Shown here: positions 1 through 34,003 of the stretch, piece after piece | Numbering within the stretch: the stretch's first letter is position 1 | How the letters are laid out: each line of letters starts with the position of its first letter | NCBI GenBank assembly: GCA_947586825.1 | Contig: CANPXU010000012.1 | Span: 1-34,003 of the forward strand | DNA from: an uncultured Bacilli bacterium | GTDB taxonomy: Bacteria > Bacillota_I > Bacilli_A > RF39 > UBA660 | DNA: 34,003 nt | Direction: 5' to 3' | Made by a program: the position numbers and the translations under genes | Notes under the pieces: generated by a model | What the model was told of the DNA's origin: nothing | Seen by the model: the letters and a program-made list of their open reading frames with translations, nothing else | Database searches by the model: none

Positions 1-597
1 TTTGGTGAACAACTAGCTTTGCAAATACTAATTTCCATTCTTAAAATGGATATTAATTACCACTATGAAAATGTTTCCTTTATCTTTACAAAAGATGGTA
101 TAAGAAGTCTAGCACCTCCATTTGATCATGAATATTCAATTCCTTTTTTATTTCCAGATGATGATATGTTAAGTTTTAACTACTTTGGAACATATTGCCA
201 GACTTTAATGACTAATAAAGCTATCAATAATGGTATGAATTCAGAGTTCATTTTAAAAAATATTATAACTATTTGTAAAAAATATCCTAATTTAGTAAAG
301 ACCTTTTTGGCAGGTTTAAAAAGACTTATTGATGATTTATCTAAAACTGATTTAGTATTTCCCACTGAATTCTCGGAAGCTTTCTCTTCTCATTTATTTG
401 AGGTATATGAAGCTATTTATAAAGAGCATGAAACTAGTCAAAAACTTTCTGATATTCGCAAGTTCAGTTTATCGTTTATCGATATGGCTAACTTTTCTGA
501 TGTAGTTAGACAAAGCGTTATCCAAAGTGCCACCATTTTGTACCGTAATCTAGAAATGAATTTAGATGCTCAAAAACTCGTAAGGAAAGAAGGTTAA
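1..597 (+). CDS. HipA-like kinase C-terminal fragment (5' truncated)
   Basis: The reading frame is open from base 1 (FGEQLALQ... precedes the first possible start), so this is the 3' end of a gene beginning outside the window. About 198 codons are visible. The stretch NYHYENVSFIF followed shortly by SLAPPFDHEYSI resembles the catalytic/metal region of HipA-type Ser/Thr kinases (a D/N-rich loop, then an aP.fDh.xS motif). The rest is helical with no clear motif. HipA proteins phosphorylate tRNA synthetases or other targets, often as toxins, but neither the N-terminal half nor a HipB-like antitoxin is visible, so toxin function cannot be claimed. It could also be an unrelated phosphotransferase-fold protein. 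Confidence 0.4.
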   Translation, partial: FGEQLALQILISILKMDINYHYENVSFIFTKDGIRSLAPPFDHEYSIPFLFPDDDMLSFNYFGTYCQTLMTNKAINNGMNSEFILKNIITICKKYPNLVKTFLAGLKRLIDDLSKTDLVFPTEFSEAFSSHLFEVYEAIYKEHETSQKLSDIRKFSLSFIDMANFSDVVRQSVIQSATILYRNLEMNLDAQKLVRKEG

Positions 598-613
598 AAG
601 TTTATAAAATTTA

Positions 614-643
614 TTTACAATGAAAAGTTAAATATGTTATTAT
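614..643 (+). promoter_or_regulatory. Promoter for the P-loop protein gene
   Basis: TTTACA at 614-619, an 18-base spacer and an extended -10 TGtTATTAT (hexamer 638-643). It lies in the gap between the HipA-like gene and the next CDS and predicts a start about 20 bases before its Shine-Dalgarno AGGAG. Confidence 0.5.
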
Positions 644-670
644 AAGTCTTATATCGAAAAGGAGATAGCT

Positions 671-1774
671 ATGCAATCTGAAGAACAAGCATTAAAAAGA
701 ATTCAAAAATATATTGATTTAAATGTTTATAATAAAAACGCTGTATTATGGAAAATACCTACAGAAGCAAGGACCAAAAAAGTTATTGAGTTAATTTTAT
801 CACGACCGGATATATTTAATATAGATAAAGAACTTAGTATTATTCCTCCAGAGCTAATTGATGATGAAACAAAGATTAAGTGTATCTTATATAATCCTAG
901 CAACTTTAATGCTTTATCAAGGTATAGATGTGATATGCCAATGATGGTGGCTTTTATGATGTCTAAAAAAATGCATGATTTTTTTATAAGTCAAGGAGCT
1001 CCCGTTTTAGGATATGTTTATCCAAGAGTTTATGTTCCGGAAGCCGTATCTAACAATAGAGCTGAAATAAATGCGATTATTGAAAAGATAAATATTAATT
1101 TTACTTCCGCTTATGCTGTGCAAGATTATAAAGATTTTATTCATTATGTGGCTCAAAGAATAATGGCTTATTTCAATCCTGAGATAGAACCGGAAATATT
1201 ACCTAATGTTGTCCCTTTTGGGGTACCAAATCCTTGTGCATCAGACTTTGATGATTTACCTGCAGTACCTGAAGTTGAAAAGCCTGAACCTAGAGTTGCA
1301 ATCCTTATATCAGGATGTGGAAAATCTGGTAAAACAACGATTGGTAAGAGTTTAGCTAGCCGTATTAAGGGTGCCACTTTCATAGATTCGGATCAATTAC
1401 TTGAAGATGATTTGTATGGTCTTCCTTTGGCAGAGGTACTTCCTGAAGATACAAACATTATTGTTTTTGCTGATCTTTTTGCTCATCGCTATTTTGCTCC
1501 GGAAGACTTTGCTAGTTATAGTGTAGTAAATATTTTAGTACAACCTTTAAGTAGTGATCTTGATGCAGAACATGCACGTTATAGAGCATCAGAGTTTAGA
1601 GCTTTAAATAATCCTATAATTGCCATAAATGATTATACGGAAAAAAGCCTTGATGATTTAGTACCTAAATTAGTAGAAAAGATTTCTGAAAGAATTGGAA
1701 CACCTTTAGAAATGGTATATCCTAGTGCTCCTGGAAAGAAAGGCTCTTCCATGAAAAGAAAGAGATTAAGATAG
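671..1774 (+). CDS. P-loop NTPase/kinase-like protein with unknown N-terminal domain
   Basis: I do not recognise the family. Residues 1-170 are a mostly helical domain of unknown function. Residues 171-207 are a Pro/acidic linker. From about 208 comes a P-loop domain with Walker A GCGKSGKT (215-222), a following FIDSD (237-241), and a hydrophobic strand ending in FAD (about residue 268) that resembles the acceptor/Walker B region of shikimate- or adenylylsulfate-kinase-like small-molecule kinases. The C-terminus is basic (KGSSMKRKRLR). A strong AAAAGGAG ribosome site lies 7 bases before the ATG. It has its own promoter and terminator, so it is monocistronic. It may phosphorylate a small molecule or nucleic acid, but the substrate is unknown. 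Confidence 0.6.
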   Translation: MQSEEQALKRIQKYIDLNVYNKNAVLWKIPTEARTKKVIELILSRPDIFNIDKELSIIPPELIDDETKIKCILYNPSNFNALSRYRCDMPMMVAFMMSKKMHDFFISQGAPVLGYVYPRVYVPEAVSNNRAEINAIIEKININFTSAYAVQDYKDFIHYVAQRIMAYFNPEIEPEILPNVVPFGVPNPCASDFDDLPAVPEVEKPEPRVAILISGCGKSGKTTIGKSLASRIKGATFIDSDQLLEDDLYGLPLAEVLPEDTNIIVFADLFAHRYFAPEDFASYSVVNILVQPLSSDLDAEHARYRASEFRALNNPIIAINDYTEKSLDDLVPKLVEKISERIGTPLEMVYPSAPGKKGSSMKRKRLR

Positions 1775-1798
1775 CATTAAAAAAGATGCTATTTTTTT
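1771..1798 (+). terminator. Rho-independent terminator overlapping the stop codon
   Basis: Perfect 7-bp stem ATAGCAT/ATGCTAT (1771-1777 with 1786-1792), then a run of T. The stop codon TAG lies inside the left arm. Confidence 0.75.
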
Positions 1799-1803
1799 AA
1801 GCA

Positions 1804-2259
1804 TCAATTTAGGATGAATACGCCAATATTTAAGTAAAGAGCAAAACACAGCCATAACAGATATGGTATTTGTAAATAAGTTGCAATCTTATCTACTTTA
1901 AAATATAAAATCATTAATTTTATTAATAACATTATAATTAGTACTATCCATATTGCTCCTAGTAAATATAGATTAAAATTAAAGAAGATAAAGGGCCATA
2001 TTAAGTTAATAGCAAGTCCTAAGTAATATGTGGAACTTATTTTATCATCGTTAGTTTTTCTTTTACTTAAATAAAAAGATACTCCCATTAAAATGTATAA
2101 TATTGACCAAACAATAAGAAAAACAATTCCCGGTGGACTTAAAGGTGGCTTACTAAAACTTTGATATTCTTTAGTTTTAATAAAAATACTACAAATACCG
2201 CCAAGTATTAAAGGAAGGAATATTGTTAAGCCATTTTTTAATATACTTTTATATTTCAT
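1804..2259 (-). CDS. tspO: TspO/MBR family membrane protein
   Basis: A 151-residue, five-helix membrane protein. TspO hallmarks are visible: an N-terminal LPLILGG segment, the KPPLSPPG motif, VWSILYILMGVS, and the C-terminal IPYLLWLCFALYLN signature. The family binds porphyrins and related tetrapyrroles or sterols and is linked to oxidative or stress responses; the bacterial physiological role is not settled. The length is normal for the family. It reads from the minus strand, downstream of the transglutaminase-like gene but separated from it by a terminator hairpin. No Shine-Dalgarno sequence is visible before this ATG, although the start position fits the family N-terminus. Confidence 0.9.
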   Translation of the reverse strand: MKYKSILKNGLTIFLPLILGGICSIFIKTKEYQSFSKPPLSPPGIVFLIVWSILYILMGVSFYLSKRKTNDDKISSTYYLGLAINLIWPFIFFNFNLYLLGAIWIVLIIMLLIKLMILYFKVDKIATYLQIPYLLWLCFALYLNIGVFILN

Positions 2260-2271
2260 ATTATTAATATA

Positions 2272-2305
2272 CGAAAAAATAGTTAGTTTTATGACTAACT
2301 ATTTT
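2272..2305 (-). terminator. Terminator of the transglutaminase-like gene
   Basis: Perfect 12-bp inverted repeat (2276-2287 with 2294-2305, loop TTTATG). On the minus strand it is followed by six T. It includes the stop codon of the gene ending at 2299 and lies only about 15 bases before the tspO start. Confidence 0.75.
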
Positions 2306-3147
2306 CTTAAAAGTGAATAATGATCATTTTCATCTTTTTGTTCTTGATAAGTAATTTTTTCTCCATCAGCATCAACATCAATAGTAATGGCAAAGTTTTG
2401 GTTAGGATCTAAAGAAAGCTTTACTAATGACTTTTCCGGTTTTGTGAAAACAGTAATAAAGAAGTACTTATACATTAAGTTTCTCTCGATAGGTCCATGG
2501 ACAGCACCAATATTTAAGTAGCTATTACCAATGTCCTCAATTTTAGAAACAACCGTTTCTGTATATGGAGCTTTAGGATCCATTCCTTTTCTCTTACGAT
2601 ATTGATTTAAATCTTTGCCTCCAATAACGTCTGGTCCGAAGAGAGCATCATTATTTGGAAGACCAAGCTCACTACTAAGTTCACTTACATAAGCTGATGT
2701 AAGCATTTGTAAATATGGATAATTCTCTAATACAAAATCATGATTAGAAAAACCGATTATGCCATATTCATCTGAGCTGACACCAAGTTGATGGCTCCAT
2801 AAGTCTTTTAAAGGATTAATGTAATACCAGCCATTATCTCCCTCGACTATTAAAGCAAATAAAGGTACTTTACCTTCTTCAGTCTTACTAGCTTGGATAA
2901 CTTTTGATCTAATATCAAATCTTGCTAGTACTTTTTGATAAGCTTCACATAGGGTTACACAGAATACGTTAGGAGCAATAGGCCTATATCCTCCATAAAA
3001 AAGTTTATATTGTTTTTGAGGAGAAGAAAGAAAGTAAAATAGGTCCCTTTGAAAATAGGGAGCTAGTTCGACTATAACATATCTAATTATTAAGTCCTTA
3101 CTCCAATGGGGATTTACATTATTAAGTTTTTCTTCAATTGATTGCAT
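2299..3147 (-). CDS. Transglutaminase-fold-like protein, probably catalytically altered
   Basis: Start chosen at ATG 3147 (MQSIEEKL...), where GAAGGAAG sits 5 bases upstream; a longer in-frame reading to 3228 lacks a ribosome site. This gives 282 residues. The central part, VTLCEAYQKVLARFDIRSKVI, then LFALIVEGDNGWYYINPLKD, follows the order of transglutaminase/cysteine-peptidase domains: catalytic Cys before a helix, a His strand, then an Asp-Pro. The Cys is present, but the His position reads Phe (LFALIV instead of HAWN-like) and the Asp reads Asn (INPLKD). It may therefore be a non-enzymatic relative, or the match may be only structural. No signal peptide is visible. It is divergent from rpsF. 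Confidence 0.45.
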   Translation of the reverse strand: MQSIEEKLNNVNPHWSKDLIIRYVIVELAPYFQRDLFYFLSSPQKQYKLFYGGYRPIAPNVFCVTLCEAYQKVLARFDIRSKVIQASKTEEGKVPLFALIVEGDNGWYYINPLKDLWSHQLGVSSDEYGIIGFSNHDFVLENYPYLQMLTSAYVSELSSELGLPNNDALFGPDVIGGKDLNQYRKRKGMDPKAPYTETVVSKIEDIGNSYLNIGAVHGPIERNLMYKYFFITVFTKPEKSLVKLSLDPNQNFAITIDVDADGEKITYQEQKDENDHYSLLRK

Positions 3148-3248
3148 AAACTTCCTTCTTTCAAAACGCACCCGATTATCATAACACTTTATTATTTCAA
3201 AATAAACAAAAAATTGTATATTTTGCACATCTTAACACATAAAATGTA

Positions 3249-3277
3249 TGGACAAATCTTCTCGGGTTTGTTATACT
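3249..3277 (+). promoter_or_regulatory. rpsF operon promoter
   Basis: TGGACA (3249-3254), 17-base spacer, extended -10 TGtTATACT (hexamer 3272-3277). Near consensus, as expected for a ribosomal operon. Confidence 0.8.
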
Positions 3278-3283
3278 ACTTGC

Positions 3284-3344
3284 GAGTAAATTAATTACTC
3301 CTTGCTTCTTTGTATAAGGAAGCCGAATAGACCATAAGGAGGTG
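3284..3344 (+). ncRNA. S6:S18 ribosomal protein leader
   Basis: First a hairpin GAGTAA/TTACTC (3284-3289 with 3295-3300). Then a two-helix element: outer CCTT/AAGG (3300-3303 with 3336-3339) and inner GCTTC/GAAGC (3304-3308 with about 3318-3322), with unpaired CGAATAGACC between the closing arms. The bulged CCG-type element matches the known S6:S18 autoregulatory leader of rpsF operons. The outer helix takes up the AAGG of the rpsF ribosome site, which explains translational repression by excess S6-S18 complex. Confidence 0.75.
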
Positions 3345-3350
3345 AAAAAG

Positions 3351-3641
3351 ATGGACAAATACGAAATCATGTTTATTATTAAAAATACTATTGAAGATGA
3401 AACAATTGCTAAAGAAGCTGAAAATCTCCAAAAATTAATAACTAATGATAAAGGTAAAGTCATCGAATTCAAAGAAATGGGAAAAAGAAAATTAGCTTAT
3501 CCTATTAAAAAAGAATTGATGGGTTCTTATTATGTTATGACAGTTGAAGCTAGTCATGATACAATTAAAGAATTTGACCGTAAAGTATTAATTAATGAAA
3601 ATGTTTTAAGACATTTAATTATTAAAATCGAAGGAGAATAA
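3351..3641 (+). CDS. rpsF: 30S ribosomal protein S6
   Basis: A 96-residue protein with the S6 pattern: MDKYEIMFIIKN at the N-terminus and the central GKRKLAYPIKKELMGSYYVM signature, ending in VLRHLIIKIEGE. S6 sits on the platform of the 30S subunit and pairs with S18. The ATG at 3351 is preferred over an upstream in-frame GTG (3342) because AAGGAGG lies 8 bases before it. It is the first gene of the rpsF-ssb-rpsR operon and is followed by ssb after 2 bases. Expression is probably controlled by the S6:S18 leader just upstream. Confidence 0.97.
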   Translation: MDKYEIMFIIKNTIEDETIAKEAENLQKLITNDKGKVIEFKEMGKRKLAYPIKKELMGSYYVMTVEASHDTIKEFDRKVLINENVLRHLIIKIEGE

Positions 3642-3643
3642 TA

Positions 3644-4108
3644 ATGAATAAAGTTATACTAATAGGAAGATTCACTAGAGATCCTGAATCTAGAATGGGA
3701 GCTAATAATTCAGAAGTTGCAAGATTCTCACTTGCTTGCCAAAATGATTTTACTAATCGTGATGGTCAAAGAGATACTGAATTTATTAACTGTGTAGCTT
3801 TTGGTAGAACAGCTTCTACTATTAATAGATATTGCCATAAAGGACAACAAATAAGTGCTACAGGTAGAATTAAAAACAGTAGTTATGATGCTCCTGATGG
3901 AAGCAAAAGGTATACTACTGATGTAATAATAGATCAATTTGAATTTTTAGGAAGCAAAGATGGAAATAATGCTGCTTCAGGAAATTCATATGATGCTCCA
4001 AGTGATAGTAATTATAATGATAATATTGAAACTACTGATGTTTCAGAAGATCCTTATAAAGATTTCGGTGAAGAAATCAATATTAGTAGTGATGACTTAC
4101 CATTTTAA
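3644..4108 (+). CDS. ssb: Single-stranded DNA-binding protein
   Basis: 154 residues. An N-terminal OB fold (MNKVILIGRFTRDPE..., FINCVAFGRTA, GQQISATGRIK) occupies about residues 1-105. A disordered Asn/Ser/Asp-rich linker follows, then the conserved acidic tip DDLPF that recruits replication and repair partners. It coats ssDNA during replication, repair and recombination. Its position between rpsF and rpsR is the standard Firmicute arrangement, and it is presumably co-transcribed from the rpsF promoter. Confidence 0.97.
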   Translation: MNKVILIGRFTRDPESRMGANNSEVARFSLACQNDFTNRDGQRDTEFINCVAFGRTASTINRYCHKGQQISATGRIKNSSYDAPDGSKRYTTDVIIDQFEFLGSKDGNNAASGNSYDAPSDSNYNDNIETTDVSEDPYKDFGEEINISSDDLPF

Positions 4109-4124
4109 AAAGGAGGAATTATAA

Positions 4125-4343
4125 ATGGCAGAATTTTATCATAAAAAGAAAAAAATTTGTCAAATGTGTGCTGGAAAATCTGTAGATTATAAAGATACAA
4201 TGATTATTAACAAATATATAAATGAAAAAGGCAAGATTTTACCTCGTCGTATGACTGGTGCTTGTGCTAAACATCAAAGACACATTGCTGAACAAGTTAA
4301 ATATGCAAGATTTATGGCATTAATACCATATGTTAAAGATTAA
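4125..4343 (+). CDS. rpsR: 30S ribosomal protein S18
   Basis: 72 residues, typical length. The S18 core is clear: DYKDTMIINKYINEKGKILPRR, then TGACAKHQR and ARFMALIPY. The protein keeps CQMC (C12, C15) and C47/H50, the potential zinc-ligand pattern of zinc-containing S18 paralogs. It assembles with S6 on the 30S platform. AAGGAGG precedes the start. Last gene of its operon, directly before a strong terminator. Confidence 0.97.
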   Translation: MAEFYHKKKKICQMCAGKSVDYKDTMIINKYINEKGKILPRRMTGACAKHQRHIAEQVKYARFMALIPYVKD

Positions 4344-4354
4344 TAATAACTAGA

Positions 4355-4388
4355 AGACAATAACCGAAAAGTGTTATTGTCTTTTTTT
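4355..4388 (+). terminator. rpsF-ssb-rpsR operon terminator
   Basis: Perfect 10-bp stem AGACAATAAC/GTTATTGTCT (4355-4364 with 4373-4382) and a run of T. Confidence 0.9.
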
Positions 4389-4410
4389 AAAAACTAATAT
4401 ATGTTATAAT
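4382..4410 (+). promoter_or_regulatory. rplI-dnaB operon promoter
   Basis: Extended -10 TGtTATAAT (hexamer 4405-4410). The -35 position, 17 bases upstream, falls in the T tract of the preceding terminator (TTTTTT), so recognition should rest on the TG element. Confidence 0.65.
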
Positions 4411-4433
4411 AATACCGATTTAGGAGGCTTATT

Positions 4434-4874
4434 ATGAAAGTAATATTACTTGCCGATGTTAAAGGCCAAGGTAAAAAAGATGATATTATTGATGTTTCTG
4501 TTGGCTATGCTAATAACTATTTAATAAAAAATAAGTTAGCAGTTGCATACACTGCAGGAAGTAAGAAAGTCCTAGATGAACAAATTAAAGTTCGCCAAGA
4601 TAATGAAGATGCTTTAGTAGCATCACTTAATGAGATTAAAGCAAAACTTGAAAACAAGACAATTAAGTTTCAAGTTAAAACCGGAGCTCAAGATAAAGTT
4701 TTCGGCAAAATATCAACAAAACAAATTAGTGACGAACTACAAAAGATGGGTTATAAGATTGACAAGAAAAATATCTTATTAGACCATGAAATTGATGTCC
4801 TTGGTAATCATGAAGTTAAGATAAAACTTCATAAAAAAGTAGAATTTAATATTAATATAAACTTAGTAAAATAG
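4434..4874 (+). CDS. rplI: 50S ribosomal protein L9
   Basis: 146 residues, family length. The N-terminal L9 signature is clear (MKVILLADVKGQGKKDDIIDVSVGYANNYLIKN). A long charged connecting helix (about 42-78) and the C-terminal rRNA-binding domain follow (VFGKISTKQISDELQKMG). L9 binds 23S rRNA at the base of the L1 stalk and limits frameshifting. TTAGGAGG lies 7-8 bases before the ATG. It heads a compact run with dnaB; the gdpP/yybT gene that often precedes rplI in Bacilli is absent here. Confidence 0.96.
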   Translation: MKVILLADVKGQGKKDDIIDVSVGYANNYLIKNKLAVAYTAGSKKVLDEQIKVRQDNEDALVASLNEIKAKLENKTIKFQVKTGAQDKVFGKISTKQISDELQKMGYKIDKKNILLDHEIDVLGNHEVKIKLHKKVEFNININLVK

Positions 4875-4881
4875 GAGAATT

Positions 4882-6222
4882 ATGGCAAGAGTAAAACCTA
4901 GCAATCTTGAAGCTGAAATGTCTGTCTTGGGTGTAGCTTTTATTGCACCTGACTTAGTTTCTAAAATTTGCGAATCGGTTTCTGAAGATATGTTTTATGA
5001 TGAAAGAAACCGTTATGTTTTTAATGCCATAAAATCTTTATACGAAAGTAAAACACCTGTTGATATTACGACTGTAAAAAACGAACTTGATAAAAACAAA
5101 ACTTTATCAACTGTAAAACTAGAACATATTTCGGATATTATTGATTCCGTTGTCACTAGTGCAAATATTGATTACTATATTCAAATGCTTTTAGATAGCT
5201 ATACTAGAAGAATTTTAATTGATACTTCTGAAGATATTATTAGAGAAGCATATGATGATAAGGATGTAGCAACCCTTCAAGAAAGTGCTGAAAGAAAGAT
5301 TTTGTTTGCTGTTCGTAATCGTCGAACTGGTGATTTATTATCGATTCAAGAAGCTTTAAGGGAAGCTCATGATAAACTTGAACAATTAGCTAAAAATAAA
5401 AGATTAGTAACCGGACTTGAAACCGGATTCTATGATTTAGATAAAATTACTACTGGTTTCCAAGGTGGGGAAATGATCATCCTGGCTGCTCGTCCAGGTA
5501 TGGGAAAAACTGCCCTTGCTCTTAATATGGCTACTTATGCTGCAACTACTACTAAAAAAGCGATTGCCATATTTAATCTAGAGATGAGTGCTGATATGCT
5601 AGTTAATAGAATGATATCTTCCATGGGAAGAGTAGAATCTTATAAGCTTCAAACTGGTAACATGCAAGAAAGAGACTGGCAAAGATATAACGAAGCTATG
5701 GATCGTTTAGCTAAAACGAATATTTATATTGAGGCCGATAGTGCAGCAACGATATCTGAGATTAGAGCTAAATGTCGTAGACTTGCTACTAGTGAAACAG
5801 GCCTAGGCCTTGTAATTATTGACTATCTTCAACTTGTTAACTCTGGAGATAAAAAGACCGAATCAAGACAAGTAGAGGTATCTGATATCTCAAGATCTCT
5901 TAAAACTATGGCTTTGGAATTAAATGTACCAGTTTTAGCTTTATCTCAACTTTCAAGAACGGCAGAAAAAAGAGAGAGCAATCAACCTATTCTTTCAGAT
6001 CTTCGTGAATCAGGTTCTTTGGAACAAGATGCCGATATGGTATTATTTATTAATAGGAAAGATTATTATGAACCTAAAAAAGATCAAAGAGAGACTATTG
6101 TTCCTGCGGAACTGGTTATTGCAAAACACAGAAAAGGTAGTTTGGGGACTATTGATTTAATGTTTGAACTTAGTATCGGTTCATTTAAAAGCGTTGTAAA
6201 AGATTTTAATAAGGATGAATAA
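4882..6222 (+). CDS. dnaB: Replicative DNA helicase DnaB (B. subtilis DnaC)
   Basis: 446 residues, typical. The N-terminal helical DnaB domain (about 1-105) begins with SNLEAEMSVLGV. The RecA-like ATPase domain (about 175-440) carries Walker A ARPGMGKT (203-210), LEMS after strand 2, Walker B LVIIDYLQL (about 311-319), and the SRSLK and LSQLSR motifs followed by DLRESGSLEQDAD. It forms the hexameric ring that unwinds DNA at the fork and binds primase. It follows rplI by 7 bases and precedes the M23 gene by 2, so all are probably one transcript. No intein is seen. Confidence 0.97.
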   Translation: MARVKPSNLEAEMSVLGVAFIAPDLVSKICESVSEDMFYDERNRYVFNAIKSLYESKTPVDITTVKNELDKNKTLSTVKLEHISDIIDSVVTSANIDYYIQMLLDSYTRRILIDTSEDIIREAYDDKDVATLQESAERKILFAVRNRRTGDLLSIQEALREAHDKLEQLAKNKRLVTGLETGFYDLDKITTGFQGGEMIILAARPGMGKTALALNMATYAATTTKKAIAIFNLEMSADMLVNRMISSMGRVESYKLQTGNMQERDWQRYNEAMDRLAKTNIYIEADSAATISEIRAKCRRLATSETGLGLVIIDYLQLVNSGDKKTESRQVEVSDISRSLKTMALELNVPVLALSQLSRTAEKRESNQPILSDLRESGSLEQDADMVLFINRKDYYEPKKDQRETIVPAELVIAKHRKGSLGTIDLMFELSIGSFKSVVKDFNKDE

Positions 6223-6224
6223 AA

Positions 6225-7727
6225 ATGAAGGTAAAAGAGATAATTATATGTACTTTGTGGTGTATACTAGTTCTTGGCTTATTTGCTGTCAACTATGTTA
6301 CTAACAAACTAATTATTGGTGCTGATGAGGTATATGAAATATACTTAGATGGCAAGGTAATTGGTTACATAGCAGATGAAGATGAATTATATGATATGAT
6401 AAATCATAAACAAAAGGATATAAAGAAACAATTTGGTGTTAATAATGTTTATCCTCCGAGTGATTTTCAGATTGTAAAAACTAATTCATATACAGCAGTA
6501 GTTGAACCTGTCGAAAAGATATACAATCAAATATCTGAACTTAGTAATTTTACGATTGAAGGGTATAGTATTAATATCAAGGGTGAGGATAAGGATATAA
6601 CGATTAAAGTTCTTGATAAAAGTATTTTTGATAAGGCTTTAAATACTTTTATTATGGCTTTTATTGATGAAGATGAATATAATGCTTATATGGAAAATAG
6701 TCAACCGGAGATTGAAACAACTGGTAAGATTATTGAATCAATGTTTTTTGAAGAAACTATAACTATTAAAAAAGCTTTTATTAGTGTTGATGAACACATT
6801 TTTAATACTGCAGATGAATTAAGTCAATATTTACTTTTTGGCGAAAATGCTGAAATAAAAAATTATACTGTTAAATCTGGGGATACTATTGAGTCCGTAT
6901 CTAATAGTAATAAACTTAACCCTAAAGAATTTTTAGTGGCTAATCCTAAATATAAATCTGAAGATAGTATGCTTATCATTGGTGATAATGTTAATATTAC
7001 CCTTATTAAACCGATTTTATCTTATGGTTATGATGTTCATGAAGTCGCTGATATCAAAGATCCTTATGATGAAGAAATAAAATATGATTATACGAAAGAT
7101 CCTTCATATGAAGTTATAACTACTGCGGGTGTTAATGGTGTTACAAGATCTACCTCTAAATATAGAGTTGTTAATGGCGAAACCCTAGCTGGTGCCCGTA
7201 TCGTTGCTAGTGAAGAAATAACTAAGAAAGTAAATCAAGTAACAGTTAAGGGCATGCCTTACAATGGTGGAGGCTCTCAAAACTATGGCTCTGGTACTGG
7301 TCAATATGTTGATACAGGAACTAAGTGGCAATGGCCTACGAATACGCCATATATTATTACCTCATACTATGAATATCGTTGGGGAACTTTCCATGATGGT
7401 TTAGATATTTCAGGAACTGGATGTGGATCACCAATATACGCATCTGAGGCAGGAACGGTTTATCAATCAGCGTGGGAGCCTGGATCTTGCCAAGGTGGTG
7501 GCGAGTGTATTATTATTGGCCATGAAAATGGTTACTATACGATGTATGCTCATATGATGTTAGGCTCAAGACTAGTGTTCGAAGGACAACAAGTTCAAAG
7601 AGGACAAGTAATTGGCCGAATGGGTGATACTGGCGTGGCTTCAGGATGCCACTTACACTTTTCTGTATTTAATGGTATTCCATGGCGTACTGGTAGTACA
7701 TTTAATCCATTGGCTCTATGGGGTTAA
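6225..7727 (+). CDS. Membrane-anchored LysM-G5-M23 peptidoglycan endopeptidase
   Basis: 500 residues. An N-terminal hydrophobic segment (about 6-24) is a membrane anchor or signal. Residues 30-210 hold an uncharacterised region. A LysM domain (about 214-262, YTVKSGDTIESVS) and a G5-like domain (about 285-343) follow. The C-terminal M23/LytM domain has zinc and catalytic residues H390xxxD394, H443 (YAHM) and HLH 476-478, all intact, so an active endopeptidase cutting peptide crosslinks is expected outside the cell. It sits between dnaB and walJ in a run with 1-2 base gaps. The design resembles wall-remodelling hydrolases of sporulating Firmicutes. The exact cleavage bond is unknown. Confidence 0.9.
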   Translation: MKVKEIIICTLWCILVLGLFAVNYVTNKLIIGADEVYEIYLDGKVIGYIADEDELYDMINHKQKDIKKQFGVNNVYPPSDFQIVKTNSYTAVVEPVEKIYNQISELSNFTIEGYSINIKGEDKDITIKVLDKSIFDKALNTFIMAFIDEDEYNAYMENSQPEIETTGKIIESMFFEETITIKKAFISVDEHIFNTADELSQYLLFGENAEIKNYTVKSGDTIESVSNSNKLNPKEFLVANPKYKSEDSMLIIGDNVNITLIKPILSYGYDVHEVADIKDPYDEEIKYDYTKDPSYEVITTAGVNGVTRSTSKYRVVNGETLAGARIVASEEITKKVNQVTVKGMPYNGGGSQNYGSGTGQYVDTGTKWQWPTNTPYIITSYYEYRWGTFHDGLDISGTGCGSPIYASEAGTVYQSAWEPGSCQGGGECIIIGHENGYYTMYAHMMLGSRLVFEGQQVQRGQVIGRMGDTGVASGCHLHFSVFNGIPWRTGSTFNPLALWG

Positions 7728-7728
7728 T

Positions 7729-8493
7729 ATGAAAATTTGTAATCTAGCAAGTGGATCATCTGGTAATAGTACATATATTCAAACGAAAAAATATCAAATA
7801 TTAATAGATTTAGGAAAGACCAAAAAGTATTTAGTAGAGCAATTAGCTTCCATTGGAGTTAACTATGAAGATATTGACTATGTTTTTCTTACTCATACGC
7901 ATGATGATCACATTTCCGCTTTAAATGTCTTTTTAAAAAATCATAAAGCAACTTTAGTTGTATCAAGAGAAATGTATAAACAACTAAGAGATATAGATAA
8001 AATAGAACATGTCTTAGTATATGATGATAACCCTATTATTGATAATCTAAATATTACGACATATAAAATGTCTCATGATGCTGGGGATACTAGAGCTTTT
8101 GTCATTGAAGAAGATGGAGCATCAATAGTATATATAACTGACACTGGTTATTTAAATGGTAAATATTTTAACTCTTTAAAAGGGAAAACCGCTTATTATA
8201 TTGAATGTAATCATGATATAGAAATGCTTACTCATGGACCATATCCTATTTATTTGCAAAAAAGAATTTTATCAGATTTAGGCCACTTATCCAATAAATT
8301 TACGGGTATGTATCTTTCTAAATTAATAAATAATAATACTAATTATATTATGCTTATGCACTTAAGTGAAAAAAATAATAATGAAAAAATAGCTTTGGCA
8401 ACAGTTAAGGAAGCTTTAAGAGATAATGATACTAGTAATATTAAAATTGAGTGTTGTAAGCCAAATACTCATGGTGAGGTAATTAATATATGA
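7729..8493 (+). CDS. walJ: MBL-fold metallohydrolase, WalJ/YycJ-like
   Basis: Start chosen at ATG 7729, one base after the M23 stop; a longer upstream reading would lie inside that gene. 254 residues. The N-terminus CNLASGSSGNSTYI and the metal motif THTHDDH (55-61) are characteristic of the WalJ/YycJ branch of metallo-beta-lactamase-fold hydrolases, which in B. subtilis lies with the WalRK wall-stress genes near rlmH and has been linked to co-ordinating division with replication. WalRK themselves are not in this window. It overlaps rlmH by ATGA, which implies translational coupling. Confidence 0.9.
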   Translation: MKICNLASGSSGNSTYIQTKKYQILIDLGKTKKYLVEQLASIGVNYEDIDYVFLTHTHDDHISALNVFLKNHKATLVVSREMYKQLRDIDKIEHVLVYDDNPIIDNLNITTYKMSHDAGDTRAFVIEEDGASIVYITDTGYLNGKYFNSLKGKTAYYIECNHDIEMLTHGPYPIYLQKRILSDLGHLSNKFTGMYLSKLINNNTNYIMLMHLSEKNNNEKIALATVKEALRDNDTSNIKIECCKPNTHGEVINI

Positions 8494-8927
8494 TAAGAAT
8501 TATAGCTCTAGGAAAAATAAAAGAAAAATATCTAGAAGATGGTATTAATGATTATCTAAAAAGAGTTAATAAATATCATAAAATAGAAATTATTGAGCTT
8601 AAAGATGATGTTGATATTTTAAAAGAAGAAAAGCAAATAATAAAGTACTTAAATAAAGATGAGTATAACATTTTAATGGATATTAAGTCAGAATTAATAT
8701 CTAGTGAAGAACTAGCACATCTAACTTTCCAAAAATTAATGGAATATGGTAATATTAATATAATCATTGGTGGATCAAATGGTGTAACTGATAAAATTAA
8801 AATTTCAGTAGATAAATGTCTAAGCTTTGGTAGAATAACAATGCCTCATGGCGTTTTTCGGCTTATTTTACTGGAACAAATTTATCGATCATTTAAAATA
8901 AATAATAATGAAAGCTATCATAAATAG
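8490..8927 (+). CDS. rlmH: 23S rRNA pseudouridine-1915 N3-methyltransferase RlmH
   Basis: 145 residues, slightly short against the usual 155-160. It has the SPOUT-type cofactor region IIIGGSNG and the near-invariant C-terminal signature, MPHGVFRLILLEQIYRSFKI followed by a final YHK. RlmH methylates pseudouridine 1915 in helix 69 of 23S rRNA on assembled 70S ribosomes. The missing residues fall in the middle, not in the catalytic tail. It overlaps walJ by four bases, as is common in Firmicutes. Confidence 0.95.
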   Translation: MIRIIALGKIKEKYLEDGINDYLKRVNKYHKIEIIELKDDVDILKEEKQIIKYLNKDEYNILMDIKSELISSEELAHLTFQKLMEYGNINIIIGGSNGVTDKIKISVDKCLSFGRITMPHGVFRLILLEQIYRSFKINNNESYHK

Positions 8928-8934
8928 GTGAAAT

Positions 8935-10131
8935 ATGAAAAATAAGGAAATACGCAAACTATTTTTAACATTAATATTCTTTTCTTTATCAGGAGGAATA
9001 TATTATAATTTCCAAGAAGTATGGCTTGCCGAAAATGGCCTTTCGGTAAGTACAATTAGTGTTGTTTATAGTTTGTGTGCCCTTATTACTGTATCATCTA
9101 TTTTTTTGTGTAGTAATATTATTAAACAGAATAAAATAAAGAAGTTTGCATGTATATTCCTTTTTATAAAATCAATATGTATTTTGGGTTTATTTTTGTT
9201 AAATAACTCTGGATTAAATATAATAATAAAATTTTTAATAATGCTAGATTATGCTTTGGATGTTGAAATATATGCATGTGTTTATCCTATGATAAGTTTA
9301 ATTACTAAGAATGATAAAATATATGCTGCTAGAGGTCTCACATATAGTTTTATGTATTATTTAGGTGTCGCAATATCTGCTTTGTGCTTAGGAAGAATAA
9401 TTGGTAACTTTGTTATAAACAACAATCTTTATGTGTTGCTCGGAGCAATTCTTTCTTTTATGGCCTTAATTGTCTTACTTACAACAGATGTTAACAAGTA
9501 TAATAAGAATGAAAAAAGTGAAAGAAATCTTTTGTTTAAATTATTAAATAAAATTAAACAAGATAAAATATCTATCATGTATTTAATTTCTGCTTTAGTG
9601 GGCCAAATTTCTTATAGTTGTATTTTAGGGATGCAAATATCTTTACTAGTTAATTTATATGGCCTAACTTCGAAAATAGCTTCGATGGTATATTTAGTGT
9701 TAGGCATTAGTGCTTCTTTATTTGGATTTATTGTACTATGGAAATTAACCTTTAAAAACAATTATGTTAATATAAGTATTAAGTTATTAGGAAGAGTTAT
9801 AATTTATTTATTAGCATTTATTTTTAATAAAAATTTTTTATATGTTTTGGCTTTAATATATCCGGCCTTTACTGCCGAGAGTCATACTCATATAATTGAT
9901 GCTCCATATATAAATAGGTATGAAGATAAGTATCAGTTAGCTTTCTGTAATCTAAAAGATATGACTACTTATTTAGGAAAATCTATAGGGGTACTTTTAT
10001 GTGGTATAGGCATAAGATATGGAATAAGATATATCTTCGTTTTTGCATTTGTATTTGTGCTTATTCAATTGGTATTGTGTTATGTATGTTTGCATTTAAG
10101 AAATAAGGAAGCAAGGGAAGAGAAGTTATGA
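8935..10131 (+). CDS. Major facilitator superfamily transporter
   Basis: 398 residues with about 12 hydrophobic segments and a charged central loop (about residues 185-205, NKYNKNEKSERN), the 6+6 layout of MFS permeases. ARGLTYSFMYYLGV in helix 5 is typical of drug-efflux-like members. The substrate cannot be told. AGGTGA lies just before the ATG, 7 bases after rlmH. It overlaps ung by ATGA. Its place in a housekeeping operon looks like an insertion; composition is as AT-rich as its neighbours. Confidence 0.75.
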   Translation: MKNKEIRKLFLTLIFFSLSGGIYYNFQEVWLAENGLSVSTISVVYSLCALITVSSIFLCSNIIKQNKIKKFACIFLFIKSICILGLFLLNNSGLNIIIKFLIMLDYALDVEIYACVYPMISLITKNDKIYAARGLTYSFMYYLGVAISALCLGRIIGNFVINNNLYVLLGAILSFMALIVLLTTDVNKYNKNEKSERNLLFKLLNKIKQDKISIMYLISALVGQISYSCILGMQISLLVNLYGLTSKIASMVYLVLGISASLFGFIVLWKLTFKNNYVNISIKLLGRVIIYLLAFIFNKNFLYVLALIYPAFTAESHTHIIDAPYINRYEDKYQLAFCNLKDMTTYLGKSIGVLLCGIGIRYGIRYIFVFAFVFVLIQLVLCYVCLHLRNKEAREEKL

Positions 10132-10787
10132 TAGGGAATAATTGGGATGATGCCCTAAAAGTAATTTGGAATAGTAAAAATTTCAACAAATTTTATAATT
10201 CAGTTTTAGCTTTGTATGATAAAAAAATTATATACCCTCCGAAAGAAAATATCTTTAATGCTTTAAAGCTAACTGATTATGATAATGTTAAAGTAGTAAT
10301 TGTTGGTCAAGATCCTTATCATGGCGAAGGTGAAGCTCATGGTCTTTCTTTCAGTGTCCAAAAAGGTATTAAAATTCCGCCTTCACTTCAAAACATTTAT
10401 AAAGAGTTAAATGATGATTTGAAAGTTCCCATTAGAAATGATGGCGACCTATCAGGTTGGGCTAAACAAGGGGTACTACTTTTAAATAGTGTTTTAACGG
10501 TTGAAAAAGATAAACCAGCCTCTCATAGTAAGATTGGTTGGGAATTATTCACGGACTATATAATTAAACTTCTTAATACAAGACAGGATCCTATCGTGTT
10601 TATTCTATGGGGAAATTTTGCTCGAAGCAAAAAGAAATACATTATAAATCCTCAACATTTAGTTATAGAATCAGCCCATCCAAGTCCTTTTTCTGCAAGC
10701 TATGGCTTCTTTGGTAGCAAACCATTTTCTCGAACTAATGATTTCCTAGTAAAAAATAAAAAAGAACCTATTGATTGGTCTTTATAG
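10128..10787 (+). CDS. ung: Uracil-DNA glycosylase (family 1)
   Basis: 219 residues, normal length. Family-1 motifs are intact: water-activating GQDPYHG (60-66, catalytic D62), LLLNSVLTV, and the DNA-intercalation loop HPSPFSA with catalytic H184. It removes uracil from DNA produced by cytosine deamination or dUTP incorporation, the first step of base excision repair. It overlaps the MFS gene by ATGA and appears to be the last gene of the rplI-to-ung run. Its end overlaps the convergent LemA-like gene by 6 bases. Confidence 0.97.
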   Translation: MIGNNWDDALKVIWNSKNFNKFYNSVLALYDKKIIYPPKENIFNALKLTDYDNVKVVIVGQDPYHGEGEAHGLSFSVQKGIKIPPSLQNIYKELNDDLKVPIRNDGDLSGWAKQGVLLLNSVLTVEKDKPASHSKIGWELFTDYIIKLLNTRQDPIVFILWGNFARSKKKYIINPQHLVIESAHPSPFSASYGFFGSKPFSRTNDFLVKNKKEPIDWSL

Positions 10788-10809
10788 AGAACTTTCAACA
10801 GGTTCTTTT
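10760..10809. terminator. Possible bidirectional terminator between ung and the LemA-like gene
   Basis: Perfect 10-bp inverted repeat (10760-10769 with 10800-10809, arm AAAAGAACCT) flanked by A and T runs, loop 30 bases. A smaller internal AGAAC/GTTCT hairpin followed by TTTT is an alternative. Weaker than the other terminators here. Confidence 0.45.
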
Positions 10810-11306
10810 ATTTCATACGAGTTTTTAACACTTATCTTGGCTATTTTGGCTACTACTTTAGTATAGCCTTTCATTTGTTTAAATAAGTCATTATTATTTT
10901 TATTAAAGAAGACTTTATTAGCTCTTATTATTTGATCAATTTGTTTTATTTCACTTAATGTTTTATTGAAAGCCTTAGTATCTAATTTTTTATTATCTTC
11001 TTTAAGATTAATCATTATTTGTAAATATTCATTTAGTTCTTTATCAAGTTCATAATTATTTAAATTTCTCTTTTTTAAATTGCCAAATTCTTTTAAATAA
11101 TCTTTGCTGGTAACCACACTTTTTATTTTTTCATAAAGCTTATCCATTAACTCTTGTTTTTTAGCTAGGTTATCTGCGATTATATTATTTGAATTATCCA
11201 TTTTAATCTTAATAATTGATATCTTGTTATAAGCTGTGAAGTAGAGTATTAAACATATACCAACTATAGTAACGAGAATAAAGAACACAATTAATAATGG
11301 TCCCAT
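10782..11306 (-). CDS. LemA-like membrane protein
   Basis: 174 residues. One N-terminal membrane helix (about 3-23) is followed by a long helical region with the LemA order: YNKISIIKIKMDNSNNIIADNL (YN.lv.l...v..a.s.i), a charged central helix, and VFFNKNNNDLFKQMKGYTKV in place of the usual YN..v..fN segment. LemA proteins are widespread and of uncertain function, with the helical part usually facing outside. The usual LemA YN..V..yN motif is not well kept, so a septation-ring-regulator-like coiled-coil protein is the alternative. GGTGATAATGAT precedes the ATG. Convergent with ung. Confidence 0.5.
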   Translation of the reverse strand: MGPLLIVFFILVTIVGICLILYFTAYNKISIIKIKMDNSNNIIADNLAKKQELMDKLYEKIKSVVTSKDYLKEFGNLKKRNLNNYELDKELNEYLQIMINLKEDNKKLDTKAFNKTLSEIKQIDQIIRANKVFFNKNNNDLFKQMKGYTKVVAKIAKISVKNSYEIKEPVESSL

Positions 11307-11360
11307 ATCATTATCACCTTTTCTAATTATATATTATTACAGTAGCTTTTGCAAAACAAT

Positions 11361-12953
11361 TTATTTGTCCTTTGTAAATAGTAAATCCTTTAATAATTTA
11401 TAGTTTATTAATACATATGTACCAACACTTATTATGCCTATTAAACCAAGATAAATAGCATTATAGATAAAGCCTTCACCAAGAGTTGGCATAAATTTTT
11501 GATATACTAAACATATAGCTATAAATACAAGAATCGTTCCAATTAGTCTAGGTAGTTTTTTAAATGTATCAATATATTTAATTTTTTCTTTTTTGTTAAG
11601 TACAATAAGTGGAATACCCAAAGAGATTAGATAGCCGACTACGGTGGCAGTTATTGCACCATAGTAAGGATATATTCCCATATGATTAAATAGATACATA
11701 AAAGGAATATCTAATACTAAGTTGATACCAAGACCTAGTATGACAGAGGCATACACTAATTTAGTTTTATATAATCCTTGCAAAGTAGAACATATTATTA
11801 AATAGGCACTGTCTAAAATTGCTACCAATATTAAGTATTTAAATATAATTGGCCCATGAGTACTTGGGGTATAAAATACATTCCATACTTCATTACTAAA
11901 TATACTTATAAAAATAGTTATAGGAGCAATGATAAACAAAAGAACTTGTAAGGCTTTATTGAAAAATTTATTAACATCATTATTTTTCTTAGCAACATAA
12001 GCGGAAACAATCGAAGGAATTAAACTAACGGTAAGACCTGTTGCTATAGAGGTTACGATTGTAACAAGTTTGCTTCCCCATACCGTAAATACAGATGATA
12101 TCATTTCAATTTCTTCTGCTGTAAAACCTCCGATGTTATTTAGAGTTCTCATCATTAAAATCATATCCGTAGTATTATATAAGCTACTAGCAATACTAAC
12201 TACAATAAATGGAATGCTATAACCTAGAATTTTACTAAATATTTCTTTCTTTTCGTTTTTAGTAACCTTAGCATATTCTTTATTACTCATTTTATCAACA
12301 TGACGCATTTTAATGAAGAGATATAAATAACCTGCGAGAGCACCAAAGGCGGCTGCCATAACGGATATTCCAACAGCGTATCTAATTGGTAAGTCTAGTA
12401 CTTTAACAGCAATATAGCTACCTAATAAAACGATTACAATTCTGACAATTTGCTCAATTACTTGGGAAAAAGAAGATGAACTAATATATTTATGACCTTG
12501 AAGATATCCTCTTGAAATACTAAGAAGAGGAACTATTAAAAGCGATACTGAAACACATCTAATAGCAAATACAACATCACTTATAGTGTTACCACCTTCA
12601 AGATTGCCAAGGATTAATTTAGCAATAGGCTCAGCCCCAATAAAGCAGATTAAAAAAGATAGAAGTGAGAAAATCAAAATCAAATGCTTAGCTAAAGTAA
12701 ACATGGCTGTTTTCTTTTTTGTTTGTTTTTTAGTGTCATATTCACTTGTAAGTTTACTTATCGCAAGAGGAATACCTGCGGATGAAATTATTAAAAATAT
12801 ATTATATATATTATAGGCATATCCATATAAAGCTCCTCCTTGTTCACCGATTATGCGGTAAAAGGGAATAACATATAAAGCTCCTAAAAGTTTAGAGAAG
12901 ATAATTGCAATAGTAGCAATCATAGCTCCTTCCATAAAGGTATTCTTTTTCAA
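11361..12953 (-). CDS. MurJ/SpoVB-type polysaccharide flippase (MOP superfamily)
   Basis: 530 residues with about 14 membrane helices. The N-terminus (FMEGAMIATIAIIFSKLLGA, then LYGYAYNIYNIFLIISSAGI and PLAISKLTSEY) matches the YtgP/MurJ-SpoVB group, which flips lipid II or related undecaprenyl-linked precursors across the membrane during wall or spore-cortex synthesis. I cannot decide between vegetative MurJ (YtgP) and sporulation SpoVB from sequence alone. The start codon is TTG, with AGGAG 10 bases upstream; an ATG six codons in is the alternative. It stands alone on the minus strand, upstream of the LemA-like gene. Confidence 0.88.
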   Translation of the reverse strand: MKKNTFMEGAMIATIAIIFSKLLGALYVIPFYRIIGEQGGALYGYAYNIYNIFLIISSAGIPLAISKLTSEYDTKKQTKKKTAMFTLAKHLILIFSLLSFLICFIGAEPIAKLILGNLEGGNTISDVVFAIRCVSVSLLIVPLLSISRGYLQGHKYISSSSFSQVIEQIVRIVIVLLGSYIAVKVLDLPIRYAVGISVMAAAFGALAGYLYLFIKMRHVDKMSNKEYAKVTKNEKKEIFSKILGYSIPFIVVSIASSLYNTTDMILMMRTLNNIGGFTAEEIEMISSVFTVWGSKLVTIVTSIATGLTVSLIPSIVSAYVAKKNNDVNKFFNKALQVLLFIIAPITIFISIFSNEVWNVFYTPSTHGPIIFKYLILVAILDSAYLIICSTLQGLYKTKLVYASVILGLGINLVLDIPFMYLFNHMGIYPYYGAITATVVGYLISLGIPLIVLNKKEKIKYIDTFKKLPRLIGTILVFIAICLVYQKFMPTLGEGFIYNAIYLGLIGIISVGTYVLINYKLLKDLLFTKDK

Positions 12954-13035
12954 GTTATTTCAACTCCTTATTGTTATTATAAGCAAAAAGACTTTTAAAG
13001 ACAAGTTTATTAAGATATTATATATAAAGGTGATT

Positions 13036-13536
13036 ATGTTGAAAATAGATGTTTTAGTATTACCTCCTCTTGAGAATAACTGCTATATTTTATCTTGTGA
13101 TAAAAAGGCCATTATTATTGATCCATCTTCTGAAAAAGATAAAATTATTAAGGCTTGTGAAGGATATGATGTAGCAGAAATACTTGTTACTCACCATCAT
13201 TTTGATCATGTTGGCGCATTACAAGATTTAGAGGCTTACTACCATCTTAAACATAATGAATTTAAAAATACTTTTGGCTATGAAGTAATTAAAACTCCTG
13301 GCCATAGTAATGACTCAATATCTTTTTACTTTCCTAAAGATAAAGTCCTTTTTTCAGGCGATTTTATCTTTAAAGATGGCATTGGAAGAACTGACTTTCC
13401 TGAATCCAGTCCCTTAGATATGATTAATTCATTAAAAATGATTAGTTCCTATCCTGATGATATTACAGTATATCCTGGTCATGGTCCTAAAACAAATTTA
13501 GGCCAAGAAAAAAGACATTTTAGTTATTATTTTTAA
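13036..13536 (+). CDS. MBL-fold hydrolase, glyoxalase II-like
   Basis: 166 residues from ATG 13036 (AAAGGTGATT upstream; GTG 13030 and TTG 13039 are alternatives). It has the metallo-beta-lactamase metal set of glyoxalase II-like enzymes: HHHFDH (53-58), H90 in TPGH, D109 in FSGD, H149 in YPGHG. Small proteins of this type (about 200 residues, YqgX-like) hydrolyse thioesters or S-glutathione/bacillithiol-type conjugates; substrate unknown. This copy is short, mainly between residues 62 and 80, where the family normally has a longer segment. Its stop codon lies within a terminator shared with gerQ on the other strand. Confidence 0.85.
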   Translation: MLKIDVLVLPPLENNCYILSCDKKAIIIDPSSEKDKIIKACEGYDVAEILVTHHHFDHVGALQDLEAYYHLKHNEFKNTFGYEVIKTPGHSNDSISFYFPKDKVLFSGDFIFKDGIGRTDFPESSPLDMINSLKMISSYPDDITVYPGHGPKTNLGQEKRHFSYYF

Positions 13537-13546
13537 AATGTCTTTT
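13510..13546. terminator. Bidirectional terminator between MBL gene and gerQ
   Basis: Perfect 13-bp inverted repeat (13510-13522 with 13534-13546, arm AAAAGACATTTTA). The A and T ends serve both strands. Both genes' stop codons (13533-13536) lie in its right arm. Confidence 0.85.
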
Positions 13547-13901
13547 CGGAATAAAGATGGTTGTAGTTAATTGGCTCCATAAACTCAACATAATCAAGAT
13601 ATAAAATTCTTATTAAATACCAATTACCATTTAAAGTATCTTTTATAATTAAATGATCTTTACCTGCTTCTTCAATTAAGCCGGTGAAGATACTATTTTT
13701 CCACTCAGTACTATCTGGAAATGAAACATAGGCTTTAACTTTACGACCTTTATTTAATCTTAAAATGTTTTCAATATAACTTTGTTCATTATAATCTTCT
13801 TGCTCACTTACTGAACTTATATTTCCCGGAGGAGTTGTATAGCCATTATTATTCATTTGATTACCAGGAAAAGTGGGGTTTTGATAAAAATTTCCGTTCA
13901 T
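13533..13901 (-). CDS. gerQ: Spore coat protein GerQ
   Basis: 122 residues. A disordered Asn/Pro/Gly-rich N-terminus (1-30) is followed by the conserved GerQ domain: EQSYIENILRLNKGRKVK, EWKNSIFTGLIEEAGKDHLI, YLIRILYLDYVEFMEPI. In B. subtilis GerQ is an inner-coat protein needed for localising the cortex hydrolase CwlJ and is cross-linked by the transglutaminase Tgl through its lysines. Here it is good evidence that the lineage makes, or descends from, endospore formers. Only one short Lys-containing stretch is present in the N-terminal region, so cross-linking is uncertain. AGAGGTG is found before the ATG. Confidence 0.92.
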   Translation of the reverse strand: MNGNFYQNPTFPGNQMNNNGYTTPPGNISSVSEQEDYNEQSYIENILRLNKGRKVKAYVSFPDSTEWKNSIFTGLIEEAGKDHLIIKDTLNGNWYLIRILYLDYVEFMEPINYNHLYSEKTF

Positions 13902-13942
13902 AATACACCTCTTAGTCTATTATATGAATTTAAAAAAATAAA

Positions 13943-13971
13943 TTGATTAATTTGTCCAAATAATATATACT
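13943..13971 (+). promoter_or_regulatory. yitT-like gene promoter
   Basis: TTGATT (13943-13948), 17-base spacer, TATACT (13966-13971). No TG extension. It lies in the divergent gap with gerQ. Confidence 0.7.
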
Positions 13972-13993
13972 TATTACGATAGGAGAGATGGGT

Positions 13994-14869
13994 GTGAACA
14001 AGCAAGATGTAATAGAAACCATATTCCGAGGAATTACTTTTGTTCTTGGAACATTTTTACTTGGTCTTACCTTTAACCTATTTTTTAAACGATACGATTT
14101 AATCGTAGGTAGTATGAGTGGTATTGGACTTATTTTGGAGGAAACTACGGGCTTTTCGTCAACTTTATTTATTTGGATATCTTCGATAACGCTTTTAATT
14201 ATTAGTTATATCCTACTTGGTAAAGAATCAACATCAAATGCAGCCATAGGATCTATTTTATATCCCTTGATGGTTACTACTACGGCACCAATAGCTGAAG
14301 TAATTGAAAAATATGTCACGATAGATGAACATATATTAATCGTAATACTTGCGGCGATAGCATATGGTATATCTAATGGAATGATTTATAAGGTAGGCTT
14401 TTCAACTGGTGGTGGTGATATATTAATGCAACTTATTAGCAAGTATATGAATATTCCTACAGCTTCAGCCAATGCCTTTTATAGTGCTATTATTGTCTTT
14501 ATAAGTGGTTTTGTATTTGGCTGGACATCATTTGTATATGCCGTAATTATTCTTATTATTAGTAATATTGTTATTAATAAGCTTTTAGTAGGTATATCAA
14601 ATAGTAAAGTATTCTTTATACGCTCTAATAAAGCTAAAGAAATAAAAAATGTTATTAATTCAGAATTTGAATCAGGATTTACTATTTTAAATACGGAGTC
14701 ATCATTTCTAAAAAGACATGGTGAGTTAATTATGGTCGCTGTTAGCACAAGGAAGTATTATCAGCTAAAGAATCGTATTTTAGATATTGACCCTGATGCT
14801 TTCTTTGTTATAAATGATTGTTATGAAGTAAATGGTGGAATGCGTAAAAACAATATACCATTTTTATAG
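13994..14869 (+). CDS. YitT family membrane protein (DUF161 + DUF2179)
   Basis: 291 residues from GTG 13994. An ATG at 13988 is in frame, but it is only 2 bases from AGGAG, while the GTG is 8 bases away. There are 5-6 membrane helices in the first 200 residues with the family's glycine motifs (FKRYDLIVGSMSGIGLIL; GFSTGGGDILMQLIS). A C-terminal cytosolic DUF2179 domain (about 212-285) contains FTILNTESSFLKRHGELIM. The function of the YitT family is not settled; transport has been suggested. It is followed after 8 bases by a small membrane protein, probably co-transcribed. Confidence 0.88.
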   Translation: MNKQDVIETIFRGITFVLGTFLLGLTFNLFFKRYDLIVGSMSGIGLILEETTGFSSTLFIWISSITLLIISYILLGKESTSNAAIGSILYPLMVTTTAPIAEVIEKYVTIDEHILIVILAAIAYGISNGMIYKVGFSTGGGDILMQLISKYMNIPTASANAFYSAIIVFISGFVFGWTSFVYAVIILIISNIVINKLLVGISNSKVFFIRSNKAKEIKNVINSEFESGFTILNTESSFLKRHGELIMVAVSTRKYYQLKNRILDIDPDAFFVINDCYEVNGGMRKNNIPFL

Positions 14870-14877
14870 GATAAATT

Positions 14878-15072
14878 ATGGATAATAATGAGTTTAAAAA
14901 AGATAATCAAGGAATTACTTCTCATTTAGCAGGAGCTAAAGTAGATCATACAGAGTCAGTATTAAAGCCAAAAAAAAGAAGCTATATATATAAAGTAATT
15001 GCCTATATTTTAATAGTAGTGGTTTTAATTATATTTGGCTATTTAGTTGCTAAATCAATCTTAAATAAATAA
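14878..15072 (+). CDS. Small single-pass membrane protein
   Basis: 64 residues: a hydrophilic N-terminal half (about 1-34, with KPKKR just before the membrane) and one helix (about 36-60, IYKVIAYILIVVVLIIFGYLV) with a short outer tail. I do not recognise a family. AGGAT lies 8 bases upstream. It follows the YitT gene and is terminated by a strong hairpin right after its stop, so it is likely a real co-transcribed gene. The positive-inside pattern predicts an N-in orientation. Confidence 0.6.
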   Translation: MDNNEFKKDNQGITSHLAGAKVDHTESVLKPKKRSYIYKVIAYILIVVVLIIFGYLVAKSILNK

Positions 15073-15075
15073 TTT

Positions 15076-15100
15076 GATAACCTTTAGGTTATCTTTTTTT
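15076..15100 (+). terminator. Rho-independent terminator
   Basis: Perfect 8-bp stem GATAACCT/AGGTTATC (15076-15083 with 15086-15093), tiny loop, then seven T. Confidence 0.9.
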
Positions 15101-15123
15101 ACCTAAATTTCACATAATTCGGG

Positions 15124-15152
15124 TTTAAATATACTATTTTATATGGTATAAT
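15124..15152 (+). promoter_or_regulatory. ftsEX promoter
   Basis: Extended -10 TGgTATAAT (hexamer 15147-15152) and a weak -35 TTTAAA (15124-15129) at 17 bases. A second TATAAT at 15158-15163 lies too near the ribosome site GGAGG (15164) to be the main one. Confidence 0.65.
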
Positions 15153-15178
15153 TACGATATAATGGAGGTCTAAAAGTA

Positions 15179-15880
15179 GTGAAATTTATTGAATTTAAAA
15201 ATGTTACAAAAACATATGGCAATGGAATTACTGCCTGTGCCGATGTTTCTGTTGAAATAAATAAAGGCGAATTTGTCTTCGTTATTGGGCTTACTGCCAG
15301 TGGTAAATCAACTTTTGTTAAAATGCTTTATCGTGAGGAAAAACCTACCAAAGGAACTGTAAATGTTGGTGGGGTTAATGTTGGAGCTTTGCGTAATCGT
15401 AAAGTATATAAATTCAGAAGAAAAGTAGGAGTAGTATTCCAAGACTTTAAACTTCTACCACAATTAACGGCTTATGAAAATGTAGCTTATGCTTTAGAGT
15501 GTGTTGGAATGAAAGCAAAAGACATTAGACCTAAAGTATTAGATGCGCTAGAAAGAGTAGGACTAAAGGATAAAGTAAGAAGCTTTCCTGATGAACTATC
15601 AGGAGGAGAGCAACAAAGAGTATGTATAGCAAGAGCTATCGTTAACTCTCCAAAATTACTTATCTGTGATGAACCTACGGGAAACCTTGACCCTAAAACA
15701 AGTAAAGAAATTATGGACGTTATATCTTCTATCAACAAAGATTTAGGAACAACTGTTATTATGGCAACTCATGATAAAGAAATAGTTAATCGCATGAAAA
15801 AGAGAGTCCTAGTAATCAACAATGGTATGTTGGTAGGCGATTATGAGAAAGGAAGTTATAAAGCCAGTGAAAGCAATTAG
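15179..15880 (+). CDS. ftsE: Cell-division ABC transporter ATPase FtsE
   Basis: 233 residues, GTG start with GGAGG 10 bases upstream. ABC ATPase motifs: Walker A GLTASGKST (37-45), Q-loop FQDFKLLPQ (about 87-95), signature LSGGEQQRV (140-148), Walker B LLICDEP (160-166), H-loop H198. KMLYREEKPTKG after Walker A is the FtsE-specific segment. With FtsX it does not transport but passes an ATP-driven signal across the membrane to activate a peptidoglycan hydrolase. The P-loop is unusual: the consensus GPSGAGKST reads GLTASGKST, although the essential G-x4-GK[ST] is intact. It overlaps ftsX by 38 bases. Confidence 0.95.
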   Translation: MKFIEFKNVTKTYGNGITACADVSVEINKGEFVFVIGLTASGKSTFVKMLYREEKPTKGTVNVGGVNVGALRNRKVYKFRRKVGVVFQDFKLLPQLTAYENVAYALECVGMKAKDIRPKVLDALERVGLKDKVRSFPDELSGGEQQRVCIARAIVNSPKLLICDEPTGNLDPKTSKEIMDVISSINKDLGTTVIMATHDKEIVNRMKKRVLVINNGMLVGDYEKGSYKASESN

Positions 15881-16760
15881 AATATTTGGAAGAAGCGTAA
15901 GAGATGCTTTCAAAAGTGTAATAAGAAACTTTTCATTATCTATGGCAAGTATCCTTTGCGTAACAATTACCTTAATTATTATGTCAGTATCAATTATCGT
16001 AGCGTGCAATATTAAAGAAGCTACGAAGACAATTGAAGATGAAATGCATATTATTGTTTATATGAAAAGCGATGCTACAGATGAAGATAAAGACAACTTA
16101 GAAGCAGAAATTAAAAACACTGAAAATGTAAGAGAGTTTGAATACATTAGTAAAGAAAGTCAAAAACAATCTATGGAAGAGTATGATGAGTTGTTTAAGA
16201 CTTTACTAGACTACTTAGATACTAATCCTCTTCTTAGCTCATTTATCGTTTATGTAGATGATATTAAAGATATGGATGATACTGCTAAAGAACTTGAAAA
16301 GCTTCCTAATGTTGAAACTGTTAAATATGGTGAGCAAACGGTTGGTGAAGTAGTAGATGCATTCGATATTATTGAAAAAGTAACTCTTGGAGTAGTAATA
16401 GCTATGTTATTAGTAACCATATTCTTAATAAGTAATACAATTAAGCTTACTATTTTCTCAAGAAGAAGTGAAATAGAAATTATGCGTTTAGTTGGCGCTA
16501 GCAATACGGCAATAAGATTACCTTTCTTATTCGAGGGTTTAATAATTGGTATTATTGGTTCAATCATTCCGGTATTTGTAACAATTTATGGTTATGTAAT
16601 CTTAAATAATGCAATGAATGGTCGAATATTTACGGAACTTTTAAAATTAATTGAACCATATAATTTTGTCTTCTATGTATCTGCTGTTCTTGTAGGAATT
16701 GGTGCTTTAGTAGGTATGTTAAGTAGTGCTCATTCCGTAAGGAGGTATTTAAAGATATAG
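15843..16760 (+). CDS. ftsX: Cell-division protein FtsX
   Basis: 305 residues with the four-helix FtsX/MacB-like layout: a helix near residues 30-55 and three more in the C-terminal 120 residues. Between them is an extracellular domain (about 58-175) that in relatives touches the hydrolase partner. EIMRLVGASNTAIRLPFLFEG is the FtsX signature. The start is uncertain. ATG 15843 is reported, but GTG 15867 gives MKAIRIFGRSVRDAFKS, which aligns better with FtsX N-termini and has GGAAG upstream. The 3' end overlaps the M23 gene by one base, so ftsE-ftsX-M23 forms one operon. Confidence 0.94.
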   Translation: MRKEVIKPVKAIRIFGRSVRDAFKSVIRNFSLSMASILCVTITLIIMSVSIIVACNIKEATKTIEDEMHIIVYMKSDATDEDKDNLEAEIKNTENVREFEYISKESQKQSMEEYDELFKTLLDYLDTNPLLSSFIVYVDDIKDMDDTAKELEKLPNVETVKYGEQTVGEVVDAFDIIEKVTLGVVIAMLLVTIFLISNTIKLTIFSRRSEIEIMRLVGASNTAIRLPFLFEGLIIGIIGSIIPVFVTIYGYVILNNAMNGRIFTELLKLIEPYNFVFYVSAVLVGIGALVGMLSSAHSVRRYLKI

Positions 16761-17971
16761 TGAAAAAATTAATTAAAATATTAATAGCTATAACTATAAG
16801 TTTTACTTGCATAACAAGAGCGTCTGCGGATAATACTTTAAGAGATTTAAAAAATGAGCTTCAAGCATTGATAAATAAAAAAGCTGCTAATGAAGCAGAG
16901 AAAAATCTTACGCAAAGTGAGATAAACGCTTATAATAGCAAAATAACTAATGCTCATGCTGAGGTTGATCAAGCCCAAATTGATATTGAACTTGCAAAAC
17001 AAAAAATTGAAGCCACAAATACTAAAATCGAAGAGTTAAAAGGTGGTACCGAAAAATTGTTAGTTTTTTATGAACTCACAATGAATGATAATTCTTTAAC
17101 AAACTACGTTGGTTCTGCCACTAGTGTTACTGATTTGATTATGCGTGCTGAAGCTATTTCTCAAGTACTAGATTATAATGAAGGACAATTAAAGAATTTA
17201 GAAAACTTGATTTTAGAAAATGAACAAATGCAAGTAGACCTTGCTAAAAAACAAGAGGACTTGAATCAAAAAATTGTTGAATTTCAAGAAAGTATGAAAA
17301 GTCTTAAAGATAACTTATCATCTTTAGTTGAAGTTACATTAAGCATTGATGATGAAATTAATGCTTTAAGTCAACGAGTTGCTTATTTTGAAAAAATAGG
17401 CTGTGAACTTGATCAAGATTTAGATGAATGTGTTAGAATTAAAGCTACTGATAATTGGATGAAGCCTACTGATCAAGGATATATATCTTCTGGCTTTGGC
17501 TTTCGTACATTCCTTCTTAACGGAGCACCTTATTCTGACTTCCATCCAGGAGTAGACGTTGCCAATGCTGGAGCTCAAGCTCCTGTATATTCTGTATCAA
17601 ATGGTACAGTAGCAGCTATTATTCATCACTCTACCTGTGGTGGAAACCAAGTATTCATTCACTCCGTAGTTAAGGGTCAAAAATATACTATTCAATATGC
17701 CCACTTATATTCTTATACTGTTCAAGTTGGTGATGTTGTAACTCAAGATACTGTTATAGGATATGTTGGGGGCGGTGGTGCTACTTTAGCTGTTAATGGT
17801 GGATGGGATACCTGTTCTACAGGATGGCACTTACACTTTGGCGTTGCTACAGGCTATTATTTAGGAGGTAAATGTGATGGCTGTTATTCCGACTTTAATA
17901 CCTTCGTTGCTCGAAGTATAGAGCCTCCATTTATGCCAAAATTTGGCCAAGCATATTATTCAAGATATTAA
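16760..17971 (+). CDS. Coiled-coil M23 peptidoglycan hydrolase, likely FtsEX partner
   Basis: 403 residues. It has a signal peptide (1-23, cut after TRASA). Two long coiled-coil helices (about 25-100 and 130-210) surround a short middle region, and a C-terminal M23 domain (about 245-390) keeps zinc residues H269xxxD273 and the distal HLHF, plus YAHLY. This is the EnvC/PcsB/CwlO architecture: the coiled coil holds the enzyme inactive until FtsEX moves it. Unlike EnvC, the zinc site looks intact, so it may cut the wall itself. GTG start; GGAGG is 14 bases upstream inside ftsX. Paired cysteines near residues 214/222 and in the catalytic part may be oxidised outside. Confidence 0.9.
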   Translation: MKKLIKILIAITISFTCITRASADNTLRDLKNELQALINKKAANEAEKNLTQSEINAYNSKITNAHAEVDQAQIDIELAKQKIEATNTKIEELKGGTEKLLVFYELTMNDNSLTNYVGSATSVTDLIMRAEAISQVLDYNEGQLKNLENLILENEQMQVDLAKKQEDLNQKIVEFQESMKSLKDNLSSLVEVTLSIDDEINALSQRVAYFEKIGCELDQDLDECVRIKATDNWMKPTDQGYISSGFGFRTFLLNGAPYSDFHPGVDVANAGAQAPVYSVSNGTVAAIIHHSTCGGNQVFIHSVVKGQKYTIQYAHLYSYTVQVGDVVTQDTVIGYVGGGGATLAVNGGWDTCSTGWHLHFGVATGYYLGGKCDGCYSDFNTFVARSIEPPFMPKFGQAYYSRY

Positions 17972-17973
17972 TT

Positions 17974-17997
17974 AAGATAACGAAAGTTATCTTTTTT
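17974..17997 (+). terminator. ftsEX-M23 operon terminator
   Basis: Perfect 8-bp stem AAGATAAC/GTTATCTT (17974-17981 with 17986-17993), GAAA tetraloop and a T run. Confidence 0.9.
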
Positions 17998-18008
17998 GAT
18001 GAAAAAGA

Positions 18009-18037
18009 TTTAAATGTTTTTAAGAAAAAGATATAAT
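18009..18037 (+). promoter_or_regulatory. Lipoprotein gene promoter with predicted start on the ATG
   Basis: TTTAAA (18009-18014), 17-base spacer, perfect TATAAT (18032-18037). The canonical start point (seven bases past the hexamer) is 18044, the A of the lipoprotein ATG. Confidence 0.55.
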
Positions 18038-18043
18038 AATAGT

Positions 18044-18724
18044 ATGAAAAAAATAGTTATTATAATAATGATCCTTTTACTTGCGGGATGTTCTAATGAA
18101 AAAGCTGAATTAAATGAAAACAAAAATACTAGTGATGTACCAATAAAAGAGAACACTTCTTTACCTAGCAACACTTATGAAGACAATAATCCGGTTAAAG
18201 TAAGTATCTATATTGATAATGAACAAGGCAGCCTTTTAAAAGTAGTAGATAAGTATCAAACAACATGGGAAAAGAAAAAAGATATTGTTGTTTTAGCTAC
18301 TCTTCCCACAGATATTGATAATCCTGAGTATGGTTATATGCCTGATATATGGCCTTTGTATGATAAATATGATATATCTTATAAAATAGGTTGGAATGTT
18401 TCTTTTAAGTTAAAAAATGGCGAAGAAATAAATTCAACTTTACTAAAACCTAGTGATGCTGAAAGTTATTATGACTATCTAGAAATATATCTTTATGATG
18501 ATGTTAACGTTCCTGCAGGACAATGGCATTCCCATCTTTTAGATGATGAAGTTAATGAAAAGACGATAATGGATGCTATTAAGTTAACCGCGGGTGAAAA
18601 ATATGAAGAAATAGATGGCCCAATAAGTGTAATGGTATTTTCTTATGACGATAATGAAGATTTTGATGAAAATGGCAATTATCGTGGTAAAAGTTTGTAT
18701 AAAGTAGAAATTTATAATAACTAA
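18044..18724 (+). CDS. Lipoprotein of unknown function
   Basis: 226 residues from ATG 18044 (MKKIVIIIMILLLAGCS). The lipobox LAGC puts the lipidated Cys at residue 16. A Ser/Thr/Asn-rich linker runs to about residue 45. The remaining domain is acidic and aromatic with no motif I recognise; VPAGQWHSHLLDDEV and a beta-rich end are its main marks. An upstream in-frame ATG (18014) would spoil the signal peptide. No Shine-Dalgarno sequence is visible, and the promoter predicts a leaderless mRNA. It may serve the repeat protein encoded next, since tapA-like partners sit beside SipW systems, but that is inference. Confidence 0.7.
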   Translation: MKKIVIIIMILLLAGCSNEKAELNENKNTSDVPIKENTSLPSNTYEDNNPVKVSIYIDNEQGSLLKVVDKYQTTWEKKKDIVVLATLPTDIDNPEYGYMPDIWPLYDKYDISYKIGWNVSFKLKNGEEINSTLLKPSDAESYYDYLEIYLYDDVNVPAGQWHSHLLDDEVNEKTIMDAIKLTAGEKYEEIDGPISVMVFSYDDNEDFDENGNYRGKSLYKVEIYNN

Positions 18725-18728
18725 ATTA

Positions 18729-18757
18729 TTGTTATAAGTTTTTTGTTATGCTATAAT
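18729..18757 (+). promoter_or_regulatory. Promoter of the repeat protein-SipW operon
   Basis: TTGTTA (18729-18734), 17-base spacer, extended -10 TGcTATAAT (hexamer 18752-18757). Confidence 0.75.
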
Positions 18758-18782
18758 CTTAATATAATGAGGAGAGTGTAAA

Positions 18783-20858
18783 TTGAGTGATTTAGAAAAA
18801 GAAAAAGCTATAATTAGTGAATCTCCTGATTTTGAGACACAAAGAGAAATATTAAACGAAGAAAAGATTAATCAAAAAAAGTTGAGAAAATTCTATACGC
18901 ATATAGGATGTGTGTTTTTTTTGACATTCATGATTATCATAATTGCTTATTTAACTATTGATATTTATAAAGAATATAATTTTTTTAGTAATGATGTTTG
19001 CTTAAATGTTAATATAAATGAAGAAGGAGTAGACTTTAAAGCTATAAATGTGGCTGATAAAGGGGACTGTGCTCCTGAATATAATATTGATTACTTTAAT
19101 AATAGAAAAGCTACTTTTAACATTGATTTATTTGGTAACCAAAGCAGGATTTACAATGCAAGAAACCAAAAAGATAATAATGGTTATTGTTTATTAAATT
19201 GTGATTCTAATAACGATAACTGGCCTGATTATAATATTGACTTAAATGGTGATGGAATCGCGGATATAAATATAATTCATGACTACAATAATAGTAATGT
19301 TTGTGATTTAAATTGTGATTTAAATAATGATACTATTCCTGATACCAACATAGATACAGATGGCGATGGAATTGCTGATGTTAATATTACTGATGAATAT
19401 GACAGTTCTAAACCTTTGTATAATGTAGACTATAAAGGAAATAGAAGAGCTGAATTTAATGTAAGAAATGAAGATGGTTCGATATCCAATCCTGTGACAA
19501 AGGTTACGCCAGGAGCAGAGTGCACTGAAAATTGTGATCTTGATGGTGATGGATGGCCTGATTACAATATTAAATTACCAGAAACAGGTACTACTCTAAA
19601 TGAACTTGTTACAACAGGTTCAAAATCAGTTGATTATGATAGAGCAAAAACTGTTGATTGGAAATGTTTTATTTCAGGAACATTACCTAGCTGTGATACA
19701 AATAATGTAGCTCCAAATAATGGTTATATTAATATTGATGTTGATGGTGATGGAACCCCAGATGTTAATGTATCTTATGATGGAGGAACCACTGTTAGTA
19801 ATGGCTTAAATACTCCTGGAAATTATAATGGTCAAGATATAACTTTAAATGAAGATTTTAATGATGATGGTTTCCCTGATTTCAATATTGATTTAAATGG
19901 AGATGGTATTCCAGATTTAAATATTACAGCTGCAGGAAGTCATCAATGCACTAAAAACTGCGATACTAATTATGATGGTAAAGCTGATTATCTAATAGAT
20001 TATGATGGCAGTGGCAACAATAGTATTAGCATGACAAATGAAAATCTTGATGTTGATTTTGATAGTAAATGTGATTTGAACTGCGATACTAATTATGATT
20101 TATATCCGGATTTAAATATTGATACTGATGGTGATGGAGCTCCAGATTTAAATATTGATATTGATAATGATGGAATTCCTGATATCAATATTGATACTGA
20201 TAATGATCATAAGGCAGATAGTAATATGTCTGCAAGACTTGATGGCAATTGTAATTTCAATTGTACAGATAGACCTGAAACGATAGTTGATTACTCTGAT
20301 AGTTGTACTACTAATTGTGATACAAATAAAGATGGATGGCCTGATACTAATGTTGATTTAGATTATGATGGCGTATGTGATATCAATTGCGATACTGGTC
20401 AAACAAATATTGATAAAAATAATGACTATTTTGTTGATGATGGAGATAAAGCTAAAGATATAACATTTGATAAAGGCAAAAATGATATATTCTTTATATT
20501 AAATCCTATTGATATAAAAGGTATAGATATCGAACCAGGATGGCAAGATACATATGTTTTAGAGGTTTATAATAATGCTTCCTATGCTGCAGGCTATAAA
20601 ATAGAGTGGTCTGACATTGTTAATGAGCTTACTGAGGAAAATAATTTGCACTATAGTATTGTTAAAAATGGTAAGTCTTATTTAAATGATCTAAGAACAC
20701 CTTATAGGAATGTAGCTATAAGTGATGAAATAATACTAAGACCAAAAGCCAAAGTTAGATATGTTCTAAATATGAGCTTTGTTGAAACTGGTGAAAATCA
20801 AAATGTTGATAGTGGCAAGACCTTTAAAGGAAAATTAATAGTAACACTAAATAAATAA
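18783..20858 (+). CDS. Surface protein with Asp/Asn/Cys repeats and TasA-like C-terminal domain
   Basis: 691 residues, TTG start with AGGAGAG 6 bases upstream. Residues 1-40 are charged and cytosolic-looking. Residues 41-62 are one membrane helix (FFLTFMIIIIAYLTI), either an anchor or an unusually long signal segment. Residues about 125-560 are repeats of two interleaved kinds: NCDxNxDxxPD units and DxDGDGIPDxNI units, resembling the calcium-binding loops of thrombospondin type-3 and dockerin-like proteins. The last 115 residues (from about 575) form a beta-rich domain (IDIEPGWQDTYVLEVYNNAS) like TasA/camelysin. Since sipW follows, I infer a secreted, calcium-stabilised fibre or matrix component. 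There are at least 15 Cys, mostly in NC pairs. No sortase motif is seen. Confidence 0.75.
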   Translation: MSDLEKEKAIISESPDFETQREILNEEKINQKKLRKFYTHIGCVFFLTFMIIIIAYLTIDIYKEYNFFSNDVCLNVNINEEGVDFKAINVADKGDCAPEYNIDYFNNRKATFNIDLFGNQSRIYNARNQKDNNGYCLLNCDSNNDNWPDYNIDLNGDGIADINIIHDYNNSNVCDLNCDLNNDTIPDTNIDTDGDGIADVNITDEYDSSKPLYNVDYKGNRRAEFNVRNEDGSISNPVTKVTPGAECTENCDLDGDGWPDYNIKLPETGTTLNELVTTGSKSVDYDRAKTVDWKCFISGTLPSCDTNNVAPNNGYINIDVDGDGTPDVNVSYDGGTTVSNGLNTPGNYNGQDITLNEDFNDDGFPDFNIDLNGDGIPDLNITAAGSHQCTKNCDTNYDGKADYLIDYDGSGNNSISMTNENLDVDFDSKCDLNCDTNYDLYPDLNIDTDGDGAPDLNIDIDNDGIPDINIDTDNDHKADSNMSARLDGNCNFNCTDRPETIVDYSDSCTTNCDTNKDGWPDTNVDLDYDGVCDINCDTGQTNIDKNNDYFVDDGDKAKDITFDKGKNDIFFILNPIDIKGIDIEPGWQDTYVLEVYNNASYAAGYKIEWSDIVNELTEENNLHYSIVKNGKSYLNDLRTPYRNVAISDEIILRPKAKVRYVLNMSFVETGENQNVDSGKTFKGKLIVTLNK
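19198..20447 (+). repeat. Degenerate NCD / DGDGxPD repeats inside the surface protein gene
   Basis: The units are in-frame and imperfect, of roughly 12-30 codons. Typical units are NCDTNYDGKAD, NCDLNNDTIPD and NCDTNKDGWPD alternating with DTDGDGAPD, DLNGDGIAD and DIDNDGIPD. The DNA echoes the protein period with recurrent GATGGTGATGGA-like words. Confidence 0.85.
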
Positions 20859-20878
20859 TACGGAAGGAATAAAAAGGG

Positions 20879-21559
20879 ATGAAGAAAAAATATAGTAAAA
20901 ATTATATTTTTAAATATCTATCCACGATATGCTCGTGGACCCTTTTTATTTATTTGCTTTTAATTGCGGGCTTCTTGTTCTTTTATTTTATAAATATTAA
21001 GATTATAAACAAAGATAAAGTTAGTCAACCTATTTCAATATATACCATTGTAAGTGGTTCAATGATTCCTACGATAGATGTATATGATGTAGTAATTAAT
21101 GTAAAAATTGATTCTCCTAAAGATATAAAAGAGGGGGATATAATTACCTTTATTTCTCAAAGTGCAATATCAGAAAATCTAACAGTTACTCACCGGGTTA
21201 AAGATATTCAAGTAGTTAATGGTGAATACCAATTCACTACTAAAGGAGATAATAATATTATTCAAGATTCTGCTCCTGCAACATTTGATAAAATAATTGG
21301 TAAAGCAGTACTTAGAATTCCCCAATTAGGAAGAGTTCAAACTTTTGTAGCAAGCAAGTTTGGCTGGATAGTAATAGTTATTCTTCCAGCTCTTTATATA
21401 ATACTTAAAGATATTATTAAACTAGTAAGAATAAGTAAATTACAAAAAACATCTAACGAAGAAAAAGCAAATGCTATAAAAAATGGCAAAAAAGATTATG
21501 ATGAAGATGACAATGATGATATAATAGACGATGATGAAAGGAAAGATGACGATGACTGA
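20879..21559 (+). CDS. sipW: Signal peptidase I, SipW/ER type
   Basis: 226 residues: an N-terminal helix (about 18-40), the catalytic domain, and a second helix (about 163-183) with a cytosolic tail. Catalytic signs are VSGSMIPT (S61), VTHRV (H105) and TKGDNN (D124). Having His where ordinary bacterial type I peptidases have Lys marks the SipW/archaeal/ER class, which in Bacillus processes TasA and TapA. It is placed 20 bases after the repeat protein gene, which is therefore its likely substrate. The tail is strongly acidic (about residues 208-226, mostly Asp), longer than I would expect. GGAAGGA precedes the ATG. Confidence 0.9.
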   Translation: MKKKYSKNYIFKYLSTICSWTLFIYLLLIAGFLFFYFINIKIINKDKVSQPISIYTIVSGSMIPTIDVYDVVINVKIDSPKDIKEGDIITFISQSAISENLTVTHRVKDIQVVNGEYQFTTKGDNNIIQDSAPATFDKIIGKAVLRIPQLGRVQTFVASKFGWIVIVILPALYIILKDIIKLVRISKLQKTSNEEKANAIKNGKKDYDEDDNDDIIDDDERKDDDD

Positions 21560-21806
21560 GGGAGATTTAATAATATTAGATAATAATGAAAGATATTCAT
21601 TATTAAAAAAGATATCTTTAAATGAAGATACCTATTTTATGGCTGCATTTGTAAAAGATGATGATTTAGTAGATAAATCCAGAATAGTATATTTTAGAGT
21701 TGAAGAAGGCGACGATGAACAATTTGTTGATTTAGTAACAAGCGAAAAGATTATTACTGAACTTACTAACAAATTAGCAGAAGACGTAAAAAAAGGTGCT
21801 AACTAA
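21552..21806 (+). CDS. DUF1292-like small acidic protein
   Basis: 84 residues. Start chosen at ATG 21552 (MTEGDLIILDNNERY) because AAGGA is about 9 bases away; upstream in-frame ATGs at 21531, 21534 and 21546 lie closer to or before the site. It resembles YrzB/DUF1292 proteins: an opening 'GD.i.l.D', a beta strand of aromatic residues (TYFMAAFV), then an acidic helix. The role of the family is unknown. It overlaps sipW by 8 bases, so it is translationally coupled, but DUF1292 genes elsewhere accompany other housekeeping genes, so a role in the SipW system is not assured. Confidence 0.65.
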   Translation: MTEGDLIILDNNERYSLLKKISLNEDTYFMAAFVKDDDLVDKSRIVYFRVEEGDDEQFVDLVTSEKIITELTNKLAEDVKKGAN

Positions 21807-21820
21807 TAGCATCTTTTTTC
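21791..21820. terminator. Bidirectional terminator after the sipW operon
   Basis: 8-bp stem AGGTGCTA/TAGCATCT (21795-21802 with 21808-21815, one G-T pair) between A and T runs. It serves both the sipW operon and the convergent symporter gene. Confidence 0.8.
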
Positions 21821-22989
21821 ATGAGTTTATTTATCCACAAAGAAGCTGCTGTATCACCAAGTGAGTTAAGCATTGTTGCTGGAGCATCAGTAATGGTGGC
21901 AATTATTGTTAAAATAGGAAGTGCAGATATTGGGAAGCCTAAAAGGGTTATTATTAACATCTCCGATATAGTACCGCCGCCTACAGGTACAGCTGTAATA
22001 AGAAGGCTTGCGACGATAGCTACAAGGCAAACTTCAAAAACACTTATAGAACTACCAAATAAATAAACTAAAAACATTATTTTGAATACACTATCAATAA
22101 CCGATCCATCTTTATGGAAACTAGTACCTAAAGATAGGGTAGTATTACAAACATCTTCATTAACACCCATATTCTTTATTGCTTTAACATTAACTGGTAA
22201 AGTAGCAGCAGAAGAGCATGTGCCTAATGAGCAAAGGATAACCGGAAGACTTTCTTTCCAAAAGGTTTTAATACTTTTACCACATAATAGAGCAATTAAT
22301 GAGTAAACTAAAATGGCAAAAATGATAGATATTACTGTGTAATAGATGAATACCTTAAGATAACTTGTGGCTACACTGGCACCGAAAGATCCGACCATAG
22401 ATGCAAAATAAGCACATATTCCTATTGGAGCATAATACATAATTATTTTAATGATATTCATAATTATTTCATTAGCAGTTTCTAGTCCTTTAATAATCTT
22501 TTCTTTATTATCAAGACTATTTATGGATATACCTGTTAAGATGCTAAACGTTATTAAAGCAATGATGTTATTTTTAGATATTAATTCCGTAAAATCTGAT
22601 ACACTAAACATTGAAACAAACTTTTCAAGATAGTTCATAGCTTCACTAGTAACACTGCTATCCATTGAGCTTAAAGCAGAAGTTGAAACAAAGTTATAGG
22701 CATATGTTGCGGCAACACCAACACCAACGGATATTATAGCCATTAAGATGAATACTACAAAGATTCTTCTTATTAGTCTGAAAGCTTTACGTGGTCTTAT
22801 TTTAGCAATGGCTAAAGTGACAGTTACAAATATAAGAGGAACAATAACTACTGATAATAGATTAATAAATAATTCTCCAAGTGGTGCTATATATGAAGCT
22901 TTATCTTTGAATATAAGGCCTATGATAACACCTATTACCATACTTAAAATAAGTGCTATACTAGTGCCCCACCTTTTTAAAAAATTCAT
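21799..22989 (-). CDS. Dicarboxylate/amino acid:cation symporter (DAACS/GltP family)
   Basis: 396 residues from ATG 22989 (a GTG 3 codons upstream is in frame, but AGGTGATTATA fits the ATG). About 8 helices plus two re-entrant loops. Family marks: the serine-rich hairpin [13 protein letters not shown], the later [13 protein letters not shown] loop (in place of NMDGT) and [14 protein letters not shown]. Members import glutamate, aspartate, serine or dicarboxylates with Na+ or H+. HKDGS instead of the usual NMDGT suggests a divergent subgroup with unclear substrate. Convergent with the sipW operon and divergent from rubrerythrin. Confidence 0.92.
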
Positions 22990-23054
22990 TATAATCACCT
23001 ATATTATTTATATTCGAACATGCGAGATATGTGCCCAAATTTTTGCTCAAAATT

Positions 23055-23069
23055 ATATAATTATTAAAT
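23055..23069 (+). promoter_or_regulatory. Possible PerR-like operator
   Basis: Fifteen bases matching the PerR box TTATAATNATTATAA at 11 of 14 specified positions, directly before the -35 of the rubrerythrin promoter. The region is very AT-rich, so chance similarity is quite possible. Confidence 0.25.
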
Positions 23070-23097
23070 TGACTAGTAATATTAAATGTGTTAATAT
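23069..23097 (+). promoter_or_regulatory. Rubrerythrin promoter
   Basis: TTGACT (23069-23074), 17-base spacer, extended -10 TGtTAATAT (hexamer 23092-23097). Confidence 0.7.
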
Positions 23098-23122
23098 TAA
23101 AATGAAATTTAAGGAGGAAGTA

Positions 23123-23662
23123 ATGGAACTAAAAGGAAGTAAAACAGAAGCTAATTTAATGGCTGCATTTGCTGGGGAAAGCCAAGCAAGAAATAAATAT
23201 ACATATTATGCATCAAAAGCAAGAAAAGATGGTTATGAACAAATCGCTGCTATCTTTGAGGAAACTGCTAATAATGAAAAAGAGCATGCTAAATTATGGT
23301 TTAAAGAATTAAATGGAGGAGAAATTCCTTCAACTGAAGAAAACTTAAAAGATGCTGCTCATGGTGAAAACTATGAATGGACAGAAATGTATAAAGAATT
23401 TGCGGAAACTGCTAGAGAAGAAGGTTTTGACCAAATAGCTTTCCTTTTTGAAAAAGTTGGCGAAATTGAAAAACATCATGAAGAAAGATATTTAAAACTA
23501 TTAGATAATGTTGAAAAAGATCAAGTATTCCATAAAGATGAAGAAGTAATTTGGATTTGCCGTAACTGTGGTCATGTTTACTATGGTAAGGATGCTTTAA
23601 AGGTTTGTCCTGTTTGTAAACATGCTGAAAGCTTTATGGAACTTAAAGCTGTTAATTATTAA
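23123..23662 (+). CDS. rbr: Rubrerythrin
   Basis: 179 residues from ATG 23123 (AAGGAGGAAG upstream); a much longer open frame beginning at 22748 has no ribosome site in its upper part. N-terminal four-helix diiron domain with Glu ligands in [22 protein letters not shown] and [14 protein letters not shown]-terminal rubredoxin-like Fe(Cys)4 site is formed by C146xxC149 and C162xxC165. It reduces hydrogen peroxide in the cytosol using NAD(P)H-linked donors, and so protects anaerobes from oxidants. The family suits an anaerobic gut host. It is likely a single-gene transcript before the pheST T-box. Confidence 0.95.
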
Positions 23663-23679
23663 TATACAGTGATTTATTA

Positions 23680-23863
23680 AAGTAGTTTTAGAAAATTATT
23701 AGAGAGTAATAAAGATGGTGAAATTATTACACAAAGCTAAAACGAAATTCAAATAAGGAGTATAAACGATTAAGTCGCGTTAAGACAAAAGAGTGTATGA
23801 AGCTTCATAAATTAAGGTGGTACCGCGGGCATGGCTCGTCCTTAAGTTATGGAGCTTTTTTGT
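23680..23863 (+). ncRNA. T-box riboswitch (tRNA-Phe), upstream of pheST
   Basis: The T-box core AAGGTGGTACCGCG (23814-23827) is unmistakable. The 5' part contains AGAGAGTA (23701) and a specifier loop where TTC, a Phe codon, lies at 23748-23750. The terminator pairs 23801-23817 with 23840-23856 (17 bp, one mismatch, one G-T) and ends in a T run. Uncharged tRNA-Phe should bind the specifier and the T-box and stop the terminator forming, so pheST is expressed when phenylalanine-charged tRNA is scarce. Confidence 0.92.
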
Positions 23864-23882
23864 ATAATGAAAGGATATATTA

Positions 23883-24890
23883 ATGGAAAATAAACTAAAA
23901 GAAATACTAGCTTCTGCTAAAGAAGAAATAGAAAAAACTACAAAAGAAGCTGATTTAATGAATGTTAAATCAAAATTACTTGGTAAAACAAGTGAGATTT
24001 CTTCATTACTATCTTCTTTAAAAGATATGTCTATTGAAGATAAGAAGAAATATGGAAGCTTAATTAATAATACGAAAAAAGAACTTGAAGGCTATGTAAA
24101 TAATCATTTAGCTAAAATCGAAAGTAAGAGTAATATTACTTTTGATGATACATTAGACTATGATATTAAAAAAGGATCACTTCATCCTGTTACAATTGTT
24201 GGAAGAGAAGTAACCGATTTACTTCGTAAAATGGGCTTTACTATTGTAAGTGGTCCCGAGATGGAAACAGAATATTATAATTTTGAAGCTTTAAATGTAC
24301 CTAAAAATCACCCTGCAAGAGATATGCAAGATACTTACTATCTTGATAATGGTATGCTTCTAAGAACGCAAACAAGCGATAATCAAATTCATGCTATGGA
24401 AAGATATGGAGCTCCTTTAAGAATTTGTGCACCAGGCAGAACCTTTAGAAACGAAGATATGGATGCTGGGCATGAAACCACATTCTTTCAACTTGAAGGT
24501 ATGGTTATTGATAAGAATATATCAATTGAAAACTTACTTTATACAGTAAGAAGCTTAGTAAGAGAAATATTAAAACAAGATGTTGAAGTAAGACTTAGAC
24601 CAGGCTTTTTCCCATTTACTGAACCATCATTTGAAATGGATGTAAGCTGTACTATCTGTGGAGGCAAAGGATGTCCTACTTGCAAAAATAGTGGTTGGGT
24701 AGAACTTGTTCCTGGTGGAATGGTTCATCCTAATGTTTTAAGAGCAGGTGGCATAGATCCTGATGAATATACTGGCTTTGCTTTTGGCTTTGGCTTAACA
24801 AGACTTGCGATGATGAAATATAAAATAAGTGATATAAGACTACTTAATAGTGGAGATGTTCGTTTCTTAGAACAATTCAATATTAAATAA
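23883..24890 (+). CDS. pheS: Phenylalanyl-tRNA synthetase alpha subunit
   Basis: 335 residues, usual length. An N-terminal coiled coil (about 1-90) contacts tRNA. The class II core has the motif 2 region APGRTFRNEDMDAGHETTFF and motif 3 FAFGFGLTRLAMM. The Firmicute-type CTICGGKGCPTC segment (about 254-265) is present. It binds phenylalanine and ATP and charges tRNA-Phe as an alpha2beta2 enzyme with PheT. AAAGGAT precedes the ATG. Its regulation is by the T-box directly upstream. Confidence 0.97.
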   Translation: MENKLKEILASAKEEIEKTTKEADLMNVKSKLLGKTSEISSLLSSLKDMSIEDKKKYGSLINNTKKELEGYVNNHLAKIESKSNITFDDTLDYDIKKGSLHPVTIVGREVTDLLRKMGFTIVSGPEMETEYYNFEALNVPKNHPARDMQDTYYLDNGMLLRTQTSDNQIHAMERYGAPLRICAPGRTFRNEDMDAGHETTFFQLEGMVIDKNISIENLLYTVRSLVREILKQDVEVRLRPGFFPFTEPSFEMDVSCTICGGKGCPTCKNSGWVELVPGGMVHPNVLRAGGIDPDEYTGFAFGFGLTRLAMMKYKISDIRLLNSGDVRFLEQFNIK

Positions 24891-24907
24891 GAAAGGAGTT
24901 ATTATTA

Positions 24908-27247
24908 ATGTTAATTTCATGTAATAAATTAAAAACTCACATTAAAAATAGTGAAGATATTGATTTCTTAAAAGTATGGGATAAATTTACGATTAGAACT
25001 GCCGAAGTAGAAGAAGTAAAAGTTGTCGGCGGTAATATTGATGGCGTAGTTGTTGCCCAAATTGTCGACTGCCAAGAACATCCAGATAGTGACCATATGC
25101 ATGTTTTAATGGTTGATTATGGTGAAAAAGAACCTATCCAAGTTGTATGTGGTGCTCCAAATGTTCGTAAAGGATTAAAAACTTGCTTTGTTAAAGTCGG
25201 GGGTCATATTGATGGTATTGAAATTAAGCCTCGTCCTTTGAGAGGGGTTGTATCAAATGGTATGTGCTGTAGTGGAAGAGAACTTGGAATATCTGATAAT
25301 CATGATGGTATCCTTGAGCTTCCTGATGATTACCCAGTAGGTAAAGATATTAAAGAGTTATGGCCAATTGATGATATTATTGTCGAAATTGATAATAAGT
25401 CTTTAACTAATCGTCCTGATCTATGGGGTCATTATGGTATAGCTAGAGAAGTTGCTGCTATAACAGAACATGAACTTCTTCCTTTAGAAATCGAAGAAAT
25501 TAAAAATGATAAAGAAGATTTAAATATCGTTATTAAAAATCCTGAATTATGTTATCGTTACTGTGGTCTTACAGTTGAAAATATTAAAAATAATACTACA
25601 CCAATGGATATGCAAATCTTCTTATATTATGCTGGTATGCGTTCTATTTCTCTTTTAGTAGACTTAACTAACTACTTAATGTTAGAACTTGGCCAACCAA
25701 TGCATGCTTTTGATAAAAGAGTTGTTAAATCTTTAGAGATAGGTCTTGCAAAAGATGGTGATACTTATACTACTTTAGATGGCACTGAAAGAAAACTTAC
25801 TAGCGATAATCTAATGATTAAAAATGGTGATAAATACTTTGCTATTGCCGGAGTTATGGGTGGCCTTGATAGTGAAATCTTACCCGATACTGATTCACTA
25901 TTCTTGGAAAGTGCTACCTTTGATCCAGGTTCTATTAGAAAGACGGCAATCAGTTTAGGCCTTAGAACAGAAGCTAGTGCAAGATACGAAAAATCACTAG
26001 ATCCAAATATGGCTGATTTAGCTATTAAAAGATTTGTTTATTTACTTCATAAAGAAAATAAAGATATGAAGATAACCTCTAATTTAACAGATGTATATCC
26101 TACGAAACTTGAAGAAGGACATATATCTCTTACTAAGAAAAAATTAGCTATCTATATGGGTAAAACTTTAGATGATAATGTTGTTAAAACTATCTTAGAA
26201 AGAATTGGCTTTAAAGTTGAAGTTAAAGATGATACTTATGAAGTAGTAGTTCCAACATTTAGACATAGTAAAGATGTTAATATTGAAGAAGACTTAATTG
26301 AAGAAGTATCAAGATTCTATGGTCTTGAAAACTTTGGCCCAAGTCCTCTTTGCTTAGAATTAAGTTCTAAAGAACAAGATACTGTTTATAATGAAGAATA
26401 TGAAGTTAAATACCTTCTTGCTAATAAGTATGATATGAATGAAGTACATAGCTATGTTTGGTATGATACTAACATGTTAAAAGAACTTGGCGTAGAAAAG
26501 AAAGGCATTAAACTTCTTGGTAAAGAACAAAATAATATCTTAAGAGATGACTTAGCATTTTCTTTATTAAATATTGTTAATAATAACTTAAAAAATTATA
26601 ATTCATTAAAAGTATTTGAAATAGGATCAACCTTTAAAAATAATCAAAATGAACGTCATTTAGCAGTTATTTATGCTGATGATGAAAAGAATATTGAATG
26701 CCTATATAACGAAGCTAAAAACATGGTTAAAACAATCTTTAATAACCTTAAGAATATAAGTGTAACATTCAAAGAAAATGTTAATGAAAAAGAATATTAT
26801 GATAGCTCTTTAGGCAAGGTTATTATGGCGGGTGAAGAGACTATAGGAACTCTTAATGTTTTAAATAAATCATGTAGTAACAAGATTGCTAAGAAAAAAG
26901 CTATTGTTATGGTTGATATTGATTTTGATAAATATGTATCTTTAAAAGCCGCTTCTTGTCAAATTAAGGAAGTTAGTAAATATCCTACAGTTAATCTTGA
27001 TTATACAGTTATTGCTGATAAAGATACTAAGTACTCTAGAATAAGTGAAGTAATAACTGCCTTTAAGAATAAGAATATTAAATCTTCTCATTTAGTAGGA
27101 GTATATGAAGATGATAAATCTAAGAAATATACGATATCATTTAATGTTGGCTCTAATGAAAAGACTTTAACGCAAGAAGATTTAGCTAAATTTAAAGAAA
27201 AATTTATTAGTCATATTAAAGATAATAATTTAGAAATTATTGAATAG
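24908..27247 (+). CDS. pheT: Phenylalanyl-tRNA synthetase beta subunit
   Basis: 779 residues, near the family length. Order: EMAP/tRNA-binding OB domain (about 40-150, VVAQIVDCQEHPDSDHMHV), B3/B4 editing domain (about 205-380, with LGQPMHAFDK and VMGG), B5 domain (about 395-470), class II-like core (about 475-680), and a C-terminal FDX-ACB anticodon-binding domain (about 690-779, EVSKYPTVNLDYTVI). It is needed for the active heterotetramer and hydrolyses mischarged Tyr-tRNA-Phe. It follows pheS by 17 bases (AAAGGAG present) and shares the T-box control. Confidence 0.97.
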   Translation: MLISCNKLKTHIKNSEDIDFLKVWDKFTIRTAEVEEVKVVGGNIDGVVVAQIVDCQEHPDSDHMHVLMVDYGEKEPIQVVCGAPNVRKGLKTCFVKVGGHIDGIEIKPRPLRGVVSNGMCCSGRELGISDNHDGILELPDDYPVGKDIKELWPIDDIIVEIDNKSLTNRPDLWGHYGIAREVAAITEHELLPLEIEEIKNDKEDLNIVIKNPELCYRYCGLTVENIKNNTTPMDMQIFLYYAGMRSISLLVDLTNYLMLELGQPMHAFDKRVVKSLEIGLAKDGDTYTTLDGTERKLTSDNLMIKNGDKYFAIAGVMGGLDSEILPDTDSLFLESATFDPGSIRKTAISLGLRTEASARYEKSLDPNMADLAIKRFVYLLHKENKDMKITSNLTDVYPTKLEEGHISLTKKKLAIYMGKTLDDNVVKTILERIGFKVEVKDDTYEVVVPTFRHSKDVNIEEDLIEEVSRFYGLENFGPSPLCLELSSKEQDTVYNEEYEVKYLLANKYDMNEVHSYVWYDTNMLKELGVEKKGIKLLGKEQNNILRDDLAFSLLNIVNNNLKNYNSLKVFEIGSTFKNNQNERHLAVIYADDEKNIECLYNEAKNMVKTIFNNLKNISVTFKENVNEKEYYDSSLGKVIMAGEETIGTLNVLNKSCSNKIAKKKAIVMVDIDFDKYVSLKAASCQIKEVSKYPTVNLDYTVIADKDTKYSRISEVITAFKNKNIKSSHLVGVYEDDKSKKYTISFNVGSNEKTLTQEDLAKFKEKFISHIKDNNLEIIE

Positions 27248-27249
27248 TT

Positions 27250-27277
27250 TTGACAAAAAATATTCTTATGATATAAT
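27250..27277 (+). promoter_or_regulatory. tetR-like gene promoter
   Basis: Consensus TTGACA (27250-27255), 16-base spacer, extended -10 TGaTATAAT (hexamer 27272-27277), just after the pheT stop. Confidence 0.8.
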
Positions 27278-27316
27278 AGAAACATAAGTTATCGCAATAT
27301 AGGGGAAGGTGATAAT

Positions 27317-27865
27317 ATGGCTAAAGCCTTAGCTTTAACAAAAGAAAATATTGTTTTAAGTGCAGTAAAACTTGTTAATGATGAGGGATATTCGGCACTA
27401 AATGCCAGAGGTTTAGCCAAAAAAATTGGTATTTCTACGAAACCCTTATATCGTATCTATCAAAATATGGATGAGATAAAAGAAGATGTTATCGCCGAAA
27501 TATACCGAGAATATAACGAGTTTATCAATAGTAAAATTGATAGTAAAAAAGCTTTATTAACTCTATGTATTTCTTATGTAGAGTTTGCTAATAGCTATAA
27601 AAATCTATTCTCTAGCTTATTTTTATCGAATAATTTAAAATGGCAAAAGATTGAAGATGTGCTTGATGAAAAATGGAATCAATCAACAATAATTAATATG
27701 GTAAATAAGCATGGATATACTTTTGAAGAAGCTAAAGAATTGTTTTTACGGATGTGGTTATATTCAAATGGACTTGCAACTTTAATAGCTACAAACCAAA
27801 TAAAGCTAGATGAAGATGAGATAACTGTTCGATTAGTTAAAATCTATAAAAGCCTTGTTAAATAG
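27317..27865 (+). CDS. TetR family transcriptional regulator
   Basis: 182 residues. The N-terminal TetR helix-turn-helix (about 10-55) is typical: ENIVLSAVKLVNDEGYSALN, GLAKKIGISTKPLYRIYQN. A helical ligand-binding C-terminal domain has no recognisable effector signature. GGGGAAGGTGATAAT precedes the ATG. It has a very strong promoter, unusual for a repressor unless it is self-regulated, but I see no clear palindrome at that promoter. Possible targets are the adjacent thioredoxin-like gene or distant transporter genes; unknown. Confidence 0.88.
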   Translation: MAKALALTKENIVLSAVKLVNDEGYSALNARGLAKKIGISTKPLYRIYQNMDEIKEDVIAEIYREYNEFINSKIDSKKALLTLCISYVEFANSYKNLFSSLFLSNNLKWQKIEDVLDEKWNQSTIINMVNKHGYTFEEAKELFLRMWLYSNGLATLIATNQIKLDEDEITVRLVKIYKSLVK

Positions 27866-27875
27866 GCTTTTTTTT
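27848..27875 (+). terminator. Terminator of the tetR-like gene
   Basis: 8-bp stem AAAAGCCT/AGGCTTTT (27848-27855 with 27864-27871), with the stop codon inside the hairpin and eight or more T after it. Confidence 0.85.
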
Positions 27876-27903
27876 ATTATAATTAAAATTGTAGGAGGTT
27901 AAG

Positions 27904-28587
27904 ATGAAAAAGCTACTTGTTAGCTTGATTTGCGCTTTATCTGTTCTAGGATTTATGCCTATGGCTAAAGCAAAAGAAAATGAAGTAGTAAATGTTTATA
28001 TGTTTACTAAAGATGGATGTGGCTATTGTGAAAAAGCTTTAGATTATTTTTCTAAGTTGGCTGCCGATAAAGAATATGGACCAATGTTTAATTTAATCAC
28101 CCTTGAAGTATTTGATGGAAATTTTGATGTTCAAGATCAAGATTATTATGAACTACTTATGAAAACTGCTCAAAAATTTGATTTTAACTTCAAAGGAACA
28201 CCATTTATCGTTGTAGGAGAAACATATTTTGATGGTTTTACTCAAGAATATGATGAAGATATTAAAAAGGAAATAAAACGTTGCTATGAAGATGGCTATG
28301 TTGATCCTGTTGAAAATATAGATGCTCTATTAGCTGCTAAAGAAAATGAACATAAAGGAATGAAGATTTTCCTTAATGTTGCAAGTATCGTCATCGTAGT
28401 AGGAGTAGTTGCTGCTCTAATTATTTCTAGAATACCAAGAAAAGCAAAAGAAACTCCTAAAAAAGAGATGGAAGTAAAAAAAGAAGAAGCAGTAGAGGTT
28501 AAAGAAACTAAACAAACTTCTTCAAAAGAAAAAACTAATACTAAAAGCAAATCAAGTAATAATAACAAAACTAAACAAAAAAAGTAA
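27904..28587 (+). CDS. Extracytoplasmic thioredoxin-like protein with C-terminal anchor
   Basis: 227 residues. A signal peptide (1-23) is cut after AKA. A thioredoxin/glutaredoxin-like domain (about 28-150) carries the CGYC active site (C39-C42) after VYMFTKDG and a cis-Pro in KGTPFIVVG. Then comes a membrane helix (about 157-177) and a Lys/Glu/Thr-rich cytosolic tail. The domain should face outside, so it may form or reduce disulfides in exported proteins. The cysteine-rich surface protein and the M23 enzyme are possible clients (inference). AGGAGG lies 5 bases before the ATG. No promoter is obvious in the 38-base gap after the tetR-like gene. Confidence 0.85.
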   Translation: MKKLLVSLICALSVLGFMPMAKAKENEVVNVYMFTKDGCGYCEKALDYFSKLAADKEYGPMFNLITLEVFDGNFDVQDQDYYELLMKTAQKFDFNFKGTPFIVVGETYFDGFTQEYDEDIKKEIKRCYEDGYVDPVENIDALLAAKENEHKGMKIFLNVASIVIVVGVVAALIISRIPRKAKETPKKEMEVKKEEAVEVKETKQTSSKEKTNTKSKSSNNNKTKQKK

Positions 28588-28612
28588 GTTACATTAGGTA
28601 ATTTACTTTTTT
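28577..28612. terminator. Bidirectional terminator
   Basis: 13-bp stem (28580-28592 with 28598-28610, one G-T pair, loop ATTAG) between A and T runs. Shared by the thioredoxin-like gene and the convergent Ig-like gene. Confidence 0.9.
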
Positions 28613-29666
28613 ATTTAGCTAAATCGTATACATTAACATCGTAGTCTCTTGAACCATCAGAGTTTAAGTAATATGATAATTTTAAATTATCTGTTATATC
28701 AACTTTTCCTTCGTAATCGTAATCTACAACGTATACTTTAATATATATCGCATATCCTACTAAACCAGTAAGATCTTTATTTAATACTGCTACATAATGT
28801 GGGAATACTGTAGGTCTTGCTCCGTCTGGATATTCTTCTTCAAGTATAGGTAGTAGTTGAGCTTTTAGTCTTTCATAATCATCTTGATAGAAATCGTTAA
28901 CTGGTTTTTGAATATCTTCATCATCCCATAAGTCTCTATCAACAGCACATTTATTTTTCTTATCACCAACTACAACAGCAACTGGATAAGTTACATCTTC
29001 AGATACCTCAAGGTCACCAAAATCACAACTTACGGGATTTACAGGTTTTTCTTCACCTTCACTTTGAATTATCAAACTTGTAGATTGTGGTTCAGAAACA
29101 TTACCATTTTCATCTGTTGCAATAATCATTATTGTATAAGTACCAACTTCCGTAAATGAAGAATAATCAATGTTATTTCCATATTGATCAGTTGATTCAG
29201 AGAAGAACTCAACCATACATTCTTCATCATAGTTATCGGTACAAGAATTTACAAAATCTTCAACATAATATGGCTCACCATAATTAATTGTATAGGTTTG
29301 AAGTGTTAATTCAGGAGCTGTAGTATCAACTACTTTAAGTTCAACATCTTCACTACCTCTTCCTTTAGCAGATAAGGTAACCGTATAAGAACCAACTACA
29401 GATATATCAGCATCATTATAATCAATTTCAATATCATTTTCATCAAAATCAACTATCTCTTTAAAGAATTTAGTCTTATCAGGCAGTTCAGTATTTACTT
29501 CAACTTCTGTAACAGGGTTTAAAGTAAGTGTTCCTTTACTACCTTTAGCATTAACAGCGATTAAGATTATTATAATGATGATAAGTAGTACTCCACCAGC
29601 TATCACACCATATCTAATCAAAGTATTTTTATCATTTTTTACTTTTCCATTAAAAAATCTTCCCAT
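28611..29666 (-). CDS. Single-pass membrane protein with Ig-like (DUF5011-type) domains
   Basis: 351 residues from ATG 29666 (AGAGGAT upstream; a longer reading to 29714 has none). A short basic cytosolic part is followed by a helix (about residues 19-40) and an extracellular portion. Two Ig-like repeats (about 50-115 and 115-205) end in VGSYTVTLSAKGRG and VGTYTIMIIATDENGNVS, the DUF5011/HYR style, with TTAPELTL opening the second. The C-terminal 140 residues are not recognised. C169 and C176 could form a disulfide, as could C213 and C239. Probably a surface adhesin or wall-associated protein. It is divergent from rplK. Confidence 0.75.
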   Translation of the reverse strand: MGRFFNGKVKNDKNTLIRYGVIAGGVLLIIIIIILIAVNAKGSKGTLTLNPVTEVEVNTELPDKTKFFKEIVDFDENDIEIDYNDADISVVGSYTVTLSAKGRGSEDVELKVVDTTAPELTLQTYTINYGEPYYVEDFVNSCTDNYDEECMVEFFSESTDQYGNNIDYSSFTEVGTYTIMIIATDENGNVSEPQSTSLIIQSEGEEKPVNPVSCDFGDLEVSEDVTYPVAVVVGDKKNKCAVDRDLWDDEDIQKPVNDFYQDDYERLKAQLLPILEEEYPDGARPTVFPHYVAVLNKDLTGLVGYAIYIKVYVVDYDYEGKVDITDNLKLSYYLNSDGSRDYDVNVYDLAK

Positions 29667-29682
29667 ATTATCTATCCTCTTA

Positions 29683-29711
29683 TTTATAATATCATTAATT
29701 AAGGATGTCCA
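29683..29711 (-). promoter_or_regulatory. Promoter of the Ig-like protein gene
   Basis: On the minus strand: TGGACA (29711-29706), 17-base spacer, TATAAA (29688-29683). Confidence 0.6.
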
Positions 29712-29766
29712 CAATAATAAATTAGATACTTAACATACATTTTTAGTCATATTTTGGCATATTTGC

Positions 29767-29795
29767 TTGTATATTTTACCAAGTTGTGATAGTAT
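29767..29795 (+). promoter_or_regulatory. rplK-rplA promoter
   Basis: TTGTAT (29767-29772), 17-base spacer, extended -10 TGaTAGTAT (hexamer 29790-29795). The -10 is weaker than its neighbours', so the choice is tentative. Confidence 0.5.
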
Positions 29796-29803
29796 GTTAT
29801 CTA

Positions 29804-29860
29804 GCAAATTTGATATTTGCATCAAGTGGAGGGGAAAAGCGGATGCCCATACCACTTACA
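29804..29860 (+). ncRNA. rplK-rplA leader with probable L1-binding site
   Basis: A small hairpin GCAAAT/ATTTGC (29804-29820) is followed by an element with outer helix AAGTGG/CCACTT (29824-29829 with 29852-29857), inner GGGG/GCCC-like pairing and an internal GGATGCCC. This layout resembles the L1 site of 23S rRNA and known L1 leaders, in which ribosomal protein L1 represses the rplKA mRNA. It lies just before the rplK ribosome site (GGAGG). Confidence 0.55.
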
Positions 29861-29888
29861 TTGAAAAATAATATAGGAGGTGTTTTTC

Positions 29889-30503
29889 ATGGCAAAAGAA
29901 GTCGTAAAGAAAATTAAATTACAAATTGAAGCCGGCAAAGCCACACCAGCTCCACCAGTTGGAACTGTTTTAGGACCTGCAGGTATCAATTTACAAGAAT
30001 TCTGTACTAAATTTAATGAAGCTTCTCGCGATAAGATGGGAGATGTAGTTCCTTGCGAAATCACAATTTATGAAGATCGTTCATTTGATTTCGTATTAAA
30101 GACTCCACCTGCTGCCTTCTTATTAAAGAAAGCTGCTAAAATTAAGAAAGCAAGTTCTAAAGGTGCTAATGAAGTTGTTGCAACAATTAGTAAAGAAGAT
30201 TTACAAAAGATTGCTGAAACTAAGTTACCTGACCTAAATGCTTATGATGTTGAAAGTGCTATGAATATCATTGAGGGTACTGCTCGTAATATGGGTATTG
30301 CCATCAAGGGTGTTAATGATGAAGAGCTTGCTGCTCAAGCTGCTGAAGCTGCTAAAGAAGAAGCTGAAGCTGCTAAAAGAGAAGCAGAGCTTGCTGAACT
30401 TGAAGAAGAAGCTAAAGAAATGGCTGAAAATACTAATGTTGAAGTTCCAGCTGATAATACTGCTGAAGAAGAAACAGAAGAAACTGCTGAATCTGAAAAC
30501 TAA
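29889..30503 (+). CDS. rplK: 50S ribosomal protein L11 with acidic C-terminal extension
   Basis: 204 residues from ATG 29889 (ATAGGAGG 8-10 bases upstream; an in-frame GTG at 29880 lies in that site). Residues 1-141 are ordinary L11: [20 protein letters not shown], the rRNA-binding C-domain and the final [11 protein letters not shown]11 forms the GTPase-centre stalk base and takes part in stringent-response sensing. Residues 142-204 are an extra Ala/Glu-rich stretch ([20 protein letters not shown], then Thr/Glu repeats) that looks like a helix followed by a disordered acidic tail. Most L11 proteins end near residue 141. Loop residue GQ(A)G reads GPAG here. Confidence 0.95.
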
Positions 30504-30560
30504 TATGTTAAAAATAAATAATAATTATCCGCTAATAAACCACAGTTAGGAGGAAAAATA

Positions 30561-31259
30561 ATGAGAAGAACTGGAAAAAAGTATGTGGAAGCATCTAAAA
30601 AAGTTGATAAAAACCAAGTTTATTCAGCTACTGATGCAATTAAATTAGTTAAGGAAACATCTATTACTAAATTTGATAGTACTGTAGACGTTGCTTTAAA
30701 ACTAAATATTGATCCTAAAAAGCAAGACCAATTACTTCGTGGTTCACTTGTATTACCTAATGGTTCTGGAAAGAGTAAAAGAATACTAGTTCTAGCTAAA
30801 GGTGAACAAGCTGAAGCTGCTAAAGCTGCTGGTGCTGACTTTGTAGGTGATAAAGATTTAATTGATAAGATTAAAAATGAAAACTGGATGGATTTCGATA
30901 TTATCGTTGCTACTCCAGATATGATGCCTGAAGTTGGTAAAATTGGTAACGTTTTAGGACCTCGTGGTCTTATGCCAAACCCTAAAACTGGTACTGTTAC
31001 ACCTAAAGTTGAAGGTGTTATCAATGATATTAAGAAAGGTATGATTGAATATCGTACTGATAGTTATGGTAATATCCATACTATTATTGGTAAAGTTTCA
31101 TTTGATGCTAAAGCATTAGAGGAAAACTTAAAATATGTTATTAATACTATTGATAAAGCAAAACCTAGTACAGTTAAAGGTGAATTAATTGCCAACATTT
31201 CCATTTCTACAACAATGGGACCTGGCATTAAAGTTGCTAAAAATAGTTTTGACAATTAA
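30561..31259 (+). CDS. rplA: 50S ribosomal protein L1
   Basis: 232 residues, typical. The L1 signature is clear: NVLGPRGLMPNPKTGTVT and the FDSTVDVALKLNIDPKK start of domain I. It binds 23S rRNA helices 76-78, moves with E-site tRNA, and in this operon type represses its own mRNA. AGGAGG precedes the ATG. The 57-base gap after rplK is free of signals, so they are one transcript. The last codons overlap the -35 of the rplJ promoter. Confidence 0.97.
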   Translation: MRRTGKKYVEASKKVDKNQVYSATDAIKLVKETSITKFDSTVDVALKLNIDPKKQDQLLRGSLVLPNGSGKSKRILVLAKGEQAEAAKAAGADFVGDKDLIDKIKNENWMDFDIIVATPDMMPEVGKIGNVLGPRGLMPNPKTGTVTPKVEGVINDIKKGMIEYRTDSYGNIHTIIGKVSFDAKALEENLKYVINTIDKAKPSTVKGELIANISISTTMGPGIKVAKNSFDN

Positions 31260-31277
31260 TTAAAACTATAATATAAT
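31249..31277 (+). promoter_or_regulatory. rplJL promoter
   Basis: Fully consensus TTGACA (31249-31254) and TATAAT (31272-31277) 17 bases apart. It overlaps the rplA stop codon, so rplJL can be expressed separately from rplKA. Confidence 0.9.
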
Positions 31278-31289
31278 ACGAAATAGAAA

Positions 31290-31342
31290 AACGAGGAACC
31301 AAAGACAGTAGGAGCCAAAAAGGCTTAATATTTCCTACCGAG
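31290..31342 (+). ncRNA. L10 leader
   Basis: GTAGGA/TCCTAC (31308-31313 with 31333-31338) closes over AGCC/GGCT (31313-31316 with 31322-31325) and ends in CCTACCGAGG, the L10 leader layout. The L10-(L12)4 complex should bind it and reduce rplJL expression. Confidence 0.8.
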
Positions 31343-31388
31343 GGGAAAGTTTTATATCTTTTATAAGCTTCCCCATGGGAAGTTTTTC
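31341..31388 (+). terminator. Attenuator of rplJL with competing hairpin
   Basis: CTTCCC/GGGAAG (31368-31373 with 31377-31382) is followed by five T. The same CTTCCCC can instead pair with GGGGAA-G at 31342-31349. The two hairpins exclude each other, which gives an on/off switch below the L10 site. Confidence 0.65.
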
Positions 31389-31409
31389 TAATAATATAAG
31401 GAGGAAAAG

Positions 31410-31907
31410 ATGGCAAGCGAAAAAATTCTAGACCAAAAGAAGCAAATTGTAAGTGAAATTACTGACAAAATTAAAAATAGTGAATCAGTTATTTTATTTC
31501 AATACCAAGGCTTATCAGTTGCTGAACTTACCGAACTTAGAAATAAGTTAAGAGAACAAAATGCTGAAGTTAGAGTATATAAAAATACTTTATTAAAAAG
31601 AGCTTGTGATGATTTAAATATTGATTTAACTGGCTTCCTTGAAGGACCTAATGCTATTTTATTTGGTGAAAGTTTACTTGAACCAATTAAAGTAATATCT
31701 GAATATGCTAAAGACCATGATAAACTTGATATTAGAATTGGTATCTTAAGTGGTTCTGTAGCTGATAAAGATGTTATTAAAGAGTATGCAACAATTCCAT
31801 CAAGAGAAGGACTACTTACTATGCTTGCAGGTGGAATGATTCAATACGTAAAAGATTTAAGTATAGCTTTAAATCTATATGCCGAAAAGATGGAGGGAGA
31901 AAATTAA
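31410..31907 (+). CDS. rplJ: 50S ribosomal protein L10
   Basis: 165 residues, typical. The N-terminal rRNA-binding domain includes QKKQIVSEITDKIKNSESVI and the RVYKNTLLKRA motif. The C-terminal helix carries the L7/L12 dimers. It anchors the stalk that recruits translational GTPases. AAGGAGG lies just before the ATG. It follows an L10-type leader and attenuator, and precedes rplL by one base. Confidence 0.97.
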   Translation: MASEKILDQKKQIVSEITDKIKNSESVILFQYQGLSVAELTELRNKLREQNAEVRVYKNTLLKRACDDLNIDLTGFLEGPNAILFGESLLEPIKVISEYAKDHDKLDIRIGILSGSVADKDVIKEYATIPSREGLLTMLAGGMIQYVKDLSIALNLYAEKMEGEN

Positions 31908-31908
31908 T

Positions 31909-32280
31909 ATGGCAAAATTAACAAAAGAAGATTTTATTAGTGCATTAAAAGAAATGACTATTCTTGAAGTTAAAGAACTAGTTGACGCTATGAAAGAAGA
32001 ATTTGGAGTTGATCCAAGTGCTGTAGCAGTTGCTGCTGCTCCTGCTGCTGGTGCTGCTGAAGATGCAGGATCTTCTACAAAAACAGTTGTTCTTAAAAAT
32101 GCTGGTGGTAACAAAATTGCTGTTATCAAAATCATTAAAGAAGTTACTGGCTTAGGATTAGTTGAAGCTAAAGCTGTAGCTGATAATGGTGGAAATATTA
32201 AAGAAAATATTCCTGCTGATGAAGCTGAAGCTATTAAGAATCAATTAACTGAAGCTGGCGCTGAAGTTGAATTAGCTTAA
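31909..32280 (+). CDS. rplL: 50S ribosomal protein L7/L12
   Basis: 123 residues from ATG 31909 (GGAGGGAGAAA upstream, within the rplJ end). Layout: N-terminal dimer domain (about 1-35), Ala/Gly-rich hinge (AAAPAAGAAEDAGS, about 43-56) and C-terminal GTPase-factor binding domain with KTVVLKNAGGNKIAVIKIIK and GLGLVEAKAVAD. Present in several copies on the stalk. It ends the operon; a terminator follows. rpoB, which normally comes next, is missing. Confidence 0.97.
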   Translation: MAKLTKEDFISALKEMTILEVKELVDAMKEEFGVDPSAVAVAAAPAAGAAEDAGSSTKTVVLKNAGGNKIAVIKIIKEVTGLGLVEAKAVADNGGNIKENIPADEAEAIKNQLTEAGAEVELA

Positions 32281-32297
32281 GCTTAAAAAAGTAAAGG

Positions 32298-32319
32298 CCT
32301 ATCATTTGATAGGTTTTTT
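32298..32319 (+). terminator. rplJL operon terminator
   Basis: 6-bp stem CCTATC/GATAGG (32298-32303 with 32308-32313), then six T. Confidence 0.8.
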
Positions 32320-32342
32320 AATTGTTAAAAGTATGTTATACT
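32314..32342 (+). promoter_or_regulatory. Promoter of the small membrane protein pair
   Basis: Extended -10 TGtTATACT (hexamer 32337-32342). The -35 position falls on the terminator T run. The predicted start is about 9 bases before the ATG. Confidence 0.55.
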
Positions 32343-32357
32343 TAATATGGTGATACT

Positions 32358-32657
32358 ATGGTTGATGAAAATAAATCTTCCAAAATAAAAAGAAGAATAA
32401 TTTGGGCAATAGCAATAATACTACTGGTTATTGTAGCATCTTGGTTTGGTTTAACATTATATAATTATTATCGTGTTAATACAGAAAAAAAACCAGTATT
32501 ATGCTTTGGCGATACGAAAGAGATTGAAGCTAATAATGAATATTCTCATACCTGTTATGGTATACTTTATAAATATAAAGAATACTATTCAACAAATAAT
32601 GATGCATTAACAGCTAGAGAATTTACATTATTTTTTAAGGAATTTGATCGTAAATAA
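32358..32657 (+). CDS. Small membrane protein of unknown function
   Basis: 99 residues: a basic N-terminal tail (KSSKIKRR), one membrane helix (about 13-35), then an outer part of about 60 residues with two cysteines (C49, C66) that could bond. No family recognised. GGTGAT lies directly before the ATG with a very short leader. It pairs with the next gene (18-base gap). It occupies the spot where rpoB-rpoC are usually found. Confidence 0.6.
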   Translation: MVDENKSSKIKRRIIWAIAIILLVIVASWFGLTLYNYYRVNTEKKPVLCFGDTKEIEANNEYSHTCYGILYKYKEYYSTNNDALTAREFTLFFKEFDRK

Positions 32658-32674
32658 CTATATGCGGAGGCAAA

Positions 32675-33046
32675 ATGAAATTACTTAATAATCACGGATG
32701 GGGAACTAAAGAGATGATACTACTAAGCTGTGGTTTATTATTAGTTCTTGTGTTTGTAGCTTTTTCAATATATAAACTTTATCATTCTATTGAGCCAGTG
32801 GCTCCTCAGTATGGTCTTTTAGAAAGAACTATTAAAAATGAAGCAGAAAGATATGCTTCAAGTAATGGTAATAAATCTGTAATTACTCTTAAAGAATTAA
32901 AAACATCAGGATATATTGATATTTTTACAGATATAAATGATAACCCATGTGATGGTTATGCTTTGCGACAAAATAATACATATACTGCGTATATTTCTTG
33001 TGAGTATTATCGTACAAATGGGTATGATGAAAAATATAATAATTAA
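32675..33046 (+). CDS. Pilin-like small membrane protein
   Basis: 123 residues. A helix at about 14-35 (EMILLSCGLLLVLVFVAFSIYKL) is preceded by GWGTKE. The outer part has two Cys (C92, C104) flanking GYALRQNNTYTAYIS. The order of a short N-terminus, a Glu before a long hydrophobic helix, and a small C-terminal domain with a disulfide is like type II pseudopilins. However, the usual Gly-Phe-Thr-Leu-Ile-Glu cleavage site is not clear, so this is only a resemblance. GGAGG lies just before the ATG. Probably co-transcribed with the preceding gene. Confidence 0.5.
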   Translation: MKLLNNHGWGTKEMILLSCGLLLVLVFVAFSIYKLYHSIEPVAPQYGLLERTIKNEAERYASSNGNKSVITLKELKTSGYIDIFTDINDNPCDGYALRQNNTYTAYISCEYYRTNGYDEKYNN

Positions 33047-33059
33047 TATTATAAAAATA

Positions 33060-33088
33060 TTGACATATGATTAAATAATTGCTATATT
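33060..33088 (+). promoter_or_regulatory. rpsL-rpsG promoter
   Basis: Perfect TTGACA (33060-33065), 17-base spacer, extended -10 TGcTATATT (hexamer 33083-33088). Confidence 0.85.
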
Positions 33089-33103
33089 AATAATGCGTTT
33101 TAT

Positions 33104-33172
33104 TTAGGTTCTATCTTAGATAGAGCCTAATTTAATGGATAGAATGAAACACCTGGTTATGTGTTAATGGAA
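33104..33172 (+). ncRNA. Structured 5' leader of rpsL-rpsG
   Basis: A 12-bp hairpin (33104-33115 with 33119-33130, loop TTA, one G-T pair) is followed by a smaller one AACAC/GTGTT (33148-33152 with 33161-33165, loop with CTGG). It begins about 9 bases after the predicted transcript start and ends at the ribosome site AAGGAGG. Probably regulatory, by a ribosomal protein, but I cannot name a known leader class. Confidence 0.5.
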
Positions 33173-33184
33173 GGAGGAAAACAA

Positions 33185-33595
33185 ATGCCAACAATAAACC
33201 AATTAGTAAATAAGAAAAGAGGCAAAAAAACTAGAAAGAGTAAAAGTCCAGTTTTAAATGTCGGCTTTAACACTATTGAAAGAAAACAAACTAATGATAA
33301 AAGTCCACAAAAGAGAGGTGTATGTACTCGTGTAGGTACTAAAACCCCTAAAAAACCGAACTCAGCTTTAAGAAAATATGCCCGTGTTAGATTATCTAAT
33401 GGTAAAGAAATCGATGCTTACATTCCTGGAGAAGGACACAACTTACAAGAGCACAGCGTTGTTCTAGTTCGTGGTGGTCGTGTTAAGGATCTAATCGGTG
33501 TACGTTATCATATTGTTCGTGGTACTCTTGATACTCATGGAGTTGAGGACCGTAAACAAGGAAGAAGTAAATATGGCGCTAAAAAGCCTAAATAA
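33185..33595 (+). CDS. rpsL: 30S ribosomal protein S12
   Basis: 136 residues from ATG 33185 (GGAAGGAGG upstream). The S12 core is complete: [18 protein letters not shown], the HNLQEHSVV segment and GGRVKD. It lines the decoding centre and is the streptomycin target. One striking change: the near-universal KDLPGVRYH reads KDLIGVRYH here (I104, ATC 33494-33496), the position of E. coli Pro90. The Lys positions linked to streptomycin resistance are wild type. It leads the str-type pair with rpsG. Confidence 0.97.
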
Positions 33596-33620
33596 AAATT
33601 ATAAGTAAGGAGGAAGAAAA

Positions 33621-34003
33621 ATGCGTAAAAGAAGAGCAATAAAAAGAGATGTACTTCCAGATCCTATATATAACTCTAAAGTTGTTACAAGATTAATCAA
33701 CACAATCATGGTTGATGGTAAAAAGGGTACAGCTCAAACTATTTTATATGATGCTTTCAAAATGATTGAAAAACAAACAGGCAGACCTGCTATGGATGTT
33801 TACAATGAAGCGTTAGAAAACATTAAACCTGCACTTGAAGTTAAATCTCGTCGTGTAGGTGGATCAAACTATCAAGTTCCAATTGAAGTTTCTGATGAAA
33901 GATCACAAGCTTTAGCACTTCGTTGGCTTGTAAATTATGCAAAATTAAGAAATGGAAAGGGTATGGCTATTAATTTAGCTAATGAGATTATGGATGCTGC
34001 TAA
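33621..34003 (+). CDS. rpsG: 30S ribosomal protein S7 (3' truncated by window edge)
   Basis: ATG 33621 with GTAAGGAGGAAG upstream, 25 bases after rpsL. The first 127 codons are visible and the window ends before the stop. S7 features: [15 protein letters not shown], the [13 protein letters not shown] segment and [18 protein letters not shown], then [11 protein letters not shown]7 binds 16S rRNA in the head and starts its assembly. fusA and tuf are expected downstream but are outside the window. Confidence 0.96.

Follow-up and report, generated by a model that had tools for sequence, protein, structure and literature searches.

The window, a stretch of 34,003 nucleotides from an uncultured Bacilli bacterium (GCA_947586825.1 CANPXU010000012.1:1-34003), encodes a protein of 691 amino acids which may be a membrane-anchored stalk that tethers or starts fibres of small SipW-cleaved subunits, a reading to which we give about an even chance. 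As far as can be judged from the sequence, anchoring or starting such fibres is a likelier role for the protein than building them, since the core that it shares with its relatives, often encoded directly upstream of sipW, consists of a cytoplasmic tail, a membrane helix, a spacer and a camelysin-like domain.

The gene for this protein is one of four genes arranged head to tail on the plus strand. A lipoprotein gene (18014..18724, with a probable start at 18044 and the lipobox LLLAGC), which is a conserved neighbour in the genus, is followed by the gene for the 691-residue protein (18783..20858), a gene for a SipW-type signal peptidase of the archaeal/ER type (20879..21559) and one for a small DUF1292-like protein (21552..21806). 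This is the gene set that had been described in the initial annotation. The gap between the 691-residue protein and sipW comprises 20 bases. The open reading frame of the small protein was listed from 21531; its start is probably at 21552, where the Met is invariant. Upstream of the gene for the large protein, a promoter-like site TTGTTA-17-TATAAT with a TG preceding the -10 element is located at 18729..18757 on the plus strand. Sites of this kind abound in this A+T-rich DNA and are no commoner than in shuffles, but the site, already annotated as a promoter, is conserved in most of nine aligned genomes. The ribosome binding site AGGAG (18770..18774) precedes an unusual TTG start, which is retained in eight of the nine genomes. 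The locus was found in nine genomes of the genus, and all of them share the order of lipoprotein, 691-residue protein, SipW-type peptidase and DUF1292-like protein, except that one lacks the small gene. On the upstream side, the order ftsE-ftsX-M23-lipoprotein-repeat protein-sipW is fixed within the genus wherever the sequence is sufficient, with an additional gene inserted in one genome. A search for a plasmid or phage origin gave no match.

The small protein of the window scores 14.5 bits with DUF1292 (PF06949), below the gathering cut-off of 24. While the match is weak for this protein alone, seven of its eight orthologues match DUF1292 at E<=1 (best 1.1e-6), which bears out the name given to it. 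For the lipoprotein, a role as a TapA-like helper had been suggested. No family match was obtained for it, its profile shows no similarity to the camelysin-like domain (hhalign 0.4%, serving as the negative control for the domain profile), and its signal is of the lipobox kind and not of the SipW type, which argues against this role.

The peptidase was matched by TIGR02228 (sigpep_I_arch) with 93.4 bits, above the curated cut-off of 51.85, and by the Bacillus SipW equivalog NF046067 with 74.7 bits, below its cut-off of 190. By the latter test it is SipW-like and not an orthologue of the Bacillus enzyme. The catalytic Ser61 (21059-21061, plus strand) and His105 (21191-21193, plus strand), the latter in place of Lys, are invariant in nine orthologues, in agreement with the Ser-His type annotated before. 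One other Ser-His peptidase is encoded in the genome of the window, a protein of 167 amino acids (G000:C6:47.3 kb; L034:9305-9808) with Tad-pilus-like neighbours, namely a CpaF-like ATPase, a MinD/TadZ-like and a TadE-like protein. The single ordinary signal peptidase of this genome adjoins a ribosomal protein gene. Long charged C-terminal extensions, giving totals of 360-477 amino acids, are present in the SipW proteins of relatives at L095:1945-4000, L098:7300-8388 and L029:4015-5310.

Elsewhere in the genome of the window, small proteins which begin with SipW-like signals are encoded, at least nine in number and organized in clusters of one to three (G000:C5:15.6-18.2 kb, L074; G000:C8:21.3-23.7 kb, L075; G000:C5:57.7 kb, L076; G000:C17:19.7-21.2 kb, L078). 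These proteins mostly end in a conserved Cys and are candidate fibre subunits. A profile of nine of them matches the small SipW substrates of relatives with 99.4%, the signal part included; the profile match to the anchored C-terminal domain of the 691-residue protein is weak (60%). On this comparison, the small proteins appear to be the likelier substrates of SipW.

At its N-terminus, the 691-residue protein contains the cytoplasmic juxtamembrane motif DFETQREILNEE (residues 16-27, 18828..18863, plus strand), with the consensus D-[FYL]-x-x-Q-x-x-x-[LIE], followed by the membrane helix that had been annotated, a single one at about residues 35-64 (18885..18974, plus strand). The core common to the relatives is composed of a cytoplasmic D-[FYL]-x-x-Q-Y-x-x-L, a Glu-rich stretch, basic residues, one helix and the C-terminal camelysin-like domain. 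The spacer between helix and domain varies: it is a 12-residue array in most proteins, a cadherin-like domain in G019 (L029), and a short linker, nearly nothing, in G057 and G056 (L089, L095). Whatever the kind of spacer, the D-[FYL]-x-x-Q motif always precedes the helix. Repeat proteins with about 100 cytoplasmic residues ahead of the helix are encoded at L081:375-1694, L094:4804-6105, L116:1771-3036 and L097:4588-5928; three of these four adjoin two shared genes (for proteins of about 360 and 500 amino acids) and not sipW.

These features bear on the view of the initial annotation that the repeat protein is itself a substrate of SipW, which would be cut after the helix, released, and would form or decorate a fibre. 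The adjacency of its gene to sipW speaks for this view, as do the sequences GASFSYY, GATFSYE and GATYSYI, which follow the helix in several genera and are similar to sites at which small substrates would be cut by SipW, for example, GATFAYF. However, the SipW-signal model TIGR04088 matched neither the protein of the window nor any large repeat protein tested. At the corresponding site after the helix, the species of the window contains IAYLT, and Leu, Val or Phe occupies the position of the expected small residue in five of the nine genus members. The cytoplasmic tail is also conserved between genera, and in G020 and G064 the helix terminates in LIS-C or ITG-C, lipobox-like ends which fit an anchor. 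Altogether, the substrate reading is rather unlikely, and the proposal of a fibre-making SipW substrate found no support for the 691-residue protein, whose conserved tail and helix look anchor-like. Since TIGR04088 is unmatched and IAYLT places a large residue where cleavage would need a small one, we favour, with moderate confidence, the view that in this genus the protein is an anchor which would not be cut by SipW.

The Asp/Asn/Cys array of the extracellular part comprises residues 73-536 (18999..20390, plus strand) and contains sixteen recognisable copies of a 12-residue unit, D-x-[ND]-x-D-G-x-[PAC]-D-x-N-[IVC]. In 500 shuffles of the same residues, the mean number of units was 2.9 and the maximum 8. 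Head-to-tail neighbours at a distance of exactly 12 residues were observed eight times, compared with 0.03 expected from the shuffles. The repeats noticed in the initial annotation are thus real, but they do not alternate between two types: the NCDxNxD units described there are the same unit as DxDxDG, because Cys can replace positions 8 and 12. In many units, Cys is present in place of P/A at position 8 and of I/V at position 12, resulting in a Cx3C pair, and each of the nine orthologues contains eight such pairs. A tandem D-x-[DN]-x-D-G-x-x-D spacing with paired cysteines is also known from calcium loops such as those of thrombospondin type 3. The array of the window differs from these by its strict period of 12 residues, in which positions 8 and 12 can be Cys. 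Judging from how the acidic residues are spaced, the repeats probably bind calcium. No TSP3, dockerin or EF-hand match in Pfam was obtained for the protein of the window or for five relatives with longer arrays, FG-GAP appearing in one relative only at E=0.12. A search of PDB sequences with the 691-residue protein and with the longest array of a relative gave no match. Matches of relatives to MSCRAMM proteins (ClfA, Sdr) were rejected as reflecting Asp/Ser-repeat composition, far under the cut-offs. A variant array, TKNCHEDPKNPDVC, precedes a camelysin-like domain at L083:7110-7694 (G100:C13) and ends at the contig edge.

For the cysteines, formation of disulfides is the natural reading. Eight of nine orthologues have an even number of extracellular Cys residues (20 or 18), all nine share 18 invariant Cys, and the pair C295/C304 is lost jointly in two genomes, a pattern which disulfides would produce. 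The same three observations stand against the alternative that the cysteines bind metal or act as redox thiols, with the array serving to store or sense metal. Metal-bound or free thiols were considered because no member of the VKOR or DsbA families was found in the genome, which is 82% complete, although the search controls matched. We regard this alternative as improbable; the explanation of the protein as an anchor is compatible with either state of the cysteines.

The C-terminal domain, predicted to be beta-rich, covers residues 562-691 (20466..20855, plus strand). It gave no match in Pfam or NCBIfam, and the camelysin family PF12389 was not matched at E<=10. By comparison of profiles, it matches 13 small SipW substrates of relatives with 99.7% over 117 columns (hhalign). 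Seven of these 13 substrates match PF12389, and a protein of G058:C9 is matched both by PF12389, above the cut-off, and by the domain profile. The domain is classified as camelysin-like by this two-step argument via the small substrates of relatives. The TasA/camelysin-like domain of the initial annotation was therefore real in its kinship to camelysin, which is seen through the profiles of relatives and not as a direct family match.

Structure prediction contributed little to this assignment. The AlphaFold model of the whole protein was unusable (pLDDT 34), and that of the domain alone was of low confidence (pLDDT 61, pTM 0.58); the models are weak because only three sequences were used in the alignment. 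With the low-confidence domain model, Foldseek gave no match at E<=0.001, VIA-align gave a best Z of 6.3 to unrelated sandwiches, and TasA was absent among the matches listed. The CanA cannula proteins and the Bacillus F-BclA tip were rejected as fold relatives, with Z about 5 being too low. A profile of 31 domains retrieved no TasA chain from the PDB sequences. With the profile of the small substrates, TasA appeared in the PDB only at E=0.1, and CopC (E=0.003) was judged an unlikely lead. A protein of 407 amino acids (L099:2343-3566; G000:C7:8.8-10.1 kb) has an N-terminal camelysin-like domain and an unrelated C-terminal domain; similar layouts are present at L087, L092, L098 and L124.

For the genome searches, a profile built from the C-terminal domain (A4) was used. 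Of 117 genomes belonging to the same family, 39 contain the domain, with up to 15 copies; among 296 genomes drawn from the whole class, the matches were confined to this family. A SipW-like gene is present in all 39 domain-bearing genomes, 35 of them having a strong one, and in 82 of the 117 genomes overall. The probability of this co-occurrence by chance is 2e-8 for any SipW-like gene and 7e-12 for the strong set (hypergeometric), values which ignore shared descent. The initial annotation had made its proposal depend on homologues of the repeat protein lying beside sipW in relatives, and this adjacency recurs: in ten genera, including that of the window, the gene of the domain protein immediately precedes sipW and has the same orientation. 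It lies within the small cluster of sipW in G020, G094 and G106, and away from sipW in G043, G060, G064, G068 and G100. Small canonical SipW substrates often share the cluster with the domain protein and sipW. In L117, L120 and L121 (G068, G111, G125), sipW is located near pheS-pheT though the domain protein is not adjacent, and some of these loci resemble the window further in that a gene for a dicarboxylate symporter or rubrerythrin is close to sipW. The location of sipW seems to be older than its present partner gene.

The gene neighbourhoods also bear on the possibility that the repeat protein is a surface adhesin or wall spacer which binds calcium or metal, has nothing to do with fibres and shares an operon with sipW by history. 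The repeats account for most of the extracellular part, the repeat protein is encoded far from sipW in several genera, and within the genus of the window its gene stands beside ftsE-ftsX and an M23 hydrolase. However, ftsEX is a neighbour in this genus alone, and in other genera the repeat gene retains sipW and not ftsEX, so that of the genus neighbourhood only the pairing with sipW persists. For this reason the FtsEX-M23 neighbourhood was ruled out as a component of the system. Further, the camelysin-like domain is conserved in all proteins, whereas the repeats are dispensable. An adhesin or spacer of this kind is considered improbable.

In B. subtilis, tapA precedes sipW and tasA (PMC10151520). 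The Ig fold of TapA is complete; the protein colocalises with the membrane and can take up only the first place in a filament, where it supplies TasA with a strand, and its conservation is lacking even inside Bacillus (PMC10151520). The gene of the repeat protein occupies the position of tapA, immediately before sipW and in the same orientation; the two loci are alike in having a gene for a membrane-associated protein, in B. subtilis the Ig-like accessory protein TapA (PMC10151520), directly 5' of a dedicated SipW, and the genome of the window, too, contains small substrates of the camelysin type. In contrast to TapA, which has a SipW-cleaved signal and is devoid of a repeat stalk, the protein of the window has a cytoplasmic tail, a helix, the 12-residue array and the C-terminal camelysin-like domain, and its operon lacks tasA in this genus. 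The matches of the window in Pfam and NCBIfam included no TapA family. Identity with TapA or TasA is not proven for the 691-residue protein, the family tests which define these proteins having given a positive result only in part.

In B. cereus, the sipW-tasA-capP(BC1280)-calY locus likewise combines SipW and camelysins with an accessory protein (PMC13082335). CapP (BC1280) has an accessory role related to that of TapA, is retained on the wall by its repeats and steers polymerisation (PMC13082335). It differs from the protein of the window by a DUF4047 domain followed by wall-retaining QKKV/AEE repeats, and neither DxDxDG repeats nor a C-terminal camelysin-like domain have been described for it (PMC13082335). 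The sipW-bsaA operon of C. perfringens is similar in that a secreted product of a SipW operon forms filaments; BsaA, however, is a small secreted subunit, and no anchored repeat protein was described there (PMC7395162). A small substrate of G019 matches the BsaA model TIGR04090 with 1.7e-7, below its cut-off. In the open-licence literature searched, the architecture reported here was not described, and nothing was found which links SipW with TSP3-like repeats or with RF39.

In the proposed mechanism, the 691-residue protein would be a type II membrane protein with its N-terminus inside. Its 12-residue Asp/Asn loops would form a stalk, which calcium probably stiffens and which would hold the camelysin-like domain off the membrane, and the paired cysteines would lock part of the stalk units. 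Encoded in the tapA position, the protein would most likely act as TapA does in B. subtilis: its camelysin-type domain would be offered as the first unit, and a fibre of small SipW-cleaved subunits would be started and tethered to the cell. The SipW of the same operon would cleave these subunits, for which the scattered small proteins with SipW-like signals are the candidates.

More broadly, and more tentatively, one family of uncultured gut Bacilli may possess a dedicated anchor for SipW-dependent fibres, with a conserved tail, an exchangeable stalk and a camelysin-like tip, the stalk in the present case being a calcium-stiffened and cysteine-locked new 12-residue repeat. If this is true, the distance between the membrane and the start of a fibre would be set by the stalk, while the tail could recruit machinery inside the cell or report on it. 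How fibres of the TasA type are retained on cells is not settled, and the protein would be a concrete and widely kept candidate for an anchor. Because the stalk varies while tail, helix and tip are constant, the anchor idea can be tested in a cultured relative by swaps or removal of parts. In addition, SipW-linked surface proteins would be added for a large group of small-genome gut bacteria, whose surfaces are absent from the literature searched.

Follow-up and report, generated by a model that had tools for sequence, protein, structure and literature searches.

A membrane-tethered repeat protein of uncultured gut Bacilli with a putative calcium-loop stalk, all-or-none cysteine joints and a predicted TasA-like head

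Several described systems resemble parts of the locus reported here. The Bacillus signal peptidase SipW has TasA and TapA as its substrates, of which TapA initiates the fibre (PMC9674648, PMC10151520). A sortase-independent filament system exists in B. cereus (PMC13082335), and two related orders are described as being without sortases (PMC10868615); it is our guess that the family studied here lies near those sortase-less orders and is akin to the RF39/RFN20 orders. Calcium is bound by Dx[DN]xDG loops in many folds, including strand-loop-strand ones (PMC3123361). The locus lies in a stretch of 34,003 nucleotides (contig CANPXU010000012.1, hereafter the window) from an uncultured Bacilli bacterium, whose genome assembly (G000) comprises 1.2 Mb in 51 contigs, is 82% complete and holds a single copy of the repeat protein.

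The repeat region proposed by the original prediction, 19198-20447, is present at that place and lies inside a single open reading frame; the array begins slightly earlier, and the protein runs well beyond the region. The features of the gene and its direct neighbours are as follows.

18014..18724, + strand: putative lipoprotein gene, conserved ahead of the repeat gene at the genus loci; no Pfam family reaches its cut-off
18783..20858, + strand: repeat protein gene, 691 aa, TTG start with AGGAG upstream
18783..18902, + strand: charged N-terminal segment ahead of the membrane, residues 1-40 (translation; helical in the poor model of the window protein)
18903..18959, + strand: predicted single transmembrane segment, residues 41-59 (hydropathy maximum 2.65; model helix 17-64)
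19170..20462, + strand: array of 12-residue Dx[DN]xDG loop units with inserts, residues ~130-560 (TRF and motif counts; 82-protein consensus)
20115..20222, + strand: three full-length Ile-type units in succession, NIDTDGDGAPDL NIDIDNDGIPDI NIDTDNDHKADS (TRF and motif counts)
20490..20855, + strand: predicted C-terminal beta-sandwich domain, residues ~570-691 (model strands 588-690; TasA-like fold in a relative)
20879..21559, + strand: next gene, SipW-like / archaeal-type signal peptidase I (TIGR02228, 93.4 bits against a cut-off of 51.85)

The TTG start and the AGGAG-type ribosome-binding sequence are common to most of the genus orthologues. The lipoprotein gene perhaps belongs to the repeat-protein system, its membership being uncertain. 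Elsewhere in the window, a T-box leader lies at 23660-23846 (+) ahead of pheS-pheT (Rfam RF00230, 94.4 bits), a ribosomal protein L10 leader at 31281-31397 (+) (Rfam RF00557, 69.5 bits), and a gene for an M23 peptidase with LysM and G5 domains at 6225-7727 (+), which suggests a peptidoglycan wall in the source organism.

The array is acidic and rich in Asn and Asp. Two interleaved repeat types had been proposed; when the array is broken at N-x-D, a single 12-residue unit emerges, N1 [I/V/L or C]2 D3 x4 [D/N]5 x6 D7 G8 x9 [P/A or C]10 D11 x12; the supposed NCD units are copies of it that carry a position-2 Cys, and the two-type description is replaced by one unit with two kinds of joint. The regular cysteine element is likewise not the paired Asn-Cys that had been suggested but C-x-x-N-C, formed at a joint by Cys at position 10 and Cys at position 2 of the following unit. 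In residues 129-560 this motif occurs 8 times, compared with a mean of 0.11 and a maximum of 3 in 20,000 composition-preserving shuffles of the same residues, whereas "NC" alone is weaker (9, compared with a mean of 2.7 and a maximum of 10). The regular calcium-loop pattern of the original prediction is borne out: DxDxDGxxD is found 6 times (shuffle mean 0.05, maximum 2) and Dx[DN]x[DN]xxxD 26 times (mean 1.75, maximum 9). TRF reports 36-bp arrays at 19854-19925 and 20085-20227, and the window copy of the array is degenerate and interrupted by inserts relative to the arrays of its relatives. The protein contains 21 Cys, of which C43, C73, C96, C295 and C304 are outside the motif; the remainder form the following joints, each located by motif count and conserved in orthologues.

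19188..19202, + strand: Cys joint 1, CLLNC (C136, C140)
19302..19316, + strand: Cys joint 2, CDLNC (C174, C178)
19521..19535, + strand: Cys joint 3, CTENC (C247, C251)
19947..19961, + strand: Cys joint 4, CTKNC (C389, C393)
20070..20084, + strand: Cys joint 5, CDLNC (C430, C434)
20250..20264, + strand: Cys joint 6, CNFNC (C490, C494)
20304..20318, + strand: Cys joint 7, CTTNC (C508, C512)
20376..20390, + strand: Cys joint 8, CDINC (C532, C536)

The conservation of these cysteines in homologues was confirmed. None of the 16 Cys in the eight motifs varies across the nine genus orthologues, whose identity to the window protein is 48-90% at a mean column identity of 67%, and synonymous switching between TGT and TGC is seen at 14 of the 16 codons. 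The dN/dS of the repeat gene is 0.09-0.20 in the close pairs tested.

The coupling of the two cysteines was followed in 82 distinct repeat proteins, taken from L001 and the best 80 of 220 confirmed loci. These loci were found with two scan patterns, one of which contains NCD and hence the position-2 Cys while neither contains position 10, so that the share of Cys joints is biased upward and the coupling is unbiased. An initial loose count gave 268 joints with Cys at position 10 only and 11 with Cys at position 2 only; most of the 268 were judged to be off-frame at Asn-5, and the frame was tightened. Among the 2428 strict joints, which have a complete framework on both sides, 1066 carry both Cys, 1362 carry neither and 0 carry one. 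In the relaxed frame (3041 joints) the corresponding numbers are 1241, 1799 and 1, compared with approximately 1469 single-Cys joints expected if the positions were independent. Copying of units inflates these counts; restricted to distinct 25-residue joint contexts, 2316 in all, 987 joints have both Cys and 1329 have neither. Additionally, an alignment of 20 homologues (A3, picked by length and by similarity of the head) has 21 joint columns in which some rows are Cys-Cys and others lack Cys altogether, and no row has a single Cys.

Both kinds of joint are present in 80 of the 82 proteins, and C-x3-C pairs hold 3428 of their 3536 Cys. The non-Cys joints are dominated by Pro-Ile (748), Pro-Val (377), Pro-Leu (93) and Ala-Ile (82), compact hydrophobic residues that are expected of a packed contact, and the simplest cause of the all-or-none coupling is that position 10 directly touches position 2 of the following unit. 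The 2428 strict joints have D3 in 2427 cases, D7 in 2329, G8 in 2015 and D11 in 2321, where positions 3, 5, 7 and 11 had sat in the unit filter as D/N or D/E/N. The disulfide ladder of the original prediction is probably the wrong picture, because the coupling is local (i, i+4 over the joint) and 787 of 1629 C-x-x-N-C motifs are without another within 23 residues; the Cys within a motif are spaced by 4, and motif starts are mostly 12, 24, 36, 51 or 75 residues apart. The copy number of units varies widely among the related proteins. The array at L045:3-2435 (-) is marked by long runs of C-x-x-N-C and by a tail unit of another type, also containing Cys, that reaches the contig end.

The loops that the original prediction expected to be ordered are so, with local confidence, in the model of a relative; the model of the window protein is poor (mean pLDDT 45), with a head at approximately 65 that yields generic jelly-roll matches; the fold search with this low-confidence model was set aside. 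An AF2 model of the last 300 residues of the relative L114, computed from 60 aligned tails (A4, picked for head similarity and length), has a mean pLDDT of 84, with approximately 85-90 in the array and 90 in the head, and a pTM of 0.48. In its array, strand residues occupy positions 2 and 12 of the unit at a distance of ten, so that every unit appears to close a loop of its own and the array to form a string of loops, no solenoid. A beta-solenoid with pairing between rungs was rejected, since the strands pair naturally inside units (9-19, 24-34, 36-46 and so on, with partners inferred from spacing). The rod shape is putative because the pTM is only 0.48. The Dx[DN]xDG motif with a further Asp between short strands, as expected of a calcium loop, is found in the counts from the 82 proteins and in the L114 model, and the loops of the array most likely bind Ca2+, one ion per unit. 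Matches of the arrays and of the A4 tails to PDB sequences, filamin among them, are weak and were judged to be compositional.

Taken together, these features are best explained, with reasonable probability, by a membrane-tethered surface stalk that is stiffened by calcium, has cross-linked joints and carries a TasA-like head. The N-terminus would lie inside the cell, and the one transmembrane segment would anchor, or first anchor, the chain. The array would project outward as a string of 12-residue Dx[DN]xDG loops, each closed within its unit by residues 2 and 12 and most likely built around one Ca2+; we propose that calcium in each loop stiffens the string. At each joint, position 10 would touch the following position 2, usually as Pro or Ala with Ile, Val or Leu; at selected joints a Cys-Cys pair, most likely in a local disulfide, would fix the joint. 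The TasA-like beta-sandwich at the far C-terminal end could accept a strand from a partner or exchange one with it, and the adjoining SipW-like peptidase most likely handles the repeat protein, in processing or export.

The assignment of the head follows from the best matches of the L114 model. In Foldseek, the structure 8aur of the TasA biofilm fibre comes first (E 4.8e-4), and it superimposes with Z 8.9 and 3.1 A over 123 residues at 17% identity; it is the only one of 987 chains with a Z of at least 8 in the VIA list, which covers only residues ~167-300 of the model. The monomeric TasA structures 5of2 and 5of1 come after, at Z 7.1 and 6.9, among other beta-sandwiches, and the Z values below the top match are ordinary for this fold. 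These matches point to a TasA-like beta-sandwich as the predicted fold of the L114 head. The head of the window protein matches no Pfam family, Peptidase_M73 included.

The next gene, which exceeds the cut-off of TIGR02228, scores below that of the NF046067 SipW model (74.7 against 190 bits). A SipW-like gene adjoins the repeat gene in the syntenic genus loci, and G001, the only one of the 10 genus genomes without a repeat-protein match, is also without a close SipW. Among the best 80 of the 220 related loci, where the local SipW profile matches 49 of 758 open reading frames, 47 have a SipW-like gene no more than 1 kb from the repeat gene, and 33, some of them on short contigs, have none at that distance. 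By the local profiles, both of which were built partly from these same loci, this proximity is found in 46 of the 69 loci with the head and in 1 of the 11 without it (Fisher p 4e-4). A SipW-type signal motif is recognised by a crude expression in only 18 of the 82 proteins. Nine loci (L080, L081, L097, L099, L101, L107, L120, L124 and L127) encode repeat proteins with a different C-terminus at which the head profile is silent, and contain no SipW gene.

In an alternative reading, the protein would be a TapA-like filament starter: it would act as an anchor, fibres of small TasA-like subunits would grow from its head, and the array would serve as a spacer through a thin wall. TapA, whose gene adjoins that of SipW, co-localises with the membrane and initiates the filaments of TasA (PMC10151520). 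Short genes with the same head domain, recognised by the local profile, sit near several repeat loci, and one of six such paralogues or neighbours scanned passes Pfam Peptidase_M73 (27.5 against 22.5 bits). However, the window's own genome, at 82% completeness, has no other protein with the head (one match at E up to 10), and camelysin (Peptidase_M73) is found in 0 of the 10 genus genomes; we regard this alternative as possible and rather unlikely. At L070:9054-14213, eight consecutive short genes downstream of the repeat gene match the TasA-like head profile and are possibly a set of fibre subunits.

Under the calcium-stiffened stalk that we favour, the cysteine pairs would be oxidised. Neither VKOR nor DsbB is found in any of 60 family genomes, approximately half of which were chosen with and half without the Cys pattern, and Thioredoxin_4 (the DsbA/BdbD type) exceeds its cut-off in none of them, with 8 weak matches; all three oxidase models match control genomes. 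These results speak against disulfides, which, if present, would arise through an unrecognised enzyme or from exposure to oxidants, and Cys pairs that are reduced or hold a metal are possible. A gene for rubrerythrin, an oxidative-stress protein of anaerobes, lies at 22748-23662 (+) and is kept near the module in the genus, which makes it of interest to the redox question. A broader proposal, a lineage-specific rod in which coded Cys pairs tune the stiffness of individual joints as a redox- or metal-responsive lock, with no recognised disulfide enzyme and with a TasA-type head replacing a sortase-anchored adhesin, strikes us as quite improbable. Distinctly doubtful as well is the narrower alternative in which C-x-x-N-C is normally reduced or holds a thiophilic metal and stiffness changes on exposure to oxygen or metal: the strict pairing and the missing oxidase matches speak for it, but no metal-binding family is matched in a Pfam hmmscan of nine repeat proteins (that of the window and 8 related ones), oxidation could be spontaneous or enzymatically unrecognised, and the compact hydrophobic residues that occupy positions 10 and 2' in non-Cys joints fit a packed contact. 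Finally, a flexible, low-complexity D/N-rich spacer spread by DNA slippage, with no ordered ion sites and with Cys pairs copied along, would account for the varying copy number, the composition-driven matches to Sdr adhesins and the poor model of the window protein, but it is very unlikely given the lack of any single-Cys joint among 2428 despite divergence, the 21 mixed aligned joints, the low dN/dS, the invariance of the motif Cys in the orthologues and the locally confident model of the relative.

The repeat protein matches 27 of 147 genomes, its own included, among them 9 of the 10 genus members. In genus loci with enough flank, the gene order FtsE-FtsX-M23 peptidase-lipoprotein-repeat protein-SipW-DAACS transporter is kept, with one extra open reading frame in the otherwise kept order of L037. 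A scan of named genomes yielded the 220 related stretches, and the best 80 come almost entirely from uncultured Bacilli, "Tenericutes" or Bacillota bins, in whose names rabbits (Lapin), chickens and ruminants feature prominently. The exact DNA pattern for C-D-x-N-C-D-x-[D/N]-x-D occurs in 72 of 386 genomes and 33 of 150 genera of the window's family; in a class sample it occurs in 17 of 395 genomes, all 17 in this family and none elsewhere among the genomes listed, and the reversed pattern has no match among the rows listed. Among the sampled genomes, the Cys-joint motif is thus confined to one family of uncultured gut Bacilli; its spread is underestimated, because the pattern is exact DNA and needs Asp after both Cys.

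The original prediction had raised transfer as one possible source of the thrombospondin resemblance; a recent transfer into the window genome is unsupported by the codon usage (r = 0.93 with the pooled neighbours; GC3 0.146 compared with 0.16-0.21) and the conserved synteny. The repeat gene has no phage match and no confirmed relative on a viral contig, its plasmid matches all stay below 60% identity, none of them spanning 80% of the query at one place, and a mobile origin is disfavoured by these searches.

If the favoured stalk is correct, it suggests a mode of surface display in poorly known gut Bacilli with thin or missing walls, in which a TasA-like tip is borne on a calcium rod with an N-terminal membrane tether. 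The joint is a rare natural case of a contact whose two positions change together, either both hydrophobic or both Cys, across more than 1000 joints with almost no intermediate, and such coupled joints offer a clean test-bed for the covalent tuning of calcium-stabilised rods. They also pose the question of how anaerobes without known oxidases form, or dispense with, such disulfides.

The protein was not found in the literature searched, unit strings included, a search that lay largely outside subscription journals. As far as this search extends, the parts are of known kinds, and their combination and the coupled joint are undescribed. Thrombospondin type-3 (TSP3) repeats and their bacterial counterparts, to which the original prediction likened the array, are also tandem Dx[DN]xDG loops, Cys-rich and probably extracellular; the array differs in its 12-residue unit, in the N-I/C between loops and apparently in Cys coupled i, i+4 across the joint. 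The resemblance does not extend to membership in this family, since the hmmscan gives no TSP3 family and PF18884 (TSP3_bac) is silent at the repeat genes of the own genome and genus; in 60 genomes, it has no match in the own genome, and its matches in G001, G007, G027 and G106 are off the repeat-protein loci. The TSP3 identity was rejected on this profile. The staphylococcal Sdr/Clf adhesins share a D-rich stalk, and their NCBIfam models give weak scores with the window protein, which were rejected as compositional and far under cut-off (e.g. 55 against 1700 bits); in contrast to these adhesins, the window protein is without serine-aspartate repeats, and its membrane segment is N-terminal. The calcium loops of integrin/FG-GAP-type propellers resemble the array in Dx[DN]xDG with a further Asp, and the predicted unit closes similarly, but those loops are enclosed by the fold, whereas the loops of the array are strung head to tail without an enclosing fold. 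The neighbouring peptidase falls short of the Bacillus SipW equivalog cut-off. The Bacillus TasA/camelysin and SipW system is similar in the head fold, as modelled in the relative, and in the adjoining SipW-like gene; it differs in that no N-terminal donor strand is recognised in the repeat protein, and in that the TasA-like domain here is predicted to end a long calcium-loop array behind a transmembrane segment.
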